DNA of 64,000 nucleotides. Origin: Owenweeksia hongkongensis DSM 17368 (GTDB taxonomy: Bacteria > Bacteroidota > Bacteroidia > Flavobacteriales > Schleiferiaceae). Below, one piece after another: positions 1-64,000 of this stretch (position 1 is the stretch's first letter; every line of letters begins with the position of its first letter). A model generated the notes under the pieces. It was given only the letters and a program-made list of their open reading frames with translations. It was not told where the DNA came from and ran no database searches. Where the stretch lies: positions 620,001-684,000 of the forward strand of contig NC_016599.1 in NCBI RefSeq assembly GCF_000236705.1, in the 5' to 3' direction. Position numbers and translations under genes: made by a program.

Positions 1-911
1 CAAAAAGGCTTTGGATTATTTATTTTGCCCTTACGGCAATTGAAGCTGTAATGCTTTGGATAGCAGGCATGGGCTTGTTTGACGCTGTAAATCATGCAAT
101 GGCTACTATGGCCACAGGCGGTTTTTCAACCAAAAACGCAAGTATTGCATTTTATGACTCTCCCGCAATTCACTATATCATCACACTTTTCATGTTTTTG
201 GCTGGTGTCAATTTTACCATGCTATACTTTGGTTTTACGGGTAAAGTAGGTAGGATTTTTAAAAATGAAGAGTTCAGAGTATATGCATTGAATATGCTAA
301 TCATGAGTATCATTGTATCATTTGGTTTGGCTGTGTACGGTGATTATGGTGTTGAAGAAGCTATCCGCAGTGGATTCTTTCAAGTAGCTTCAATCATTAC
401 CACTACTGGTTTTATTACAGACAATTATTTGCTGTGGCCCAATTTTCTTATCATGATAATCTTTGTGCTTTTCTTTTCCGGAGGCTCTACAGGAAGTACC
501 TCTGGAGGTCTTAAGACTATGCGCGTGATTGTAATGATAAAAAATAGTCTTCTTGAACTGAGGAGACAAATTCACCCAACAGCCGTAATTCCAGTAAGAT
601 TTAATGGTAAAGCGGTACCGCAAAATATAACTAACACGATTGCCGCTTTTGTACTTATCTACTTAATTATATTCTTCGGAGGTACTTTGGTGATGTCTAT
701 GATTGGGCTTGATTTTATGTCAGCTGTGGGTTCAGTGGCCGCAAGTCTTGGAAATATTGGACCAGGTTTGGGAAGTGTTGGACCAGTTGATAATTTCGCA
801 CACATAGTGCCGGAAGGCAAGCTTTTTCTGAGCTTTCTAATGCTCATGGGACGTCTTGAACTCTTCACGATCCTAATTCTATTTATGCCTTACTTCTGGC
901 GTAATCGCTAG
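1..911 (+). CDS. trkH: TrkH/KtrB-type potassium transporter, C-terminal part (5' end outside window)
   Basis: This is the membrane pore subunit of a Trk/Ktr K+ uptake system. The reading frame is open from base 3, so the gene starts before the window; the ATG at 51 is internal. Three of the four P-loop selectivity-filter segments are visible: ATGGFSTKN near bases 108-135, TTTGFIT near 398-420 and GNIGPGLG near 751-774. The strongly conserved loop GGSTGSTSGGLKT lies near 481-519. Hydrophobic helices alternate throughout, as expected for the M1-P-M2 repeat fold. The first P-loop and any TrkA neighbour are outside the window. The family is clear; TrkH and KtrB cannot be told apart from this fragment. 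Confidence 0.9.
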   Translation, partial: KRLWIIYFALTAIEAVMLWIAGMGLFDAVNHAMATMATGGFSTKNASIAFYDSPAIHYIITLFMFLAGVNFTMLYFGFTGKVGRIFKNEEFRVYALNMLIMSIIVSFGLAVYGDYGVEEAIRSGFFQVASIITTTGFITDNYLLWPNFLIMIIFVLFFSGGSTGSTSGGLKTMRVIVMIKNSLLELRRQIHPTAVIPVRFNGKAVPQNITNTIAAFVLIYLIIFFGGTLVMSMIGLDFMSAVGSVAASLGNIGPGLGSVGPVDNFAHIVPEGKLFLSFLMLMGRLELFTILILFMPYFWRNR

Positions 912-953
912 TCATATTTCAACAATTCATTTAATAATTTGTATACTTCCTCT

Positions 954-1454
954 ATGAGCAGAGGATTTGTAAAAGAAGAAGATCAGGAAGAAGCACCCTT
1001 TATCCCACCAAGGGCAGCATTGCCGGCAGGACAAACTAATTACGTTACCGAAAGGGGGATGCGCCTACTAGAGGAGGAAAAAGCGGCACTGGAGCAACAG
1101 CGCTCATCAAACAAACAAGAAAATGAAACCGAGCGCAGGCGTACCAACATGGAAATTGATGGGAAGATTCGTCTCTTAAATGAGCGTCTTTCTTCAGCTC
1201 GGATAATAGATATTACCGAGCAACCTAAGGATGAAGTGCGTTTTGGAGCTACAGTGAAATACCGAATCAATAATCGTGAATTTACCATCACTATAGTGGG
1301 GGTGGATGAAGCCGATGTGAAGGAAGGACGTGTGGCCTTTGTTGCCCCTTTGATAAAGGCAATGTCGGGCAAAAAAGTAGGAGAGGAGCTAAAGTTTGAT
1401 ATGGGAGGAAAGCAAGTACCTGTGAAGATTCTGGCTATTGATTACCAAAAGTAG
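954..1454 (+). CDS. GreA/GreB-family transcription elongation factor
   Basis: This is a 166-residue protein with an N-terminal charged coiled coil (around residues 35-75, rich in E, R, K and Q) and a C-terminal FKBP-like GreA domain, seen as FGATVKYRI followed by TITIVGVDEAD and GKKVGEELKF. Such proteins enter the RNA polymerase secondary channel and help restart backtracked complexes. I chose the ATG at 954 (MSRGFVKEEDQEE), because that start is typical of Bacteroidota homologues; an in-frame ATG at 939 would add five residues. Compared with canonical GreA it has a long acidic N-terminal leader, which is usual for this phylum. It converges on the FKBP gene, with a shared hairpin between them. 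Confidence 0.85.
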   Translation: MSRGFVKEEDQEEAPFIPPRAALPAGQTNYVTERGMRLLEEEKAALEQQRSSNKQENETERRRTNMEIDGKIRLLNERLSSARIIDITEQPKDEVRFGATVKYRINNREFTITIVGVDEADVKEGRVAFVAPLIKAMSGKKVGEELKFDMGGKQVPVKILAIDYQK

Positions 1455-1460
1455 AGCAAC

Positions 1461-1488
1461 AAAAAAGGGTGACCGAAGCCACCCTTTC
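1461..1488 (-). terminator. Rho-independent terminator between convergent greA-like and slyD-like genes
   Basis: An 8-bp perfect stem (aaagggtg / caccctttc region, arms 1464-1471 and 1480-1487) encloses an 8-nt loop. Read on the minus strand it is followed by six U residues (bases 1466-1461), so it best terminates the FKBP gene. It may also weakly end the plus-strand transcript. Confidence 0.8.
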
Positions 1489-1509
1489 TGATTTTCGCTA
1501 AAGCGAATA

Positions 1510-1938
1510 TTATTTGATCTCAAGAAGTTCGATATCGAAAACAAGATCTTGACCAGCCAATGGATGGTTAGCATCTACTACAATAGTTTCGTCTTTTACT
1601 TCAGCTACAGTAAGTCTCATTTCTTGTCCATCAGGAGTTTGAGAAATTAATCCCATACCTACTTCTGGCTTTACTTCTGGTGGAAGCTGATTTTTTGGTA
1701 CCTCTTGCATCATTTCCTCACGTCTTTCACCGTAAGCTTCAGCACAAGGAATATTTAGGGTTTTCTTTTCATTCAACTCCATGTTTATCATTCCCTTCTC
1801 AAACCCCGGAATGAGTTGGCCTTGACCCAAAGTGAATTCAAGTGGTTCTCTCTCCAATGAGCTGTCAAAAACTTCACCGTTTGTTAGTTTTCCGGTGTAG
1901 TGAACCTTCACTGTGTCATTCTCTTTTACCTGACTCAT
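1510..1938 (-). CDS. SlyD-like FKBP-type peptidyl-prolyl cis-trans isomerase
   Basis: This is a 142-residue cytoplasmic protein with the SlyD/FKBP fold. The N-terminal FKBP half holds VKVHYTGKLTNGEVFDSS and LIPGFEKGM. The insert-in-flap chaperone domain follows (EAYGERREEMMQEVPKNQLP) and the FKBP strand returns with DANHPLAGQDLVFDIELLEI. The order and length match SlyD-type isomerases that act as folding catalysts and chaperones. The His-rich metal-binding tail of E. coli SlyD is absent, so a nickel role is unlikely. It has no signal peptide. It lies alone, divergent from the T9SS protein at 2165 and convergent with the GreA-like gene. Confidence 0.92.
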   Translation of the reverse strand: MSQVKENDTVKVHYTGKLTNGEVFDSSLEREPLEFTLGQGQLIPGFEKGMINMELNEKKTLNIPCAEAYGERREEMMQEVPKNQLPPEVKPEVGMGLISQTPDGQEMRLTVAEVKDETIVVDANHPLAGQDLVFDIELLEIK

Positions 1939-2164
1939 AAAAAATGTTTTTCTCAGTTTTTTAATAATTGAGTGATGTCAGGCGCAACTACAATGCCTAA
2001 GAACAAATTGTGACGCATTGTCACCTTTTGAGTGAAACATCGATTTCAGTGAGTTATCGTTAGCCTTTCGCTATGACGATGAGACTGCTCCTAAACTAAT
2101 TGAATATTGATTTTGACTACAGAATGGGGAGCTTTGTACTCTACAACACAACCATAATTCAGCC

Positions 2165-4357
2165 ATGAAAAAAATCATTACCATATTAGCGATTTTATTT
2201 TTTAGTTCGACAATATATGCTGGACATGAAATAGGGGCCATAATAATTACCTATAAACCTGTTGCTGGTCAACCCTTGCAATATGAGGTAACTATAAAGG
2301 CTTTATATGAAGGGGGGGTATCTGCGATTACTCCACCATCCTCAACTACATTGAACATTGATGGCTCTTGTTTTACCAACTTCACACAGAACTTCCCAAG
2401 AGTGGGAGTTACAACCGGTAGTGTGGTTCCAGTTTTAGGCGCTGACTATTGTAATCCAGCAGGCTCAGCAATCTTTTTTCAAGGTATAGCAGAATATAAA
2501 GGAACTGTAACCTTACCGGCTCATTGTGCCGATATAATTTTTCATATTTCAGCGGGATTCGGTCGTTTCAATTTTGCAACTAATATTCAAGGCAATTTTG
2601 ATACACCATATTTTTATGCAAAACTGAACACTATGGTGGGCTCAAATAACTCCCCGCAAGTACCGGATCTCGACTTTATGCAAATTGCTTGTTTAAATAA
2701 GTCTGTCAGCCTTTTTGGTTATACAGATACTGACGGAGATAGTCTATTCTTCCAGCCAACCACACCTCAGAAAAAGTCTGGGACTTCGATATCGAACTTT
2801 AGCTGGGCAACAGGTTATTCACAAAATACCCCACTAGGTACTAGTTCTTCATATAGCTTAAATTCATCAACCGGGGCTGCTCAAGTATCAATTTCAAATG
2901 TTGGTCAATACATTATTCCAATTAAGTATAAGGAGTACAGATATGACCCTACTGTTTCAGCAAGCGTTCTTATAGGAGAAGGTATTTTTAACTTATCTGT
3001 ATCAAGCACGAATGCCTGTTCAGCTGTTAATAGTATTAGCATCCAGCATGAGTCTATTCCAAACTCGGACTCTATTCAATGTGGCAGCAACAAAATTAGA
3101 TTTATTGGTTCGCGCCAATTATCACGTGGTTCGTTGAGCATATCAGGTTCGGATATTGAAGTAAGCTCAGTAAAGCAGGGGAGTTTGGCTATAAGCTCAG
3201 CAATCCTTATTCAAGATAGTATAGTGGAGGTAACCTTAGCACAAGCGGCACCACTTGGCGATACACTCAGTTTGGTAGCCAAAGTAGGTACTGATGGAAA
3301 TGTGATTATCTCAAGATGTGGAACCGAACTCACAGCTTATGACGACACACTTACGTATTATACTAAAGGGGGAGTTTTACCTTCAGCAATAGCTAATGTT
3401 TCTAATCAATTTTTGAATACTCAATACAACTCTGGTTCTTCCGTGGGCGATTCCCTTTGGTGGGATTTTGGAGATGGCAATGGAAGCAGTTCCCAGTCAG
3501 GTAATCATAATTACAATACCGCTGGAACCTACACTGTTAAATTGATTTCATTTGGAGATTGTGGAATTACCGATACTTCTACCATTGTCATTCAAGTATG
3601 TGATTCTATTTCTGCTAATTTCAATTATACACAAGCTGGAGATACAGTGAGTTTTTATTCACTTTCATCTGCTGGCGTAAGCAATTATTTTTGGGACTTT
3701 GGCGATGGACAAACTTCCACAGGAGATAGCACAAGTCATGTATATTCAACTGGTGGAACGTATACAGCAGTTCTTACCGTAACCAACGTTTGTGGTGATA
3801 CAGTTGTATTTAGTATGACGGTAGAAACATGTTTACCACCCCTAGCATCTTGGACTTACACTGTGATTAGCACCACTTCAGCAGGTATGACTGTAGACTT
3901 TGATGGCACGGCCTCTACCAATGCAGCCTCATATATTTGGGATTTTGGTGATGGAACAACTGATAATAGCACACTTACCCCGCGTCATATATATCAAACT
4001 CCAGGCTTACATTATTATGTAAAACTTACTGTAGACAATACTTGCCAGCAATCCAGTGAAAAAGGTTTTAAACTCAACGAAATTGGAATTGATGAATTAG
4101 GAGTAGAACCAAGATTTGAGGTGTATCCAAATCCGGTAGGGGATGTTGTGAATATTAGTCTTAGCGAGAACATAGGCTTGAAGAACATAAGTGTTTATGA
4201 TTTGAATGGTAAAAAGTTAAATTCTGAAAAAGTGCTAAAAAGCTCACGCGGGGAAACAATTAAATTTTCAACTCAACACTTAAATGCTGGAAGTTACCTT
4301 CTGGAACTCGAAAGTGATAAGGGTGAAACTTATAGAAAAGTGATTGTAAAAAAATAA
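2165..4357 (+). CDS. PKD-domain secreted protein with T9SS C-terminal sorting domain
   Basis: This is a 730-residue surface or secreted protein. A Sec signal peptide (MKKIITILAILFFSSTIYA) is followed by a beta-rich region of about 300 residues. At least three PKD repeats follow, marked by WWDFGDG near residue 435, YFWDFGDG near 508 and YIWDFGDG near 592. A type A T9SS C-terminal domain begins near residue 650 (FEVYPNPVGD) and ends KVIVKK. Such proteins are exported by Sec, cross the outer membrane through the type IX system and are anchored or released. No catalytic domain is recognisable, so an adhesin or scaffold role is an inference. A 226-bp spacer upstream separates it from the divergent slyD-like gene. 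Confidence 0.88.
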   Translation: MKKIITILAILFFSSTIYAGHEIGAIIITYKPVAGQPLQYEVTIKALYEGGVSAITPPSSTTLNIDGSCFTNFTQNFPRVGVTTGSVVPVLGADYCNPAGSAIFFQGIAEYKGTVTLPAHCADIIFHISAGFGRFNFATNIQGNFDTPYFYAKLNTMVGSNNSPQVPDLDFMQIACLNKSVSLFGYTDTDGDSLFFQPTTPQKKSGTSISNFSWATGYSQNTPLGTSSSYSLNSSTGAAQVSISNVGQYIIPIKYKEYRYDPTVSASVLIGEGIFNLSVSSTNACSAVNSISIQHESIPNSDSIQCGSNKIRFIGSRQLSRGSLSISGSDIEVSSVKQGSLAISSAILIQDSIVEVTLAQAAPLGDTLSLVAKVGTDGNVIISRCGTELTAYDDTLTYYTKGGVLPSAIANVSNQFLNTQYNSGSSVGDSLWWDFGDGNGSSSQSGNHNYNTAGTYTVKLISFGDCGITDTSTIVIQVCDSISANFNYTQAGDTVSFYSLSSAGVSNYFWDFGDGQTSTGDSTSHVYSTGGTYTAVLTVTNVCGDTVVFSMTVETCLPPLASWTYTVISTTSAGMTVDFDGTASTNAASYIWDFGDGTTDNSTLTPRHIYQTPGLHYYVKLTVDNTCQQSSEKGFKLNEIGIDELGVEPRFEVYPNPVGDVVNISLSENIGLKNISVYDLNGKKLNSEKVLKSSRGETIKFSTQHLNAGSYLLELESDKGETYRKVIVKK

Positions 4358-4364
4358 GAGGTGA

Positions 4365-5030
4365 TTACTCAAGGGCCACAAGGTTGTGCTTCAATGCATA
4401 CATCACAAGGCCTACACGAGACTTTACATCCAATTTATCAAACAGCTTAGCACGATATCCGTCCACAGTTTTTACACTAAGACACATAATGTCAGCAATC
4501 ATTTTATACGTATGCTCTGAGCAAGCTAGTTCAATAAAGCGCATTTCTTGATCGGTAAGCGCCACACCTTCATTAGTGCTTAATTCTGGGTGGGTAATTA
4601 CATGAACAAGCTTACCTGCCACATCTTCAGTGTAATAATACCCTGTATCGGCAATAGAATGCAAAGCTTCTTTTAGTTCATCAGGGTTTACATCTTTGTT
4701 AAGATAACCGTTTACACCCGCCCTTAAAAGCCTTATTAATGAAGTTTCATCATCTTTCATGGTGAGCGCTAGGATACCAATATCCTTATTTATATCACGC
4801 AATGCTTTGGTGGTCTGAAACCCGTCCATAATTGGCATGCTTACATCCATTATAACTACATCGGGCACTTGTCCATCATCTATTTGGGCCAAAAATTCTT
4901 TGCCGTGACTAGCTTCCTGCACCACCTTAAAGCGGTCATCAATTTGGTGGATGAGATTAATCAATCCTTTTCTAAAAAGGCTATGATCATCTACTACTGT
5001 AATGCTTAGTGGGTTGGTTAAGGTTTGCAT
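4365..5030 (-). CDS. LuxR/NarL-type response regulator
   Basis: This is a 221-residue two-component regulator. The receiver domain begins ITVVDDHSLFRKG, with the phospho-acceptor Asp62 in VVIMDVSMP and a conserved Lys region at ALTMKDDE. The C-terminal LuxR-type helix-turn-helix covers about residues 150-215 (LTDQEMRFIELACSEHTYKMIADIM then SVKTVDGYRAKLFDKL). It lies 5 bp downstream of the histidine kinase gene and is the last gene of the minus-strand set starting at 6939, so it is almost certainly the cognate regulator. The identical palindromes at 7032 and 10135 are candidate binding sites, because NarL-family proteins bind inverted repeats. That link is inference. Confidence 0.93.
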   Translation of the reverse strand: MQTLTNPLSITVVDDHSLFRKGLINLIHQIDDRFKVVQEASHGKEFLAQIDDGQVPDVVIMDVSMPIMDGFQTTKALRDINKDIGILALTMKDDETSLIRLLRAGVNGYLNKDVNPDELKEALHSIADTGYYYTEDVAGKLVHVITHPELSTNEGVALTDQEMRFIELACSEHTYKMIADIMCLSVKTVDGYRAKLFDKLDVKSRVGLVMYALKHNLVALE

Positions 5031-5035
5031 AAGGT

Positions 5036-5809
5036 TTAGGTTGGTAGGTTGATACGTATAAATGTACCCATATTTGGTGGGCTTTCCATATTAAATGTGG
5101 CGCCAATAAGCTTACAGCGGTGTTTTATGTTTTTTAGACCATTGCCTGTACTGTTGTGCAGAAGCTCGTCTAGCTTTTCTTTGGGTATGCCTACCCCATT
5201 GTCTTCTAGGTGAAAGACTATTTGATTGGCTTTTTCTTCAATACCCACCAATACCTGATTGGCTCCTGAGTGCTTGAGGATATTATTAATACCCTCCTGA
5301 AACATACGGTACAGGAAAATTGATATTTTAGAATCAAGTGAAATCTCTGTGGGTTTCGGATGAAACATAACTTTCACGAAACCACTTTTATTAATACGAT
5401 TTATGTCCTTTTCCATCATGCCAATCAACCCCATACTTTGCACATTTTCATAATTAAGGGAGTTGGATAGCCCACGTATTTCGGAGATAAGATGTTGTAG
5501 TAGCTGTTTGGACTCTGCGATTTTTTCGCCCTCTTCTTCACTTGTTGGAGGCGGCAGCATGTTAAGTTGAATTTTGGCTAAAGAAGCTATCTGCCCAATA
5601 TTGTCGTGTAGTTCGCGGGCTATGTCGGCTAGTGTTTGTTCACGTATTTCAACTTCACTTTCCAGCAGCGCTTGTTCAAACTGTTGGCGTTCTAACTCAA
5701 ACCTGAGTTGTGCTTTTTTGTAAAGAATAACGAAAAGAATAATAAAAACAGTAAGCACCGAAACCAAGGCTGTGCCTGCTATAAGAGGTATGGTGCTATC
5801 GGGGTTCAT
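5036..5809 (-). CDS. Minimal NarX/DesK-type sensor histidine kinase without a sensor domain
   Basis: This is a 257-residue kinase. A single hydrophobic helix (about residues 8-30) is followed directly by a short coiled coil and a HisKA_3 dimerisation helix with the phospho-acceptor His68 in ARELHDNIGQIASLAK. A GHKL ATPase domain follows (FQEGINNILKHSG as N-box, LEDNGVGIP, STGNGLKNIKHR). There is no periplasmic or cytoplasmic sensory domain, so input probably comes from a partner. The gene overlaps the upstream 7-TM gene by one base (TAATG), and the response regulator follows by 5 bp. The 7-TM protein is the obvious candidate sensor; this is inferred from coupling. Confidence 0.93.
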   Translation of the reverse strand: MNPDSTIPLIAGTALVSVLTVFIILFVILYKKAQLRFELERQQFEQALLESEVEIREQTLADIARELHDNIGQIASLAKIQLNMLPPPTSEEEGEKIAESKQLLQHLISEIRGLSNSLNYENVQSMGLIGMMEKDINRINKSGFVKVMFHPKPTEISLDSKISIFLYRMFQEGINNILKHSGANQVLVGIEEKANQIVFHLEDNGVGIPKEKLDELLHNSTGNGLKNIKHRCKLIGATFNMESPPNMGTFIRINLPT

Positions 5810-6516
5810 TAAGTATTTTTGTTTGACTGTGAATTATAATATAGCGCAAGGAAATAGCAAGCCAGTAGCACGAAATTTGAGAACCTTATTAATCCATAAC
5901 ACCATTCTGGTAGCAATTGTGCTTGCGCCATTATATGCTTAAAGTATCCAAAAACAAAAAAGGTAATAGAATAGAAAACAAGAGTTCCTGTGTTGAACCA
6001 AAAAATGGCTTGATGAAAAATCGGGATAGGTTTTGGTGATCGCAACATATTTCTAAAAAGTAGTAACCCAAAAGATACAAGGAAAAAACTATTTACAACT
6101 AGGCCTAGGGAGGGGAAGAAAGCCAGGTTGCCTTGAATCCAAATGGACACCATTTCAATAAAAAGTACAGTACTCACATAAATTCCAATTACCCATTTTA
6201 GCAGATTCTTAATTGGTTTTAGTAAATAGTATATCCGCGCATGATATAGGGTGGAGGCAACAATAAAAATGTGATAAACCGGGTAGCTGTGGCCATAGCT
6301 GTACGCGAAGAGTCGTGTGGAGAATTCACTGAGAAAACTTAGCACAATCAGCTGAACAAGTGTTTTAAAAGGTGGACTCAATCGTTTGTACCGAAACAGT
6401 CCAAAAAGTGCCACAGCAAGAATAACGAGCAGATATGAAACAAACCTCGGGGTAAATACATCCCCGAGGTTTATTGAGATGAAAATTAGTTGCATGACAT
6501 AGTATTTACTTATCAC
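5809..6516 (-). CDS. 7-TM integral membrane protein, putative sensor partner of the adjacent kinase
   Basis: This is a 235-residue protein with about seven hydrophobic helices and no catalytic motif I recognise. Recognisable marks are SYPVYHIF near residue 78, VSIWIQ with FPSLGL in the middle, and FWFNTGTLVFYSITFFVFGYF near the C-terminus. It is a clear paralogue of the protein at 8867-9523, which shares YPxYH, VSxWIQ, FPSxGL, FWFxxGxLxFYSxTFFxFGxFK and LIRxxN in the same order. The stop codon overlaps the kinase start by one base, and the start overlaps the end of the small Cys-rich gene. The ATG at 6495 is an alternative start. I infer a membrane sensor feeding the kinase; the family has no function I can name. 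Confidence 0.8.
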   Translation of the reverse strand: MISKYYVMQLIFISINLGDVFTPRFVSYLLVILAVALFGLFRYKRLSPPFKTLVQLIVLSFLSEFSTRLFAYSYGHSYPVYHIFIVASTLYHARIYYLLKPIKNLLKWVIGIYVSTVLFIEMVSIWIQGNLAFFPSLGLVVNSFFLVSFGLLLFRNMLRSPKPIPIFHQAIFWFNTGTLVFYSITFFVFGYFKHIMAQAQLLPEWCYGLIRFSNFVLLACYFLALYYNSQSNKNT

Positions 6517-6595
6517 ATTCGTCAGTATCGCAATCTGATTTACAACCAGATACTTTTGCTAGAATAGTACAACCTAAACTAAAGTTTGTAATCAT
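6506..6595 (-). CDS. 29-aa cysteine-rich small protein, translationally coupled
   Basis: This short gene encodes 29 residues beginning MITNFSLGCTILAKVSG and ending CKSDCDTDECDK, with four Cys, three of them in the last eleven residues. Its ATG (6595-6593) overlaps the TGA stop of the upstream 115-aa gene as ATGA. Its own end overlaps the ATG at 6516 of the 7-TM gene. The placement inside a coupled operon argues that it is translated. The hydrophobic start is too short for a sure signal peptide. It could be a precursor peptide or a small regulator; chance coding cannot be excluded at this length. Confidence 0.45.
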   Translation of the reverse strand: MITNFSLGCTILAKVSGCKSDCDTDECDK

Positions 6596-6939
6596 TGCGG
6601 ACACTTATTGGGACATGGGTCACAATAATCAATTGCGACAGCAGTACTTTGTTTATTGTCAGCATCAATTCCGGTTAGAATTGTTGTCACAGATTCTTCC
6701 CCACTAGGATAAGTTCTTATGGCAAATTGAATATATAATTCTTTGATATGTGAACCTTGAGCAAAAATTTGATCAATATGCTCCTTGTCAACTCTTAATC
6801 CCCTTAGTTGTAAGTTATTGGGGCCAGGTATGTTGATGTCTGATCTTTCAAGAAATTGGTCTAACATTACTTGCGCGATATCCCAGTTTTCAATTACATC
6901 TGATTTTTTTGGCTGAAAGCCTAATGTTTGATTTGGCAT
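6592..6939 (-). CDS. Conserved-looking protein with C-terminal CxxCPNKC motif
   Basis: This is a 115-residue cytoplasmic protein without a signal peptide, of no family I can name. It ends CDPCPNKCPQ, with Cys at 106, 109 and 113. Its layout matches the lipoprotein at 9552-10064. That shared layout is an N-terminal helix, a segment VDKEHIDQIFAQ (compare PVKEIKELLKNG), a strand IQFAIRTY (compare ILMFAASAKTY), and a final strand leading into PCPxKC. The two therefore look like distant paralogues. It is the first gene of the minus-strand set that continues through the small peptide, 7-TM protein, kinase and regulator. The palindrome at 7032-7050 lies 93 bp upstream of its start. Confidence 0.7.
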   Translation of the reverse strand: MPNQTLGFQPKKSDVIENWDIAQVMLDQFLERSDINIPGPNNLQLRGLRVDKEHIDQIFAQGSHIKELYIQFAIRTYPSGEESVTTILTGIDADNKQSTAVAIDYCDPCPNKCPQ

Positions 6940-7031
6940 TACTTATTATTTTTGGTTAAGACCTTAAAATTATGATTTAAAGCGAGGTATAACCGCGCTA
7001 TTCTATCAATTCAGGACTTATCCTAAACAGC

Positions 7032-7050
7032 AATAGGGGTTTTTCCTATT
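7032..7050. promoter_or_regulatory. 19-bp palindromic operator candidate, copy 1
   Basis: The sequence AATAGGGGTTTTTCCTATT consists of 6-bp inverted arms (AATAGG / CCTATT) around a 7-nt centre. An identical 19-mer occurs at 10135-10153. It sits in the divergent spacer between the 115-aa gene (minus) and the metzincin gene (plus). It is probably a binding site for a dimeric regulator; the neighbouring LuxR-type protein is the first suspect. Confidence 0.6.
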
Positions 7051-7168
7051 AGCTTGCAGGACAAAACCTATAGGGATGCTGGCCTCATTTTATGAATTTT
7101 GATAGGTCTTGAAGTTAGCTCTCAAATCAGGAAACTCTATTTTATTAAAATCAATTAATAAATAAGCG

Positions 7169-8263
7169 ATGCCCGATCAAGAATTAATCAACGTTGAAAT
7201 AGATAGCAATCAATGCCCTTGTCAATTACCAAAGCAACCTAGAAAACCACTACCAGAAGGTGTGTCTCCAGACCGAGCAACTATAATTCGGAGGTTTGGG
7301 CAAATATGGGTGAATGGAACGGAATTACATTATTGCTTTTGGGATCATACCAAGCATAATTGTCCCAAAGAATGGACAGCTAAAAATACAGAGAGTCTAA
7401 AAATTGTGGAAAGAGCCTTTAGGGAGTGGAAGGAGCTAGGCATTGGACTTGAATTTATAAAAGTGGACGATCCTTACGATGCAGAAATAAGGATTGGCTT
7501 TATGGAGGGTGATGGAAATTGGTCTGGAGTTGGAACAAACATTTTAAAGGCTCGATCAAATGAAAGAACCATGAATTTTGCTATTGATTTTACCCAGCTA
7601 AATTGGTTGCCATTTGATACAGCCTTACATGAAATAGGTCATACCCTGGGTTTTTATCATGGTCATCAAATTCCAAAATCGAAAATAATTTGGAATGACG
7701 AAGAGGTGTACAGGTATTACAGTGCAAAGGGTTGGTCCGATTCAGACATTAAAACAAATATCCTGGATAAAGAATCGGAGAATGTTCTCGATTTATTCCC
7801 ATGGGATACAAATTCTGTAATGCACTATCGTTTTAAGTCGACACTCATCTCGGGTCCAGAACCATATAATAGTACGGGTATTTCCCACACTCCATATCTG
7901 TCGCCATTGGATAAAGAGATTGTAAGGAAGCTTTACCCGCCTTTATCGAGCCAAAACTACATTCCCCTTAAGGCCTATCGTTCATACTCTGCAATACTGC
8001 AATCTGGAGAACAACTTGCTTTCACCATTAAACCCGATCATTCACGAGAGTTCACTTTTCAAACCTTTGGAAAAGTAGACACTGTGCTTGTTTTGTTCGA
8101 GAAAGACGGTGACTCACATCGCTACCTATCCGGTGATGATGATGCCGGATATAATCGTAATGCAATGATTACGCACAAATTGTTTAAGGATAGGGAATAT
8201 GTTTTGAGATTAAAAATGTACTACGCCATGGACAGGGGGGAAACAGCGGTTATGATGTTTTAA
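7169..8263 (+). CDS. Matrixin-like zinc metalloprotease (metzincin) with C-terminal beta domain
   Basis: This is a 364-residue protein. The zinc-binding signature HEIGHTLGFYH gives His154, Glu155, His158 and His164, and the Met-turn is SVMHY near residue 217, as in matrixins. The region upstream (RRFGQIWVNGTELHYCFWD, then EIRIGF and WSGVGT) fits the matrixin N-lobe. After the protease domain, about residues 275-364 form a beta-rich module resembling pre-peptidase C-terminal domains. No signal peptide or propeptide Cys switch is obvious; the N-terminus is polar and contains QCPCQL. How it would be exported, or whether it acts inside the cell, is unclear. It is divergent from the two-component set, with the palindrome between them. 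Confidence 0.87.
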   Translation: MPDQELINVEIDSNQCPCQLPKQPRKPLPEGVSPDRATIIRRFGQIWVNGTELHYCFWDHTKHNCPKEWTAKNTESLKIVERAFREWKELGIGLEFIKVDDPYDAEIRIGFMEGDGNWSGVGTNILKARSNERTMNFAIDFTQLNWLPFDTALHEIGHTLGFYHGHQIPKSKIIWNDEEVYRYYSAKGWSDSDIKTNILDKESENVLDLFPWDTNSVMHYRFKSTLISGPEPYNSTGISHTPYLSPLDKEIVRKLYPPLSSQNYIPLKAYRSYSAILQSGEQLAFTIKPDHSREFTFQTFGKVDTVLVLFEKDGDSHRYLSGDDDAGYNRNAMITHKLFKDREYVLRLKMYYAMDRGETAVMMF

Positions 8264-8327
8264 ATAAAGGTTTATTTTTAAATGATGCAAAGTGAAAGGC
8301 ATCGCAAGAAATCAAATCTAAACCACC

Positions 8328-8870
8328 ATGGCTTACTTCCGTCCACTCTTTATTGGTATCGATCAATTGATAAATACCATTGCCGGAGGAGATCCTGACA
8401 ATACAATATCTTCCAGAATAGGCTATTATGCTGAGCATGGCCCAGAAAACCAGATAAAGATGTGGAAAGCATTTGCCTGGATCACGGACAAAACGTTTTG
8501 GCCTTTAGAAGGTGATGACCATTGCCATATTGCATATCATGCTGATCCCGGAGAAAATTTTGATGCCGATAAAAATGGAGTAGGAGTGGTTGTTCTCTTT
8601 ATCCTCACTCTGCCATTTTTGATATTCATTGGGGCATTACTTTACCTTGGGTGGGCGGTTGGTTTAGTAAAGCAGATCCACCTAGATAGGAGTGAAGCTA
8701 TTCGACAACGATTGTTCAAAACCTCCAAAATGCTAATCTCTATTAAAGAGGAGTTAGTAGAAAACCCATTGGCTGATCCAGCATTACTAAAAAGTATGGA
8801 CTCCGTGGTAGAAAGAGCTGCTGAAGCGCGTGCGGAAATAGAGAAGGGTATACAAGCAGATGTAAACTAA
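8328..8870 (+). CDS. Hypothetical membrane-anchored protein
   Basis: This is a 180-residue protein I do not recognise with certainty. The N-terminal half is polar with NTISSRIGYYAEHG, TFWPLEGDDHCH and ADPGENF, suggesting a small conserved domain. One hydrophobic segment (about residues 86-112, VGVVVLFILTLPFLIFIGALL) is a single membrane anchor. The C-terminal 65 residues are charged and helical with a likely coiled coil (RAAEARAEIEKG). It follows the metalloprotease by 64 bp on the same strand and may be co-transcribed. Its stop overlaps the stop of the convergent 7-TM gene by 4 bp. Confidence 0.7.
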   Translation: MAYFRPLFIGIDQLINTIAGGDPDNTISSRIGYYAEHGPENQIKMWKAFAWITDKTFWPLEGDDHCHIAYHADPGENFDADKNGVGVVVLFILTLPFLIFIGALLYLGWAVGLVKQIHLDRSEAIRQRLFKTSKMLISIKEELVENPLADPALLKSMDSVVERAAEARAEIEKGIQADVN

Positions 8871-9523
8871 GCCGAGGTCGCCTTTCTTCCTTGACGCCCC
8901 GCTAGCCAAAGAGTAATGAGATAGCAGGAATACATTATGTAATTGGCGATTCTTATGAGTATATAGCCCCAATCGGGAACATCACTCCCCGTATCCCTAA
9001 TGCTTTTGAAAAGACCAAAAAAGAAAAAAGTTGACGAATAAAATATTAGACTACCAATCCCGAACCAGAATTTAGGTTCTTTTATTAAGGATTTGCTTTC
9101 AGGGTTCAAAAGCATTTTTGTGAATAATACCAACGAGCAAAATGTCACATAAAGCCCTAATAGACTTAGCCCAATTGAAGGGAAGGTGTAGATGCTTTGA
9201 ATCCAAACACTAACCAATATTGAAGTCATTGCAACAATACCTGAAATCAAAATTGGCCAATACTTCAATTTAGTACTTGTTTTAAAAAAGTGATAAAAAA
9301 TAAAGCCGTAAACAACACTTGATATTGCTGGCACAGAATGATAAAGTGGATAGTTAGTTTTAGAATATTTTTGCAAAGCTAATGCACCAATTTCTGCTAC
9401 AATTATAAACAAGGTAAGCAGAACAATAAGTTTGATTGGTTTACTAAATAAGCTAAATTTTACTACTCCAACCCAACAACATGTTAAGAGCAATAACAAA
9501 TAGATTAATTGATAAAGTGGCAT
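8867..9523 (-). CDS. 7-TM membrane protein, paralogue of the 5809-6516 protein
   Basis: This is a 218-residue protein with about seven hydrophobic helices. It shares with the kinase-linked 7-TM protein the ordered motifs NYPLYH, VSVWIQ, FPSIGL, KFWFGIGSLIFYSSTFFFFGLFK and LIRIAN. No kinase follows it; the gene ends by overlapping the convergent gene at 8328-8870. It lies 28 bp downstream of the lipoprotein gene, so it repeats the arrangement CPxKC protein then 7-TM protein. It may be an alternative or modulating receptor for the same kinase, or a duplicate without a partner. Confidence 0.78.
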   Translation of the reverse strand: MPLYQLIYLLLLLTCCWVGVVKFSLFSKPIKLIVLLTLFIIVAEIGALALQKYSKTNYPLYHSVPAISSVVYGFIFYHFFKTSTKLKYWPILISGIVAMTSILVSVWIQSIYTFPSIGLSLLGLYVTFCSLVLFTKMLLNPESKSLIKEPKFWFGIGSLIFYSSTFFFFGLFKSIRDTGSDVPDWGYILIRIANYIMYSCYLITLWLAGRQGRKATSA

Positions 9524-9551
9524 CTTAAAAAGAAGTCATTGAGTATTAACA

Positions 9552-10064
9552 TTATTCTTTGAAATGCGAAACTTCATCTTTCAAAACTTCATCCAGACAC
9601 TTATCAGGACAAGGGCTAAATACATTATATACTCGGTCTGTTTGAATTTTAATCTTTTTGCCTTCGTTTTTCGCACCTAACATTATTAAACTGAAGTTTT
9701 GATTCCACCACCATTTATTTTTATAAGTTTTCGCGCTTGCCGCAAACATTAGGATAATTTCATCATCCTCGCTATATCCATTCTTAAGTAATTCCTTTAT
9801 TTCTTTTACTGGAATTCTAACATATTTTAGTACTTCTCTTGTATGGCCTATTTTGTTTTTCATTGCAAGCGGATGCTCTAAATAGGCTTCCACCATTTTT
9901 TTTGCTTTTATTGAATCAATACATGTCCCATTTGATTGATCCCAGCATATCTCAGATTTAATGGAAAGATCTCCTGATGAGGTAGCTTCAAAAGTTGGAG
10001 AAAAACATCCCTGTAGTAATGAAGTAATTATTACGAGAACTAGGCACGAGATTAAACTTTTCAT
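9552..10064 (-). CDS. Lipoprotein with C-terminal CPDKC motif, paralogue of the 115-aa protein
   Basis: This is a 170-residue protein starting MKSLISCLVLVIITSLLQGC, a lipoprotein signal with a lipobox Cys at residue 20, so it should be membrane-anchored outside the cytoplasm. I chose the ATG at 10064 because the longer frame from 10121 would bury the signal peptide. The mature part shares its layout with the protein at 6592-6939 (PVKEIKELLKNG, ILMFAASAKTY, FSLIMLGAKNEGKK) and carries SPCPDKC at residues 150-156, followed by an acidic tail. The 7-TM paralogue follows after 28 bp. The 19-bp palindrome is 71-89 bp upstream, with a TTG and TATTTTTA pair between them as possible -33 and -7 boxes. 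Confidence 0.72.
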   Translation of the reverse strand: MKSLISCLVLVIITSLLQGCFSPTFEATSSGDLSIKSEICWDQSNGTCIDSIKAKKMVEAYLEHPLAMKNKIGHTREVLKYVRIPVKEIKELLKNGYSEDDEIILMFAASAKTYKNKWWWNQNFSLIMLGAKNEGKKIKIQTDRVYNVFSPCPDKCLDEVLKDEVSHFKE

Positions 10065-10134
10065 AAGATTTGGTTTTACGGTTATCTCATAAAAATAGAA
10101 CCTTTCCATGTCGAATTCCAAGCTGCACTTTGAG

Positions 10135-10153
10135 AATAGGGGTTTTTCCTATT
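10135..10153. promoter_or_regulatory. 19-bp palindromic operator candidate, copy 2
   Basis: The 19 bases are identical to those at 7032-7050 (AATAGGGGTTTTTCCTATT). Read on the minus strand, the palindrome ends 13 bp before a TTG that is followed 21 bp later by TATTTTTA, so it would lie just upstream of a promoter for the lipoprotein gene, where an activator binds. A plus-strand transcript ending at the orphan terminator near 10286 could also start here. Confidence 0.6.
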
Positions 10154-10253
10154 TTTTTCAGGGAATTGCCTCTTGCTCTTGGTTTATCTTCTCACGATAT
10201 TTGTTTATATCAATTTGAATTGTAAATCAACGCTAATTCAACCAAACCTTAGG

Positions 10254-10286
10254 AATGCCTTCGTATAAAATACGAGGGCATTTTTT
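10254..10286 (+). terminator. Orphan strong terminator, plus strand; possible small RNA end
   Basis: A 13-bp stem (arms 10254-10266 and 10270-10282, with one G-T pair) encloses a 3-nt loop and is followed by TTTTTT (10281-10286). This is a textbook intrinsic terminator on the plus strand, but no plus-strand gene precedes it: the genes on both sides run on the minus strand. It may end an unannotated RNA starting after the palindrome at 10135-10153. Confidence 0.7.
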
Positions 10287-10366
10287 GTGGGAAAGTTTGG
10301 TATTCGGCAAAAGAGAATATCCTTAAGTCGAGACTAAGCGGGTCCAGATAACCAGCATAAAACGAA

Positions 10367-10397
10367 AAAGATCCCACTTGTCTATTGCAGGATCTTT
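10367..10397 (-). terminator. Terminator of the 44-aa peptide gene
   Basis: Inverted arms aaagatcc (10367-10374) and ggatcttt (10390-10397) enclose a 15-nt loop. On the minus strand the stem is followed by a U-rich run. It lies 20 bp after the stop of the small gene at 10418-10552. Confidence 0.6.
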
Positions 10398-10417
10398 ATT
10401 TTGATTAAGCTTTAATA

Positions 10418-10552
10418 CTAATCTAAGGTGTTTATCATTACCATTTCATCAGTTGGTCTGTCATCGGGGTCATCACCATTGTCGCATTGGCATTCAGAAG
10501 CCAATAAGACTGAACCAACAATTAGCGCAGCAAAAATTGTATACGTTTTCAT
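10418..10552 (-). CDS. 44-aa small exported peptide, Cys-containing
   Basis: The gene encodes 44 residues with a hydrophobic export-type N-terminus (MKTYTIFAALIVGSVLLASE) followed by CQCDNGDDPDDRP, a very acidic stretch, and the tail TDEMVMINTLD. The first Cys could be a lipobox (LASEC is imperfect), or the peptide could be cleaved and released. An intrinsic terminator lies directly downstream, which supports a real short transcription unit. Its position beside the CPxKC lipoprotein and 7-TM genes invites the idea of a secreted signal, but nothing in the sequence proves it. Confidence 0.55.
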   Translation of the reverse strand: MKTYTIFAALIVGSVLLASECQCDNGDDPDDRPTDEMVMINTLD

Positions 10553-10691
10553 TTTAGATAGGTTTTGTTATTTGTTAGATTCAAAGATAGCCAGTGATGC
10601 AAAAATGAAACGTCATTATCTATCAAATTGAGTAATAGGTTTATTTTAGGCAGAAACTTGCAAAACTTGATATTCTATTGAGACTTTAACC

Positions 10692-11268
10692 ATGGAGTTA
10701 TTTAGCGATAAACAGATATTTAAGGTTTACTATATCCTAATTGAACCTCCATATGGTTTGAAAAAAGAGGTTAACATCCAGAAACAAAACTTCCAAAAAC
10801 TGGATCGGCTATGGAGGTAAACTTAACTCACCGCCTCATATAAGTTTAGTTCAATTCAAACTTGATATACAAAGGGAAGGGATACTTTTAACCGAGCTTA
10901 ATAGGATAGTTTCAAGTCAACCAAAATTTATTACCAAAACTCTCGGAATAGATGGCTTTGAGAATAATCGCTTAATATCCATTTCTATAGCACCCGAGCC
11001 ACTAGTGATGTTACACGCTTTACTGACATCAACTTTATGTAAGGTTGTAAGGGTTGCACATCTTAAGGTGAAGAAGCTGAGCTACCCACACATTACAATT
11101 GGTCACGTACCAGTGGAAGAGGATTTCATTTCAAGCTATGCTAAGTTTCAAAATATGGAATTTGCAAAGGGGTTTGAGGTTGATAGAATCACATTATTGG
11201 TAGAATCAGAATCATCTAAAAGAAAATGGGATAAGCTAAAATGTTTCTATTTAAGAGACAAATCTTAA
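10692..11268 (+). pseudogene. 2'-5' RNA ligase (LigT-like) family gene with a frameshift
   Basis: Two reading frames together give one protein of about 192 residues of the 2H phosphoesterase superfamily. The ATG at 10692 opens MELFSDKQIFKVYYILIEPP and runs to NFQK. The frame then stops at 10818, while the +1 frame continues NWIGYGGKLNSPPHISLVQF and reaches the second motif YPHITIGHVPVEE. PHISL and PHITI are the paired HxT/S catalytic motifs. The break maps to an A-run at 10795-10799; one extra A would restore the frame. This is either a real inactivating mutation or a homopolymer sequencing error. Confidence 0.75.
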
Positions 11269-11281
11269 CCTCATTAAACTT

Positions 11282-13264
11282 TTAATTATAATATGATTTA
11301 TAAATACCATCTGCCTTTTTTTCCATTTTTTCCTTGTTATAAAAGTGAGCTTGTAGATATTCAATAAAGTCTTTGTGTACATCATTTTTTGAGGGTAGAC
11401 TATAAGATCGCACATAGGGGAACTTCATCAAACAGCCTTCCTTCTCCCTTACCGAACCAACCAGAACCTGAAGATCTCTAACCCGTTTTTCTTGATCAAA
11501 AACTTCCTCAAAACTCATTTTTAAAACTTCTTCATAAGCTTCTTTAGTCTTTTCTGAGCTCCTCGATTCAAAATATCCAACATTTAGAAACTCAATTTCA
11601 TTTACACCATATTTCATAAAGATGCTCCAATATCCCGGCTCAAGTATATGTAGCTCAGTTTTGTTAGAGTTTGAAATAAGCCTGATCAGAGAGAATATTT
11701 CCATTTCACTTAGGAAACGATACTCGTCAATGGATTTGGCACGGATATCTTGCATAAACAAGAGCTTTTTATCTTCAAAAGGACCAAGAATATTTCTCAC
11801 TTTGGATCTTATAAAAAGACTATCCTCTAGAGTGGCAGGTATTGAAATTTTTTCATCCCCTTGCTTTATAACTACGTCAAAATCATTCATTACGGTAAGG
11901 GTTCTGCTCCTCAAATCATTCCATATATACCCGTTTAGAAGCGCATCAGCATATTCAGGATAATCAATTGGGCTTTTGGAAAGATAGTTGCGCAAGAGCT
12001 CATTTCTGGCGTCTTTGTCATGAGTTACGCTTAGGGCATTCGATAAAATAACTTCATTATTTCCCAAAGCCAGACCTACCTGATAATAGAATAGAAATGC
12101 TTGTTCATTGGTTATAAATTTTGGGGAATCTTCCCAATAAAACATAGTGGGTATTGTATTTTCTTCATCCTCCGTTATTAGCAATAAATCTGGGCGAAAC
12201 TCGGTAAATATGTTTTCCTCCATCAATTTTTTCACTTTAAAATTACCAACCTCAGAGGAGTTATAGTAGCGGTAGGTAATAAAGTTTTCTTTCCATTTGG
12301 TGGGATCTAAATAGCACATCTTACGAATAGCCTCTACAATATAATACACGTATTCCGGGTTGTTGGGGTCATACAAGTGATATTTAAATGCCTTCTCAAT
12401 ACAATCATCATACTTGTAAGTTGCAAGAAGGTTTTTCAATACTTCACCTTTGCATTGTTTTTTCAATCTTCCAAATAACATTTTACTCACCAAAAAAGGT
12501 TTTCCTATTGAGTCTACTTGGGTTTTCTGCGCATAGGTATTAAATCTTTCCAGTCTCTTTGATGCTCCGGGATGACTCGTTTCTTTAAGCTCCCATTTAT
12601 CTTTGAGTCTACTTATTAGCTGATTTTCAAGTTGAAGTGAAATCTCCTGAGATTTCCTCATTCCATCAAGAGCATACCCGGATTGCTCAAGCCAAATAGT
12701 AGCAAGTGAGTCTGCTTCATTTTCATTTTGAATTGAGAATCTTTCATTAGCACCAAAATCATAGAATAAAGTTCTAAAGTCCCCACTTTCTGACTTTATA
12801 AACCTTTCTAAAGAATGCTTTAAATAATAATGTGCAAGCTCGTGGGCCATTATTGATGCAAGGGTGGCTTCATCATCTATTTGAGCCAAAACTCCTACGT
12901 TGATAAACATGCTTCCTGAAGGTGTCATGAAGGCATTAAAGGATCCATCAGCTAATATATAGGCATGAAGTAGAGAATCATTAGCCAGCTGGGGTGGAAC
13001 TATTCTTTGAAATATGGCATTTAGATAGAGTTCCCATTGCGCCCAATCTGTGTATACACGGCCACTATGCATGAGTTTAGAAATTTCCTTAGCGGAGAGA
13101 TCGGCAAACCTGTAAGTCCGCCTTTCCCATTTACCTTGTTTTAAGTCATCATCTATTCCATTGTAAATATGGGTTCTAAGTACATCCACATTGGCATAAA
13201 CACTAGCTTGAGAAAAAGCCAGGCAAGGCATCAGGGCGATGCAGAGGGAAATAAGAGGTTTCAT
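11282..13264 (-). CDS. M48-type zinc metallopeptidase, exported
   Basis: This is a 660-residue protein with a signal peptide (MKPLISLCIALMPCLAFSQ). The M48 signature HELAHYYLKH gives zinc ligands His141 and His145 and catalytic Glu142; a downstream NENEADSLA supplies the third ligand Glu. This peptidase domain occupies about residues 70-260. The remaining 400 residues are a helical region without a motif I can name. No membrane helices follow the signal, so the enzyme is probably periplasmic, as for BepA/YfgC-like quality-control proteases. The start at 13264 is preferred over 13318 because it begins the signal peptide. It is monocistronic. Confidence 0.87.
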   Translation of the reverse strand: MKPLISLCIALMPCLAFSQASVYANVDVLRTHIYNGIDDDLKQGKWERRTYRFADLSAKEISKLMHSGRVYTDWAQWELYLNAIFQRIVPPQLANDSLLHAYILADGSFNAFMTPSGSMFINVGVLAQIDDEATLASIMAHELAHYYLKHSLERFIKSESGDFRTLFYDFGANERFSIQNENEADSLATIWLEQSGYALDGMRKSQEISLQLENQLISRLKDKWELKETSHPGASKRLERFNTYAQKTQVDSIGKPFLVSKMLFGRLKKQCKGEVLKNLLATYKYDDCIEKAFKYHLYDPNNPEYVYYIVEAIRKMCYLDPTKWKENFITYRYYNSSEVGNFKVKKLMEENIFTEFRPDLLLITEDEENTIPTMFYWEDSPKFITNEQAFLFYYQVGLALGNNEVILSNALSVTHDKDARNELLRNYLSKSPIDYPEYADALLNGYIWNDLRSRTLTVMNDFDVVIKQGDEKISIPATLEDSLFIRSKVRNILGPFEDKKLLFMQDIRAKSIDEYRFLSEMEIFSLIRLISNSNKTELHILEPGYWSIFMKYGVNEIEFLNVGYFESRSSEKTKEAYEEVLKMSFEEVFDQEKRVRDLQVLVGSVREKEGCLMKFPYVRSYSLPSKNDVHKDFIEYLQAHFYNKEKMEKKADGIYKSYYN

Positions 13265-13430
13265 TTTTGTTAGTTGAGTTAAATTCAAGTCAGCCAAGCA
13301 AATATAAACGCATATCATTAATGGAAAAATTTTATGACTTAGTTAAGTTTTTTTAAGGAGCTTAGGATGTAATTCCTCTCTATTTCTTTGTCATTTGCTC
13401 CTGTATATTTTCATATCCTCATGTAAAGAT

Positions 13431-13449
13431 TACGGGGGTTTTTCCCTAC
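13431..13449. promoter_or_regulatory. Variant of the palindromic operator motif
   Basis: The bases tacgggggtttttccctac share the core GGGGTTTTTCC with the two identical 19-bp palindromes and keep an inverted-repeat layout with altered arms. It lies between the M48 gene (minus) and the T9SS protein at 13574 (plus). It may be a weaker site for the same regulator. Confidence 0.4.
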
Positions 13450-13573
13450 AGTCCTCTATTTATTTCACCCTTCATTATCAGTCTTTTCCCTCTTGATAAA
13501 GCTTTGTCTGAGCTTGACCTTTGTATTGTAACCCCAAAGCGAGGTTGCGTCATTTTAACCAAAAACCTTATTC

Positions 13574-14137
13574 GTGATGACTTATAAAAATCCCCAAGAA
13601 ATGCGGCTCTCTGTACGCCAATGGAAAAAGGCTTATGAGTTTGTACTCCTTATGTTTCTTTTATTGTGTCTGGCATCATTGTCCAGTGCTAATGCACAAG
13701 TAATTACCCATCAAACTATAAACAGTATGGGCACAGCACCAGCCACTGTAGGCATTTCTACCTCAGTGGGTGAAGGTGTAGTGGCTACTGCCCAATCAGC
13801 CACTACAGTGCTTACTCAAGGGTTTCAACAAACTTTTGGCAAAAAAAAGATTGGCATCGTTGAGTGGGACTGCTCTAATTCCGAACTGCAACTTTATCCA
13901 AATCCCACTGCCACAATACTCAATATTGGCTTTGGGCAAAGCTATGCCAGCGCAGGTCCTCTTAAGTTAGCTCTTTATAATAGTAGTGGGCAGCCTGTCC
14001 TTTTCAGGGAAGATATTTATCCCCGAGGTGGTAAATCACTTCAGCTCGATATTTCCACTATTAGTCAAGGCATGTGTAGCCTGGTACTGAGTGGTAATAA
14101 TTTTCAATCCATCCATAAAATCATAAAAACCAAATAA
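13574..14137 (+). CDS. Short T9SS-targeted secreted protein
   Basis: This is a 187-residue protein with an N-terminal signal helix (YEFVLLMFLLLCLASLSSANAQ) and a C-terminal T9SS sorting domain starting LQLYPNPTATILNIGF and ending HKIIKTK. Only about 60 residues lie between them, rich in Thr, Ser, Gly and Val (TVGISTSVGEGVVATAQSATTVLTQGFQQTF). This pattern is common in short flavobacterial surface proteins whose role is unknown. An ATG at 13604 (MRLSVRQWKK) is an alternative start. Two more exported proteins follow closely on the same strand, so these may form an operon. Confidence 0.8.
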   Translation: MMTYKNPQEMRLSVRQWKKAYEFVLLMFLLLCLASLSSANAQVITHQTINSMGTAPATVGISTSVGEGVVATAQSATTVLTQGFQQTFGKKKIGIVEWDCSNSELQLYPNPTATILNIGFGQSYASAGPLKLALYNSSGQPVLFREDIYPRGGKSLQLDISTISQGMCSLVLSGNNFQSIHKIIKTK

Positions 14138-14139
14138 CC

Positions 14140-14547
14140 ATGAACTCAAATCTATTTTTTAAAACCGTAAAAAAGACCAGTACAATGTTGTGTGCTGTGA
14201 CTTTATTTTTATCCACCTTGGCATTTGGCCAAGTGCCAGATGCTATTAACTATCAGGCCGCAGTACGTAGCACTAGTGGTAATGTGATGGCCAACACCAA
14301 TACGATGACGGTGATTTTGACTCCTCTTGATGCCTCTAGTAAAGGTGTGGCTGTGATAGAAAAGACCATGAATGGGTTCACTGTAAAGGAGTTATCTAAT
14401 GGCACCGGAAGTTATTCTTTTGACTGGGAAGTAAAATGTGTACGGAAAGGTTATGAGGAATATAAAGTGATCAGAGATGGCGAAGATTGCAAGGCATCAG
14501 GAAACTCAGAGCTGCTGAAAGATATTTCTCAAAAAAAAGCTGAATAA
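14140..14547 (+). CDS. Small exported protein resembling the N-terminus of larger Bacteroidota surface proteins
   Basis: This is a 135-residue protein with a signal peptide ending LAFGQ. The next part, VPDAINYQAAVRSTSGNVMANTNTMTVIL, is the start usually seen in much longer Bacteroidota surface proteins (INYQAVAR-type beginning). Here it stops after about 110 mature residues in a charged tail (KDISQKKAE). It could be a remnant or a stand-alone module. It begins 2 bp after the stop of the preceding T9SS gene, so the two are probably co-translated. Confidence 0.7.
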   Translation: MNSNLFFKTVKKTSTMLCAVTLFLSTLAFGQVPDAINYQAAVRSTSGNVMANTNTMTVILTPLDASSKGVAVIEKTMNGFTVKELSNGTGSYSFDWEVKCVRKGYEEYKVIRDGEDCKASGNSELLKDISQKKAE

Positions 14548-14572
14548 GATTTAATCCAAAATATATTTTACC

Positions 14573-15889
14573 ATGAAAACTTATATAACAATATGCATTA
14601 ACCTGGCTTTGGGCCTAGGAATTATAGCCCAAGATTTACCTATTAATTTGAAGGATTACTCACCAATGCCATTACCTACATATAATGAGCGAGAAACATT
14701 ACCAAAGCCAGATGACCATTGGTTTATACACTTCTCTTTAAATGGCGTTGATACGATAAAGTCTAATTTGACTGATTACCCAGATACTTTTTGGACAAAT
14801 AAAAATCAGGATAATAATTCCTTAAATGTGATAGATGAAAGTGGCAGCAATACATTAAATGCTGATGAACCCAATGCTTATTTGTTCTCAAACCTTCAGC
14901 CAGCTGATGGAATACCAGGTTTTCCTTACTACCCATTTAGTGCTGTGGTAAAAATATACTTAGCTATGAAGGATGACAATGGAAATATTAGCTTTTCTTC
15001 ATGTTCAGGAATAATGATTGGCCCTAATCATGTGCTAACTGCAGGCCATTGTATTAAAAGTGATGACAAAGTGCTTGTTATCCACAATGGTTCGGTGGCT
15101 GTGCCTGCTTACAATATGGGTACTTCGCCCTACGGATATGCTTATATCAACGGCTGGTATGCCTTCAATGGATGGCTGCAAGGACAGGATTTTAATTATG
15201 ATGTAGGTGTACTTAGCCTTAATTCCAGCATTGGCAAGACTACAGGTTATCATGGGCTTGCTTACAATCTAAACAATGGATGGTTTACCAATAGCACTCA
15301 AAGCCTAAGCAGCATTGGCTACCCTGCACAAGATGATAATGGAAACCCTGTGTATGAGGCTGGTGAAAGGATGTATGCCATGAATGGATCAATGGATTTT
15401 ATCAAGGGAACCAATATTTTATGTCATAACAATATAGGTTTCCGTGGTCAAAGTGGGAGTGGTCTTTATTTCAAAGATACCAATGGTGATAGATATGCCC
15501 TTGGAGTGCTCAGTCATGGAAACGGCAAAACTTTTCCATATAATACTTGCCACACAAGGATGGATGCCCAGATGTTCAACCAAATTGTTGGCATTGTAAG
15601 TTCCTCAATAGATATTACCGAAATACAACCCGATAAAGACCAACGGTTTGAAATTTACCCAAATCCAGTAGTGGATGAATTATCAGTTAAAACCCTAGGT
15701 TCAAACGTATATTTTGAATTGAAAATACTGGACATCATGGGAAAAGTGCTTATTCATGAAACGGTTTATCACACAACCGATCCCGATGTGTATAAATTCG
15801 ATTTGTCTAAATTAGGTAATGGAACATACGTTTGTCAGCTTAATACAGCGTCAAATCTTTTGACTCAAAAATTAATTTTAAAGCTATAA
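14573..15889 (+). CDS. Trypsin-like serine endopeptidase with T9SS sorting domain
   Basis: This is a 438-residue protein with a signal peptide (about residues 1-19). The chymotrypsin-fold domain shows the full catalytic triad: His159 in VLTAGHC, Asp210 in NYDVGVL and Ser294 in RGQSGSGLY. The domain resembles V8/glutamyl endopeptidase-like bacterial enzymes. From about residue 360 a T9SS type A domain follows (FEIYPNPVVDELSV, ending LTQKLILKL). It should therefore be an extracellular or surface protease, exported by Sec and type IX. It follows the small exported protein by 25 bp. A perfect 10-bp hairpin ends the unit at 15939-15968. Confidence 0.92.
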   Translation: MKTYITICINLALGLGIIAQDLPINLKDYSPMPLPTYNERETLPKPDDHWFIHFSLNGVDTIKSNLTDYPDTFWTNKNQDNNSLNVIDESGSNTLNADEPNAYLFSNLQPADGIPGFPYYPFSAVVKIYLAMKDDNGNISFSSCSGIMIGPNHVLTAGHCIKSDDKVLVIHNGSVAVPAYNMGTSPYGYAYINGWYAFNGWLQGQDFNYDVGVLSLNSSIGKTTGYHGLAYNLNNGWFTNSTQSLSSIGYPAQDDNGNPVYEAGERMYAMNGSMDFIKGTNILCHNNIGFRGQSGSGLYFKDTNGDRYALGVLSHGNGKTFPYNTCHTRMDAQMFNQIVGIVSSSIDITEIQPDKDQRFEIYPNPVVDELSVKTLGSNVYFELKILDIMGKVLIHETVYHTTDPDVYKFDLSKLGNGTYVCQLNTASNLLTQKLILKL

Positions 15890-15938
15890 TACCCTCTTTT
15901 AATTACGCTCAAGTTTACTTTAGGTAGGCTTAATTAAC

Positions 15939-15968
15939 ACTCCAATAAACTATAATGGTTATTGGAGT
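15939..15968 (+). terminator. Terminator after the T9SS serine protease gene
   Basis: Perfect 10-bp inverted arms (ACTCCAATAA at 15939-15948, TTATTGGAGT at 15959-15968) enclose a 10-nt loop, followed by an AT-rich tract containing TTTTT and TTTT. The U-run is not immediate, so a regulatory hairpin is an alternative. Confidence 0.55.
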
Positions 15969-16021
15969 ATTAATATCAATTTTTATTTTGGACTAGAGTA
16001 AGCTTTATCAGGAAAACTTAA

Positions 16022-19000
16022 ATGGTTATTTTCACAAGACACCAAATCACCGCCATGCTCCCTAGTTCTCGATTGTATTTAGTTCTGACTCTGTGTTTTA
16101 TTTCCTTATGGATAAGTGCACAAGAACTTCCCATTCTTCAACGTACATTTCATCATATTGATAGAACGTCTGGACTTCCAAGTTTGGAGGTAAACTATTT
16201 GCTGGAAGATGATTTAGGTTTTATTTGGATGGCTACCAATAATGGGCTGTGCCGCTATGATGGGCAAGAGCTTAAAGTTTGGAAAGCTTCAGACTCTATT
16301 CCAGGTAGCTTACAGAGCTCAGTCATCCTTTCATTGGCGTGTGATAAGCAAGGTTGGATATGGGCCAACACCGAACTGGGTGGGCTGAATGCCTACAATC
16401 CCAAAATGAATAAATGGTACCACTGGGGGACGGATACCACTTTGGAGAATGGCTTTATGTACAATTCACCCGCCACGGTATTTGCCGCAAAGGATGGAAG
16501 CATTTGGTGTTCTTCCATGTGGTACTTGCATCACATAAGCAAAACAGATACAGGTATTAGTTTTCAGAGTTTTGAAATGGCGCTGTTTTCCGAATCGAAA
16601 AAACCGCTGATGATAATCAATGAAATAATTGAAGATTCGGCTACTGGCAATCTCTGGCTAGCCACAGGACGGGGTTTGGTAGGTTTTGATAGAGTAGAAA
16701 ATAAATTTTTGTACAGCCAAAAGCAATTGGCCAACAATGACCCACCGGGTATTACAAGGCTGCTGATTAGCCAGCAAGGCTATTTTTATGCAGGATTGTA
16801 CGATGGTGGTTTGGCAAGGGTAAGAGCAGAGGGGGTAAAACCAGGTTATGAATTTGAATCTATGGAAAATCTGCCTGATGGTTTTAAAAAACAAAGGCCA
16901 CGAAAAATATCACAAGCTGCTAGTGGCGAAATTTTTATATCCGGATATGGCATCTTAAAAATAGATGAATCTCAAGAAGAGCTAGAATTGGAATGGTTTT
17001 ACAAAATTCCAAACTTACCCCAAAGTCTCCCGCATACCATTGTAAAACACGTGATAAAAGATAAGGCTGGAAACTGGTGGACAGCCTCTCATAATGGAGT
17101 GGGTGTTTATTACCCCAATGCTCCCGATTTTCAAATAATAAGTAGCCAAACTCTAAATGATGAAAATTTTGATAATCGTATTTATCGTGTATTTAAGGAT
17201 AGCCGGGGCTGGCTTTGGTTTGGTGGCCAGGATGGACTGTATGTAACAAAATCTGAATGCGGCAACCCGCAGCGTATCATGCTGGAAGGTAATATTGCTA
17301 ATGAACCGGGATTTGTAGCAGGCATTGATGAAGGAATAAACGGAGAAATATGGGTAGCGGTTGCCCCTTATTTGTATAAGATTGACCCGCAAAATTTATC
17401 CTTCCAGCAAATAAAAGTTACTTACCCACGGCCGGAATTAAACAACCTTTTTTTGATGAACCTAAAAGTGGATGATAAAGGCCTTGTATTTATTCCAGGT
17501 ATAGGCGGCATCCCTTTTTATAATGAGGCACAAAATAGCTGGGACAATCACAGGCCCGAGTATGCTTCGTATTTCTATGGTTTAGGATTTTTGGATGATC
17601 AACATTATGTAACGGCTGATAATGCCGTGTTGTACATCATCAATACTGAAGAATCTACTTTAGAAATTATTGAAAAAGATGGACAGGGAAAAAATAAACA
17701 ACCTTACTTACAAGGTATTAAAAACTTTATGCTCGAGGATTCAGTGGCCTATATCTCACAGCAAGAAAAGTTGGTTACTTACGATTTTCGTACTGAAAAA
17801 TGGAGTGAATATTCCGAAACAGAAGGGCTGACCGGAGGACGCGTTTTAGCTTTAGCGGTAGATACCAAAGGAAAAATATGGCTGTCTACAGACATGGGGA
17901 TTGCACGTTTTGACCCAATAAACAAAAAGGTGGAAACCTTGGCATTGGTGCCGGATATACCCGTGTCGCAATTTAACAGTAGAGCAGGTTGGGCAGGAGA
18001 TGGGCGCGTATATTTTGGTACCGACAAAGGCATTGTACACTTTAATGAAGATGCGCTTCGCCAAAATGAGTACGAAGCACCCGTCTATATCACTGGCATT
18101 TCGGTGTACAATAAAAGCGTGCCTGTGATTTCACCGAGTGTGAATAAAGGCATTCCTGTGGCTCCTGAATATCTAGACCAACTTAGTTTATCATCCAATC
18201 AAAATATGATGAGCCTGAGGTTTGCGGCCCTCAATTTTCACAGTGCCTCACAAAATCGCTACGCCTTTCGGCTAAAAGGTTTTGCTGACGAATGGATAGA
18301 AGTTGAAAATTCGCATCAAGCTACCTTTACCAATCTTGACCCTGGGGAGTATCAGTTTGAAGTGAAAACGGCAAATAGCAGTGGTATATGGAGTTCACAA
18401 GTTGCCACGCTAAACTTACAAGTGATTCCACCTTGGTATAAAACCTGGTGGGCCATGCTATTCTTTGGTTTCCTCATTGTTATCATCCTATTTTATATAT
18501 GGCGTTTGCGCTTACAAGCGGTACGCGAAAAAATGCTCTCTGAGGCTCGTGTAGAAAAAGCAAGGATAGAAGAGCGGGAAGAGTTTCGAAAACGGAGTGC
18601 TGCAGATTTTCATGATGAAGCCGGAAACAAGCTTACCAAAATAAACCTATTTACCAGCTTAGCGCGGGAGCAGCAAAATGGAAATGCTGAGCTGAACAAC
18701 TATCTCTTTAAAATAGAGCAAAACACCAAGGAGTTACTTGCCGGGATGCGCGACTTTTTGTGGGTAATGGACCCAACGCGAGACTCACTATTCGACACCA
18801 TATCGCGTCTCAAAACTTTTGGCGAATCTATGTTTGATGATACACATACTACTTTCAGCATTAGTGGATTGCGAAAGACTTACCACGATATACCACTAAG
18901 CATGGATGTGCGAAGGGCCATCATGCAGATTTTTAAAGAAGGAATGAATAATTGCGCCAAACATGCTTGTGCAAAAAAGCTGGTGTTACGTGTGTCTTTG

Positions 19001-19207
19001 GAGGGGCAAAAACTTAGCCTATGTCTTGAGGACGATGGAAAAGGTTTTGACCCCAGCCTGAAAAAAGAAGGCAGCTATGGGCATGGAATTATGAATGAAA
19101 GGGCAGAAAGAATAGGAGCCAACTTACAAACACTGAGCAAGGAAGGTATAGGCACCAAGCTTTGCCTCGATTACAAAATACCCCAAATGAGTGAGGTAAG
19201 CGACTGA
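16022..19207 (+). CDS. Two-component propeller sensor histidine kinase (Reg_prop, Y_Y_Y, HisKA_3)
   Basis: This is a 1061-residue membrane sensor. A signal segment ends WISAQ. A long periplasmic beta-propeller follows, made of Reg_prop-like blades (LGFIWMATNNGLCRYDG, GWLWFGGQDGLYV, GKIWLSTDMGIARFDP). A Y_Y_Y domain lies near residues 735-800 (RFAALNFHSASQNRYAFRLKGF). One membrane helix (WWAMLFFGFLIVIILFYIW) precedes a HisKA_3 helix with DFHDEAGNKLTKI near residue 865 and a GHKL ATPase domain (FKEGMNNCAKHA, LEDDGKGFD, YGHGIMNERAERIG). It lacks the AraC output domain of hybrid Bacteroides sensors; instead a LuxR regulator follows. The ATG at 16055 is an alternative start. The ligand is unknown. 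Confidence 0.92.
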   Translation: MVIFTRHQITAMLPSSRLYLVLTLCFISLWISAQELPILQRTFHHIDRTSGLPSLEVNYLLEDDLGFIWMATNNGLCRYDGQELKVWKASDSIPGSLQSSVILSLACDKQGWIWANTELGGLNAYNPKMNKWYHWGTDTTLENGFMYNSPATVFAAKDGSIWCSSMWYLHHISKTDTGISFQSFEMALFSESKKPLMIINEIIEDSATGNLWLATGRGLVGFDRVENKFLYSQKQLANNDPPGITRLLISQQGYFYAGLYDGGLARVRAEGVKPGYEFESMENLPDGFKKQRPRKISQAASGEIFISGYGILKIDESQEELELEWFYKIPNLPQSLPHTIVKHVIKDKAGNWWTASHNGVGVYYPNAPDFQIISSQTLNDENFDNRIYRVFKDSRGWLWFGGQDGLYVTKSECGNPQRIMLEGNIANEPGFVAGIDEGINGEIWVAVAPYLYKIDPQNLSFQQIKVTYPRPELNNLFLMNLKVDDKGLVFIPGIGGIPFYNEAQNSWDNHRPEYASYFYGLGFLDDQHYVTADNAVLYIINTEESTLEIIEKDGQGKNKQPYLQGIKNFMLEDSVAYISQQEKLVTYDFRTEKWSEYSETEGLTGGRVLALAVDTKGKIWLSTDMGIARFDPINKKVETLALVPDIPVSQFNSRAGWAGDGRVYFGTDKGIVHFNEDALRQNEYEAPVYITGISVYNKSVPVISPSVNKGIPVAPEYLDQLSLSSNQNMMSLRFAALNFHSASQNRYAFRLKGFADEWIEVENSHQATFTNLDPGEYQFEVKTANSSGIWSSQVATLNLQVIPPWYKTWWAMLFFGFLIVIILFYIWRLRLQAVREKMLSEARVEKARIEEREEFRKRSAADFHDEAGNKLTKINLFTSLAREQQNGNAELNNYLFKIEQNTKELLAGMRDFLWVMDPTRDSLFDTISRLKTFGESMFDDTHTTFSISGLRKTYHDIPLSMDVRRAIMQIFKEGMNNCAKHACAKKLVLRVSLEGQKLSLCLEDDGKGFDPSLKKEGSYGHGIMNERAERIGANLQTLSKEGIGTKLCLDYKIPQMSEVSD

Positions 19208-19234
19208 TATTTAATACTAAATTGCTAATGAATT

Positions 19235-19867
19235 ATGGACACAGAAAAGGACATAAAAGTAATGATAGTGGAGGATGACGATGAGATCAGGGAACTGATG
19301 CACATGATTATCGGCAAGTCTCCTGGTTACGATTGTGTGGCCGCTTTTCGCGACTGTGAGAGTGCTTTGAAACCCGTTACCGTAGAATTGCCAGAAGTAG
19401 TGCTGATGGATATCGAATTGCCTGGAATGAACGGTATTGAGGGTATCCGTAAGCTGAAAGAAAAAGTGCCCGAAACAGATTTTATCATGCTTACCATTCG
19501 CGATGATGATGAGTCCGTATTTGAATCGCTAAAAGCCGGAGCAACTGGCTATCTCTTAAAAGATACACCACCTGCCAGGCTGCTTGAAGCCATTCGTGAA
19601 GTACACGAAGGCGGGTCGCCCATTACACCCAGCGTGGCGCGCAGGGTTACCAATTCTTTCCACCCCCAGTCTGTCTCACCACTCTCTGACCGTGAAACTG
19701 AAGTGCTGGCACGCCTTTGCGAAGGAGAGGCTTATAATACTATTGCAGAACGATTTTTCATTAGTGGTCACACCGTACGGGCACACATCAAAAACATTTA
19801 TCGAAAGCTACAAGTAAACTCACGCGGAGAAGCGGTAAAAACTGCTATAAAAGATAGACTCATCTGA
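19235..19867 (+). CDS. LuxR/NarL-type response regulator, partner of the propeller kinase
   Basis: This is a 210-residue regulator. The receiver domain starts VMIVEDDDEIRELM and carries the phospho-acceptor Asp in VVLMDIELPGMNG and the conserved Lys in LLKDTPP. The C-terminal LuxR helix-turn-helix is LSDRETEVLARLCEGEAYNTIAERFFISGHTVRAHIKNIYRKL. It starts 27 bp after the kinase gene on the same strand, so the two form an operon and a cognate pair. Targets are unknown; the secreted T9SS genes upstream and the lipoprotein downstream are natural candidates. Confidence 0.93.
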   Translation: MDTEKDIKVMIVEDDDEIRELMHMIIGKSPGYDCVAAFRDCESALKPVTVELPEVVLMDIELPGMNGIEGIRKLKEKVPETDFIMLTIRDDDESVFESLKAGATGYLLKDTPPARLLEAIREVHEGGSPITPSVARRVTNSFHPQSVSPLSDRETEVLARLCEGEAYNTIAERFFISGHTVRAHIKNIYRKLQVNSRGEAVKTAIKDRLI

Positions 19868-19913
19868 GGAAAACTAATTCTAGGTTTTACAAAAAAAATA
19901 CCCCATTTGCGTA

Positions 19914-19945
19914 ATTGTATGCCCATAGGTAGCACTCTACTTTTG
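19914..19945 (+). promoter_or_regulatory. Bacteroidota-type promoter for the lipoprotein gene
   Basis: ATTG (19914-19917) and TACTTTTG (19938-19945) are 20 bp apart, matching the TTTG / TAnnTTTG promoter with one mismatch in the -33 box. The -7 box ends 24 bp before the ATG at 19970. Confidence 0.5.
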
Positions 19946-19969
19946 ATTGAATAATCAAAATCAATTCCT

Positions 19970-20548
19970 ATGAAAAAGTTACAATTCTTAGTAGCAGCAC
20001 TTATTTTTATGACGCTGAGCTGCATGGCTTGCAGCAAAGATGATAAGAACACGGATGATACCAATAATAGTGGAAATCCAAATAGTAAGATAATGATAAA
20101 CGCATCTCAAAATGGTAACCAGCTAGATGTTACTGTGGTGGAGCTAATTGATAATTCATTTGTACCAGCGGATTGGGCCATCACTTCTGCGTATAATTCG
20201 ATGGCAAACTTGTTCACACTTTCCGTTGCTCACGTAAGCGCACAGCCCCAGTTCAACCTTAGTTTACTCAAAGAGATAAGCACCTTTGTGAAAGGAAGCT
20301 ACAACCTTACAGGTGGCCAGCTGGACAATACGGTTTACCGCAATGTGAGCATAAATGCCAATGCCGCTTATACGGCCACCAGTGGTACATTAAAAATTGA
20401 TAAAATTGAAACCATAGGCTCCGCAGCGGGGATTTCCGCTAATTATATTGACGGTAGCTTTAGTTTTGATGCAGTTAACCAAGCTGACTCTACAGATATA
20501 CTTCAGGTGCAGGCAACATTTACTGGTGTGGCTTCCCCAAAAAATTAG
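19970..20548 (+). CDS. Hypothetical lipoprotein
   Basis: This is a 192-residue protein starting MKKLQFLVAALIFMTLSCMACSKDD, a lipoprotein signal with two possible lipobox Cys residues and an acidic, Asn-rich linker after it, typical of surface lipoproteins in Bacteroidota. The rest is predicted to be beta-rich (MINASQNGNQLDVTVVEL, GTLKIDKIETIGSAAG, VNQADSTDILQVQATFTG). I recognise no enzymatic motif. It has its own promoter-like sequence but lies just downstream of the kinase-regulator pair. Confidence 0.75.
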   Translation: MKKLQFLVAALIFMTLSCMACSKDDKNTDDTNNSGNPNSKIMINASQNGNQLDVTVVELIDNSFVPADWAITSAYNSMANLFTLSVAHVSAQPQFNLSLLKEISTFVKGSYNLTGGQLDNTVYRNVSINANAAYTATSGTLKIDKIETIGSAAGISANYIDGSFSFDAVNQADSTDILQVQATFTGVASPKN

Positions 20549-20972
20549 TAGTATTTAAAACACCCCTTTATTCAATCCAGATTATGTAGTAGAGCTTCGT
20601 GATGAGAATTGGAACTGCAATAAAATCTGGGTTAAATCAAATACCTTAACCTGGAAGATTCTCCAAACCCCATTGCTCTATAGTTTTGGGGTTATATTTT
20701 TCTAACTGGAGACCATTTTTGGCAGCGTTTACTTTGCCAGTATAAGCAATAAAGAGAGTAGGGGAAAGGGAGGTTCTTCTAAATTGCTGGGACTAAAGTA
20801 AATGAGCGAGCTAGGCTGGCTTCTTTCATTTTAAAAGATGTAATTTCCCTAGGTGGCTTGATAATCACCACAAAAAACCCGGCAATATTTACCAGGTTTT
20901 CTGTTAAATTGTAGATACAAACCGTCAATTATGATGTTCTATCAGGTTAAGGTTTTTAAATCAGAGCTGCTT
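20549..20972. other. Non-coding spacer of 424 bp between convergent genes
   Basis: No plausible gene is visible here. The only structure I see is a hairpin at 20874-20900 (aaaaccCgg / ccAggtttt, one mismatch), 73 bp beyond the stop of the minus-strand Kelch gene, which may end that transcript. The rest is unstructured AT-rich DNA. Confidence 0.5.
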
Positions 20973-22322
20973 TTAAAAAGTCATTTTCTGTCGATAAATG
21001 TTTTGCCCGGCTTTATCTACCAAAAGAAAGATATAAATACCACGAGCTAAACTACGCACTTCAAAAATGGGATTAGAGGGGCTTAAATTCTGTTGATCTA
21101 TTAATTGCCCGCCCGTATTGTAAATAGCAACACTATTTACCATTCTTAGAGATTCAAGGTTTCCTTCCACCTTAAATTGGTTAAAGCCATTGCGCACCAA
21201 TAGTAAATCTATTATCGCATTTTCAAGTAAACTTACGGCTGGGCTCGCATTTTCATCAAAAATATAGGCTGCCCTTGAGCCGCTATTATGAAAGCCACCG
21301 TTATCAATACCCCCACAAATGAGGTATTTACCATTTCCCATGGCTACGGACCGAACCGCAATTGGGTTGTTAATGTAATGTGCTGAGGATGCTGTCCACA
21401 TGTTAGTATTAGGGTCATAGATTTCAAGAATCTTAGTTCCAGGGCCGCCAATGCCCAATATATCATTTTGAACCATGGCGGCTATTCGCCCGTCAGTCAT
21501 AGGCATTAGTTCTCCTTCTATAATGCGTGAGCTTGATGCAGTGGAGGTAAAACTGCCGTTTGTGGGGTCGTAAATCTCACTTATTCTAGAACCTGATCCA
21601 GCCACTAAGACTTGTCCGCTTGGGAGCTGAGCCATATTTGTACCTGTTTGGTCATCCACCATAAAAGAGGAAGTAGTGGCCGTAAAATTATTGTATTCTA
21701 CAGCAAAGTCATTTCCACTGGGCTGTGAACCGATGGACAATATTTTTCCATTATTCATTTGAAATAACTGTGGTCGCTCACCGCTGGAAACGTGGTTGGA
21801 TGGGGTTTCTTCTGTCCAGGTGCTGCCATCGGCATTACCTTTATAATAGTGCAGGTAGCGCACTACAAGTATTTCTCCAGTACTGGTTACAATAGCATCG
21901 CAATTAGATATAATTGATGGCAGCGTGCCAACAACCGACCATTTCTCTGTGGCAGGATCAAAGCTTTCTACGTTAAGTACTTGTCCTTGACTTGTGGTTT
22001 CTCCGCCAATGACCAATACTTTTCCACCATTGGTTACTACAGTGGTAAACTTACTTCTGGGAAGCATCAAGCTATCCGTCATCGACCATTGTCCTGTAGC
22101 AGGATCATAAATTTCGCAAGAGCGCTCGATGTGATAAACAGTAGGGCCTTGCGTATTATTTATTCCACCCATCACTAATACTTTTCCATTGGGCAGTGTT
22201 TGCACTTCGTGCAAAACGCGTGGCACGGCCATGCTATCAGTAATTAATATGGCTTGTCCCAAAGAGGAAAAGTGAAACATCAAGAATGTGGGAATAAGTA
22301 GTAAAGTGTATAGATTTTTCAT
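20973..22322 (-). CDS. Kelch-repeat secreted protein with T9SS-like C-terminus
   Basis: This is a 449-residue protein with a signal peptide (MKNLYTLLLIPTFLMFHFSSLGQ). It has about six Kelch-type blades marked by GGK/GGI turns and CEIYDPATGQWS, VESFDPATEKWS, SEIYDPTNGSF and LEIYDPNTNMWT, so it folds as a beta-propeller. The last 75 residues look like a T9SS sorting domain (SVAIYNTGGQLIDQQ, then LARGIYIFLLVDKAG, ending YRQKMTF), although the usual YPNP opening is missing. Galactose-oxidase-like propellers have this shape, but the copper ligands are not evident. Role unknown, probably surface-exposed. Confidence 0.82.
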   Translation of the reverse strand: MKNLYTLLLIPTFLMFHFSSLGQAILITDSMAVPRVLHEVQTLPNGKVLVMGGINNTQGPTVYHIERSCEIYDPATGQWSMTDSLMLPRSKFTTVVTNGGKVLVIGGETTSQGQVLNVESFDPATEKWSVVGTLPSIISNCDAIVTSTGEILVVRYLHYYKGNADGSTWTEETPSNHVSSGERPQLFQMNNGKILSIGSQPSGNDFAVEYNNFTATTSSFMVDDQTGTNMAQLPSGQVLVAGSGSRISEIYDPTNGSFTSTASSSRIIEGELMPMTDGRIAAMVQNDILGIGGPGTKILEIYDPNTNMWTASSAHYINNPIAVRSVAMGNGKYLICGGIDNGGFHNSGSRAAYIFDENASPAVSLLENAIIDLLLVRNGFNQFKVEGNLESLRMVNSVAIYNTGGQLIDQQNLSPSNPIFEVRSLARGIYIFLLVDKAGQNIYRQKMTF

Positions 22323-22480
22323 ACGGCCAAGGTTTTTATTGATTTATAAATGAAATCAAATTTCCCTGTTTGACCGGATGCTTACAATAGCCCAGATGTG
22401 GTAAATTTTGGTTGTTTGGTGATATAAAGAAAGAAGCAGTTTTTTAAAATAGTGGAGATGATAATAAGGCCTAAGCCATT

Positions 22481-22546
22481 CAATTTGATATCATGCTAAA
22501 TACTAGCAAGCTCGTATTACGGAGATTTCTTATTTTTTCCTATAAT
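22481..22546 (+). repeat. Partial copy of MITE-like repeat (right end)
   Basis: The segment from a GATATC to TTTTCCTATAAT matches the right half of the element at 25625-25812: both contain CTCGTATTACGGAGATTTCT and end TTTTTCCTATAAT. The left terminal repeat is not seen here, so this copy looks truncated. Confidence 0.6.
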
Positions 22547-22742
22547 GTAATTGCATTATGTAAACATAGCTTGGGGTTCAGGTGGAGCAGAGCGGAACCT
22601 GAAAGCGTGGGCTTGCCAGAAAGGCTGTACGTGATTTTCCTTCTACAAACGGATTCTCCTTTTTCTGAGGAGTGAATTAAGCTTTCATTTTTTTACTGGT
22701 TTGGCGCGGGCTTCCTTGGATAAATAAAAGGGGAGAGGCGGC

Positions 22743-22802
22743 CCCGCAATGCTGCGGGATAAAAAGGCGGTTTTAGGAGCGCATGTCCCGCAGGATTGCG
22801 GG
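22743..22802. repeat. Pair of GC-rich 16-bp palindromes
   Basis: CCCGCA-atgc-TGCGGG (22743-22758) and CCCGCA-ggat-TGCGGG (22787-22802) share identical 6-bp arms and are 28 bp apart. They resemble REP-type hairpin pairs. The plus-strand hairpin lacks a U-run, so they are not simple terminators. Confidence 0.5.
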
Positions 22803-23020
22803 GGAGCGAACTTTAACGGCCTGACGGCTGATTGAACGGAAATATTAGAATGATCTAAAATATTTTGGAAGACCTGTCGCACGCTTCAAGATTTAAATTA
22901 CGTTTGCTGGCTCTTTTGCCAAATCAAGCATTTCGTGGCCTCCCAACCACTCGAGTGTCTGCTTCTAAGCACAGTAGCGGTGATTTACTAATTGTTTTTA
23001 ACTTTTAAATTTTTCAAATT

Positions 23021-23806
23021 ATGAAAAAGATTAGTTTCTTTAGCCTTATCGTTGGGCTTACCGTTTTCTTAGGCTCTTGCGATAAAGACAAAACGACCGA
23101 TCTCTTAGTCAAAAAATCCGGAAGTGTGAACTACGTTATTGACAACGTAACGAACATTCCCAACCCCTATCCTATATCGGATTACATGGACAACCCAGAG
23201 GATGCTGACGATGAAAAAATCAACGGACACCTCTTGGAGATTTCAGTAGCATTGCGGAATTTCCTGAATACTCATCCTCAGAATCAGTACGTATTCCAAA
23301 AAGCTTCTGCGAGTGCGATTAGCTCCATTAACCTTATAACTTTTATTAATGACTTGGGTTCTGAGTATTCAGGTAATTCAGAATTCTCAAACCTTGCAAC
23401 TGTTATAGAGAATGCCGATTTAACTCACCTATCACTTAATCCAGAGGATTCAGGCGTCATTGAGCAATACGTGCCTGCGATTTATATTCCTAACTTGAGC
23501 AATGCGGACATAACCAAACAGCCTATTTTTGTAGCTGGTTTCGAGGTAAATTCTGAAATGCCCGGAATGGAGGAATATGAAGATTTTGTGGTTGCATGGT
23601 ACTACGATGCAGATGGAAACTTGATAGAGACCTTGCTTGATGAAAATACAGTTCAAAATACATCAAACCCAGTATTTATTGTAAGCAATGGGGAAGAGGA
23701 GACCATCAATAGAAGTAGAGAGGAGTTTCCTTTAATTACAAATAATAAATCAGCCTCGTCTACAAGAACTGATTTTCATTCACACGAATTTCAAATTAAC
23801 CATTGA
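23021..23806 (+). CDS. Lipoprotein, probably truncated by an in-frame TGA
   Basis: This is a 261-residue protein with a lipoprotein signal (MKKISFFSLIVGLTVFLGSCDKD, lipobox Cys at about residue 20) and a polar mature part I do not recognise. The reading frame ends at a TGA (23804-23806), but the same frame stays open for another 151 codons to a natural stop at 24262. The junction FQINH-stop-YERSGRSEF reads smoothly, and TGA differs from the Arg codon CGA by one base. I therefore think the original protein had about 413 residues and that this is its N-terminal part. Confidence 0.6.
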   Translation: MKKISFFSLIVGLTVFLGSCDKDKTTDLLVKKSGSVNYVIDNVTNIPNPYPISDYMDNPEDADDEKINGHLLEISVALRNFLNTHPQNQYVFQKASASAISSINLITFINDLGSEYSGNSEFSNLATVIENADLTHLSLNPEDSGVIEQYVPAIYIPNLSNADITKQPIFVAGFEVNSEMPGMEEYEDFVVAWYYDADGNLIETLLDENTVQNTSNPVFIVSNGEEETINRSREEFPLITNNKSASSTRTDFHSHEFQINH

Positions 23807-24262
23807 TATGAACGCTCAGGACGCTCAGAATTCTGTATTGTCTCGGCACATATTGACCCAACCGCAGTAGTCCACATTAACTTGCGAAAAGATAATGGAA
23901 CCTACAATACATGGAAGGAAATAAGAGAAGTAGAGAAAAAGGATATTGGTAAGCTTTTAGGTCATTGGGAACAATTCATTACTACCAATGCAAGTCCTGT
24001 GGCACCGTATGGCAGTAGCTACACATACTGGAATACGTTTGAAAGGGATTGGTACAGTAGTGCAAAGGATTTAGGCAATGGTAGCGGTAATGGGAAAACC
24101 GTTTACCTAGCGGGCGAGAGGAAATATTCAAGTGAGTGGTATGCTTACAACCCTAGTGTGGTGAAAAATAATCGTGTCGATTATGGTACGATTTACTCAT
24201 CTTGGGCAAAGTGGCATAACAACTCAAAAGGAAAATTCAGACTTTGGAGAGTGGAGCTTTAA
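23807..24262 (+). pseudogene. In-frame C-terminal remainder of the interrupted lipoprotein gene
   Basis: The frame of 23021 continues after the TGA for 151 codons (IVSAHIDPTAVVHINLRKDNGTYNTW, then WNTFERDWYSS, ending FRLWRVEL). There is no ATG near its beginning; the earliest start-like codon is a TTG at 23882. The sequence is Trp- and Tyr-rich, as in secreted proteins. A perfect terminator follows at 24287. It is either dead DNA, made by readthrough, or a sequencing error at one base. Confidence 0.6.
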
Positions 24263-24286
24263 GCTTAATGTGTGTAAAACAATTTT

Positions 24287-24316
24287 AAAGGAGAACTCGT
24301 TCGAGTTCTCCTTTTT
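24287..24316 (+). terminator. Strong intrinsic terminator
   Basis: A 13-bp perfect stem (24287-24299 with 24302-24314; arms AAAGGAGAACTCG and its complement) is followed by a run of T residues to 24316. It ends the transcript of the interrupted lipoprotein gene. Confidence 0.9.
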
Positions 24317-24336
24317 AGCACCCCAAACATCCAAAT

Positions 24337-24957
24337 ATGAAATATATCTTTCCTTTACTGATTGTGTTTGCGAATGCAACACTGGCCCAAGTGGATATAA
24401 CGTCTGCATTTAATTCAACATACTCAGGCCGTAGCATCATTCTTTCAGGTTCGGCCTATCTAAACCCTAAAAATGAAATTGGCATTGGAATTCGTTATAA
24501 TATCAATAAACTGGCGCACAATGATGACCAGAATAATGTATTCTTAAAAAGGCAGTTTGGTACAGAGTTTAAACATCACTGGGGTATTACGGCCTTTTAT
24601 CACCATTATCTCTTCAAGGATTTGAAATGTGTGAAGCCCTTTGTGTTTTATGACTTTCAATATTCAAAATCACCTACTCGTAATAGGATGTTCTTGCCAG
24701 CTTTTGAAGATGAAGAACTAGGAACCCTTTATTACGAGGTGATTGAATATTTTGGGCCTTTTACTTGGCTTGAAAACAACATTGGAGTGGGCATAAAGGC
24801 AAAAATTACCAATAGGCTTTATTTAAATCAAAAGATTGGAGTAGGTGCTATATTCATATTGGGTAAGGATGAAAAAAGACCCATCACCTATGACAACTTT
24901 GAATGGGATTTTGCAGCTCTAATTCAGGTTGGATTGGCTTATCGTCTTGAAAAGTAG
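24337..24957 (+). CDS. Outer-membrane beta-barrel-like hypothetical protein
   Basis: This is a 206-residue protein with a signal peptide (MKYIFPLLIVFANATLAQ). The mature part alternates polar and aromatic residues as in amphipathic strands (IILSGSAYLNPKNEIGIGIRYNIN, HHWGITAFYHHYLF, NNIGVGIKAKITNRLYLNQKIGVGAIF) and ends in an aliphatic-aromatic strand (LIQVGLAYRLEK). This is the look of a small 8-strand outer-membrane barrel of the PorT/OmpW-like type, but no specific family is certain. It starts 20 bp after the upstream terminator and has no close partner. Confidence 0.7.
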   Translation: MKYIFPLLIVFANATLAQVDITSAFNSTYSGRSIILSGSAYLNPKNEIGIGIRYNINKLAHNDDQNNVFLKRQFGTEFKHHWGITAFYHHYLFKDLKCVKPFVFYDFQYSKSPTRNRMFLPAFEDEELGTLYYEVIEYFGPFTWLENNIGVGIKAKITNRLYLNQKIGVGAIFILGKDEKRPITYDNFEWDFAALIQVGLAYRLEK

Positions 24958-25624
24958 AGTGTCCAATATTTTGTGGCCAAATGGAAGTTTTAACTTAAAG
25001 GCCTTACTATAGTGAAATTTGCCCTGAACACAACGGTGGATTTTCAGTCTTAAACCTGATTCATGGTCATTACTTTTCGAGACGACTGGCCTCATTTATG
25101 AAAGTCCGGTTTTCAAAGTAAAGCCTTAGTGAGAATGGGAAGCTCCGAACTTGTTACGGAAATCACCCAGCCGAACTTGGCTTTACAAAGAAAATAAGGC
25201 CTTGAACTTTTGCTTCGTTTTGGTTCAAGCCAAAATGAAGAGGAAAAATTAATTACGTAAACAAGCTTCTTAGTGTCGGCAGTTGGTTTTTGAAAACGAA
25301 TCCCCAAAAAGTTTCTGCTTAAACGAAATTCTGTAAGAGCAAATGTGCCGCAGCAGAGCGAGGCTTATTTGCTCGTGGAAACGAAAACCGCGCGCGGGCA
25401 AAAAAATACTCACATGCTAATATTTTTTTAAGGAGTTCGTGAGCTCGCTTCGCTACGGTTGAAAGCTTAATGGCTTTCGGAGCTGAGGCCAAGTCAGCCG
25501 CTATGGCAAATTGCGGCTATTTCTACATAATGGCTAATTATAGGAAAAACCCGGAGACGTAATTTAGTTTTAAACTCGCGGAGACGGATCTCTATTTGGG
25601 CTTTAGCCTGGAGCGCAGCGGAAA

Positions 25625-25812
25625 CATAATATCATTATAGGAAAACTTCAGAACGAAATTCTTCGTGAGGTAATCCGTAAATGCGATTCGAAATCTCCTT
25701 AACATAAAATCGGCCGATATCGGGCTATCACCGCGATATCTGATTTTATGTTAAATACTCGCTTTGCTCGTATTACGGAGATTTCTTAATTTTTCCTATA
25801 ATTAATATTATG
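25625..25812. mobile_element. MITE-like element, 188 bp, with inverted terminal repeats
   Basis: The left end CATAATAT-c-ATTATAGGAAAA (25625-25645) is the inverted complement of the right end TTTTCCTATAAT-ta-ATATTATG (25791-25812). Inside lies a second nested inverted repeat, TAACATAAAATC...GATATC and GATATC...GATTTTATGTTA. No coding capacity is present. Partial copies occur at 22481-22546 (right end) and 25526-25548 (left end). This is the structure of a non-autonomous transposable repeat. Confidence 0.65.
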
Positions 25813-25834
25813 TCAAATAGTATTTTTGACAAAT

Positions 25835-25862
25835 AAAAAGGGACACCGATTTGGCATCCCTT
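25835..25862 (-). terminator. Terminator of the TPR protein gene
   Basis: Arms aaggga (25838-25843) and tccctt (25857-25862) enclose a 13-nt loop with further CC/GG pairing. On the minus strand five U residues follow. It lies about 30 bp after the gene's stop. Confidence 0.6.
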
Positions 25863-25890
25863 CAATAATCTGTTTAAAAGCTATACTCTA

Positions 25891-27198
25891 TTACAAAGCT
25901 TCAATCTCCGTTTGTATAGTTTTTGCTTTTTCGTACATCTTTAGTTTATAGTACACTTCTTTCAAAGCGCTCAAGGTGTCCTTATCCTTAGGATCTACGG
26001 TATGCGCCTTTTCAAAAAATGGTAATGCCTTTTCAAACTGTGCATTTTGCTCTTTTTGTAAAGCATTATACTTACTAGTTTCATTTAGTTTCAAGGCATT
26101 CATCTTTTCTGTAATGGCGTTTGCCTCTTCCACATAAGTCAAACCAGACATATACAATGGTTCTACATAGTTAGGGTCAAGCTCAATTGCTTTTGCATAA
26201 GCTGCTCTTGCCTTTTCAAGATCCTTTGTTTCAGTTTGAATAATGTATCCTTTAATATACTGGAATAGTTTATTTGAAGGATCCTTTTCAATTGCCTTAT
26301 TAAGGTTTACTAAAGCTTTCTCATATTCTTGTTTTTCAAGGAATGTTTGAAGTTCAGCTCTCAAAAGTGCTTCGTTTTCAGGGAACATTTCTCTTCCTTT
26401 AGAAACCCAGTTGTCATAAGCAGCTGTATCACCCTCTTTTTTGTTGAGACTAGCCGCGGTAAGGTATAAATCAGGACGAACATCTCCCTCAATAACTGGA
26501 TCTGTAACTGCACCAGATTTCACGCTCAGTTCCATTTGTTTTTTGCTTCCAAACTCTACGGGGTCACCAGTAGCTGCATTTTTAGCTTTATACTGTAAGC
26601 CTCTGTAGTTCATAGCAATAAGCTCTTCAGTAATTTCAATTGCTTTGGCATTATTTCCTGCTTGCTGAGCCATAAGAGCGGCATTGTAAAGCATTGACGT
26701 ATCAGTACCTATACCGAAATCTTTCTTCAAATCATAAGTGCGCTGGAAGTCAATAAATGCATTTGCATAATCTTCTTTACCACTCGCTTCAATTCCACGA
26801 GAAGCATATGCGTTTGCCAGATAAGGAAGCTGTTGCTTTACATCATCAGTATAACGCTCCTTCCCTATTTGTTTTTCATACTCTATAAGATTTTTAAAAC
26901 CTTCTGCAGCTTTATCCAATGCATCAGGGTCCAAAGCTTTAATGGCTTCATCAGAACTTTGAGTCAATCTAAAGTTGATTAGACCTTTGTAGTAATAAAA
27001 CTTTGCTAAATCTTTACTACGAACTTCACTAAGGCTCTTGGTGCCAATGATTTGTCCAGCTTCATCAATGTAGCTTTTGGCTTCTGCAAGATCTTGACGG
27101 TCTGCTGCAATTACAGCACTTGTAATTTTGGGTCCTTCCTGAGCAGCTAGGCTAAAGCCAAAAATTGCTGCTAATAGTAAGAATGTATGTCTCATCAT
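25891..27198 (-). CDS. Exported TPR-repeat protein
   Basis: This is a 435-residue protein with a signal peptide (MRHTFLLLAAIFGFSLAAQ) and repeated tetratricopeptide helices. Clear repeats are YANAFIDFQRTYDLKKDFG, YEKALVNLNKAIEKDPSNKLFQYI, LEKARAAYAKAIELDPNYVEPLYMSG and FEKALPFFEKAHTVDPKDKDTLSAL. TPR proteins act as scaffolds for protein-protein contacts, and periplasmic TPR proteins of this kind are common in Flavobacteriia; the partner is unknown. The second ATG (27195) is the more natural start. A -7 box TATTTTTG lies on the minus strand at 27223-27216. A terminator ends the gene, so it is probably monocistronic. Confidence 0.85.
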   Translation of the reverse strand: MMRHTFLLLAAIFGFSLAAQEGPKITSAVIAADRQDLAEAKSYIDEAGQIIGTKSLSEVRSKDLAKFYYYKGLINFRLTQSSDEAIKALDPDALDKAAEGFKNLIEYEKQIGKERYTDDVKQQLPYLANAYASRGIEASGKEDYANAFIDFQRTYDLKKDFGIGTDTSMLYNAALMAQQAGNNAKAIEITEELIAMNYRGLQYKAKNAATGDPVEFGSKKQMELSVKSGAVTDPVIEGDVRPDLYLTAASLNKKEGDTAAYDNWVSKGREMFPENEALLRAELQTFLEKQEYEKALVNLNKAIEKDPSNKLFQYIKGYIIQTETKDLEKARAAYAKAIELDPNYVEPLYMSGLTYVEEANAITEKMNALKLNETSKYNALQKEQNAQFEKALPFFEKAHTVDPKDKDTLSALKEVYYKLKMYEKAKTIQTEIEAL

Positions 27199-27383
27199 TA
27201 TTATTTGGTTTTGGGCAAAAATAAAATTATTTATGGCATCTCCTTGCCAAATACTGTTCCAAAGCCGTTTAATTACACTTTAAGGTAAAATTGAAACTTT
27301 GTGAATTTATTATTCGCTAAGGTTAGTAAACCTTTAGGCTTTTGGTTAGTTTTAAGATTTGAATCTTATAAAAGAAACGATAT

Positions 27384-27683
27384 ATGAAAATGGACATTCA
27401 GACTGTAGGTTTCCACGCAGATGTGACACTTACCGATTACGCAAGACAAAAAACTGAAGGGTTGGTAAAGTATTATGACAAAATAGTTGGAGCAGAGATA
27501 TACCTCAAACTAGTACAAGATGGAAAGGAGCAAAATAAAGTGGCGGAAATAAAACTCAATATTCCTGGAAACGACATCTTCGCTTCTAGCCAAAGTCCAA
27601 AATTTGAAGGCTCAATTAATGACTCTATTGAAAAGCTTAAAGGACAAATACGAAAGCTTAAAACAAAACTACAGGCCCATTAA
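27384..27683 (+). CDS. hpf: Ribosome hibernation promoting factor HPF/RaiA family (short form)
   Basis: This is a 99-residue protein with the S30AE fold: MDIQTVGFHADVTLTDYARQKTEGLVKYYDKIVGAEIYLK, then AEIKLNIPGNDIFASSQSPKFEGSINDSIEKLKGQIRKLK. Family members bind the 30S subunit in stationary phase and block translation or drive dimerisation. The length corresponds to the short form, without the C-terminal dimerisation domain of long HPF. The gene is alone and ends at a strong hairpin shared with the convergent MazG-like gene. Confidence 0.93.
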   Translation: MKMDIQTVGFHADVTLTDYARQKTEGLVKYYDKIVGAEIYLKLVQDGKEQNKVAEIKLNIPGNDIFASSQSPKFEGSINDSIEKLKGQIRKLKTKLQAH

Positions 27684-27708
27684 AACATGAGCCACCAAAA
27701 GGAATTTA

Positions 27709-27741
27709 AAAAGCCGCTCCGACATCTTCGGGGCGGCTTTT
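27709..27741. terminator. Bidirectional terminator between hpf and the MazG-like gene
   Basis: A 9-bp stem AAAAGCCGC / GCGGCTTTT (27709-27717, 27733-27741) extended by CC/GG pairing, with A- and T-runs on both sides, can serve both convergent genes. Confidence 0.85.
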
Positions 27742-27745
27742 ACTT

Positions 27746-28144
27746 TTATAGCGCTCCTTTTTTCTTTAGAATAGCTTCAATGTTGGGTCTAAAATAATTA
27801 CTCCCCTTCAGTATCTTACCGTCTTCACGGTATATGGGTTCTCCATTTCCATCTAGCTTGCTCATATTACTTTGCTGTATTTCTTCAAATACATCTTCTA
27901 TTATATCCTGCAAACCATGCTTAAGAATAGTTCCACATAAGATATACATCATATCGCCCAGGGCATCAGCAATTTCCGTAAGGTCACCATTTTGAGCAGC
28001 CTCCAAATACTCATCATTCTCTTCCTTCATCAAGTTGTAGCGAAGCATATACCCGTCTTCACTCAGTTGAGCAATCGGCTTTTCCTCGTTTCCTATTTTA
28101 AAAGTATTGTGAAATAATGCTACGTGGTCAATTTGCTTCTTCAT
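27746..28144 (-). CDS. MazG/PRA-PH-like nucleotide pyrophosphohydrolase
   Basis: This is a 132-residue all-alpha protein. The motif KEENDEYLEAAQNGDLTEIADALGDMMYILCG gives the EExxE and ExxD metal-binding pattern of the MazG / phosphoribosyl-ATP pyrophosphohydrolase superfamily. The C-terminal SNMSKLDGNGEPIYREDGKILKG is characteristic of the group often annotated as phosphoribosyl-ATP diphosphatase-like. It is not next to his genes, so a housekeeping role in removing non-canonical nucleotides is more likely; the substrate is not readable. It is divergent from the small membrane protein at 28181. Confidence 0.85.
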   Translation of the reverse strand: MKKQIDHVALFHNTFKIGNEEKPIAQLSEDGYMLRYNLMKEENDEYLEAAQNGDLTEIADALGDMMYILCGTILKHGLQDIIEDVFEEIQQSNMSKLDGNGEPIYREDGKILKGSNYFRPNIEAILKKKGAL

Positions 28145-28180
28145 GGTATCTTTGTAAAAATTTTGGTAAAACTACACACT

Positions 28181-28375
28181 ATGGAAAACATCACCACCGG
28201 CCATTGGATTTTTGCAGGCATCTTTTTAACGGCTTTTGTTGGATACCTTATATGGAGCTACCGTAAAGACCTGAACCTGCATAAAATACAATATGGTGGC
28301 TCAGGTTATTTTCTTGGTGGATTATTGCTTATTCTGTTTCTATTATATATTGTAAAGCAGTTTGTTTTAAGCTAG
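28181..28375 (+). CDS. Small membrane protein with two helices
   Basis: This is a 64-residue protein with two hydrophobic helices, TGHWIFAGIFLTAFVGYLIWSY and GYFLGGLLLILFLLYIVKQF, separated by a basic loop (RKDLNLHKIQYGGSG). I chose the ATG at 28181; a longer frame from 28124 would run into the divergent promoter region. TATCTTTG at 28147-28154 fits a -7 box. The stop TAG is shared with that of the convergent carboxypeptidase gene as CTAG. Similar small proteins are widespread in Flavobacteriia, with no known role. Confidence 0.75.
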   Translation: MENITTGHWIFAGIFLTAFVGYLIWSYRKDLNLHKIQYGGSGYFLGGLLLILFLLYIVKQFVLS

Positions 28376-29574
28376 CTCATCTCCCCTTTTGCAAGTTGTA
28401 TTATACTGCCGTCTTCCTTTATTATTTCAAAATTGGCCACTTTTTCAAACTCAGGCCTTGATTTTGAGCAGTCAATGTGTCCGCCCGCTAAGTCTTTAAA
28501 GGCAAAGTGAAACTGCAAGTCTCCAATATCCTGCACGTATAACTTTCGCTCCAATTGATTGGTTTCAAAGTTTGGCAGCTCCTTATATAATAGGCCAATA
28601 TCTGCTTTTAGGCTTTGTCCTTTGTAGTTCAGCGTAGAATCGCGAATTATCACATCCAGCATATTCATACTATTCTCTGGTATAGCCTTATATTTTTCTA
28701 TTGCATCAGCAGGAATATCGTTGTTCGCAATCTTGGCTAGTCCTTCTACCAAGCACAGAAAGTTCATTTTACGGGCATTGTCCCTAAACTCATCGTTGGC
28801 ATATGCTCCGGACTCTATTAATACACAAGGAATTTTGGATTTATGAAAATACTCTCCAAGGGCTCTCGGATAAAACTCATCCGAATATTTACCAACGTGG
28901 CCTGGTAAATGAGCTTCAACCACAGTCGCCAACTCACTGATCAAGTTCATGCTTTTTTCACGAGTGGGTGTCATTGTTTTTTCAAGGTCGGCTGAGGCCG
29001 CCAAAAAGCTAATAGTCGCGCTTTTATCACTTGTACCTACCGTAAATATATTTCTTTGATCATGAAGGTTAAAGGCCCATTCTGGTTTGTTTTCCTCTAC
29101 CCAATCCGTTAATATTTTTAGTTCAGGCATAGCCAAGCTCGCTGCATCCCTATTAGGGTCAATATCCAAAGCATTTCTCCTGGTAAAGCGCTCCGCCCCA
29201 TCCGGGTTGAGCATAGGTATCATAGTGATTTCAAGGTTGTCAAAAAGGATTTTTCGCAAACTGTCGTATGTATCACTTTTGGTAAGAAAGTTCAAAAAAT
29301 CAATAAGCGCCATTGTTGCCGTTGGTTCGTTACCATGCATCTGTGTCCATAGTACTACCTTGGTTTTCCCGCTCCCATATTTCAATTTATAAATAGGTCT
29401 TCCTTCAATCGACTTTCCTGCTTCACCAATTTCAAGATTATGACCTTCATACTTTTTTAATTTATCATAAAGAAAACTTGGCCTGAGCCACCTGTGTCTA
29501 AAATCCTGTTCTATAAATTGTCCGTAATCTCTCGATTCAAAATATGTTGAAGCCATTTCACTTGTTGTTTGCAT
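28372..29574 (-). CDS. M14-family zinc carboxypeptidase
   Basis: This is a 400-residue protein of the M14 metallocarboxypeptidase fold. The zinc signature HGNEP (QMHGNEPTATMALIDFL) gives His and Glu ligands, the third ligand is in WAFNLHDQRN, and substrate-binding DPNRDA and the later SIPCVLIESGAYAND complete the domain within about residues 45-270. The C-terminal 120 residues are a separate region without a recognised motif. No signal peptide is evident, so it is probably cytoplasmic. A TAACTTTG box on the minus strand at 29596-29589 fits a promoter. The ATG at 29556 (MASTYF) is an alternative start. Confidence 0.88.
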   Translation of the reverse strand: MQTTSEMASTYFESRDYGQFIEQDFRHRWLRPSFLYDKLKKYEGHNLEIGEAGKSIEGRPIYKLKYGSGKTKVVLWTQMHGNEPTATMALIDFLNFLTKSDTYDSLRKILFDNLEITMIPMLNPDGAERFTRRNALDIDPNRDAASLAMPELKILTDWVEENKPEWAFNLHDQRNIFTVGTSDKSATISFLAASADLEKTMTPTREKSMNLISELATVVEAHLPGHVGKYSDEFYPRALGEYFHKSKIPCVLIESGAYANDEFRDNARKMNFLCLVEGLAKIANNDIPADAIEKYKAIPENSMNMLDVIIRDSTLNYKGQSLKADIGLLYKELPNFETNQLERKLYVQDIGDLQFHFAFKDLAGGHIDCSKSRPEFEKVANFEIIKEDGSIIQLAKGEMS

Positions 29575-29719
29575 TTAATACCAGGGCTCAAAGTTACCTA
29601 CATAATGTGTAATAGTAATTAGGTAAGGCAAGCTTCATTGAAGTAAATGGGTGTAATCTGGAGATTAGATTTAGGCTTCCTTGAAGAAAAAAACTAGCAA
29701 CTCTTGTTTTCTTTGATTT

Positions 29720-29738
29720 ACATTTGTTTTACAAATGT
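29720..29738. promoter_or_regulatory. Palindromic operator candidate, distal copy
   Basis: ACATTTGT-ttt-ACAAATGT is a perfect inverted repeat with 8-bp arms. It contains the same TTTACAAATGT motif as the site at the promoter of the XRE gene. Confidence 0.55.
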
Positions 29739-29862
29739 GTTCCTGATTTTTTATGGTTTGTTATGCTGCTTTAATTCAGTTTATTAAAGTCTTTTTGTTA
29801 AATTAAAATTTCAAACAAAAAAGGTTTGGGTTGCCATCTTTTTTTATTTTTTCAACCTCTTG

Positions 29863-29900
29863 TTGTCAAACAAAAGTATTTTTTACATTTACAAATGTAA
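29863..29900 (+). promoter_or_regulatory. Promoter with overlapping operator for the XRE regulator
   Basis: TTG (29863-29865) and TACATTTA (29884-29891), 18 bp apart, form a plausible promoter. The -7 box lies within the palindrome TTACATTT-ac-AAATGTAA (29883-29900), so a bound protein would block transcription. A further TTTACAAATG overlaps the start codon at 29919. Confidence 0.6.
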
Positions 29901-29918
29901 TTAGAATGTAATTTACAA

Positions 29919-30440
29919 ATGGAAGATATAGCACAACGGATAAAAGAGCTTATTGATGACCAGGGTTTAAGCAATACTGACTTCGCTAAAGAAGCTAATT
30001 TAAACCCCGCAATTATTAGTCATATATTAAGTGGAAGAAACAAGCCGAGTTTACAAGTAATTAATCAGATAAAAGAATCATTTACAAATGTAAACTTAGA
30101 TTACTTGATCACAGGTTCAGGGCAGTTGTATATTGATGTTACAAATGTAAATACAAAAGAAAAGCCAGTTGAAAACAACTTATTCGGACAAGTAGGTGGA
30201 CTACCCATGGAGGGTGTACGCGTTGTTTCGGAGCCCGGTACCATTCCTGCAAAAGCTCCAGAAGAGCCGGTGGAAAAAACTACTGAAATCGAGAAGCCAG
30301 CGCCCCCCTCCCATTCTTTAAATGACCATTTGGATAAAAAACCAAAAACCGTAGAGAATAGTAAAGAGCCTGACGTAAAGGAAGTTGAGCAAATCGTCAT
30401 ATTCTATACTAATGGTAGTTTCAAGGCTTATCGCCCATAA
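29919..30440 (+). CDS. XRE-family helix-turn-helix regulator, probably autoregulated
   Basis: This is a 173-residue protein. Residues 1-65 form a Cro/C1-type HTH: QRIKELIDDQGLSNTDFAKEANLNPAIISHILSGRNKPSLQVINQIKESF. The middle is a Pro/Glu/Lys-rich linker (PAKAPEEPVEKTTEIEKPAPP), and the C-terminus VEQIVIFYTNGSFKAYRP is a short beta motif typical of Bacteroidota XRE proteins. No peptidase domain is fused. TTTACAAATG-type motifs occur upstream, at the start codon and twice inside the gene (30081-30094 and 30139-30150, both coding for TNVN), suggesting dense autoregulation. The next gene has its own promoter. Confidence 0.88.
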   Translation: MEDIAQRIKELIDDQGLSNTDFAKEANLNPAIISHILSGRNKPSLQVINQIKESFTNVNLDYLITGSGQLYIDVTNVNTKEKPVENNLFGQVGGLPMEGVRVVSEPGTIPAKAPEEPVEKTTEIEKPAPPSHSLNDHLDKKPKTVENSKEPDVKEVEQIVIFYTNGSFKAYRP

Positions 30441-30441
30441 G

Positions 30442-30472
30442 TTTAAAATTCGCTTAAGCTTTATTACTTTTG
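30442..30472 (+). promoter_or_regulatory. Promoter of the DUF6580 gene
   Basis: TTTA (30442-30445) and TACTTTTG (30465-30472), 19 bp apart, match the Bacteroidota promoter. The -7 box ends 21 bp before the chosen ATG at 30494 and so supports that start over an upstream one. Confidence 0.55.
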
Positions 30473-30493
30473 CCTTTAAATACAAAGACAACC

Positions 30494-31051
30494 ATGCAAC
30501 AGCAAAATAGAATCATCGTACTTATTACTCTTATTGTAGCCGCAATTACAACACGCTTTTTGCCACATGCTCCTAATTTTACTGCTGTTGGAGCCACTGC
30601 CCTATTTGGAGGCGTTTTGTTTAGAAATAATTTAAGAGCCTTTATGATTCCGGCCATTGCTCTTTTTGCAAGTGATTTAGTACTAAACAACCTTGTGTAT
30701 GGTCAGTATTACGAAGGTTTTCAATGGTTAACTCCGGGCTTTGCATTTATATACGGGGCATTTTTCATTACTGTATTAATGGGCCGTTATTTTACCAGCG
30801 GATTTAAAGCGCTTCCATTGATTGGTGCTGGTTTAGCTTCTGCTATAGTTTTTTACCTATTAACCAACTTTGGAGCTTGGTTGGGTAGCCCAATGTATCC
30901 ACAAACTTTTGGAGGTCTTATTCAGTCTTACGTTGCCGGTCTTCCTTTCTTGTTGAACCAAGTTGCTGGAACAGCCTTTTACGGTGTAATTATGTTTTCT
31001 GCTGCATATTTCCTTACTGGTGCTCACAAGCCTAGTACGGTAAATGCTTAG
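30494..31051 (+). CDS. DUF6580-type integral membrane protein, possible ECF-like transporter component
   Basis: This is a 185-residue membrane protein with about five helices: RIIVLITLIVAAITTRFLPHAPNFTAVGATALFGGVLF, FMIPAIALFASDLVLNN, FAFIYGAFFITVLMGRY, PLIGAGLASAIVFYLLTNFGAWLG and GTAFYGVIMFSAAYFLTG. The pattern is that of the DUF6580 family, described as putative transport proteins and shaped like the S-components of ECF vitamin transporters. The nearby CobT-like and BtuG-like genes make a corrinoid substrate conceivable, but this is inference. It overlaps the FAD oxidase gene by 8 bp, so the two are co-translated. Confidence 0.78.
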   Translation: MQQQNRIIVLITLIVAAITTRFLPHAPNFTAVGATALFGGVLFRNNLRAFMIPAIALFASDLVLNNLVYGQYYEGFQWLTPGFAFIYGAFFITVLMGRYFTSGFKALPLIGAGLASAIVFYLLTNFGAWLGSPMYPQTFGGLIQSYVAGLPFLLNQVAGTAFYGVIMFSAAYFLTGAHKPSTVNA

Positions 31052-32165
31052 TATTTGGGAAACAGATTCTTTCTATTTTCCTACAGACATCCTTATTATT
31101 GGCGCTGGGCTCACAGGGCTTAATACTGCTATTGAGATAAAATCAAGAAAACCAGGATTAAGTATTCGGGTTGTTGAGCGCGGTTTATTCCCATCCGGTG
31201 CATCGATAAAAAATGCTGGGTTTGCTTGTTTTGGCAGTCTCTCCGAAATCTTAGACGATACCAAACAGATTGGCGAGCAAAAGGCTCTTGAGCGAGTGCA
31301 GACGCGCTACTTAGGTATTCAAAAATTATTGACTCGTGTCTCCCCTTCTGATGTTGACTTCCATAAAGATGATGGTTATGAGATTTTTACAGAAAGAGAA
31401 GCTAGTTTGCTTAAGGACTGCAAGGATGCCATACATGATATAAACGCCAAGCTATCAACCCTCTTGGGCTTTGAGCCATATGAGTTTACCTCAAATACAT
31501 TCGGATTCGATACAACATATCCTCTACTTAAAATTAAAGGTGAGGGTGCTTTACATAGCGGGAAACTAGTTACTCAACTTCTGCAAAAAGCAAAATCACT
31601 AGGTGTGATTTTTAACTTTGGCTTTGATATAAAACACATAAACTCACAAGGAACACTATGGTATGTAAGTAATGGAAGTAAGGAGTTTTCTGCCCATAAG
31701 GTTATAGTTGCCACCAATGGCTTTAGTAAAAGGCTGATTCCTGAAGAAGACATAAACCCTGCTCGTGGACAGCTTTTGCTTACAGAATCAATTCCGGGTT
31801 TAAAGCTTAAAGGAACTTTTCATGCCCATGAGGGCTACTTCTACTTTAGAGCAATCGGAGATAAAATACTACTAGGCGGTGGACGAAATGTAGATCGAGA
31901 AAATGAGAACACTGATAGTCAGGAGGTTTCTGGTGTTATCCAATCTGCGTTGGAGGTATTATTATATAAAGTGATTATGCCAGGAAAGGCGTTGAGGATA
32001 GAAAGACGCTGGGCCGGGACAATGGCTTTTGGAAACAATAATGAGAAAGACCCCATCATAAAAGAGCTCCATACTAACTTATTTGTGGGTGCTCGCCTTG
32101 GCGGTATGGGTGTGGCAATGACACCAATGCTAGCAGAAAAATTAGCTGATTTGGTTTTGAAATAA
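31044..32165 (+). CDS. FAD-dependent oxidoreductase, DAO (glycine/D-amino acid oxidase) family
   Basis: This is a 373-residue flavoprotein. The dinucleotide-binding motif DILIIGAGLTGLNTAIEI with RVVERG is at the N-terminus; GASIKNAGFACFGS follows as in amine oxidases of the DAO family. A conserved mid-part is KVIVATNGFSKRLIPE, and the C-terminal FAD segment is ERRWAGTMAFGNN with LFVGARLGGMGVAMTPMLAEKLADLVL. Such enzymes oxidise secondary or D-amines; the substrate is not readable. It overlaps the DUF6580 gene by 8 bp. No terminator is seen before the convergent CobT-like gene. Confidence 0.88.
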   Translation: MLSIWETDSFYFPTDILIIGAGLTGLNTAIEIKSRKPGLSIRVVERGLFPSGASIKNAGFACFGSLSEILDDTKQIGEQKALERVQTRYLGIQKLLTRVSPSDVDFHKDDGYEIFTEREASLLKDCKDAIHDINAKLSTLLGFEPYEFTSNTFGFDTTYPLLKIKGEGALHSGKLVTQLLQKAKSLGVIFNFGFDIKHINSQGTLWYVSNGSKEFSAHKVIVATNGFSKRLIPEEDINPARGQLLLTESIPGLKLKGTFHAHEGYFYFRAIGDKILLGGGRNVDRENENTDSQEVSGVIQSALEVLLYKVIMPGKALRIERRWAGTMAFGNNNEKDPIIKELHTNLFVGARLGGMGVAMTPMLAEKLADLVLK

Positions 32166-32211
32166 AGGTTTAAAACAGAATGTCTAACTAATTTAAAACA
32201 AGACTTGTACC

Positions 32212-33240
32212 CTATTTCTTTGGTGCGAATAAAGTCATGGCATTTTTTAGCAATGGATAAGTATAGGCCACTCCTGCCCCCATCCCTGAAAAACTACTCA
32301 CCTCCAAAAGTGAATCCGCTTTCAATTCATTCAAAATCTCACCATGGATTGGGTCGTTTGAGCGATAGCTAAAAATACAGTAGTCTAAAATACTTGGAGA
32401 TAATTTGCTTGCAGCAAGGGCTGCGGTAGCGGTTACTAGACCATCAATCAAGATTAACATTCTATGCTGGGCTGCACGGAGTATGGCAGCGACCAATGCT
32501 CCTATTTCATACCCTCCATACAAACTGAGAATTGTATAAACATCATGAGATTTTGGATGCGTTTTTAGAGCTTTATCTAAATAGAGTGTTAGTTCTTCTG
32601 GTTCCCCTGCCAGTAACTCTGCTATAGGCTTATCGAGCAAGGCGGCTGCAGTACACCACGCGCTGAATTTTGCACCTCTGGCTAACTCTCCAAACCCAAT
32701 AACATTGCAGCCAGTTTTTCTTTCCTTGTCAACCATCTCCATCCCCACTTGCATACAAGAGTGGAGCTCGGCAGTTGTAATGGCGGGAAATTCTTGAAAA
32801 TTTCTTGTTCCAAAAGCTTGCTTGCGGTCAATTACTTTAGAGCCGTGATGAAGCCAATAATCCAAGGTTCCTTCAAACGAATGATCTACCCCAACATCAA
32901 CTGCCTTTATACTAATGTCAGAGGATTTTGAAAAACCATTTACCGGCAAGGTACCCTGAAGAAAACTTTGAAGGTTAACTTCTGTATGCTGTTCATCTCT
33001 AATAAAGGATGCCAGAGGTTTACTTATACCGTGATCAGAAGCAAAAACTAGGATGGTCGGATTTCGTAATCTGGGATTTACACTATTGAGCACCAATGCA
33101 CTCTTAAATGCCAGCTTTTCAACTGTTTCCAGTTCTTCAATAAACTCTTGACCTGTACCAAGTTTACGGAACAACAAACGCTGGAGGCGCTTGTTATTAA
33201 CACTCTTTATTTCAAAGGAGAAGAGATCACTTAAATCCAA
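32212..33240 (-). CDS. cobT: Divergent CobT-like nicotinate-nucleotide:base phosphoribosyltransferase
   Basis: This is a 342-residue protein of the CobT fold, recognisable by VFASDHGISK, CNVIGFGELARG, ILSLYGGYEIGALVAAILRAAQHRMLILIDGLVTATAAL and the C-terminal LLEVSSFSGMGAGVAYTYPLL. CobT activates dimethylbenzimidazole to its riboside phosphate for the lower ligand of cobalamin. Two conserved stretches deviate: the usual GEMGIGNTT reads GELARGAKF, and the usual RLGEGSGA, holding the catalytic Glu, reads SFSGMGAG without Glu. The enzyme may use another base or have lost this activity. It overlaps the BtuG-like gene by 14 bp and so is co-translated with it. Confidence 0.82.
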   Translation of the reverse strand: MDLSDLFSFEIKSVNNKRLQRLLFRKLGTGQEFIEELETVEKLAFKSALVLNSVNPRLRNPTILVFASDHGISKPLASFIRDEQHTEVNLQSFLQGTLPVNGFSKSSDISIKAVDVGVDHSFEGTLDYWLHHGSKVIDRKQAFGTRNFQEFPAITTAELHSCMQVGMEMVDKERKTGCNVIGFGELARGAKFSAWCTAAALLDKPIAELLAGEPEELTLYLDKALKTHPKSHDVYTILSLYGGYEIGALVAAILRAAQHRMLILIDGLVTATAALAASKLSPSILDYCIFSYRSNDPIHGEILNELKADSLLEVSSFSGMGAGVAYTYPLLKNAMTLFAPKK

Positions 33241-34330
33241 AGCAAGATGGAATTATGCCGGCCGTAAAGAAATCTATTTGGTTGCCATTTTCACGATAAC
33301 GGTGCACCTCCCCATTTAAAAGATAATTTCCAGGCGAGCCTCCGTAAAGTTCTTCCTGCACCATGTCATATCCTAATGAGTAGAAAAAACCTTGAATGTA
33401 TGGAGCTTGTGTAAGCATTGGCATTTTCACATCGTGTACCATGATATTGCCGTCATCACCATTTTCATTATCAATGAAGTAAAGCTTCTTTCCTTCTTTG
33501 TTTATAACCAAATCATGTGGGCGAAGCTGATTGTCGGATAATACCAGACTCAAAGTATCTACATGCACAATAGAATCAGGATAATACTCAAGGGAATCAC
33601 GGGAAAGATCAAAAGACATTAATTCGCCAGGTAAGCTTGCAAAAGGATCAATTACATCCTGAAAGCCAGCACATAGCACCCACAATTGATCTCGGCTATC
33701 TAGTTGCATAGAGTTTGGCTTAAAAGCAACTTGAAGCTCAGTAGTAATGGTATCTACTTTAGTATTTATAATACTAACGGTGCTGTCTGCAATAGTTCCA
33801 GGGCCACCACTATTTGCTACAAACAGCAAATCATCTTTTATAATCATCCTTTCTGGCCCTAATCCTGTATAAATGAACTTGGAAGGAGAAGTTTGATTAT
33901 AATACAGTACATGCACACCTTCATCTTGCCAATCAGTAACATAATATTTATTGCTCGAAGCCTTTACTATATGTCGAGGAGTTCCAAATCCGGTAAAACG
34001 CTTTATTACTTTATAATTACTAGTGTTTACAACTACAATCTCTGCATTACCAGACATTACTAAAAATGTTTTGTCACCATCTACCAGCATACTATTTAAA
34101 CCAGGCCCCATAGTATAAGTATTGGCTTTTTGAAAGGCATTATTATTGGGCACTTGAAGCTCTGGATTGTATGAGGTTAAAGTACCTGAACCCTGAGGTG
34201 TAAGTCCTGTATTTCCAATCATCACCGCAGTGGTGCTAGGTGGTGCCGGATCTGGCTTAGGATCGTCTTTACAAGCTCCTATACTAAGAAGTGCGCCTAA
34301 AACGCATATTTTCAAAATGTTAGTTTTCAT
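33227..34330 (-). CDS. BtuG-like surface lipoprotein beta-propeller
   Basis: This is a 367-residue lipoprotein (MKTNILKICVLGALLSIGACKDD, lipobox Cys at about residue 20) with a Pro-rich linker and a YncE/DUF5074-like seven-bladed propeller (EIVVVNTSNYKVIKRFTGFGTPRHIV, YYVTDWQDEGVHVLYYN, LLFVANSGGPGTIADSTVSIINT, QLRPHDLVINKEGKKLYFIDN). BtuG in Bacteroides is such a propeller, binding cobalamin at the cell surface. Co-translation with the CobT-like gene supports a corrinoid role. No BtuB receptor is adjacent. I chose the start at 34330 because it opens the lipoprotein signal; a longer frame from 34417 has no signal. Confidence 0.72.
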   Translation of the reverse strand: MKTNILKICVLGALLSIGACKDDPKPDPAPPSTTAVMIGNTGLTPQGSGTLTSYNPELQVPNNNAFQKANTYTMGPGLNSMLVDGDKTFLVMSGNAEIVVVNTSNYKVIKRFTGFGTPRHIVKASSNKYYVTDWQDEGVHVLYYNQTSPSKFIYTGLGPERMIIKDDLLFVANSGGPGTIADSTVSIINTKVDTITTELQVAFKPNSMQLDSRDQLWVLCAGFQDVIDPFASLPGELMSFDLSRDSLEYYPDSIVHVDTLSLVLSDNQLRPHDLVINKEGKKLYFIDNENGDDGNIMVHDVKMPMLTQAPYIQGFFYSLGYDMVQEELYGGSPGNYLLNGEVHRYRENGNQIDFFTAGIIPSCFGFK

Positions 34331-34417
34331 AAAAAAATTGATGTTAGTCAATAAAATCTCAAACTTGGTTTGAATGCTGGAAAGATAATAAGAAAGATGA
34401 TTATGAGCGGTGTTCAA

Positions 34418-36091
34418 TTAGACTGCAGTCTTATTACCCTTAAGCAAATGCTGTGCGTTGGCCAAAGCAGCATCAGTAATGTGCTCACCGCTAAGGAGTC
34501 TCGCTAGTTCGTGAAGTCGCTCATTTTCATTTAACTCTACGATGTCCGTTAGTGTAAAATGAGTGTCCGACTTTTTTTGAACTCTATAATGTCTGATTCC
34601 TTTAGAGGCAATTTGTGGTAAGTGAGTGATAGCTATTACTTGCATTGCTCCCCCCATCTTTTGAAGAATATTTCCAATCTTACCGGCCGTTTCTCCACTT
34701 ACGCCTGTGTCAATTTCATCAAAAATGATAGATGGCAAATCATTGTGCTCGGCCATAATTGATTTTAAGGCAAGCATTACTCTGCTCATCTCCCCTCCCG
34801 AAGCCACCTTAGATAGCGGTTGTAAGGCTATACCTTTGTTAGCGGAAAAATTGAAAGTGATCTCATCATTGCCCAACTTTGTAAAAATTTCTGTTTGACT
34901 AACCTTAATTTGAAGCTTAGCATCATTCATATTAAGATCAGACAAAATGCTAACGATCTGCTTTTCAATGGCGGGAGCAGCTTTTTCTCTTGTTTGATGA
35001 AGTTTCCTTGCTGCCGACAAGCGATTCGCTTCAGCCTCTTTTAAGTCAGCTTGTAGCTTTACTAACCTTTCTTCAGCTTGAGTTACCTCTTCAATTTTAG
35101 ATTCCAGTTCATCTCGCTTTGATATAAGCTCATCTATATCCTCAGCACCATGTTTTCTTTGTAAATGAATAAGTTGACTAAGGCGTGAGTCAAGCTTTTC
35201 TAAGCGCTCTGGGTTGTACTCTGTGTCACTTGCTAGTTGCTCCACCTCCTGGCGAATGTCTTCAAGTTCTATCTGAATGGCGCTAACTCTTTCAGTTAGC
35301 TCCTTGTAAATAGGGTTATAATTTTGAAGTTGTTTAAACGATTGCCCTACGGAAATAAGTCCATCGTTAATACCGATAGTTTCAACTCCTTCAATAAGCT
35401 TTACAGCGCTGTCAAGTTTACCTTGAATTTCTTCTGCGTTTTCTAAAAGCTTTAGCTCTTCTTCAATATTTTCTTGTTCCCCGGATTCCAACTTTGCCTC
35501 GGTAAGTTCCTTAAGCAAAAAGTTTACATAGTCTAAATCAAAGCTTTGTCTATCAGATGATTCAGTTATTTTTTTAATCTCCTTATTTACATCCTGATAT
35601 CGCTTATGACTTTCTGCATAGACTGTAATTTCCTTTTCATTTTTAGCAAAAGCATCAATGAGGCCTAGTTGAAAGTTAGTGTCTGCAAGCAACAAATTTT
35701 GATGTTGGCTATGAACATCTATTAACCTTGATGAAAGGTCGTTTAAAACATTTAGGGTAACCGGAGTATCATTTATAAAAGCACGTGATTTTCCGGATGG
35801 CGTAATTTCTCTCCGAATTAGTGTCTCAGACTCAAAATCGAGTTCATTGTTTGCAAAAAAACTTTTGAAGGAATTCTGATTCAAAATAAAAGTAGCCTCT
35901 ACCACACATTTTGTGGTTTCATCACGAAGTACCTTTAAGTCAGCACGTTTGCCAAGCACCAAATTCAGTGCTCCCAAAATAATAGATTTCCCCGCTCCTG
36001 TTTCACCGGTAATTACCGAAAACCCTGAGGATAAGTCAAGTTCGAGCTTATCTATTAGAGCGTAATTTTTTACAGAAAGATGTTTCAGCAT
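34418..36091 (-). CDS. recN: DNA repair protein RecN
   Basis: This is a 557-residue SMC-like ATPase. Walker A is GETGAGKS at residues 29-36 after MLKHLSVKNYALIDKLEL. The two long coiled-coil arms (about residues 155-375) surround a central region, and the C-terminal ATPase lobe has the signature LASGGEMSRVMLALKSIM, Walker B PSIIFDEIDTGVSGETA and the switch AITHLPQIASKG. RecN organises broken DNA ends for recombination repair. Length and order match the family. It is the last gene of the minus-strand operon bamD, rpoZ-like, coaBC, DUF4835, recN, a conserved arrangement in Flavobacteriia. Confidence 0.96.
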   Translation of the reverse strand: MLKHLSVKNYALIDKLELDLSSGFSVITGETGAGKSIILGALNLVLGKRADLKVLRDETTKCVVEATFILNQNSFKSFFANNELDFESETLIRREITPSGKSRAFINDTPVTLNVLNDLSSRLIDVHSQHQNLLLADTNFQLGLIDAFAKNEKEITVYAESHKRYQDVNKEIKKITESSDRQSFDLDYVNFLLKELTEAKLESGEQENIEEELKLLENAEEIQGKLDSAVKLIEGVETIGINDGLISVGQSFKQLQNYNPIYKELTERVSAIQIELEDIRQEVEQLASDTEYNPERLEKLDSRLSQLIHLQRKHGAEDIDELISKRDELESKIEEVTQAEERLVKLQADLKEAEANRLSAARKLHQTREKAAPAIEKQIVSILSDLNMNDAKLQIKVSQTEIFTKLGNDEITFNFSANKGIALQPLSKVASGGEMSRVMLALKSIMAEHNDLPSIIFDEIDTGVSGETAGKIGNILQKMGGAMQVIAITHLPQIASKGIRHYRVQKKSDTHFTLTDIVELNENERLHELARLLSGEHITDAALANAQHLLKGNKTAV

Positions 36092-36110
36092 GCAGCGAAA
36101 GTAAGAAGAA

Positions 36111-37019
36111 TTATGTCTTACCCATTGCCTGGTATTTGGAAGAATTTGTAGGATCTATTTCTACAAGAACTTCCTTGAGATCCGCCAACTTCATTGGCTC
36201 GCCACCACTGAAAATATTGATGATTTCCTGACTCTTTGCATCAAAGAAAATCTGCATTAACATTGAGTTTCTACGCTTATTATTCACAGCCTCAAGCTTC
36301 ATAAGAGAATTCTTGATCACATTTTTAGCGGCAGCTTGTTGTGTTGGCTCATTCATCAAGTCCAGGCCTAACCTGTGATATTGATAGAGACCAATTCTGA
36401 AATCATCAAAGACAGGGCTAGTTAAATTGTCTACCAACCAAAAGCGATTGTTGTTTCCTTCAAAACTCGACCAACCACCATACGAGCTTCCTTGGGCATT
36501 ATTCACAATTGTTTGCGCTTTTGTATAGTATGGATCTCCACCTTTTATAGAATAAGTGTCGTGATCTAAGCCAATGATAATATAGGCGTAGTAAGCTAAA
36601 ACGGAAGTAAGGTTAGAAAGATTAGTGTTTATTGAAAAGTCAAGACGATCGTACTGCAGGTAAGTGAAATCAAACTTAGTATCACGATGTATCAATACTG
36701 GCGAATTGTAACCTGACTTGTAAATGGGTCGACTATACAGAATCTGAATATCACCCGAGTAGGCATCATTATTTTCGCTATTAAGGGTCAAAATAAACTG
36801 ACAGCTAATTTTTTCCTCCTGAGCATATTTTTCGTTGGTCCACTGTCTGTTGTTCAAAAACTCGCGAATAGCAGTTTCTAAGGTGGTAAACCGCTGACGG
36901 TTTGTGGCCTGAATTTTATCCGAAATAATCTGAACCTGAGCGTTTAGCTCTTGTGCCAAAGCATTGCTGCTACTTAGGCAAAAGGTGATCAGTAATATGT
37001 AGTAGAATATCTTTTGCAA
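36111..37019 (-). CDS. DUF4835 family exported protein
   Basis: This is a 302-residue protein with a signal peptide (MQKIFYYILLITFCLSSSNALAQELNAQVQI). The sequence AQVQIISDKIQATNRQRFTTLETAIREFLNNRQWTNEKY and later YYAYIIIGLDHDTYSIKGGDPYY and DLMNEPTQQA are hallmarks of DUF4835, a Bacteroidota-specific family. Its position between coaBC and recN is conserved. The function is not established as far as I can say; a link to the cell envelope or to type IX secretion has been proposed from its distribution. The start overlaps the end of coaBC by 50 bp. Confidence 0.85.
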   Translation of the reverse strand: MQKIFYYILLITFCLSSSNALAQELNAQVQIISDKIQATNRQRFTTLETAIREFLNNRQWTNEKYAQEEKISCQFILTLNSENNDAYSGDIQILYSRPIYKSGYNSPVLIHRDTKFDFTYLQYDRLDFSINTNLSNLTSVLAYYAYIIIGLDHDTYSIKGGDPYYTKAQTIVNNAQGSSYGGWSSFEGNNNRFWLVDNLTSPVFDDFRIGLYQYHRLGLDLMNEPTQQAAAKNVIKNSLMKLEAVNNKRRNSMLMQIFFDAKSQEIINIFSGGEPMKLADLKEVLVEIDPTNSSKYQAMGKT

Positions 37020-38178
37020 TGTCTTGTTTACTTTTTAGTCCTAAAGTTATTTGCTCCTCCTTTCGATTGATCAAAGTTACTTCATTGGTATCTTTTCCAA
37101 AACCAGTATTAAAGCTTGGGCTGTTCAAAACGATGAGATCACAGTTTTTCTTGTGCAACTTACCAATTGCGTTTTCAATTCCGTTTTCCGTTTCTAGAGC
37201 AAAACCTACCACCACTTGTGTGGCTGATTTCTTATTCCCTAAGTCAAAAAGGATATCCGGGTTTTTGATTAAATCAATATGAAGGCCTCCATCAGCTTTT
37301 TTTATTTTCTGATCGGCTACCTTTTTCGGTCGGTAATCCGCCACAGCAGCGGCCATTATCGAAATATCTGTAAGTGAGAATAATTTCTCGCATTCTTGGT
37401 GCATATGCACGGCCGTTTCCACGGAAATAACATTTACGTCTGCATTTGTTGGTCGCAAAGGAGTAGGTCCTAAAACCAAATTTACTTTTGCTCCCATTTC
37501 TGCAGCTGTTTCAGCCAAACTTATTCCCATTTTGCCTGAGCTGTGATTTCCAATAAAGCGCACAGGATCTATAGGTTCGTGGGTTGGGCCAGCAGTTATT
37601 AATACAGTTTTGTCCTTAAGGGGTGATAGGCTCAATAAATCCTGATTAATAAAATCAATGATTTCTTCAGGTTCAGCCATTCTGCCTTCTCCAATTAACC
37701 CACTGGCAAGTTCGCCATCACCAGAAGGGATAAAACAATTTCCGAAATCCTGAAGTTTTTTGATATTTCCTTGTGTGGAGGGATGGCGATACATATCGAG
37801 GTCCATTGCTGGAGCAAAATATACCGGACATTTTGCAGACATATATACTCCCATTAAGAAGTTGTCGCAAAGTCCGCTAGCCATTTTAGAAAGTGTATCT
37901 GAAGTAGCTGGGGCAATCACCATAAGGTCTGCCCATAGTCCCAAGTCTACATGGTTATTCCATTTGCCTTCTTCATCGTTGGCATCAAAGTATTCCCAAA
38001 GAACCGGGTTTTTAGAAAGGGTAGCCAAGGTAAGGGGTGTAACAAAATCGCGGGCCGCAGGCGAAAGAACAACCTTCACCTGTGCACCCGCTTTAATGAG
38101 CAGTCTTACCAGAAAACTGGCTTTATATGCGGCAATGCTACCGGTAACCCCTAATAGCACTTTCTTTCCGCTAAGCAT
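36970..38178 (-). CDS. coaBC: Bifunctional phosphopantothenoylcysteine decarboxylase / phosphopantothenate-cysteine ligase
   Basis: This is a 402-residue CoaBC enzyme of coenzyme A synthesis. The N-terminal flavoprotein CoaC domain begins KKVLLGVTGSIAAYKASFLVRLL and contains ANDEEGKWNNHVDL with the catalytic His, and CDNFLMGVYMSAKCPVYFAPAMDLDMY. The C-terminal CoaB ligase domain starts KDKTVLITAGPTHEPIDPVRFIGNHSSGKMG and includes AAAVADYRPKKVADQKIKK. It follows the rpoZ-like gene by 3 bp. Both halves are complete. Confidence 0.97.
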   Translation of the reverse strand: MLSGKKVLLGVTGSIAAYKASFLVRLLIKAGAQVKVVLSPAARDFVTPLTLATLSKNPVLWEYFDANDEEGKWNNHVDLGLWADLMVIAPATSDTLSKMASGLCDNFLMGVYMSAKCPVYFAPAMDLDMYRHPSTQGNIKKLQDFGNCFIPSGDGELASGLIGEGRMAEPEEIIDFINQDLLSLSPLKDKTVLITAGPTHEPIDPVRFIGNHSSGKMGISLAETAAEMGAKVNLVLGPTPLRPTNADVNVISVETAVHMHQECEKLFSLTDISIMAAAVADYRPKKVADQKIKKADGGLHIDLIKNPDILFDLGNKKSATQVVVGFALETENGIENAIGKLHKKNCDLIVLNSPSFNTGFGKDTNEVTLINRKEEQITLGLKSKQDIAKDILLHITDHLLPK

Positions 38179-38181
38179 ATT

Positions 38182-38520
38182 TTACTCTCCTTCTTGTTTT
38201 ACTTCTGGTCTTCTGAAGTAAACTTTACCAGCCTTCCACTCTTCCATAGCAATAGAAGTAGGTTTAGCTAAAGATTCGTAAAAACGGGAAACTTCAATTT
38301 GCTCCTTGTTTTCAAAAATCTCCTCCAAACTCTCAGTGTTTGTGGCAAATTCATCAAGCTTATCATGAAGCTCAACCTTGATCTCCTCTCCTATTTGATC
38401 CGCACGCTTTGACACAATTGCCAAGGCTTCATAGATGTTCTCAGTTTGAGCATCTATTTCATTGTGGTTTTGAGTAACGGTAGTTCTCGGAGCATCAACT
38501 TTCTTGTAATCCATTGTCAA
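38182..38520 (-). CDS. rpoZ: RNA polymerase omega-subunit-like protein (RpoZ/Rpb6 family, Bacteroidota type)
   Basis: This is a 112-residue protein between bamD and coaBC, the conserved place of the Bacteroidota omega subunit. The core TENIYEALAIVSKRADQIGEEIKVELHDKLDEFA matches the Rpb6/omega helix pattern, and the C-terminus has FYESLAKPTSIAMEEWKAGKVYFRRPE, as in omega-like proteins of this phylum. It would bind the beta-prime subunit and help RNA polymerase assembly. It is spaced 3 bp from each neighbour and so is co-transcribed. Confidence 0.85.
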   Translation of the reverse strand: MTMDYKKVDAPRTTVTQNHNEIDAQTENIYEALAIVSKRADQIGEEIKVELHDKLDEFATNTESLEEIFENKEQIEVSRFYESLAKPTSIAMEEWKAGKVYFRRPEVKQEGE

Positions 38521-38523
38521 TAA

Positions 38524-39327
38524 TTATGATTGTTGCTGTAAATTATGAATATGATCCTGAATTTTCACGTACATCTGCACGGCCTCTTTGGCATCTTTAC
38601 TTTCAGGATAATATCCGATAAATTCATTATACGCTGTTTTTGATTCAATAAATCGCTGCAGCTTTTTACTTTCAATACTGTTCTTTGCCAGCTCATAAGC
38701 CGATAAAAGCCTAGTGAATAAAATTTCTTCGTGATACTGAGTATCAGGAAAGTCATTAAGGGTATTATTAAAAGCTACAACTGCAGCTTGGTAATATCCT
38801 GTATGATAATATTGGTAAGCAATCTCGTATGATTTCTTTTCCAGCTTCTTACGCATCTCACGGATATACGTGTTGCAATCTTGCAAATGCTCACTTTGTG
38901 GATGAGTGTTTACAAAAAGCTGAAGCTCATTTATTGCTTTGTAGGTATAGGTTTGATCTAGGCTATAAGTTGGTGACTCTAAGTAATAACAAAACCCAAC
39001 CATAAATGAGCACTCCTCCGCCTTTTCACTTTTTGGAAATGTTTTGGCAAAATTCTTAAAATGGTAAGCACCAAGAATATAGTCACCTAGCTGATAGTTG
39101 GTCATAGCCAAGTAATAATAAGCATCAGCCGCCTTGTTGGTTCCTCTAAAAAGAGTTACCAATTCGTCAAATAAAGTATATGCGTTGTTATACTTCTCAT
39201 TATTATAATACTCCACAGCCTTATTGTACTTATAATCCAGGTCGGTGCTCTTTTGCGCCTTCTGAAATTCGCTACAAGATGCGAGTATAAAAATGGATAG
39301 TATGCCTATTAGAGTGCGTGCTTTCAT
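38524..39327 (-). CDS. bamD: Outer-membrane assembly lipoprotein BamD
   Basis: This is a 267-residue lipoprotein (MKARTLIGILSIFILASCSEF, lipobox Cys at residue 18) built of TPR-like repeats: DLDYKYNKAVEYYNNEKYNNAYTLFDELV, ADAYYYLAMTNYQLGDYILGAYHFKNFAKTFPKSEKAEECSFMVGFCYY, and AAVVAFNNTLNDFPDTQYHEEI. This is the BamD / YfiO pattern. BamD is an essential part of the BAM complex inserting outer-membrane beta-barrels. It is the first gene of the operon ending with recN and has a good promoter directly upstream. Confidence 0.94.
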   Translation of the reverse strand: MKARTLIGILSIFILASCSEFQKAQKSTDLDYKYNKAVEYYNNEKYNNAYTLFDELVTLFRGTNKAADAYYYLAMTNYQLGDYILGAYHFKNFAKTFPKSEKAEECSFMVGFCYYLESPTYSLDQTYTYKAINELQLFVNTHPQSEHLQDCNTYIREMRKKLEKKSYEIAYQYYHTGYYQAAVVAFNNTLNDFPDTQYHEEILFTRLLSAYELAKNSIESKKLQRFIESKTAYNEFIGYYPESKDAKEAVQMYVKIQDHIHNLQQQS

Positions 39328-39338
39328 AAAATATCGTG

Positions 39339-39346
39339 CAAAAGTA
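39339..39346 (-). promoter_or_regulatory. -7 box of the bamD operon promoter
   Basis: Read on the minus strand, TACTTTTG matches TAnnTTTG, with a TTTC 18 bp upstream as a near -33 box. The box ends 11 bp before the bamD ATG, which gives a very short leader. Confidence 0.6.
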
Positions 39347-39383
39347 CAAATATGGTTTGAAAGCGAAACGAAAATTAATCCTG

Positions 39384-40418
39384 TTAATTATTTACAGGTT
39401 CTATTTCTTTCAAATCTTTGTGCCAAGGTCCAATTATAAAGCTATGAATCAAAAATTCAGTGGTATCTGGGTAGTCCACCTTTATAGGCTTTGTATTGAG
39501 AATCCAATCCTGTAATATTGGTATTGATTTTTGGTTTAGTTCATATATAACGGGAACCCCCATCTTCTTTGCGCCCTCTGCATTGCAGAGCTGTTCATAC
39601 TGCCCTTTAATAGGAACCAGCATCAATTTTTTCCCTAAATACAAGGCCTCAGCGGGTGTTTCAAAACCAGCTGAAGTAAATACTCCCTCACATTCTGAAA
39701 AGCTTTTAATAAAGCCTGCGCTGCTAATGGGGTAGAATGTAATATTCCCTTTTGAAGAAACTGCAGAAGTATGTTTTGAGAATACTTCCCACTTTACATT
39801 TTCTACTTTATTGAGGATCAATTCTATTTCATTATTCCCAAAGGCGGGAAGATAAACCGTATAATGTCTTTTGTTGCTTGGCACTATTGCACGTATATCA
39901 CTACGTATTACGGGGGAGTAAATAAACTTGTCATACCTATCAAAATGAAAACCCAGATAGGATGAACAGGGAGCGTAGTACTTCAATATAAAGGCTCCTA
40001 GCCAATCTCTTTCCTCAGGATGAGGGCATTTTTTGGATTGAAATGAAGCTTGATGCCCCAGTCCAAAGCAATCTTTACCTTTTAACTTACACGCCCAGGC
40101 TGTGATGCTTTCAAAATCATTAATAACGATGTCATAGTCATAAACCGGGAAGGTAAATATCTCACGAAAAATCCTAACAAGGTTATTCTTGAAAAGGGTT
40201 TTGATGTAGCTTATCCCCCCCTTACTGTTATATATAAAAACAATTCCTTTGCTTCGGTACTTTGGTTTAACAGGAAGGTTTACTTCACTTTGATCACCAC
40301 TAAGTACCACATCCACTTCACCATATTTTTGAAGTATTGGAATAATCTCACTGGCTCTGGCAACATGTCCATTTCCGGTACCTTGAACAGCGTAAAGAAT
40401 TTTAGGCACTTTGCTCAT
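39384..40418 (-). CDS. Glycosyltransferase, GT-B fold (MurG/GT28-like)
   Basis: This is a 344-residue protein. The N-terminal KILYAVQGTGNGHVARASEIIPILQKYGEVDVVLSG is the glycine-rich acceptor-domain opening of GT-B enzymes such as MurG and MGDG synthases. In the C-terminal half, CEGVFTSAGFETPAEALYLGKKLMLVPIKGQYEQLCNAEGAKKMGVPVIY is the nucleotide-sugar binding region with the conserved GFET...P.....Q..NA pattern. Similar proteins are common in Bacteroidota; donor and acceptor are unknown. It overlaps the LpxH-like gene by 17 bp, which suggests a joint role in envelope lipids or polysaccharides. Confidence 0.87.
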   Translation of the reverse strand: MSKVPKILYAVQGTGNGHVARASEIIPILQKYGEVDVVLSGDQSEVNLPVKPKYRSKGIVFIYNSKGGISYIKTLFKNNLVRIFREIFTFPVYDYDIVINDFESITAWACKLKGKDCFGLGHQASFQSKKCPHPEERDWLGAFILKYYAPCSSYLGFHFDRYDKFIYSPVIRSDIRAIVPSNKRHYTVYLPAFGNNEIELILNKVENVKWEVFSKHTSAVSSKGNITFYPISSAGFIKSFSECEGVFTSAGFETPAEALYLGKKLMLVPIKGQYEQLCNAEGAKKMGVPVIYELNQKSIPILQDWILNTKPIKVDYPDTTEFLIHSFIIGPWHKDLKEIEPVNN

Positions 40419-41247
40419 GTTCAGATTTATGATCAGTTACCTTTTTTATCAACCGTTGAATATTCAAGTCATTCAGATTTTCATCATCATCTTTTTCGTC
40501 ATCATCTTCCTTCTCATAATGATACATTTGCCATGAACCTTTATTATATTCTAAGGCAGTAAGGTTTTCTATCCAGTCTCCAGAATTTAGATAAACACAA
40601 CTTCCGTTCTTAGTTTTTACCTCCAGCATCTCTGGTTGATGAATATGACCGCATATCACAAAGTCAAAACCCTGATCAACTGCCAATTCAGCTGCCGTAT
40701 CTTCAAAGTCAGTAATGTATTTCACAGCTTTTTTTACGCTGTTCTTTATCATTTTGCTAAAGCTAAATCGCTCGCGGCCTATCTTCTCCAGGCACCAATT
40801 GCTAAAGCTATTTATGGTGATAAGTAGGTCATAACCCCAACCACCGAGTTTTGCAATCCACTTGGCACTTTGTATAGATGCGTCAAAAATATCACCATGA
40901 AAAATCCAGGCCTTTTTATCTCCTAGATTTAGAATCAATTTATCCTGGAGGTGAATATTACCAAAACTAGCATCGGAAAACTTCCTTAGCATTTCGTCAT
41001 GGTTTCCCGTAAGGTAATGTACCTGTGTACCCTTACTGGCCATGGAAATGATTTGTTTGATAACCTTAAGGTGACTTTTGGGGAAGTACCGCTTTCTAAA
41101 CTGCCAGATGTCTACGATATCTCCGTTTAGAACTAGAGTTTTGGGCTGAATACTTTTGAGGTATCTGTACAGCTCTTTGGCACGGCACCCAAAGGTACCA
41201 AGGTGAACATCAGAGATGACCACCACTTCAACTTTACGTTTTTTCAT
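40402..41247 (-). CDS. LpxH-like metallophosphoesterase (UDP-2,3-diacylglucosamine diphosphatase family)
   Basis: This is a 281-residue calcineurin-like phosphoesterase. The five metal motifs are visible: VVISDVHLGTFG, VLNGDIVDIW, YLTGNHDEML, WIFHGDIFD and VICGHIHQPE, followed by NSGDWIENLT. The pattern matches the LpxH family of lipid A synthesis, especially the longer Bacteroidota paralogues. The C-terminal 30 residues are a highly acidic tail (KEDDDEKDDDENLNDL). It is the first gene of a two-gene unit with the glycosyltransferase. Whether it is the main LpxH or a paralogue with another lipid substrate cannot be decided from sequence alone. Confidence 0.87.
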   Translation of the reverse strand: MKKRKVEVVVISDVHLGTFGCRAKELYRYLKSIQPKTLVLNGDIVDIWQFRKRYFPKSHLKVIKQIISMASKGTQVHYLTGNHDEMLRKFSDASFGNIHLQDKLILNLGDKKAWIFHGDIFDASIQSAKWIAKLGGWGYDLLITINSFSNWCLEKIGRERFSFSKMIKNSVKKAVKYITDFEDTAAELAVDQGFDFVICGHIHQPEMLEVKTKNGSCVYLNSGDWIENLTALEYNKGSWQMYHYEKEDDDEKDDDENLNDLNIQRLIKKVTDHKSEHEQSA

Positions 41248-41373
41248 TCAGAAAGTTTTAGTACTTCTGCTCAGCGCAAAAGTGTGGTAAACTTCCTGTG
41301 GTAATGTAAAGGGTGTGTAATGCAATGGTTAAGGATAAAGGTTTTACGAAGAGTTGTATGTTTATAAAACAAC

Positions 41374-41401
41374 AAAGGCCACCTGATGATAGGTAGCCTT
41401 T
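41374..41401 (-). terminator. Terminator of mscL
   Basis: Arms AAAGGC-c-ACCT and AGGT-a-GCCTTT (41374-41384 and 41391-41401) form a 10-bp stem with one mismatch and a 6-nt loop. On the minus strand a U-rich stretch follows. Confidence 0.75.
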
Positions 41402-41425
41402 ATTATGTGTAATTTAATTAGAATA

Positions 41426-41854
41426 TTACCTTTTCAATGCATCACGTATTTCGGTTAACAATTCTACTTCCACTGTAGGTTTTGGTGGTGCTGGATCTGG
41501 AGCAACCTCTTTCTTCTTAAGGTAATTGTTGTACATCTTTACAACCAAAAACACCACAAAGGCAACGATAAGAAAGGTAAGTACAATGTTGATGAAGTTT
41601 CCATACATAATGGCTACTTCAGCAACTTCTGGACTCACTACGTCTTCGCCACTCATTACAGCAGGTGTACCTTCTTTGAGCACCAGTTTGAGCTGTGCAA
41701 AGTCTACCCCGCCAATAGCCATGCCAACAGGAGGCATAATGATATCATTTACGAGAGACTTTACAATAGCACCAAAATAGGTAGCCATGATAAAACCGAC
41801 TGCCAACTCCAACACATTGCCACGCTGGATAAATTCCTTAAATTCCTTGAGCAT
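41426..41854 (-). CDS. mscL: Large-conductance mechanosensitive channel MscL
   Basis: This is a 142-residue protein. The N-terminal amphipathic helix and first membrane helix read MLKEFKEFIQRGNVLELAVGFIMATYFGAIVKSLVNDIIMPPVG, the classic MscL start. A periplasmic loop with an insertion (LKEGTPAVMSGEDVVSPEVAEVA) precedes TM2 (YGNFINIVLTFLIVAFVVFLVVKMYNNYLKK). The C-terminus has the short helix VELLTEIRDALKR. The pentameric channel opens under membrane tension and releases solutes on osmotic downshock. It is monocistronic with its own terminator. Confidence 0.97.
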   Translation of the reverse strand: MLKEFKEFIQRGNVLELAVGFIMATYFGAIVKSLVNDIIMPPVGMAIGGVDFAQLKLVLKEGTPAVMSGEDVVSPEVAEVAIMYGNFINIVLTFLIVAFVVFLVVKMYNNYLKKKEVAPDPAPPKPTVEVELLTEIRDALKR

Positions 41855-42000
41855 AATTAATATAGATTTGAATTAATAGTTTTTTAAAAATATACTTTTT
41901 TACTATTGGAAGCTCATGTGTGCTAAGTTTTTATCTTAAAAAAGGCAATAATTTCACATATTGTAAGAAATATAATTCAATCAAATAAAAAATCAGAAAT

Positions 42001-42705
42001 ATGGAGCTTACTCAATTAGAAGACACATTTGTAGACATAGGAGGTGTATTTCTTACATCAGCATTTGATCTAAGAGAAAGAATGGAAAAAATGAAAGCCA
42101 TCGTATTTGTTTGGGACGGAGTATTTAATAGTGGACACAAAGATATTACGGGTGGAAGCAGCTATAGCGTGGTAGATACCGGAGGTATAGATTTATTGCG
42201 TTTTGGTTTTTTCCTAGCTAATAAGACTATGATCAAAGTAGCTGTAATGAGCGATACAGATAATTCACTGTGTTTACAATTGGGAAAAAAAGACCATTAT
42301 GATAATGTATATCTAAATGGGCAAGACAAAGAAAACGTGCTCCGCCATTTTTGTAATCAACATGATATTCACCCAGATGAGATTATATATGTATATGACG
42401 AGGTTGCTGACCTTAAAGTAGCCGAGCAAATGGGTATTAGACTAGCAGTTGGGAGGTTGAGCAGCCCCATTTTTGTAGAATATATGGAACGCCATAAGCT
42501 TGCCGATTATATTTCTACCTGTCAGGGGAATGAGCATGCTGTACGCGAGATGTGTGAACTGCTGTTAACATTGCTCGATCAACACTTCAATGTAATCGAT
42601 CACAAGGGAAAAAATGAAGAAAACTACCATGACTACCTGAATAGAAAGGCATTGGTAGAAACGGCAACAAACAAAACGGCCGGTGTAGTAAAATTAGAGT
42701 CATGA
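42001..42705 (+). CDS. HAD/KdsC-like protein lacking the catalytic nucleophile
   Basis: This is a 234-residue protein with a HAD-like Rossmann domain related to KdsC-type phosphatases. Motif I should read FDxDG; here it is IVFVWDGVFNSG, so the nucleophilic Asp is Val37 while the acid/base Asp39 is kept. Later conserved parts are TGGIDLLRFGFFLANKTMIKVAVMSD (motif II region), YLNGQDKENVLRHFCNQHDIHPDEIIYVYDEVADLKVAEQMGIRLAVG (motifs III and IV). The C-terminal 50 residues are an extra helical tail. It is probably a non-catalytic homologue with a binding or regulatory role, in line with the changed motif. It has no close partner gene. Confidence 0.78.
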   Translation: MELTQLEDTFVDIGGVFLTSAFDLRERMEKMKAIVFVWDGVFNSGHKDITGGSSYSVVDTGGIDLLRFGFFLANKTMIKVAVMSDTDNSLCLQLGKKDHYDNVYLNGQDKENVLRHFCNQHDIHPDEIIYVYDEVADLKVAEQMGIRLAVGRLSSPIFVEYMERHKLADYISTCQGNEHAVREMCELLLTLLDQHFNVIDHKGKNEENYHDYLNRKALVETATNKTAGVVKLES

Positions 42706-42781
42706 GTTTAGACATCTATTTTGAGAAAGATTATTACTACACTATTTTCATTTAGTATTATTGCATAAAACCATTATACAC

Positions 42782-43648
42782 ATGAAAAAACTGTTTTTAT
42801 CCCTAGCATTTGTCGGAACTATGATTTCTGTAAATGCTCAAGAATTACCACAGCCAAGCCCAAAATCTACATTACAACAAAGAGTTGGCTTGACTGATAT
42901 TACCATTGATTATAGCCGACCAAGCGCCAAAGATCGTGCGGTGTTTACTGATGTAGTAACTCCTGGTAAACTTTGGAGAACTGGAGCCAACATGAATACT
43001 ACCATTGAAGTTTCTTCGCCAGTAGTTATTGAAGGACAGACTCTAGAAGCTGGTACTTATTCGATTTTCACTATTCCTAATGCGGATAAGTGGACTGTTA
43101 TTTTCAATAAGAAGACGGATCACGGTGGTACTTCAGGATATACTGAAGACAATGATGTTCTTCGTGTTGAAGCTAAAGTTGCTCCAATTAAGCAGCCTGT
43201 AGAAACCTTTACAATTGATGTAAATGACATTCGCACAGAATCAGCAAGCCTGGTATTTACATGGCAAAATACTCGCGTTTCTGTTCCATTTACTGTAGAG
43301 GTAAAATCTATTGCTAGCAGTAATATTGAAAAAGCTTTGAACGAAGCTGAAGAAGCTGATAAGTGGAAAGTATATCGCAATGCTGCAAACTACTACCACA
43401 ATAACAATATGGAAGGAGCAAAAGCTTTGGAATATATCAATAAGTCAATTGAAGGAAAATCTGATAGCTGGTATAGCTACTGGTTGAAAGCTGAAATTCT
43501 TGCCGCCAAAGAAGATTATAAAGGTGCTGTAAAAGCTGCCAAAGAATCAATCAAAGTAGGTGAAGAAGGTGCTAAAGAAAGTGGTGCAAGTTTTGATTAC
43601 ACCGCAATGATTGAAGATGGAATTAACGATTGGAACTCCAAAAAGTAA
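42782..43648 (+). CDS. DUF2911 family exported protein
   Basis: This is a 288-residue protein with a signal peptide (MKKLFLSLAFVGTMISVNAQ). The domain QPSPKSTLQQRVGLTDITIDYSRPSAKDRAVF followed by PGKLWRTGANMNTTIEVSSPVVIEGQTLEAGTYSIFTIP is the signature of DUF2911, a Bacteroidota family of unknown function with a predicted beta-sandwich. The C-terminal 110 residues contain TPR-like helices (ALEYINKSIEGKSDSWYSYWLKAEILAAKEDYKGAVKAAKESIK). I chose the ATG at 42782, which opens the signal peptide, over 42761. A perfect terminator follows at 43692. Confidence 0.9.
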   Translation: MKKLFLSLAFVGTMISVNAQELPQPSPKSTLQQRVGLTDITIDYSRPSAKDRAVFTDVVTPGKLWRTGANMNTTIEVSSPVVIEGQTLEAGTYSIFTIPNADKWTVIFNKKTDHGGTSGYTEDNDVLRVEAKVAPIKQPVETFTIDVNDIRTESASLVFTWQNTRVSVPFTVEVKSIASSNIEKALNEAEEADKWKVYRNAANYYHNNNMEGAKALEYINKSIEGKSDSWYSYWLKAEILAAKEDYKGAVKAAKESIKVGEEGAKESGASFDYTAMIEDGINDWNSKK

Positions 43649-43691
43649 TTAATGATTTTCAGCTCACCGCTTGCAAATAGTGACTGAGGAA

Positions 43692-43719
43692 AGCCCCGCA
43701 ATTGCGGGGCTATTTTTTT
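43692..43719 (+). terminator. Strong intrinsic terminator
   Basis: A perfect 9-bp stem AGCCCCGCA / TGCGGGGCT with a 2-nt AT loop, closed by seven T residues (43713-43719), ends the DUF2911 gene. The T-run touches the stop codon of the convergent pdxH gene. Confidence 0.95.
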
Positions 43720-44359
43720 ATGGGGCTAGTCGATTAATTTGCCATTGGCCATTTTCTTGTAAGGTATAACGGAGCCTATCATGCAGCCTGCTTGCTCTTC
43801 CTTGCCAAAACTCAATAAGATTTGGGATTACACGATATCCACCCCAATGTGGCGGACGGGTTACATCTTCGGTCATTTCCAAAGCATATTTTCTCAAGCG
43901 TTCTTCCAGTACCTCACGGCTTTCTAATACCTGGCTTTGAGGTGAAGCCCACGCTCCCACTCTGCTGCCCAACGGTCGAGAATTAAAGTAAGCATCTGAT
44001 TCTTCCGCAGAAACCTTCTCTACTTTACCTTCTATTCTTACTTGCCTTTCCAGCTCAGGCCAAAAGAAATTTAGACACACCCACGGGTTACTCTCCATTT
44101 CCTTCCCCTTATTACTCTCATAATTTGTGTAAAACTCAAAGCCACCTTTGGTAATTCCCTTTAATAGCACAATTCTCGAAGTAGGCTTTCCAGCTGAATT
44201 TATCGTACTTAATGTCATAGCATTAGGGTCAATAGCCTGAGTTGTAATATATTCACTATACCATCTTGCAAACTGCTCCACAGGGTTATTAGAAACGTGG
44301 TGTTCATCAAGTATACTTTGGGTGTAGTCTTTGCGGGTGTTTTGCAATTCTTTGCTCAT
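43718..44359 (-). CDS. pdxH: Pyridoxamine 5'-phosphate oxidase
   Basis: This is a 213-residue flavin enzyme making pyridoxal 5'-phosphate, the active form of vitamin B6. Family hallmarks are DPNAMTLSTINSAGKPTSRIVLLKGITKGGFEFYTNYESNKGKEMESNPWVCLNFFWPELERQVRIEGKVEKV, then SRPLGSRVGAWASPQSQVL, PPHWGGYRVIPNLIEFWQG and the C-terminal RLHDRLRYTL...WQINRLAP. Length and both FMN- and PLP-binding segments are complete. On the minus strand a TAAATTTG box (44390-44383) with a TTTG 23 bp upstream is a likely promoter. Confidence 0.97.
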   Translation of the reverse strand: MSKELQNTRKDYTQSILDEHHVSNNPVEQFARWYSEYITTQAIDPNAMTLSTINSAGKPTSRIVLLKGITKGGFEFYTNYESNKGKEMESNPWVCLNFFWPELERQVRIEGKVEKVSAEESDAYFNSRPLGSRVGAWASPQSQVLESREVLEERLRKYALEMTEDVTRPPHWGGYRVIPNLIEFWQGRASRLHDRLRYTLQENGQWQINRLAP

Positions 44360-44427
44360 GATATCGTTAATAAATTGTGTTGCAAATTTAAGGTTAAGCC
44401 TATATATTTAATACAAATTCTACACAA

Positions 44428-44991
44428 ATGCCCAATGTATTGAACAAACCGCAAAAAGGTAGCCTGCTGGTAGCCGAGCCATTTCTTGGAGATACAAATT
44501 TCGACCGTACAGTAGTTTTGCTTACCGAGCATAACGAAGAAGGTTCAGTCGGCTTTGTGATAAATAAACCACTGGAACTTACCTTGGATGAAGTGGTAAT
44601 TGGGTTCCCTTCTTTTGAGTCCAGGATTTATCATGGAGGGCCAGTACAACAGGACTCATTATTCTTTTTGCATAATAAGGGAAACCTTATACCGGGTGGA
44701 GAACTCATCAAAGATGATCTTTACTGGGGTGGCGATTTGGAGCCTCTTAAAGAGATGATTAAACTCGGGCTCATTGATCAGGAAAATATACGCTTTTTCT
44801 TAGGCTACAGTGGCTGGGGTGGTGGCCAGCTAGATTTAGAAATTGACGAAAAATCCTGGTTGGTGCTAGAACATGAAACTATCGACATGTTTAAGGATAC
44901 TCCTTCCGAAATGTGGAAAAACATTATGATGGGTGTAGGAGGAAGTTATCCGCTTTGGGCCAATAGCCCTATGGATCCTAATTTAAATTAA
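44428..44991 (+). CDS. YqgE/AlgH family protein (UPF0301)
   Basis: This is a 187-residue protein. The beginning KPQKGSLLVAEPFLGDTNFDRTVVLLTEHNEEGSVGFVINKPLELTLDEV and the later YHGGPVQQDSLFFLHN, DLYWGGDLEPLKEMI and RFFLGYSGWGGGQLDLEI are the full signature of YqgE/AlgH. The family is conserved in Gram-negative bacteria; a precise biochemical role is not settled. The final TAA forms a TTAA overlap with the stop of the convergent aminotransferase gene. Confidence 0.95.
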   Translation: MPNVLNKPQKGSLLVAEPFLGDTNFDRTVVLLTEHNEEGSVGFVINKPLELTLDEVVIGFPSFESRIYHGGPVQQDSLFFLHNKGNLIPGGELIKDDLYWGGDLEPLKEMIKLGLIDQENIRFFLGYSGWGGGQLDLEIDEKSWLVLEHETIDMFKDTPSEMWKNIMMGVGGSYPLWANSPMDPNLN

Positions 44992-45833
44992 GCAAGCGCT
45001 ACTTTAATATTTAGTCTGCCAATCAAGGCTTGGCTCACATCATTTACAAATGTCTTTTTGCGATACTTCTCTACCCATTGAATTCCTTTGCTAGCATTGG
45101 TAAGAAATAGTTCATCAGCTTTTTGAAGATCAAATGGAGAGATGCTTTTTTCAGTAACTTCATAACCCATCTTGGGAAGTATTTCCAAAACCTGCTTACG
45201 CATTACTCCTTTCAAACAACCATCAGTAAGTGGAGGAGTGAAAATTTCTTTTCCTTTTACCACAAATACATTAGCTGAAATAGCTTCAGCAACCATTTTA
45301 TCATCATTCAGCAATAGACACTCGTCCAGTGCATTTTCTTTCTTAAAAATAGATGCGACCGTATAAAGAACAGCTGAACCTGACTTGATGTTGGATAGGA
45401 GACTCTTCTGCTTGTAATAATCTTTGAATAGATCTACTTTCAACCCTTTTTCATTTAATGTATAAGTGGCGTTTTCCTGTTCGCTTACTGAAATAAGGAA
45501 ATTTACATCGTTAGAATTTGGAGTGTATAAACCTCCCTCCTTTCTTATTACCTGGAATCTTATACGAGCGGCTTTTTCCGAAAGCTTATTCTCAGTCAAG
45601 GTATTTCGGATTTGTTCCTCTAGATATTCAGGAGAAAAGTCCATAGGTATTTCCATACGGAGAATACGCATGCTGCTCATCAATCGAAAGTAATGATCTT
45701 CCCAAAAGTTGATGCGGCCGTTGGCAAATTTCATTGATTCAAAAACACTATCGCCATACTGAAAAGCCCTATCGGCTACACCTAGTGTGATCTTGTTGGC
45801 ATCAATAAAATCCCCATTATAATTGTAAATCAT
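44988..45833 (-). CDS. Aminotransferase class IV (aminodeoxychorismate lyase / branched-chain type)
   Basis: This is a 281-residue PLP enzyme. The beginning MIYNYNGDFIDANKITLGVADRAFQYGDSVFESMKFANGRINFWEDHYFRL, the Lys-containing middle YKQKSLLSNIKSG, and the later LLLNDDKMVAEAISANVFVVKGKEIFTPPLTDGCLKGVMRKQVLEIL match class IV aminotransferases such as PabC and IlvE-like proteins. The exact substrate is not decided by motif alone. I place the start at 45833: the upstream ATG at 45854 lies inside the -7 box of a very good promoter, whereas the 45833 ATG is preceded by GGAGGG. The stop overlaps that of YqgE. Confidence 0.88.
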   Translation of the reverse strand: MIYNYNGDFIDANKITLGVADRAFQYGDSVFESMKFANGRINFWEDHYFRLMSSMRILRMEIPMDFSPEYLEEQIRNTLTENKLSEKAARIRFQVIRKEGGLYTPNSNDVNFLISVSEQENATYTLNEKGLKVDLFKDYYKQKSLLSNIKSGSAVLYTVASIFKKENALDECLLLNDDKMVAEAISANVFVVKGKEIFTPPLTDGCLKGVMRKQVLEILPKMGYEVTEKSISPFDLQKADELFLTNASKGIQWVEKYRKKTFVNDVSQALIGRLNIKVALA

Positions 45834-45851
45834 CCCTCCTGTATTTTGCGG

Positions 45852-45881
45852 CAAAAGTATAAATGAAAAGCCCCGCCCAAA
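45852..45881 (-). promoter_or_regulatory. Promoter of the aminotransferase gene
   Basis: On the minus strand, TTTG (45881-45878), an 18-bp spacer and TACTTTTG (45859-45852) form a perfect Bacteroidota promoter. It overlaps the terminator hairpin of the gene upstream. Transcription should begin near 45846, which fixes the start codon at 45833. Confidence 0.75.
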
Positions 45882-45894
45882 AGGACGAGGCTTT
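45867..45894 (-). terminator. Terminator of the T9SS esterase gene, overlapping the next promoter
   Basis: Arms AAAGCC and GGCTTT (45867-45872, 45889-45894), extended by imperfect CG pairing, form a hairpin 28 bp after the stop of the esterase gene. The -33 box of the next promoter sits inside it. Confidence 0.65.
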
Positions 45895-45921
45895 ATTATT
45901 TCTAAAGCTCAGGAAATAATT

Positions 45922-47514
45922 CTACTGCTTCACGATTTTCTGCACACTGCTCTCGCTTCCTGAGATAAACTCTAGCATATACACACCTTTGTTTAAAGAT
46001 GAAAGATCAACTGAGTTTTGTCCTTCAGAAACGCTGATGGTTCTGATTTTTTGACCATTAATGCTAATTATATTAATTACTTCAACAGCATAGCCTTCAG
46101 TACTTTCAAAGTAAAGTTTGTCATTTACCGGGTTGGGGTAAGTTTTATTTACCACAAGAGTTTGTTCATTCAAGCTTACATCAGTATAAACCTTTGCATA
46201 TATTCTAGGAACGAAATAATCCATTACGGTGTCAATGTAAGCCATTGATTGCGTTTTATTATTTGGATTAGTTTCATTAGCTCCCAGTGGATCGGCTGGA
46301 TCCCAAAAATCCCAAGGATTGCTATTTACTTGAAATGGTAATGCAGGATTTGGAGGCATCATATTGAATGTCAAAATGTTTTCTTGTCCACCTGTATTAT
46401 ATTGGTTACTTCTTGCCATAACACTTAAAGCATCCTGAAAGTTAGACTGGATGGATGCATTATTATTTCCTAGTGAGTTTGCAATACGCACAGCAGTGTG
46501 GCTTCCTGCCACTTCTACTACAGGAAAAAATTGATTATTTACAGGAACCTGTACCATGCCTTCGTAGTAAGGTGCATAAAAATCAAAGCGACAATGTGTA
46601 GATACCATCGGTACATCACCGGCCTCAAGCCAAGTAGAATCTCCTAAGGCTCCACCTAAATTAAGTACCATTTGAACATCATCACTATAACCAGGGTTGT
46701 TTATGTAATTTCTTCCAGTAGCGGTCATATCTACTTCTGGCAAACCAAGAGGAGTGTTATTTCCGGTAAGGGTAACTTCACCACCATAACCATCCCAATC
46801 TCCTACAATAGAGGTATCAATATAAGGATCACCAGCGGTAATAGGGTCGCCATAAATACCTGTGCCCGAAGCATCATATTGAAACTTGCTAATGCTTGCT
46901 ACTTCTGCATATTTATCTAGGGTAGCATAAGCCAAAACTGTGTAACCTCCGGATCCTTGTCCAACTAGCGAGATACGCTCATTATGTACCTTGTAGGGGT
47001 TTCCATTGGCGATTGACTTGCGAACGAATCGTACAGCTGCCTTTGCATCTTGAATAGACTTGTATACAGCAAGTAGGTTAGTTCCTCTACGCAAATCCAG
47101 ATTAGTACTGTTTGCCAACCAACCCACTCTATAGGTAGCTGAAATTGCTACATAACCTTTTTTAGCAAAACGCTTACATATTTCCACTGCTGCGCTATCT
47201 GTTTTTTCGCCCATAGGAGAAACTAAACCTTTTGGTAAAAAACTACCTGTATGAAAATATATAATAACTGGTCTTGCAGTAGCAGTATCTACGTTAGGAT
47301 CAGGTTCATAAATATCACATTGTAAAGGCAACAACTGCGGCCCACCAATACTGGAAGGAGCATATTCATTGAAGTTGATACCATAAGTCACATCTGAGGT
47401 TACGTTTATTTGAGCCTCAGTAAATACATCATCTTGATAGCGAACTTGTCCATTCAAGGAAAAAGCGCCTAAAGCGAGGCTCAGGGAAATTGAGCCGAGT
47501 AATTTTCTGTTCAT
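45922..47514 (-). CDS. Secreted alpha/beta-hydrolase (carboxylesterase-like) with T9SS sorting domain
   Basis: This is a 530-residue protein with a signal peptide (MNRKLLGSISLSLALGAFSLNGQ). The alpha/beta-hydrolase core shows PVIIYFHTGSFLPKG (oxyanion-hole region), YVAISATYRVGW, DAKAAVRFVRKSIANG and the nucleophile elbow RISLVGQGSGGYTVLAYA. A candidate Asp is in DVPMVSTHCRFDFYAP and a His in EVAGSHTAVRIA. From about residue 445 a T9SS domain follows (VNKTYPNPVNDKLYFES, ending VQKIVKQ). It lies directly downstream of a TonB receptor gene (34-bp gap), so it may process a substrate that the receptor imports. Confidence 0.85.
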   Translation of the reverse strand: MNRKLLGSISLSLALGAFSLNGQVRYQDDVFTEAQINVTSDVTYGINFNEYAPSSIGGPQLLPLQCDIYEPDPNVDTATARPVIIYFHTGSFLPKGLVSPMGEKTDSAAVEICKRFAKKGYVAISATYRVGWLANSTNLDLRRGTNLLAVYKSIQDAKAAVRFVRKSIANGNPYKVHNERISLVGQGSGGYTVLAYATLDKYAEVASISKFQYDASGTGIYGDPITAGDPYIDTSIVGDWDGYGGEVTLTGNNTPLGLPEVDMTATGRNYINNPGYSDDVQMVLNLGGALGDSTWLEAGDVPMVSTHCRFDFYAPYYEGMVQVPVNNQFFPVVEVAGSHTAVRIANSLGNNNASIQSNFQDALSVMARSNQYNTGGQENILTFNMMPPNPALPFQVNSNPWDFWDPADPLGANETNPNNKTQSMAYIDTVMDYFVPRIYAKVYTDVSLNEQTLVVNKTYPNPVNDKLYFESTEGYAVEVINIISINGQKIRTISVSEGQNSVDLSSLNKGVYMLEFISGSESSVQKIVKQ

Positions 47515-47548
47515 AGAAATAGATTAATAATTAATAAAATTTAAGACA

Positions 47549-50302
47549 CTATTTTAATTCATATGATATAGAGAAATAGGTTAATCGCCCTACTCGTGGA
47601 CCTCCATACACTTGAAAAACTTTATTATTCAATAAGTTACTTGATCCTAATTTAAGGTTTATTCCTTGTTTTGGAAAGGCGTAACTAACTTGAGCATCCA
47701 GCAAATCATAGGAATCAATATACCCTGTAAACTGCGGAGAGCCTTCAAAGAGAAAGCCTTGGATCCATTTATAAGTAATGTTAAAACCAAGATGCTTAAA
47801 CTTCCACACGCTTATGTCTCTACCGCTAAAGCTTATATTATATTTATTTTCAGGGGTATTAAAAGCTGGAATGATAGGATCATCGGTTGCCGTATTTAAA
47901 ACGTTCCAGGTGTAATTTCCTGCCAACATATAGTAATCCCAGAAGTAATAATTTAAGCCTAAACTAAAACCCTGTGTGGTCACTTGGTCTTCAGCATTTG
48001 CGGCAATTCTATATGCTTGTGCTCCACTGAGTCGATCGGCTGGTCCTGCACCTGGATCGTCTTCAATATCCAGACCTACATTGAAACCAATAAAATCTTG
48101 ATACCAACTATAATAGTAATTAGCGTCCACAAATAGTCGCTTCCAAAGAGTGGTACGATATCCAATTTCGGCAGTTTGTACTTTTTCTGGCCTTACCGGA
48201 TCTACAGAATAATAGCCCCATTCATAGTTTCTCCTGGTTTCAGTATCAGCACCCAAAAAAGTTTCGATATCATCCTGTGTTACCAAAGAATCATACCCCT
48301 CAAGATTACCAAGTAAAATTGCACGACCAACATTATAATATAGGTACTGATCCTGCAACGTAGGGTTTCTGATTGCTGAAGAGAAAGAAACGCGCAGAGT
48401 ATTAAGGTTATCAAAATTATATACCATAGAAACCGCCTGTGAGCTTAAGAAATCAAAGTTTTCATTTTTGTCAACTCTGGCGGTTAAGCCTAGTTTTAGC
48501 CTTTCACCAAACTTTTTCTCCCATCCACCAAAGGCGCCAAATTCGTAATTTGAAATTGTTTGCCCAGCTGTGTCTCTAAAAATTGTTCCTTCCGAATTTG
48601 GTCGATAAAGACGGCCATTGCCTCCAATTTTAAAATCCCCAATTCTGGTAGGATCAAAATTGTACTGCCCCTGTACATGATAAAGAGCTGAGCGATCCAC
48701 AAACTTAGAACCACCATCACTAAAAGATCGTTCGGTGATATATGTAAATAATGAGTCAAATGAAGCACTTCCAGGATTTAAAGCATCTTCAGGACCATAA
48801 GTTACATTTACAGTTTCCCTTGTTTGATCGTGAAGCCCTTGAACGAGTGAAGCATTTTCTTCAAGTACAATGTTGAGCTGTTTTTCAAACTCATCCCGAG
48901 GCAAACTTGTGCTTGGATAGCCGGGTAGATTTTGAACTTCTGGTGACCCTATAAAGCTCCAATAGTTTCTATAAGTACTTCCCCATACCCCTTCATCCAC
49001 ATATGCATTTTGCATTTGCAAAGCTGTAAAATAGGCGTCATAAGAGTTTCCCGCATCCTCATTAGTTGAATAAGCTCGAACAAACCACTTATCTTTTTTA
49101 GAGAGTTCTATTCGGTTTTGATAAAACTGAATATCTTTTAAGCTATATCTATTATCCCCTTGGTATACAGTTGTTCCATACCCAAAATTAAAAGCATAGA
49201 TAAGTTCTAAATCTTTCTTGATACGGTAATGAAGAGATGTTCCTAGCTTTAGATTTCTGGTATCATAATCTACCAGATCTTTCTCCTCAATTCCTGTTCT
49301 GTAAAAGTTACCGAGACCTGGATAGGTTTTTATATCACCACCATCATCAAAGCGTGTTTCATCACCATATCTGTTAATAGCATCATAACCTCCAGGGTTG
49401 TCTATTCCTTCCTCGCTTTGATCTGTTGGGTCTAGGTTATCAGCTTCCCAATCATCAGCTCTCAAGTAATATAGATTGATCTTAAAAGCGAAATTTTCAT
49501 AATCCTTTCCAAAAACTTTGTAAGCTTCGGCATAGCGCACGGCTGTTTCCACGAGATTTCGCTCCCCTACTTTTACACTGGCACTTATTCCTTGATAGTC
49601 AAAAGGGTTTTTAGTGGTCATACTGATTACCCCGTTGAATGCACCAGGTCCATAAAACGCTGTACTTGCTCCTGCAATAATGTCCACATTTTGAATGTCC
49701 AATTCAGAGGCACCCAGAAAGTTACCTAAAGAAAAGTTGAGTCCCGGAGCTTGATTATCCACTCCGTCAATAATTTGTAAAGAGCGCACAGGTGATGTGC
49801 TATTGAAACCTCTTGTATTAATTACCTTAAAACCAATACTTGCTGAAGTAAGGTCTACTCCTTTTAGGTTTCCAAGTCCATCGTAAAAACTAACGGCCGG
49901 GGTTTCTTTAATGGCCAAAGCATCCATAGCTTCCACAGTCAAGGCACTTTCTCTTTGCTTTGCGCTAAGACGCTGCTCTACTACACTGACTTCTCCCAAC
50001 ATTTCAGTGTCTTCTGCAAGTTTTACACTAATAGGTGAACTAGCACTTGAAACGGTAATGTCTTGTGCTTGGTATCCAATAAAAGTTACCTGTAATGTAA
50101 GTGGAAAACTGGCTCCTTTTGCATTCAACTGAAAGTTGCCATCAAAATCTGTGGTGGTACCTTGAGTGGTTCCTTTTATTATAACGTTAGCTCCAATTAT
50201 TGGCTCATTTGTCTTCCCATCATAAATGGTCCCTTTCAAAACTTGAGCGTGAATACCATACATACATAGCAGTAATATGGCCGTGGTAAAAAATTTCCCC
50301 AT
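47549..50302 (-). CDS. TonB-dependent outer-membrane receptor with CarboxypepD_reg-like N-domain
   Basis: This is a 917-residue receptor. A signal peptide (MGKFFTTAILLLCMYGIHAQ) is followed by a carboxypeptidase-regulatory-like domain (GTIYDGKTNEPIIGANVIIKGTTQGTTTDFDGNFQLN), a plug domain (YDGLGNLKGVDLTSASIGFKVINTRGFNS, IQNVDIIAGASTAFYGPGAFNGVISMTTKNPF) and a large beta-barrel ending RVGRLTYFSISYELK. Such receptors import bulky ligands across the outer membrane using TonB energy. I chose the start at 50302, where the signal peptide begins, instead of 50392. No SusD lipoprotein is adjacent; the esterase gene follows. The ligand is unknown. Confidence 0.92.
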   Translation of the reverse strand: MGKFFTTAILLLCMYGIHAQVLKGTIYDGKTNEPIIGANVIIKGTTQGTTTDFDGNFQLNAKGASFPLTLQVTFIGYQAQDITVSSASSPISVKLAEDTEMLGEVSVVEQRLSAKQRESALTVEAMDALAIKETPAVSFYDGLGNLKGVDLTSASIGFKVINTRGFNSTSPVRSLQIIDGVDNQAPGLNFSLGNFLGASELDIQNVDIIAGASTAFYGPGAFNGVISMTTKNPFDYQGISASVKVGERNLVETAVRYAEAYKVFGKDYENFAFKINLYYLRADDWEADNLDPTDQSEEGIDNPGGYDAINRYGDETRFDDGGDIKTYPGLGNFYRTGIEEKDLVDYDTRNLKLGTSLHYRIKKDLELIYAFNFGYGTTVYQGDNRYSLKDIQFYQNRIELSKKDKWFVRAYSTNEDAGNSYDAYFTALQMQNAYVDEGVWGSTYRNYWSFIGSPEVQNLPGYPSTSLPRDEFEKQLNIVLEENASLVQGLHDQTRETVNVTYGPEDALNPGSASFDSLFTYITERSFSDGGSKFVDRSALYHVQGQYNFDPTRIGDFKIGGNGRLYRPNSEGTIFRDTAGQTISNYEFGAFGGWEKKFGERLKLGLTARVDKNENFDFLSSQAVSMVYNFDNLNTLRVSFSSAIRNPTLQDQYLYYNVGRAILLGNLEGYDSLVTQDDIETFLGADTETRRNYEWGYYSVDPVRPEKVQTAEIGYRTTLWKRLFVDANYYYSWYQDFIGFNVGLDIEDDPGAGPADRLSGAQAYRIAANAEDQVTTQGFSLGLNYYFWDYYMLAGNYTWNVLNTATDDPIIPAFNTPENKYNISFSGRDISVWKFKHLGFNITYKWIQGFLFEGSPQFTGYIDSYDLLDAQVSYAFPKQGINLKLGSSNLLNNKVFQVYGGPRVGRLTYFSISYELK

Positions 50303-50495
50303 TAAATATGTGTGTTCGTGCTTGGTTGAAACTACGAAAATATTTTCACCAAAACCAGTAGGAAATCTCCTATGCGTATTTTTGGGGTTCAAGTTTAAAC
50401 ACCTGAAAATAAAACATTCAGAAATGACGGGAGCTCTGCTATCAGTACAACACAGATTTTTTTAACTCTTTTTTTTCGGTAAGAAACCTTAAATT

Positions 50496-51152
50496 TTAGT
50501 CTTTAGAAAGACTTTGGATGAGACCTTTATCTAAAATAGGGCGTTTAGCTTTCATGATAATCCAATAGGCTATGAAAGCGAGGCTAGTACCTAAAATACT
50601 TCCGACTAAAACATCTATGAGGAAATGCTGGCTTAGGTAAATACGGCTATAGCCCACCAAAGCTGCTGTAATAAACAGAGCAAGCTTTAATCTTTTAGTA
50701 TTTAAGAAGAAAGCCATCAAAGCGTAAAAAGCGAATGCGCTGGTAGTATGCCCGGAAGGAAAGCTGTTGTTCGTAAGTATCTCCACACCTTCTATCAATC
50801 TTAACTCATGAATTTGCGCGAAGTACTGTGGTGGTCTTGGGTAGTCAATAAAAACATGATATTTTAAAACTACAATAGCACATATGCTAAGTAATCCGAC
50901 CAAAACAAAACCTAAAAAATATCGCCACTTAATAAATGCTGAAATAAAAATAATTGGCAATAAAACATGATAATCCCCCAGGTAAGTTACATATTGGAAA
51001 AAGTAATCCAAGAAAGGATTATAGTATGTGTTTTGAAAAATGTGAATTTCATCTTTACTAAAAGACAGCACAAAAAATATCCCGATAGTTAGTAAAATAA
51101 CCATCGGGATAAAAAAGAATTTGTTCTTATTTACAAATGAAGCTACCTTCAA
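50496..51152 (-). CDS. PAP2-family membrane phosphatase
   Basis: This is a 218-residue membrane protein with about six helices. The acid-phosphatase motifs of the PAP2 superfamily are present: KYHVFIDYPRPPQYF (C1 KxxxxxxRP), SFPSGHTTSAFAF (C2 PSGH) and SRIYLSQHFLIDVLVGSILG (C3 SRxxxxxHxxxD). These enzymes dephosphorylate lipid phosphates such as undecaprenyl diphosphate or phosphatidate. The gene follows the START-like gene by 4 bp on the minus strand, so they are probably co-transcribed. Confidence 0.93.
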   Translation of the reverse strand: MKVASFVNKNKFFFIPMVILLTIGIFFVLSFSKDEIHIFQNTYYNPFLDYFFQYVTYLGDYHVLLPIIFISAFIKWRYFLGFVLVGLLSICAIVVLKYHVFIDYPRPPQYFAQIHELRLIEGVEILTNNSFPSGHTTSAFAFYALMAFFLNTKRLKLALFITAALVGYSRIYLSQHFLIDVLVGSILGTSLAFIAYWIIMKAKRPILDKGLIQSLSKD

Positions 51153-51156
51153 AGGT

Positions 51157-51549
51157 TTATGCGCCTATTGTATGAAAAAGCTCGTGAATTTGGCTTTCCC
51201 AAAGGAGCTTGTCCTCTTCTACTTCATCTTCATCGCTATGATCAGTAACCATAAGCGCTGTGTCATTTGTAAGCTCATCTACTACAATCTTAAACTCGAA
51301 GTAGTATTTATTGTCTTCTTCATGATCTTCTTCCCAGCGAAAGCGAATATATTTTTCGGTTTTCTTACCTACCATATAAGCTACGCGCTCATCACCATCC
51401 CATATAAAGGTGTACTTCTCACCACGAGAATTTACATCATCACAAAACCACTCGCTAAGCCCACTAGGGGTGCTCAAAAATGGAAACAACATATGTGGAG
51501 ATGCCTTAACGGGAAATTCCAATTCGTACTTTATTTTTTCTTCTGTCAT
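51157..51549 (-). CDS. START-like domain protein (Bacteroidota type)
   Basis: This is a 130-residue protein of the START/SRPBCC fold. MTEEKIKYELEFPVKASPHMLFPFLSTPSGLSEWFCDDVNSRGEKYTFIWDGDERVAYMVGKKTEKYIRFRWEEDHEEDNKYYFEFKIVVDELTNDTALMVTDHSDEDEVEEDKLLWESQI is the pattern of a small Bacteroidota-specific family related to AHSA1 proteins. Its ligand and function are unknown. I chose the ATG at 51549, where the domain begins; a frame from 51606 would add 19 unlikely residues. It is upstream of, and probably in one unit with, the PAP2 phosphatase gene. Confidence 0.88.
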   Translation of the reverse strand: MTEEKIKYELEFPVKASPHMLFPFLSTPSGLSEWFCDDVNSRGEKYTFIWDGDERVAYMVGKKTEKYIRFRWEEDHEEDNKYYFEFKIVVDELTNDTALMVTDHSDEDEVEEDKLLWESQIHELFHTIGA

Positions 51550-51630
51550 TGCTTGATTAGTATCGTTTCTGAAGTTTGCAATATATAAAAATTTACTATC
51601 GGGCAAGGCTCAATATTTTTCTTCATTCAC

Positions 51631-51660
51631 TTTGCTGAAATAGATAAAACTGTATATTTG
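51631..51660 (+). promoter_or_regulatory. Promoter of tRNA-Met
   Basis: TTTG (51631-51634), an 18-bp spacer and TATATTTG (51653-51660) match the Bacteroidota promoter consensus exactly. The -7 box lies 52 bp before the tRNA, leaving room for a 5' leader removed by RNase P. Confidence 0.8.
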
Positions 51661-51712
51661 CAGCCCGAAAAATAAAGGACACCCTTTATAAAAACGGTTT
51701 AATCACAGTGAT

Positions 51713-51786
51713 GGCGAGGTAGCTCAGGTGGTTAGAGCGCAGGATTCATAACCCTGAGGTCGGGGGTTCGAGTCCCCCTTTCGCTA
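51713..51786 (+). tRNA. tRNA-Met (anticodon CAT)
   Basis: A 74-base cloverleaf is visible. The acceptor arm GGCGAGG pairs with TTTCGCT including G-U pairs, and the discriminator is A at 51786. The D-arm GCTCAGGTGGTTAGAGC is regular, and the anticodon loop TTCATAA holds CAT at 51747-51749. The T-arm is GGGGGTTCGAGTCCCCC, and CCA is not encoded. The lack of the initiator-type features (three G-C pairs in the anticodon stem) makes it the elongator, although a CAT anticodon could also belong to a lysidine-modified tRNA-Ile. Confidence 0.95.
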
Positions 51787-51788
51787 CA

Positions 51789-51818
51789 AAAGGCAGTCTT
51801 TTTAGGCTGCCTTTTTTT
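51789..51818 (+). terminator. Terminator after tRNA-Met
   Basis: An 8-bp stem AAAGGCAG / CTGCCTTT (51789-51796, 51807-51814) with a T-run to 51818 immediately follows the tRNA. Confidence 0.9.
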
Positions 51819-51849
51819 ATGCAAATTTATTTCACCAAAATAGCTGATT

Positions 51850-52098
51850 ATGCGAATTTTAGGCACCATTCCTCACCCTACTTTTAAGATAGTTGCATAT
51901 ACTATAGAGCGATATTTTTATATAGAAATAGAGGCAGGCCCCATGAAGCAGTGCTACAAATTGCACAAGGAGCAAGTAGATGGATTGGAAGGTGTGAAAA
52001 AGTGGCTGGATGAGGACTTTCTAGCACATCTCCAGCACACTTTTGAAACTATGTATAAAAGCCATCAGGCTTCAGTAAATCGAAATTTTCCTAAATAA
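51850..52098 (+). CDS. Small conserved-looking hypothetical protein
   Basis: This is an 82-residue protein starting MRILGTIPHPTFKIVAYTIERYFYIEIEAGPMKQCYKLHKEQVDGLEGVKKWLDEDFLAHLQHTFETM. The layout (beta strands, then two helices) is compact, and I recall similar short proteins in Bacteroidota, but I cannot name a family. It starts 31 bp after the terminator of tRNA-Met and ends 1 bp before the convergent thioredoxin-like gene. No regulatory signal is obvious. Confidence 0.7.
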   Translation: MRILGTIPHPTFKIVAYTIERYFYIEIEAGPMKQCYKLHKEQVDGLEGVKKWLDEDFLAHLQHTFETMYKSHQASVNRNFPK

Positions 52099-52099
52099 T

Positions 52100-52693
52100 C
52101 TAGGTTAACTGATAAGAAAGCATCTGTGCTAATTCCTGCTCAATAGCTTTTCCACTGTTTCGAGCATACCAAAGCTGCAGGTCTTTATTGATGTCTGCCT
52201 TTTCAAAACCTTCTTTTTTCATCCTGGTAAAAAGGTCTTGAGACTCTTTAGGACGTGGTCCCCAAGTGGAAAGCTCTTCTCCTGTTTCTGCGTCAAGACG
52301 GATTAGTTTTGGAATACTTCTACCTCCATTAGTAAGGTACTTATCCATTAGCTCCAGATTTTCATCGCGAAGCACCAAATGAAGGTCAATGTTTTCGCTG
52401 GCATCAGCCATCTTTGACATTACAGGAACTGAATGTGCGGCATCTCCACACCAAGCTTCTGTAAGTACAATCCAAGTTTCTTTTTTCTCAATATTTTTGA
52501 GAAGCGTTTGTACATCAGCGTCAAGCACAAAACGCTTATCCCACTTATTCATGCGGGCAATATTCAGGTCGGTATAGTTTAGCATATCCTCGCTGTGATT
52601 ATCACCTGTTGTTTTATTATTGGCTCTAAGCCTGTCAATTAGCTCTCTGTACTCAGTATAGCTCATTGAATTTTCTATTGCTTTATCTATCAT
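52100..52693 (-). CDS. Thioredoxin-fold protein with WCGDA active-site variant
   Basis: This is a 197-residue protein. The thioredoxin-like core is around residues 70-140: TWIVLTEAWCGDAAHSVPVMSKMADASENIDLHLVLRDENLELMDKYLTNGGRSIPKLIRLD. The usual WCGPC is WCGDAA, so only one Cys remains, a feature shared by a widespread Bacteroidota thioredoxin-family group that may act in thiol binding or bacilliredoxin-like reactions. There is no signal peptide, so it is cytoplasmic. The start at 52693 is preferred over the ATG two codons earlier; the choice is uncertain. Confidence 0.86.
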   Translation of the reverse strand: MIDKAIENSMSYTEYRELIDRLRANNKTTGDNHSEDMLNYTDLNIARMNKWDKRFVLDADVQTLLKNIEKKETWIVLTEAWCGDAAHSVPVMSKMADASENIDLHLVLRDENLELMDKYLTNGGRSIPKLIRLDAETGEELSTWGPRPKESQDLFTRMKKEGFEKADINKDLQLWYARNSGKAIEQELAQMLSYQLT

Positions 52694-52849
52694 ATTCATA
52701 TTCTGTATTTCTTATTGTGAGCACAAATTTCTAAATGTCCCTCTTCACCTAATGTCAGAAAGCCGATAGTATTGAGGACTTCTATTTAGTGATAGCAAAG
52801 TTAAAGGACTTGATTATCCTAAAATGTGACAAAAGTCACAAAACGAAAA

Positions 52850-52870
52850 AGGAGGTCAATCAGACCTCCT
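52850..52870 (-). terminator. Terminator of the five-gene minus-strand operon
   Basis: A perfect 8-bp stem AGGAGGTC / GACCTCCT with a 5-nt loop lies 25 bp after the stop of the dehydrogenase gene. On the minus strand a U-run follows (bases 52850-52846). Confidence 0.85.
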
Positions 52871-52894
52871 CTTCAATTATACTCCTGCCCTTCC

Positions 52895-53782
52895 TTATTT
52901 AAATGAAGCAGAAACTTTTGCATTTTTTGGACCTTCTGAATAGTCATAAAACCCTTCTCCGGATTTTACACCAAGTTTGCCAGCCATTACCATATTTACT
53001 AAAAGAGGACATGGTGCATACTTAGGATTACCAAGACCTTCGTACAGTACATTCATAATACTAAGACACACGTCCAAACCAATAAAGTCGGCCAATTGCA
53101 ATGGTCCCATTGGATGTGCCATTCCTAATTTCATAATGGTGTCAATTTCTTCTACACCCGCCACACCTTCGTGTAATGAAATAATAGCCTCGTTAATCAT
53201 AGGCATCAAAATACGATTGGCCACAAAACCAGGATAATCATTACACTCGGTAGGTACTTTACCCAATCCTTTTGATAAGGCAACGATATTGGCGGTAGTA
53301 ACATCAGAAGTAGCATAACCGCGAATAATCTCCACCAGTTTCATTACAGGCACCGGATTCATAAAGTGCATACCTATTACCTTATCAGGGCGCTTAGTAG
53401 CTGCTGCAATTTTGGTAATAGAAATTGATGAAGTATTAGTCGCCAAAATTGTGTTTTCATCACAAATCTCATCCAGCTGAGCAAAGATTTTTAGCTTAAG
53501 GTCTACGTTTTCTGTAGCAGCTTCTACTACCAAATCCACACTCTTCACACCTTCGGCAATAGTCGTGTAAGTTGTTATATTTTCAAGGGTTTCCTTTTTC
53601 TTATCTTCATCAATAAGCCCCTTAGATACCTGACGATCCAGGTTTTTGGTAATGGTGGCGATTCCCTTTTTTAAGCTTTCAGGTGAAAGGTCAATAAGGT
53701 TTACTTTATGTCCGTGCTGTGCAAACACGTGGGCAATTCCATTACCCATTGTTCCTGCTCCTATTACTGATATAAAATTCAT
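52895..53782 (-). CDS. 3-hydroxyacyl-CoA (3-hydroxybutyryl-CoA) dehydrogenase
   Basis: This is a 295-residue NAD-dependent enzyme of fatty acid oxidation or butanoate metabolism. The Rossmann motif MNFISVIGAGTMGNGIAHVFAQHGHKVNLIDL is at the N-terminus. VEAATENVDLKLKIF, ILATNTSSISITKIAAATKRPDKVIGMHFMNPVPVMKLVEII (catalytic His region) and DYPGFVANRILMPMINEAI follow, ending with the helical C-domain GMAHPMGPLQLADFIGLDV. The stand-alone form of this length is the 3-hydroxybutyryl-CoA dehydrogenase type. It is the last gene of a minus-strand run from the GIN-domain gene at 59245. Confidence 0.95.
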   Translation of the reverse strand: MNFISVIGAGTMGNGIAHVFAQHGHKVNLIDLSPESLKKGIATITKNLDRQVSKGLIDEDKKKETLENITTYTTIAEGVKSVDLVVEAATENVDLKLKIFAQLDEICDENTILATNTSSISITKIAAATKRPDKVIGMHFMNPVPVMKLVEIIRGYATSDVTTANIVALSKGLGKVPTECNDYPGFVANRILMPMINEAIISLHEGVAGVEEIDTIMKLGMAHPMGPLQLADFIGLDVCLSIMNVLYEGLGNPKYAPCPLLVNMVMAGKLGVKSGEGFYDYSEGPKNAKVSASFK

Positions 53783-53817
53783 CATCTATAATTTATCTAA
53801 TTGTCTGTTAATGTTTT

Positions 53818-55059
53818 CTACTCTCCTACTTGAGTCTTCAATATTTCTTCAATCACAGTTTGATCTTTCGCTGTAAACTCTTCATACAATGGAGTTCCTG
53901 GCCCGGAAAACCCGGTATGTATTTTTCTCACGGTATGATCTGCATTCAAATAAATTGCTGTGGGAAAACTCATAATGTGATTTAGCATCGGTAAAAGTTC
54001 CGCAGCATTATCATCTTTTGTAGCGCCAGCCAAAAGTACTGGATATTCTATACTAAGGTCATTCACCATCTTATTAGCTCTAGCCAAAGCCATTTCCTTG
54101 TTTTTAGCGCGCTCAAAGGTTAGCCCAATTATCTCCAATCCTTCATCATTATATTGATCATAAACTTGACTTAAGTAACGAGTTTCGTCCATGCAATTTG
54201 GGCACCAACTTCCCATTATTTGCACAATCACAGGTTTTCCATCATACTTTGGGTCACTAAGGGAAGCAGGTTCACCCTTGAGGTTATTAAAGCTAAAATC
54301 AACTTTAGAATAACCTGCTTTTAAGTAAGTTAAAGAGTCAGCATTGCGCAGCTCAAAATCATCATCGCGATAAGCTTTCCAGGTTTTAAAACCGCTGCGA
54401 CCCGAATAAAACAAACCTTCAATAGTTTGTCCTATCACCTTAGCGTCAAATAGAAAAAGATGCGCACCATCAAAAGCAGAAAGCTGAAGATGATCTCCAC
54501 TCAAAACTCCTTGTAGGTAGCGATAATCCCCTGTTTCGGTAGCAAAGGTTCCTTTCACTACTTTGCCATATTGTTCAAAATAGGCAATAGCCGGTCTCTC
54601 ATTTTCGGTTTCAGGATTAAATTTCACGGCCCACTTCTCGTTTATGTCGCAGCATTTTGGCTCTGTAATTTCAAATCTTGCAGAATCACCATACGTTGCT
54701 GTAAAAGGCAAGCGATAGTTTTCAGCATCAGGATTGATATAGCTTCCTTGTAAATTATCACTTCCCAGTTTCGCTACTATGTAATTTGCAAAAACCGGCA
54801 TTTCTATCTTTATAGAATCTTTACTTACACGACTTACAGAGGTTTCAATTTCCTCATCTCCATTAAAAATAAAAAGTGTCATGCTGCTATCTTCCGCAGT
54901 TTCTAGTTCAAAATTGAAAGGTAAATCTACACTATCATTCAGCGCAATCACACCACGCCATACTCCGCTGTACGGTTCATTATCTACATTTCCGGTATCG
55001 GTCGGGTCACCGCATGCCACCATAAGTATTGGTAATAAACCTAGAAGTGCTTTTTTCAT
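53818..55059 (-). CDS. TlpA-like thioredoxin lipoprotein
   Basis: This is a 413-residue lipoprotein (MKKALLGLLPILMVACGDPTD, lipobox Cys at residue 16). The first 230 residues form a beta-rich N-domain seen in Bacteroidota TlpA proteins. The C-terminal thioredoxin domain contains PVIVQIMGSWCPNCMDETRYLSQVYDQY with a WCPNC redox motif and SFPTAIYLNADHTVRKIHTGFSGPGT. It should act as a disulfide reductase in the periplasm. Its start overlaps the stop of the ArnT-like gene by 4 bp (ATGA), so they are co-translated. Confidence 0.9.
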   Translation of the reverse strand: MKKALLGLLPILMVACGDPTDTGNVDNEPYSGVWRGVIALNDSVDLPFNFELETAEDSSMTLFIFNGDEEIETSVSRVSKDSIKIEMPVFANYIVAKLGSDNLQGSYINPDAENYRLPFTATYGDSARFEITEPKCCDINEKWAVKFNPETENERPAIAYFEQYGKVVKGTFATETGDYRYLQGVLSGDHLQLSAFDGAHLFLFDAKVIGQTIEGLFYSGRSGFKTWKAYRDDDFELRNADSLTYLKAGYSKVDFSFNNLKGEPASLSDPKYDGKPVIVQIMGSWCPNCMDETRYLSQVYDQYNDEGLEIIGLTFERAKNKEMALARANKMVNDLSIEYPVLLAGATKDDNAAELLPMLNHIMSFPTAIYLNADHTVRKIHTGFSGPGTPLYEEFTAKDQTVIEEILKTQVGE

Positions 55060-56798
55060 ATTGATCCTTTTTGTTGTGCGCTTAATTCTGCAAACTTACT
55101 GTTCTCCTTAATACCCGTCACCTTTAGTATACACACAGGTCTAAGTGTATTTTCACGAGTTTCCGGGTTTAAAAATTTTATACTAAGTAAGGTCACTGGG
55201 TACGTTCCAAACTTTTCTAAAACCTCAAAGTCAAAATCTTTATCCAAGCTATTAAGGTTTTTTTCTTCAGTGATAATATAGACCTCCCCTTCATTTTGCA
55301 TACTCAATGCAAGCTTGTTGGAGTTTGTATTTTGCGGGATATTGCCCGAATAGTAGTAATAACTGAAGGACGTAAATCTATAATTGAAAACCTTAGTTTC
55401 ATCCAGTTCTAAATCCTGTATTGCAAATGCCGTATTACTCCCCATCTGGTACTTCATAATGTTTGGATAAAACCAGGCATTCATAGCAATATTTGCTGCA
55501 ATCGAAATTAGGACGGAGGCCACAATTAGATTGATACCGCTTTTAAAAGTTTTAAAGAGAAAGTAAAAAGCAACAGCCATAAAAAGCAACGAAATTATAG
55601 CTGGCAACCAACTTCCGTCTGAAAATACCCAAAAGTAAATCAGGCAAACTGCAGCAAGAGATGCCACAACAATAAGTGTTTGTATGGAAAGAGATGTGAC
55701 CTTTAAAGACCTATTGTTTTTTTCCCAAACCTCTTGCCACCATGAGGCTAAGAGTATAGCCGCCAAAGGATACATTACAAATATGTAGTGTGGTAACTTA
55801 TAAGATGACATCGATAGCGCAATGAAAGGAAGAATAAACCCGCCCAGAGTCAGAAGCTCAGGCATGGTCTTTCTATTCGGAATAGCTTTCACAGCTTTAA
55901 CTATTCTCGCAAAGAAGGCTACTACAAACATGAGCGCCCAAGGCAGAAAAGACCAAAGGAAGTTATGTACAAAGAAGAACATTCCTGCTCCGTTGGTCCA
56001 AACGTTTTCACCAGTAATTCGTCCAAAGCTTTGTGTCCACACATAGAATTTAAGCCCGGAAATATTCTTTTGGTAGTCAAGACCTTGAGGAGTAACCATG
56101 GGCACACTTTTTTCCGGCTGTAAGTCAAACTGTGTGTAAAGACCATAAAGCATAGGGCTTAGCAGAAAACCGACCAACACAAGTAGAACTATGTATTGCC
56201 ATCTAAAAATATCTCGCCATCTACCTGTACCTACAATCCAGCTGCCTACAGCTAATACCGGAACCATAATTCCAATGGGGCCTTTAGCCATCATGGCGCA
56301 AGCAATACCCACCGCTGCACCAATAATCCACTTCCATTTGTAGCCATGCAGCCACTCCATGATTTGCCAAATAGCAAATACCACGGCCGCTGTCAAAATT
56401 GTATCAGTGCGAACATCATTATTAAACAATATAAAAGCCTGACAGCTGAAAAGTATAATGGCAGCTAAACGCCCGGTGCGCTCATTGTATAGCAGTTTTC
56501 CCAATCGAAAAGTACTATAAACACCAACTAGAGTAAATAAAAATGAACCTATTTTAAAACTCCAGTTAGCGTAACCGAATACATTGAAAAAGAAAGAAGT
56601 AATCCAAAATAAAAGTGGTGGCTTATCAAGATAATCACGGCCATACAAGTGTACTTGCAGGTAATTGCCGTTTTCGGCCATTTCACGACTTATAGCTGCA
56701 TATTGCGCTGAGTCTACGTCCATTATATCTATCGGTAAACCGATGATATAAACGATAGTTACAAGCGCAAACAGCCACCAAAATGTGTTACGTTCCAA
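55056..56798 (-). CDS. ArnT/PMT-like glycosyltransferase family 39 membrane protein
   Basis: This is a 580-residue protein with about twelve membrane helices. The signature of GT39 and ArnT-type enzymes is visible: IDIMDVDSAQYAAISREMAENGNYLQVHLYGRDYLDKPPLLFWITSFFF (acidic DxD-like motif and YLDKPP), FGYANWSFKIGSFLFTLVGVYSTFRLGKLLY, and NDVRTDTILTAAVVFAIWQI. They move lipid-linked sugars onto lipid A or proteins. The C-terminal 130 residues are a soluble periplasmic domain. It starts 20 bp after the phosphohexomutase gene, suggesting that sugar activation and transfer are co-expressed. Confidence 0.9.
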   Translation of the reverse strand: MERNTFWWLFALVTIVYIIGLPIDIMDVDSAQYAAISREMAENGNYLQVHLYGRDYLDKPPLLFWITSFFFNVFGYANWSFKIGSFLFTLVGVYSTFRLGKLLYNERTGRLAAIILFSCQAFILFNNDVRTDTILTAAVVFAIWQIMEWLHGYKWKWIIGAAVGIACAMMAKGPIGIMVPVLAVGSWIVGTGRWRDIFRWQYIVLLVLVGFLLSPMLYGLYTQFDLQPEKSVPMVTPQGLDYQKNISGLKFYVWTQSFGRITGENVWTNGAGMFFFVHNFLWSFLPWALMFVVAFFARIVKAVKAIPNRKTMPELLTLGGFILPFIALSMSSYKLPHYIFVMYPLAAILLASWWQEVWEKNNRSLKVTSLSIQTLIVVASLAAVCLIYFWVFSDGSWLPAIISLLFMAVAFYFLFKTFKSGINLIVASVLISIAANIAMNAWFYPNIMKYQMGSNTAFAIQDLELDETKVFNYRFTSFSYYYYSGNIPQNTNSNKLALSMQNEGEVYIITEEKNLNSLDKDFDFEVLEKFGTYPVTLLSIKFLNPETRENTLRPVCILKVTGIKENSKFAELSAQQKGSI

Positions 56799-56818
56799 AC
56801 TTTAAAATTTGTGCAAAA

Positions 56819-58534
56819 TTACAACCCCAATGATTTCTTAATGTCGGCAATCCTACCTTCTAAGCTTTTCTTTACCCTTTCAAAATCCTCAACTTTCGTT
56901 AGAGGTTCATTCACACTTATGTAAAACTTGATTTTGGGTTCTGTACCAGAAGGACGCGCAGTAATCTTACTTCCCTTATCAGTAATAAATTGAACGACAT
57001 TACTCTTTGGTAAATCAATCGCTTCCAAAGTTCCTGAAAGTAAATCAGTGCATTTTGAGCTATCATAATCCAGCATTTTCACCACTCGCTCACCTCCTAT
57101 TTCCTGTGGAGTGTTGGCCCTAAAGTCTTTCATCATTTGAATGATTTCTTCAGAACCTTTCATTCCCTTTTTAGTAAGTGAAATCAAATCCTCTTGATAA
57201 AAACCAAATTTGTGGTAAACTTCAATGAGCATTTCATAGAAAGATGAACCTCTGGACTTAGCCCATGCTGCGGCTTCTGCCAAAAGAACTCCGCTGGCAA
57301 TAGCATCTTTATCACGCACAAAATCGCCAATCATATATCCGTAGCTTTCTTCACCACCACCTATAAAAGTCTTCTCCGGGTTCTTGCGAATCACATCGGC
57401 TATCCATTTAAAACCAGTAAGACAGTTAGGGCAATCTACATTATAGTGTTCAGCAATCTTGTCAATAAGGTCAGTGGTAACAATGGTTTTGGCTACAAAC
57501 TCATTTCCTGTAAGGCGATTGTTTTCTTTCCACCTTTCCAAAAGATAATAGATAAGAACCGAAGCAGCTTGATTACCATTCATTAATGCCATTTCGCCAT
57601 TCAAATCGCGAACAGCAATACCCACACGGTCAGCATCTGGGTCGGTACCTATAACTAAATCCGCACCTATTTTTTCGGCCATATCCACCGCCATTTTTAG
57701 CGCTGCGGCTTCCTCTGGGTTTGGTGACTTTACGGTTGGAAAATTACCATCAGGTGTACTTTGAGCCTCTACAATATGAAAATCGGTAAAACCACACAGT
57801 GCCATAGCATGAGGCATGGAAGTGATACTTGTTCCATGAATGCTGGTGAAAACAATTTTTAGTTTGTCTTTACCGTCATTACCAAAGCACTGCTTCTCGA
57901 TTTCTTTGATGTAAGCATCATCTACCTCTTTTCCAATGGAAAAAATAAGTGGTGAATTTTCGGCAAACTTCACATCCTCTGGCTTTACCTTTCGTACTTC
58001 CTCAATCACACCTTTGTCATGCGGAGGAACTAGTTGTCCACCATCATCCCAATACACTTTATAACCGTTGTACTCAGGCGGGTTGTGCGATGCGGTAATT
58101 ACAATACCACTCTTGCACCCCAAATGTCTTATTGCAAATGAAAGCTCTGGTGTTGGTCGTAAGTCTTCAAAAAGGTAAACCTTAATATCATGGGCAGCCA
58201 AAACTTGAGCTACCTTATGTGAGAACTCTTTGGAGTTATTGCGGCTATCGTGAGCTATTGCCACACTTATTTCCTCATTGGGAAACTGCTTAAGCAAATA
58301 GTTACTCAAGCCCTGGGTAGCCATCCCTAAGGTGTATTTATTAATTCTATTGGTACCAGCGCCCATAATACCTCTAAGGCCTCCTGTACCAAAATCAAGG
58401 TCTTTATAAAAGGCGTCCATCAAGGCATCTCCGCCCTCCTCAATAAGGTCTTTAACGCGAGTTCGGGTTTGCAAGCTATAGGTTTCGGTGGTCCAAGCTT
58501 TTGCTCTTTGCAATACTTCTTGCTCTAAGCTCAT
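56819..58534 (-). CDS. Phosphohexomutase (phosphoglucomutase/phosphomannomutase family)
   Basis: This is a 571-residue enzyme of the alpha-D-phosphohexomutase family. The active-site Ser149 lies in GIVITASHNPPEYNGYKVYW, the metal loop is IGTDPDADRVG, the sugar-binding loop is FIGGGEESYGYMIGD, and the phosphate-binding loop is TARPSGTEPKIKFYI. All four domains are complete. This long type is common in Bacteroidota and interconverts glucose- or mannose-1- and 6-phosphate. It lies in the minus-strand run between the GIN-domain lipoprotein (12 bp upstream) and the ArnT-like transferase. Confidence 0.95.
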   Translation of the reverse strand: MSLEQEVLQRAKAWTTETYSLQTRTRVKDLIEEGGDALMDAFYKDLDFGTGGLRGIMGAGTNRINKYTLGMATQGLSNYLLKQFPNEEISVAIAHDSRNNSKEFSHKVAQVLAAHDIKVYLFEDLRPTPELSFAIRHLGCKSGIVITASHNPPEYNGYKVYWDDGGQLVPPHDKGVIEEVRKVKPEDVKFAENSPLIFSIGKEVDDAYIKEIEKQCFGNDGKDKLKIVFTSIHGTSITSMPHAMALCGFTDFHIVEAQSTPDGNFPTVKSPNPEEAAALKMAVDMAEKIGADLVIGTDPDADRVGIAVRDLNGEMALMNGNQAASVLIYYLLERWKENNRLTGNEFVAKTIVTTDLIDKIAEHYNVDCPNCLTGFKWIADVIRKNPEKTFIGGGEESYGYMIGDFVRDKDAIASGVLLAEAAAWAKSRGSSFYEMLIEVYHKFGFYQEDLISLTKKGMKGSEEIIQMMKDFRANTPQEIGGERVVKMLDYDSSKCTDLLSGTLEAIDLPKSNVVQFITDKGSKITARPSGTEPKIKFYISVNEPLTKVEDFERVKKSLEGRIADIKKSLGL

Positions 58535-58546
58535 AATTTTGTCAAT

Positions 58547-59245
58547 TTAAAGGGGTTTAATGGTAGCAGCGCCAGAAACACTGCGATTGATTTCGCCAGG
58601 GTTTCCTTTGTAATAAATTTCGGCTGCACCGGAAATATCAATATCTAGTTTCTTAGTTACAAATACCTTAGCCTCGCCCGCACCGGACATATCTATTCTA
58701 CATTCTTCGGTTTCAAAATCCTCGGCATTCACTTCTCCTGCTCCTGATATTTCAAAGCTGGCAGTTTTAGCCTTTCCTTTTAGAGAAAGCTCACATGCTC
58801 CGCTCATATCAGCATCTAAATCACTGCATTCTATTTCTAAGTCAACTTCTACAGCTCCACTAAAATCCAGTTCTACATTCTTACCTGTTAGCAATCCACT
58901 TGATTGAATTTCACAAGCACCACTTAAATCGGCTCCGTTAAACTCATTCATAGTGAGGTATATTTCCAGTTTTTCATAGTGGCCCAATTTCTTTGTGCTC
59001 GAGATATGGAGCTCGCCCCCTTTCACATAAGTTTCAATGTATTCAAGCAGGTTTTCATCTGTATTTACAGTTACTGCGCTGTAATTTCCGGGTCGAATAA
59101 AAATATCAAAAGCGCCATCCACTTCGATTTTATCAAAAGGTGCCGCCTCACGAGTTTCCTTTTTTACTATTCCGTTCCCTTCTACGCCAGTTACGCAGGC
59201 CTGTGAAATAAGAGCTAATGCTGCAAATACTATAAATTTCTTCAT
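58547..59245 (-). CDS. GIN-domain (DUF2807) lipoprotein
   Basis: This is a 232-residue lipoprotein (MKKFIVFAALALISQACVTG, lipobox Cys at residue 17). The rest is a right-handed beta-helix-like head-GIN domain with repeating units: FDKIEVDGAFDIFIRPG, LDFSGAVEVDLEIECSDLDADMSGACELSLKGKAKTASFEISGAGEVNA, CRIDMSGAGEAKVFVTKKLDIDISGAAEIYYKG. The alternating S-G-A motif repeats about every 20 residues. Function unknown; proteins of this family are surface or periplasmic in Bacteroidota. I chose the start at 59245, where the signal begins. It is the first gene of the operon. Confidence 0.9.
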   Translation of the reverse strand: MKKFIVFAALALISQACVTGVEGNGIVKKETREAAPFDKIEVDGAFDIFIRPGNYSAVTVNTDENLLEYIETYVKGGELHISSTKKLGHYEKLEIYLTMNEFNGADLSGACEIQSSGLLTGKNVELDFSGAVEVDLEIECSDLDADMSGACELSLKGKAKTASFEISGAGEVNAEDFETEECRIDMSGAGEAKVFVTKKLDIDISGAAEIYYKGNPGEINRSVSGAATIKPL

Positions 59246-59383
59246 GGAGCTATCATTTGTGGCTAAAGTAACAAATTGCCCTATTTGCACGCGCTCTTCC
59301 TTTCTATAAGTACATTTTTATCGGTGAGGTGTTAATTACTTTGTGTACTATCTTCGTTTCGAAATAATTAAGCTTTTCAAATT

Positions 59384-60523
59384 ATGGACATCGCTATTGT
59401 TGGCGGAGGAATTACCGGACTTACCACCGCCCTTGCACTCAACAAACTGGGAATATCTTGTAAGGTTTATGAACGCGCTCCCAAACTCAATGAAGTTGGA
59501 GCTGGTATTTGGCTTCAGCCTAATGCTATGAAAGTGATGGACTGGATTGGAATTGGTGATTCCCTTCGAGAAATTGGGATGTCTGTAGCTAAAGCTGAAA
59601 TTACAAATCCGCAGCTGATCCCTATCCGTAAAAGCACCCAAGGGATGATTACCGACCCTAACGGCAACTCTATTATTGCTATTCACCGAGCTAGGCTTCA
59701 GCAAATATTATTTGATGCCTTGCCAAGTGACACCGTACAGTTAGGTATGGATTACCAAAAGCATGAAGAAGTAAATGGTAAGGTCAAAATACATTTTAGC
59801 GAAAGCGAAAAAAACTGCGACATACTACTAGCGGGCGATGGCTTAAATTCTAGAGTACGAAAACAGCTTTTTCCAAATTCCGAAACCCGCTATTCTGGTC
59901 AAACAAGCTGGCGTGGTGTTGTAAAAACTATTTTACCAAAAGGACTTGAAGGTGCTGGTTATGAAGCCTGGGGAAAGGGAATCCGCTTTGGCTTATCGCA
60001 AATTTCTCCGAATGAAGTGTATTGGTTTGCGGTGTGTAATGCTCCTCAAAATCAGAACGACAATAGGGTCACTTTAAAAGCTGATTTGAAGAAAATGTTT
60101 ATCGATTTTCATCCTTTTGTAAAGGAATTAATTCAAGAAACTCCTTTGGAGCAAATTATAAGAACGGACATCAGTGACTTGAAAAGGCTTCCAAAATGGC
60201 ACTCTAAAAATGTTTGTCTGATTGGAGATGCTGCCCACGCCACCACACCAAATATGGGCCAGGGCGCTTGTCAAGGTGTGGAAGATGCCTATTACATTTC
60301 CAACATATTGGCACAGGAAAGTGATGCAGCAGCTTTTGAGAGATTTGAAAGTGAGCGCAGAAGGAAAGTAGATTTTGTGGTAAACAATTCCTACAGATTT
60401 GGAAGCATGGCTCACAATGGTTTTGGCCAAATATTGATGAAAACGATAATGAAGCTTACGCCCGAAAAAGTGCTCGAAAACCAAATGAATTCACTTTACA
60501 ACTTGAAGCCTTCCTACCACTAA
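59384..60523 (+). CDS. FAD-dependent monooxygenase (salicylate-hydroxylase-like, group A)
   Basis: This is a 379-residue flavoprotein. The FAD motif MDIAIVGGGITGLTTALALNKLGISCKVYERAPKLNEVGAGIWLQPNAMKVMDWIG is at the N-terminus, LLAGDGLNSRVRKQLFP holds the DG motif, and VCLIGDAAHATTPNMGQGACQGVEDAYYISNIL is the GD motif with the ribityl-binding region. These are the three signatures of group A aromatic hydroxylases and epoxidases. The substrate is unknown. It opens a plus-strand group; the helicase at 60569 follows by 45 bp. Confidence 0.93.
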   Translation: MDIAIVGGGITGLTTALALNKLGISCKVYERAPKLNEVGAGIWLQPNAMKVMDWIGIGDSLREIGMSVAKAEITNPQLIPIRKSTQGMITDPNGNSIIAIHRARLQQILFDALPSDTVQLGMDYQKHEEVNGKVKIHFSESEKNCDILLAGDGLNSRVRKQLFPNSETRYSGQTSWRGVVKTILPKGLEGAGYEAWGKGIRFGLSQISPNEVYWFAVCNAPQNQNDNRVTLKADLKKMFIDFHPFVKELIQETPLEQIIRTDISDLKRLPKWHSKNVCLIGDAAHATTPNMGQGACQGVEDAYYISNILAQESDAAAFERFESERRRKVDFVVNNSYRFGSMAHNGFGQILMKTIMKLTPEKVLENQMNSLYNLKPSYH

Positions 60524-60568
60524 GTATTACGTAGCAAAAGCTGTACTTTCGCAGAAATATTTGCACCC

Positions 60569-61918
60569 ATGGATCATTTTGAGAAGTTCAAGCTCTCCAC
60601 CCCTTTACGTAATGGAATTGCCGACCTAGGTTTTGAAAAGCCAACCCCTATTCAAGAGGAAGCTTTTTCGATGATTCTTTCGGGCAAAGACATGGTGGGA
60701 ATAGCGCAAACCGGTACGGGTAAGACCTTTGCCTACATGCTGCCTATTCTTAAAGAACTGAAATTTTCGCAGCAAATACATCCTCGTATTTTGATTTTGG
60801 TACCTACCCGAGAGCTTGTAGTTCAGGTGGTAGAGCGTATTGAAGAATTTGCGAAGTACATAAATGTGCGTGTTTTGGGAGTCTATGGTGGTGTAAATAT
60901 CAATCAGCATAGTGCTGCTGCCGCTGAAGGTGCAGACATTGTGGTGGCAACTCCTGGCCGATTATATGATTTAGCGGTTAGTCGTTCGCTACAGCTAAAG
61001 CATATTTACAAACTGGTGATTGACGAAGTAGATGTAATGCTTGATTTGGGCTTTAGACCGCAGCTCACAAGTATTTTTGAACTTCTCCCGGAGCGGAGAC
61101 AAAACATCATGTTTTCGGCTACTATGACCGAAGATGTTGAAATCATGATTGACGATTTCTTTATTAAGCCTCAAAAGATTTCGATTGCCGTAAGTGGTAC
61201 TCCGCTGGATAACATTAAGCAATCATGCTATCCCGTAAAGAACTTTTATACCAAAGCCAATCTCCTAAAACATCTATTGGAAGATCGCGAAGAATTTAAA
61301 AAGGTGCTGGTTTTCGTTTCTAATAAAAGAAGTGCTGACCGCCTTTTCAATGCCTTGGAAGAAGACCTTATGTCTGATCTTTGCGTGATTCACTCTAACA
61401 AAACTCAAAATTATAGACTTCGCTCTATAGAGCAGTTTGAAGATGGTACACATCGTGTTTTGGTCACCACCGATGTAATGGCGCGTGGACTGGATTTAGA
61501 TAAAATTAGCCACGTTATAAACTTTGATACACCACGTTTTCCTGAAAACTATATGCACCGAATTGGTCGTACTGGTCGTGCCGAGCAAGAAGGAAAGTCA
61601 ATTTTGTTTTACACGGAAAAAGAAAAGGAACGAAAAGAGGCCATCGAGGAATTGATGAACTATGAAATTCCGACAGTAGATTTCCCGGAAGGTGTAGAAA
61701 TTTCTTCGCAGCTCACGCCTGATGAGCGACCAAAGGTGATTGATATGGCTAGTCAGCACAAAGTACGGCACGAACCTTCTGGCCCGGGTTTTCATGAAAA
61801 GAAGGACAAAAACAAGAAAACCAACCAAGGCGGGTCTTATCACAGAGAATTGGCAAAGAAATACAAGAAGGCTAAAACAAAGGGTGATAAGAATCAAAAT
61901 AGACGCAGGAAAAAGTAA
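60569..61918 (+). CDS. DEAD-box-type RNA helicase (DEVD variant)
   Basis: This is a 449-residue superfamily 2 helicase. The Q motif is [14 protein letters not shown], motif I AQTGTGKT, Ia PTRELVVQ, Ib TPGRL, motif II DEVD instead of DEAD, motif [31 protein letters not shown] and [11 protein letters not shown] basic C-terminal tail ([39 protein letters not shown]) should bind RNA. Likely roles are ribosome assembly or mRNA turnover, as for RhlE-type proteins. VF530 follows after 11 bp. Confidence 0.95.
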
Positions 61919-61929
61919 GCATAGCCCCT

Positions 61930-62172
61930 ATGGAAGAGCAGAATAAAAGTCAATCAGAACAGCAGCCAAACAATCCTCTGCACGGTGTAAAACTGGCGGA
62001 TATTCTTGAGTTTTTGGTTGAAAAATACGGTTGGGACGAGCTGGGGATGAAAATCGATATTCGCTCTTTCAACAATAACCCTTCTATTAAATCAAGCCTT
62101 AAGTTTTTGCGCAGAACCCCTTGGGCAAGAGAGAAAGTTGAAAGGCTTTATTTGAGGGCGATTAAGAAGTAA
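61930..62172 (+). CDS. VF530-family DNA-binding protein (DUF2132)
   Basis: This is an 80-residue protein. [61 protein letters not shown] is the nearly complete VF530 domain, a small helical fold with described DNA binding. A short polar N-terminus ([14 protein letters not shown]) precedes it. It starts 11 bp after the helicase stop, so it is co-transcribed. It is a few bases from the convergent hypothetical gene. Confidence 0.93.
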
Positions 62173-62180
62173 TTCATTAC

Positions 62181-62840
62181 TTACCGAGAACTTGCTACAG
62201 CCCGGGGAGTGTTAATACTATCAAAATACACCTCATAGGACTTCTTATAGAACTCTGAATAAAACACCAATCGGTCTTTGTTCGCGCTAATAATTTCCGG
62301 ACTCCAATTATGGTATCGGTATCTAACGTAATCTGAAGCTGAAGAACTAGTCCATTCAACTGTACTGCTTTTGAAAAGAAACTCAGAATTATCTAGGAAA
62401 AAATATCCGCTGATAAAGTAAAGTCTTTCAAGGCGTTTAGATTTAGCTATTAAAGCCCTTTTACACGGTTTATTATGAAAATATCCTAGGGGTAAATATT
62501 TGATATCTCCCTTTATTGGTTGAATTACATATCCATCAAAGTTGAACTCGAAAATATGAAGAGTATCTCCAGCAGTAGTTACCATGGTGTCATATGGAAC
62601 TACATAGAAAGACAAGTATTCATCATCCGAAGGGTTTGGTAAAATAAAATTCAGAAACAGATGTAAATCCTTATAAAGTGTATCATTGTTAAAATAATCA
62701 AAAGCTACATAGCTGTTTATGTTTCCAACGATTTGATGATATTCATCCTGATTGATATATCTCATATCTTGACTATAAGACTTCATTCCCAAAGCCAGCA
62801 AAAGGAAGCCTAAGATTATTTTTTTCTTGATTTCTACCAT
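62181..62840 (-). CDS. Exported hypothetical protein
   Basis: This is a 219-residue protein with a signal peptide (MVEIKKKIILGFLLLALGMKSYSQ). The mature part is beta-rich and aromatic: YINQDEYHQIVGNINSYVAFDYFNND, SFYVVPYDTMVTTAGDTLHIFEFNFDGYVIQPI, and near the end FYSEFYKKSYEVYFDSINTP. No domain or motif I recognise, no lipobox, no T9SS tail. It is probably periplasmic. It is separated from the SRPBCC gene by 45 bp on the same strand, possibly one unit. Confidence 0.7.
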   Translation of the reverse strand: MVEIKKKIILGFLLLALGMKSYSQDMRYINQDEYHQIVGNINSYVAFDYFNNDTLYKDLHLFLNFILPNPSDDEYLSFYVVPYDTMVTTAGDTLHIFEFNFDGYVIQPIKGDIKYLPLGYFHNKPCKRALIAKSKRLERLYFISGYFFLDNSEFLFKSSTVEWTSSSASDYVRYRYHNWSPEIISANKDRLVFYSEFYKKSYEVYFDSINTPRAVASSR

Positions 62841-62885
62841 TAAATTTATTCAAGCTTTTAAAGTTAAATCACTACTCACAAAAGT

Positions 62886-63335
62886 TCACGACCACTGCAC
62901 CCCTTCCGCAAATTCCTTAAACTGATCCATCCATTTTTGGCTTTGCTTTTGAAACATTCCCGAAAAGAGTTTGGCCATCAACTTGGGCATAAAGCCATTG
63001 AACTTGGTGTATTCTACCTCTGAAGTAAACCGCGTTCGGCTATCTGAAATTCTCTCAAACCGAGTAGTTTGAGTATTACTCATATGAATATGCTCATACA
63101 GTGCCTTTTTCTCCGTTGGGAGATTGTTGCTTATAATGGTTTCAATGAGCTCCAGCTTTCGCTTGCCCTGTTTAATAATGATTTTAGACTTTGAGCCTAC
63201 GGCATGCTTTTCACCGTCCAGCAATTCGATGGATTCAAACCCATCCTGCCATTCATCAAAATGATCTTCATCCGTCCATAGCCGAACGGTTTTTTCTACT
63301 GACAAATTGATGATGGTGGTACAGATGTATTTCAT
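62886..63335 (-). CDS. SRPBCC-family (polyketide cyclase/dehydrase-like) protein
   Basis: This is a 149-residue protein of the SRPBCC/START-like fold: MKYICTTIINLSVEKTVRLWTDEDHFDEWQDGFESIELLDGEKHAVGSKSKIIIKQGKRKLELIETIISNNLPTEKKALYEH, then TTRFERISDSRTRFTSEVEYTKFNGFMPKLMAKLFSGMFQKQSQKWMDQFKEFAE. The long C-terminal helix is typical. The family binds hydrophobic ligands, and here the ligand is unknown. It has no signal peptide. It is divergent from the DEAD-box gene at 63420. Confidence 0.88.
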   Translation of the reverse strand: MKYICTTIINLSVEKTVRLWTDEDHFDEWQDGFESIELLDGEKHAVGSKSKIIIKQGKRKLELIETIISNNLPTEKKALYEHIHMSNTQTTRFERISDSRTRFTSEVEYTKFNGFMPKLMAKLFSGMFQKQSQKWMDQFKEFAEGVQWS

Positions 63336-63419
63336 GCTATATGATGTAGTTCAAAGCGCTAAAATATTAATTCTTACCAGCCTGCTTCCCTTCTTAATCC
63401 TTCCACGTAGATTTGCCGG

Positions 63420-64000
63420 ATGTTAGACACCAGAAAAAATCAGCAGCGCATTTTAGAAAAGCTAGGAATTGAAAAACTCAATCCCATGCAGGAAGAAACT
63501 CATAAAACCATTCAGTCTTCTTCAGAAGTGGTTCTCCTATCCCCTACGGGAACCGGGAAAACACTCGCTTTTTTACTTCCCATAATTGAAATGCTGAATG
63601 CTGAAAACCCTGAAGTACAGGTTTTGATTTTGGCACCTTCGCGTGAATTGGCCATGCAAATAGAGCAAGTGGCGCGTGAAATGGGCTCTGGTTTTAAAAC
63701 CAATGCAGTGTACGGTGGTCGTCCCTTTAATCAGGATAAAATAGATTTGAAACACCGCCCTGCTATTTTGGTGGGCACACCAGGAAGAATTGCTGACCAC
63801 CTACGCAGAGGAACATTTAGCACAAAATCTATCAAAACTTTGGTACTTGATGAGTTTGATAAATCTCTGGAAATTGGCTTTGAAGAAGAGATGAGCGAAA
63901 TTACCTGGGCGTTAGAAGCTGTAGAGAAAAAGATACTTACCTCTGCTACACAGCGAGCCAAAATTCCAAAGTTTGTAGGAATAAAGAACCCAAAGAAAAT
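63420..64000 (+). CDS. DEAD-box-type RNA helicase (DEFD variant), 3' end outside window
   Basis: The first 193 codons of a second SF2 helicase are visible. The Q motif reads LGIEKLNPMQEETHKT, motif I SPTGTGKT, Ia PSRELAMQ, Ib TPGRI, motif II DEFD in LVLDEFDKSLEIGF and motif III TSAT. The start at 63420 is needed to keep the Q motif; TAGATTTG at 63408-63415 is a good -7 box but only 4 bp before the ATG, which would imply a leaderless or nearly leaderless mRNA. The helicase C-terminal lobe is outside the window. It is a paralogue of the helicase at 60569. Confidence 0.92.
   Translation, partial: MLDTRKNQQRILEKLGIEKLNPMQEETHKTIQSSSEVVLLSPTGTGKTLAFLLPIIEMLNAENPEVQVLILAPSRELAMQIEQVAREMGSGFKTNAVYGGRPFNQDKIDLKHRPAILVGTPGRIADHLRRGTFSTKSIKTLVLDEFDKSLEIGFEEEMSEITWALEAVEKKILTSATQRAKIPKFVGIKNPKK

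Follow-up and report, generated by a model that had tools for sequence, protein, structure and literature searches.

How does a histidine kinase without a sensor domain receive a signal, and what do the two genes in front of it contribute? We address this question in a 64,000-nucleotide stretch of the Owenweeksia hongkongensis chromosome, here called the window. The original prediction described two minus-strand gene sets in the order CPxxC protein, then seven-helix (7TM) protein, only one of which runs on into a kinase and a LuxR-type regulator. The gene coordinates and translations bear out this arrangement, and no kinase follows the 7TM gene of cassette 2. The features are as follows.

4365 to 5030, minus strand: NarL/LuxR-type response regulator with REC and GerE domains (Pfam Response_reg 1.7e-26, GerE 8.3e-10)
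5036 to 5809, minus strand: sensorless histidine kinase with a single TM helix (Pfam HisKA_3 and HATPase_c)
5809 to 6516, minus strand: cassette 1 7TM protein, GTG start (AlphaFold2 pLDDT 89.6, seven long helices; homologues)
6592 to 6939, minus strand: cassette 1 CPxxC partner protein (homologues at the equivalent position in sister genera)
7007 to 7073, minus strand: candidate operator array 1, three AGG-N6-CCY sites at 7058-7069, 7036-7047 and 7013-7024 (in the training set of model R1)
8867 to 9523, minus strand: cassette 2 7TM protein, without its own kinase (31% identity to the cassette 1 7TM protein over 198 residues, E 5e-31)
9552 to 10064, minus strand: cassette 2 CPxxC partner with a lipoprotein-like N terminus, LLQGC (translation and family alignment; 24% identity to the cassette 1 partner, E 1e-4)
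10131 to 10176, minus strand: candidate operator array 2, two AGG-N6-CCY sites at 10160-10171 and 10139-10150, including the palindrome 10135-10153 (in the training set of R1)
11282 to 13318, minus strand: M48 peptidase gene (Peptidase_M48 1.2e-14)
13414 to 13497 (genome 633414-633497), minus strand: weak candidate array upstream of the M48 peptidase gene (R1, E 0.04 for the whole genome)

An in-frame ATG at 6495 is a likelier start for the cassette 1 7TM protein than the GTG. Its stop and the kinase start share one base, whereas a gap of 5 bp separates kinase and regulator, so that the overlapping starts and stops claimed for this operon are right only in part.

All four domains of the kinase-regulator pair, HisKA_3 and HATPase_c beside REC and GerE, score above the Pfam cut-offs. 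The kinase contains one hydrophobic segment, read as one predicted TM helix, which agrees with the sensorless kinase of the original prediction, and its residues H68, N176, D203, G205 and G207 are invariant across 16 aligned kinases. The best NCBIfam match is UhpB (3e-27), which at 95.5 bits falls far short of the UhpB cut-off of 408 bits. Since the kinase is nearly devoid of an extracellular part, another protein must do the sensing.

The genes of this locus travel together across Bacteroidota, so the lack of co-occurrence that was named as a refutation of the original prediction is not what is seen. Of 80 loci picked by kinase, 74 have the 7TM gene immediately before the kinase gene, and at loci picked by 7TM the kinase adjoins it in 24 of 30, with none adjacent in the other six. 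A partner gene is recognised at 22 of these 30 loci by profile and at 26 by profile or tail motif. L085 and G015 are one locus and were counted once. The 7TM family itself occurs in 44 of 198 sampled Bacteroidota genomes, the window's own included. Within the window's taxonomic family the kinase was searched in 25 genomes (all 13 others with any 7TM and 12 without), and the nine with a kinase above 170 bits are exactly the nine with a close 7TM protein. We found no description of a system of such make-up in the parts of the open-licence PMC literature that were consulted; a module of sensorless kinase, separate 7TM protein and small partner, carried by many Bacteroidota, is apparently undescribed so far.

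What kind of protein is the 7TM? It has no Pfam family above cut-off, and the receptor family as a whole fits no curated model of Pfam or NCBIfam. The Pfam 7TM sensor models, such as 7TMR-DISM and HisKA_7TM, matched none of 37 members, and none of them is among the nine weak families found at E <=0.1. The AlphaFold2 model predicts seven helices arranged as in GPCRs and rhodopsins, a predicted likeness that need not mean homology: the best Foldseek match has E 0.054, and in VIA-align a designed GPCR-like fold scores Z 14.2 and natural GPCRs and rhodopsins score about 12-13, values close to what the tool describes as common for helical bundles. Microbial rhodopsins are marked by a retinal-binding lysine in helix 7; there is none in TM7 of the window protein (residues 204-228), the nearest being K233 at the tail. 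The positive-inside pattern places the N terminus outside and the C terminus inside, and the predicted outside loops are short. TM6 shows 73% identity in five divergent pairs, against 30-50% for the other helices.

The main finding comes from comparison between strains. The 7TM gene stands out in several lineages by its divergence, at 28-52% identity beside kinase cores and regulators at 88-100%. Between the window and the same-genus genome G026, the cassette 1 7TM proteins share 35% identity, regulator and kinase 91%, and seven flanking genes 61-100% (a range that leaves out ORFs in overlapping frames and one hit to a non-corresponding gene, 14573-15889). DNA identity here rises from 46 to 91% at the 90-base interval that starts with the kinase start codon, and the partner diverges as well as the 7TM protein; several genes of the window, both between the two cassettes and outside them, have no match in 28 kb of G026, so synteny is interrupted there. 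The cassette 2 7TM protein is 40% identical to the 7TM protein of G026. Two Polaribacter loci (L071 and L089) differ in the same manner (7TM 29%, regulator 96%, seven flanking ORFs 92-100%), and in a further pair, L224 and L226, identity is 46% for the 7TM, 93% for the partner, 96% for the kinase core and 100% for the regulator. In the genus of G175 (best 30 of 42 kinase-positive genomes), 65 pairs have kinase cores at least 75% identical, and in 57 of these the 7TM proteins fall below 55%; the pairs have members in common and so are not independent. The control genus, that of G112, has none among 98 such pairs, its 7TM being as conserved as its kinase. As read from these identities, the exchange is lineage-specific and absent in the genus of G112. 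The trees conflict as well, the 7TM tree joining G026 to G022 (97/95) and the kinase tree joining the window to G026 (100/99); the AU test against window plus G026 in the 7TM tree reaches only p 0.039, with long branches present. The sequence pattern in several lineages is that of a receptor gene exchanged for very different alleles beside a nearly identical kinase and regulator, which points to a receptor with a strain-specific target. The lack of a sensor in the kinase, the N-out/C-in topology and this receptor-like polymorphism all favour the earlier proposal that the 7TM protein is the sensor, and we adopt it as a probable assignment.

The partner protein is less uniform. It has no Pfam family above cut-off, and the model of the CPxxC protein (pLDDT 74) gives no PDB match at E 0.001. 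The CPxxC residues, which bear a possible likeness to those of Sco proteins, are invariant in ten aligned members from the window's family. Among 102 partners, multi-helix members left out, 37 have CPxxC, 5 a CPP variant, 41 a PP tail and 19 neither, so that a PP tail takes the place of CPxxC about as often as CPxxC itself is present. The idea that CPxxC serves in all members as a thiol or metal switch is therefore rejected. No signal peptide is seen in the cassette 1 protein or in 71 of 104 partners, so many may be cytosolic, although the signal classes are rough since ORFs were taken at the longest start. A 29-residue Cys-rich ORF between the two cassette 1 genes (6506-6595, minus strand) was considered as a peptide pheromone and rejected; in G026 the gap between the CPxxC and 7TM genes measures only a few bases.

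We turn to the promoters. Identical 19-mers precede both cassettes, at 7032-7050 and 10135-10153, as originally noted. The palindrome has perfect 6-bp arms around an asymmetric 7-bp centre. The 4.0-Mb genome has three exact copies of AATAGG-N7-CCTATT, two of which lie in front of these cassettes, and none of the backwards control pattern; with two mismatches allowed, its frequency in the window does not fall below chance (5 occurrences against 4.25 expected). The palindrome proves to belong to an array in which two or three AGG-N6-CCY sites follow one another at intervals of about 22 bp, and the middle site of array 1 falls inside the palindrome. Similar arrays precede cassettes in other taxonomic families: the pattern, drawn from loci of the window's family and loosened after the upstream regions had been inspected (N5-7, A/G first, C/T last), is present in 12 of 68 upstream regions elsewhere compared with 6 of 3400 shuffles and 27 of 5219 other sequence windows. 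A model built from other families alone (R2; seven rows, L036 and the out-of-register L063 being left out) matches the promoters of all eight group-1 cassettes of the window's family for which upstream sequence was available. Its best match in the window is array 2 (E 0.0065); it did not find the cassette 1 array in the window, neither cassette is significant genome-wide, and none of six distant-type loci of the family was found. Outside the cassettes R1 finds two sites in the window's genome at E <=0.05, the stronger at 105341-105402 (E 2e-4) upstream of a lipoprotein-like gene. Weak R1 matches (E <=0.1) occur in 48 of 88 family genomes, many more than the 14 that carry a 7TM gene, so the motif is unspecific at low scores, and genes beside sites in 18 stretches gave no sign of a wide regulon, lacking mutual homology at E 1e-3. 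That the regulator controls both cassettes, as first proposed, is favoured by the conserved array in both promoters, with the regulator as its putative ligand.

On balance we lean towards a split-sensor two-component system, made up of an exchangeable 7TM receptor subunit, a conserved and autoregulated kinase-regulator pair and a CPxxC/PP-tail accessory. The separate 7TM protein would serve as receptor subunit for the sensorless kinase. Judging from where the variation lies, its first, more variable half may recognise the signal, and its better conserved second half, chiefly TM6, may couple to the TM helix of the kinase. The accessory, in the original prediction a putative modulator of the 7TM protein, could act on the 7TM-kinase complex, perhaps via its C-terminal tail. 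The phosphorylated regulator would bind the two- or three-site array, whose spacing is about two helical turns, and activate its own operon together with the second CPxxC-7TM cassette of this genome; with one regulator on both cassettes, two receptor types would feed one kinase-regulator pair. Allele exchange beside a near-identical kinase and regulator is expected if the receptor ligand differs between strains.

The chief rival is feedback of the SaePQ kind, in which the CPxxC and 7TM proteins would be regulator-induced auxiliaries that switch the kinase to a phosphatase or stabilise it. SaeP and SaeQ induce SaeS phosphatase activity, and in saePQRS, too, lipoprotein and membrane-protein genes come first, kinase and regulator genes after, behind an autoinduced promoter with two regulator sites (PMC5083920, in the excerpts consulted). 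The array indeed sits upstream of the CPxxC-7TM pair, and cassette 2 repeats that pair only. We nonetheless hold this explanation to be unlikely: it leaves the kinase in need of another sensing protein, the membrane protein has seven predicted helices and not four, and there is no clear reason why feedback modulators should be replaced wholesale beside an unchanged kinase.

Alternatively, the CPxxC/PP-tail protein or its C-terminal tail might be the cognate ligand of a polymorphic 7TM receptor, in the manner of agr or comQXPA pherotypes. A polymorphic receptor next to a conserved kinase and regulator fits this, as in the agr hypervariable region (PMC10482373, excerpts), and so does the joint divergence of partner and 7TM protein between the window and G026. 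Yet in the genus of G175 (best 30 of 42 kinase-positive genomes) the partner keeps at least 60% identity in 17 of 28 swapped pairs (the 28 draw on 17 loci in all) and at least 70% in 9, so the two seem not to co-vary in the manner of ligand and receptor. The last 30 partner residues are less conserved than the rest in 15 of the 17 pairs with at least 60%, but in the control genus most unswapped pairs show this too (54 of 70). A secretion signal is absent from most partners, and among the cassettes read none had a recognisable gene for processing or export; self-signalling seems to us quite improbable. Arms races can lead to the local replacement of alleles in certain lineages only, and the 7TM protein could accordingly be polymorphic as a target of phage, bacteriocins or other attackers, with no part played by ligand variation. 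Short outside loops, the usual place of the gene within a kinase operon and a PADLOC search with a single weak match, for the regulator (E 0.0085), make this very improbable.

Returning to the split sensor with its exchangeable receptor, we may tentatively extend it, as a possibility that we rate rather low, to a phylum-wide set of GPCR-like receptors, one allele per strain on a shared kinase-regulator chassis, that would recognise strain- or partner-specific chemical identity, and some genomes, this one included, would place two types of receptor under a single regulator. Little is known of how Bacteroidota recognise other cells or sense ligands. Interchangeable receptors on a conserved kinase offer a ready reporter, in which the 7TM gene is swapped, the rest is kept constant and the operator array gives the readout.

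Among known systems, SaePQRS of Staphylococcus aureus has a kinase and a regulator of classes other than those of the window. The likeness is one of plan: a four-gene operon sets lipoprotein and membrane-protein genes beside a kinase-regulator pair, with two regulator sites in the promoter before the first gene; SaeQ has four predicted helices compared with seven here, the gene order is P-Q-R-S, and the excerpts consulted describe no receptor exchange (PMC5083920). Localised receptor hypervariability with a conserved kinase core and regulator, the trait of agr and comQXPA, is present here except in the genus of G112. ComP and ComA are also of the HisKA_3/LuxR class, and comQXPA has a hypervariable sensor region beside a conserved kinase core and regulator. 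A variable region of this kind is also described for agr (PMC10482373, excerpts). In contrast to both, the variable receptor here is a separate 7TM protein, the partner has about 100-300 residues and in many cases fails to co-vary, and the cassettes read showed no recognisable gene for peptide processing. UhpABC likewise joins a separate membrane receptor, the sensor UhpC, to a HisKA_3 kinase (UhpB) and a LuxR regulator (UhpA), and UhpB is the best NCBIfam match of the window kinase, though far below cut-off; UhpC, however, is homologous to transporters, and UhpB contains a multi-helix region of its own, unlike the window kinase. In 7TMR-DISM proteins and 7TM sensor kinases the 7TM unit is built into the signalling protein itself. 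BtsS provides a further seven-helix receptor unit in a bacterial signalling protein (PMC10653868, excerpts). From microbial rhodopsins and GPCRs the window protein differs in having no significant Foldseek match, no Pfam match and no TM7 lysine before the tail, while it resembles them in its predicted seven-helix arrangement and its N-out/C-in topology.

Two minus-strand gene sets in which a CPxxC protein precedes a seven-helix membrane protein (7TM), one of them continuing into a kinase and a regulator, are present in the window as the original prediction described them:

6592-6939, minus strand, cassette 1 CPxxC protein
5809-6516, minus strand, cassette 1 7TM protein
5036-5809, minus strand, cassette 1 histidine kinase (HisKA_3/HATPase_c)
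4365-5030, minus strand, cassette 1 response regulator (REC/GerE)
9552-10064, minus strand, cassette 2 CPxxC protein, lipobox-like start
8867-9523, minus strand, cassette 2 7TM protein

At 31% identity and E 5e-31 the 7TMs of the two cassettes are homologues, and weak homology links their CPxxC proteins (24%, E 1e-4). The 7TM and CPxxC proteins of the window have no above-cut-off match in Pfam or NCBIfam, nor do 37 7TM proteins in either collection or ten partner proteins (the first genes of cassettes) in Pfam. Between the cassettes lies a Matrixin/astacin-like metalloprotease (7169-8263, plus strand), which starts divergently from operator array 1 and resembles NCBIfam AbsR1 (1.3e-88, below the AbsR1 cut-off). 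A 44-aa signal-peptide-like ORF upstream of cassette 2 (10418-10552, minus strand) was spotted by eye. A second HisKA_3 system nearby (16022-19867, plus strand) comprises a 1061-aa Reg_prop/Y_Y_Y sensor kinase and, after it, a 210-aa ORF, perhaps its regulator; their homologues in G026, a genome of the same genus, are 72 and 96% identical.

The association of 7TM and partner with HisKA_3 kinases recurs elsewhere. A kinase-profile scan of named genomes confirmed at least 543 loci. We analysed the best 80, whose genome titles name Bacteroidota groups, and in 74 of these a 7TM homologue ends at most 260 bp from the kinase match. Three others (L054, L072, L090) have an adjoining ORF with 5-7 hydrophobic segments, two (L050, L055) carry 7TM genes one gene further upstream, and at the last (L092) the contig ends. 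A 7TM-profile search matched 44 of 198 genomes sampled over the phylum; among the 30 loci listed from 7TM matches, cassette 2 included, a kinase adjoins the 7TM in 24. The profile picks out a partner gene in 22, a figure that grows to 26 when a CPxxC or PP tail is accepted as well, which is a loose criterion. Several loci hold tandem 7TM genes before or near one kinase (L108, with four, L075, L051, L086, L185, L188), which suggests receptor repertoires.

Within the family (GTDB) of the window's genome, 14 of 88 genomes, its own counted, have the 7TM. The order partner, 7TM, kinase, regulator is found in 15 loci of other genomes (L014-L028), save for L020 and L021 at contig ends; in the distant loci L023-L028 the first genes are larger, and that of L025 lacks CPxxC. 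The kinase search covered 25 family genomes, namely every one of the 13 others that have any 7TM plus 12 that have none, and scores above 170 bits occurred in nine, exactly the nine with a close 7TM (E <1e-18). The window's genome is a single contig of 4,000,057 bases; in two genomes contigs end within CPxxC/7TM genes (G015, C29 and C70; G021, C121; loci L021 and L031), which may reflect populations mixed for receptor alleles, or chance.

AlphaFold2 models the window 7TM as seven long helices (pLDDT 89.6). Over 110 homologues, loops 1-2, 3-4 and 5-6 have K+R fractions of 0.26, 0.29 and 0.16 and the C terminus one of 0.34, compared with 0.10, 0.07 and 0.07 for loops 2-3, 4-5 and 6-7; these charges fit a predicted N-out, C-in topology. 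Foldseek returned no significant match to the model in the PDB (best E 0.054, proteorhodopsin). In VIA-align a designed GPCR-like protein scored Z 14.2, and GPCRs and rhodopsins from nature about 12-13, close to the level its notes give as common for helical bundles, so we take this likeness as a shared arrangement and not as homology.

The partners, judged from their sequences, look like one very divergent family. In an alignment of thirty members (A6) the core centres on E-L-x-x-(F/Y)-I ... G-(I/V)-R-x-Y-F-G-A-Y ... T, and the C-terminal tail is often N-x-G-x-x-C-P-P-x-C or N-x-G-x-x-x-P-P. Of 104 N termini, 71 have no signal, 21 a lipobox and 10 another hydrophobic segment, and two partners are themselves multi-helix. 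The fold predicted for the window partner (pLDDT 74) matched nothing in the PDB at E 0.001.

Close relatives differ sharply at the 7TM. To either side of the cassette, the window and G026 have flanking genes in common, seven of them at 61-100% in an interrupted series. Identity is 91% for the regulator and the kinase, 35% for the 7TM and about 24% for the CPxxC protein. At the DNA level it goes up from 46 to 91% in the 90-base window starting with the kinase start codon, and kinase residues 1-50 are identical. The G026 7TM is closer to that of G022, from another genus (42%), and to cassette 2 (39-40%) than to cassette 1 (35%). The trees conflict: the 7TM tree joins G026 with G022 (support 97/95) and the kinase tree joins the window with G026 (100/99), and AU tests give p 0.039 against window+G026 for the 7TM and p 6e-5 against G026+G022 for the kinase. 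Further pairs are G014/G015 (regulator 98%, kinase core 96%, partner 65%, 7TM 52%), Polaribacter L071/L089 (seven flanking ORFs 92-100%, regulator 96%, partner 73%, 7TM 29%, the L071 7TM being no nearer to that of L089 than to 7TMs from other genera) and Kordia L069/L104 (7TM 50-52%, regulator 97%; the L047/L069 7TMs share 83%). Against general exchange, the 7TMs are 88% identical in L177/L179 and 78% in L029/L030.

Two genera were each searched with a kinase from one of their members. In that of G175 the kinase is matched in 42 of 78 genomes, and among the best 30 loci from these 42 genomes a 7TM lies directly upstream in 29. Within these 30 loci, 65 pairs have a kinase-core identity of 75% or more, and the 7TM is below 55% in 57 of them; at a core identity of 85% or more it is below 55% in 12 of 15. 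Set against the kinase core, the 7TM of the 65 pairs falls short by a median of 44 points and the partner by 16, with -8 for the regulator. The clearest pair, L224/L226 (kinase core 96%, regulator 100%, partner 93%, 7TM 46%), shows a DNA trough that opens in the final codons of the partner, reaches its lowest values (40-56%) over the early 7TM gene and is back at 82% by the end of that gene. In the control genus, that of G112, 26 of 121 genomes have a kinase match, all 26 with a 7TM, and none of 98 pairs has a 7TM below 55% (median shortfall 1). Fast 7TM evolution is therefore not universal, and exchange is limited to some lineages.

The 19-bp palindrome reported ahead of both gene sets exists and is one site of a longer array. 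The array consists of two or three AGG-N6-CCY sites at 20-24 bp, often opens with CAAGAGG, and has its last site starting about 90 bp ahead of the first cassette gene. It is conserved upstream of cassettes in sister genera and other families; in other families a site pair at array spacing occurs in 12 of 68 upstream regions, as compared with 6 of 3400 sequences shuffled by dinucleotide and 27 of 5219 windows elsewhere in those loci. Run over the 88 family genomes, a DNA profile from 17 arrays (R1) gave ten matches below E 1e-5, of which eight are training arrays; the other two (G022 and G015:C70, the front of a cassette broken by a contig end) are cassette promoters too. Weak R1 matches (E <=0.1) occur in 48 of the 88, mostly without a 7TM, so only strong ones are informative. 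R2, built from seven arrays all from other families, gave 11 matches in 243 kb (14 own-family stretches), ten on cassette promoters and one elsewhere, and matched the promoters of all eight group-1 cassettes with upstream DNA covered (best E per promoter 1.5e-5 to 0.029) and none of six distant-type family loci. Within the window R2 found cassette 2 (E 0.0065) and missed cassette 1; over the whole genome neither was significant. The third-best array there (C1:105341-105402; L127, L209; E 2e-4) lies upstream of a lipoprotein-like gene. In five sister genomes (L015, L017, L018, L019 and L022) the operator region is shared with a small divergent gene (e.g. L017:584-922, minus strand) with a motif near YDFPPxDGIYDFDF, absent beside the window cassettes; two members matched no Pfam family.

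The best account, which we hold to be somewhat more probable than an even chance, is a split sensor. The separate 7TM would be the receptor of the kinase: the signal would act on the first half of the 7TM, and the second half would contact the kinase, with the partner as a putative accessory. The regulator would bind the operator array and so control its own system, and cassette 2 would place another type of receptor under that regulator. Of this account, linkage, the charge pattern behind the topology, array conservation and localised exchange are observed, and sensing, complex formation, binding by the regulator and an accessory role for the partner are inferred. Conservation of the 7TM is lower over its first 57% than over the remainder, in swapped and control pairs both, and in five divergent pairs TM6 is 73% identical, the other helices 30-50%. 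A pherotype, in which the partner is the ligand of the 7TM, appears quite improbable: the partner keeps at least 60% in 17 of 28 swapped pairs (kinase core at least 80%, 7TM below 55%), which weakens this reading. In 15 of those 17 its tail shows lower conservation than the remainder, as a pherotype would have it, yet the same holds for 54 of 70 unswapped pairs of the control genus. A SaePQ-like feedback role, for which there is a similar gene plan (PMC5083920), is in our estimate unlikely.

Returning to the split sensor, a search of the listings of open-licence PMC papers found no such system. It belongs to a familiar class, two-component systems whose receptor is a separate protein, and stands out by its unusual breadth and by an agr-like polymorphism sited in a stand-alone 7TM protein.
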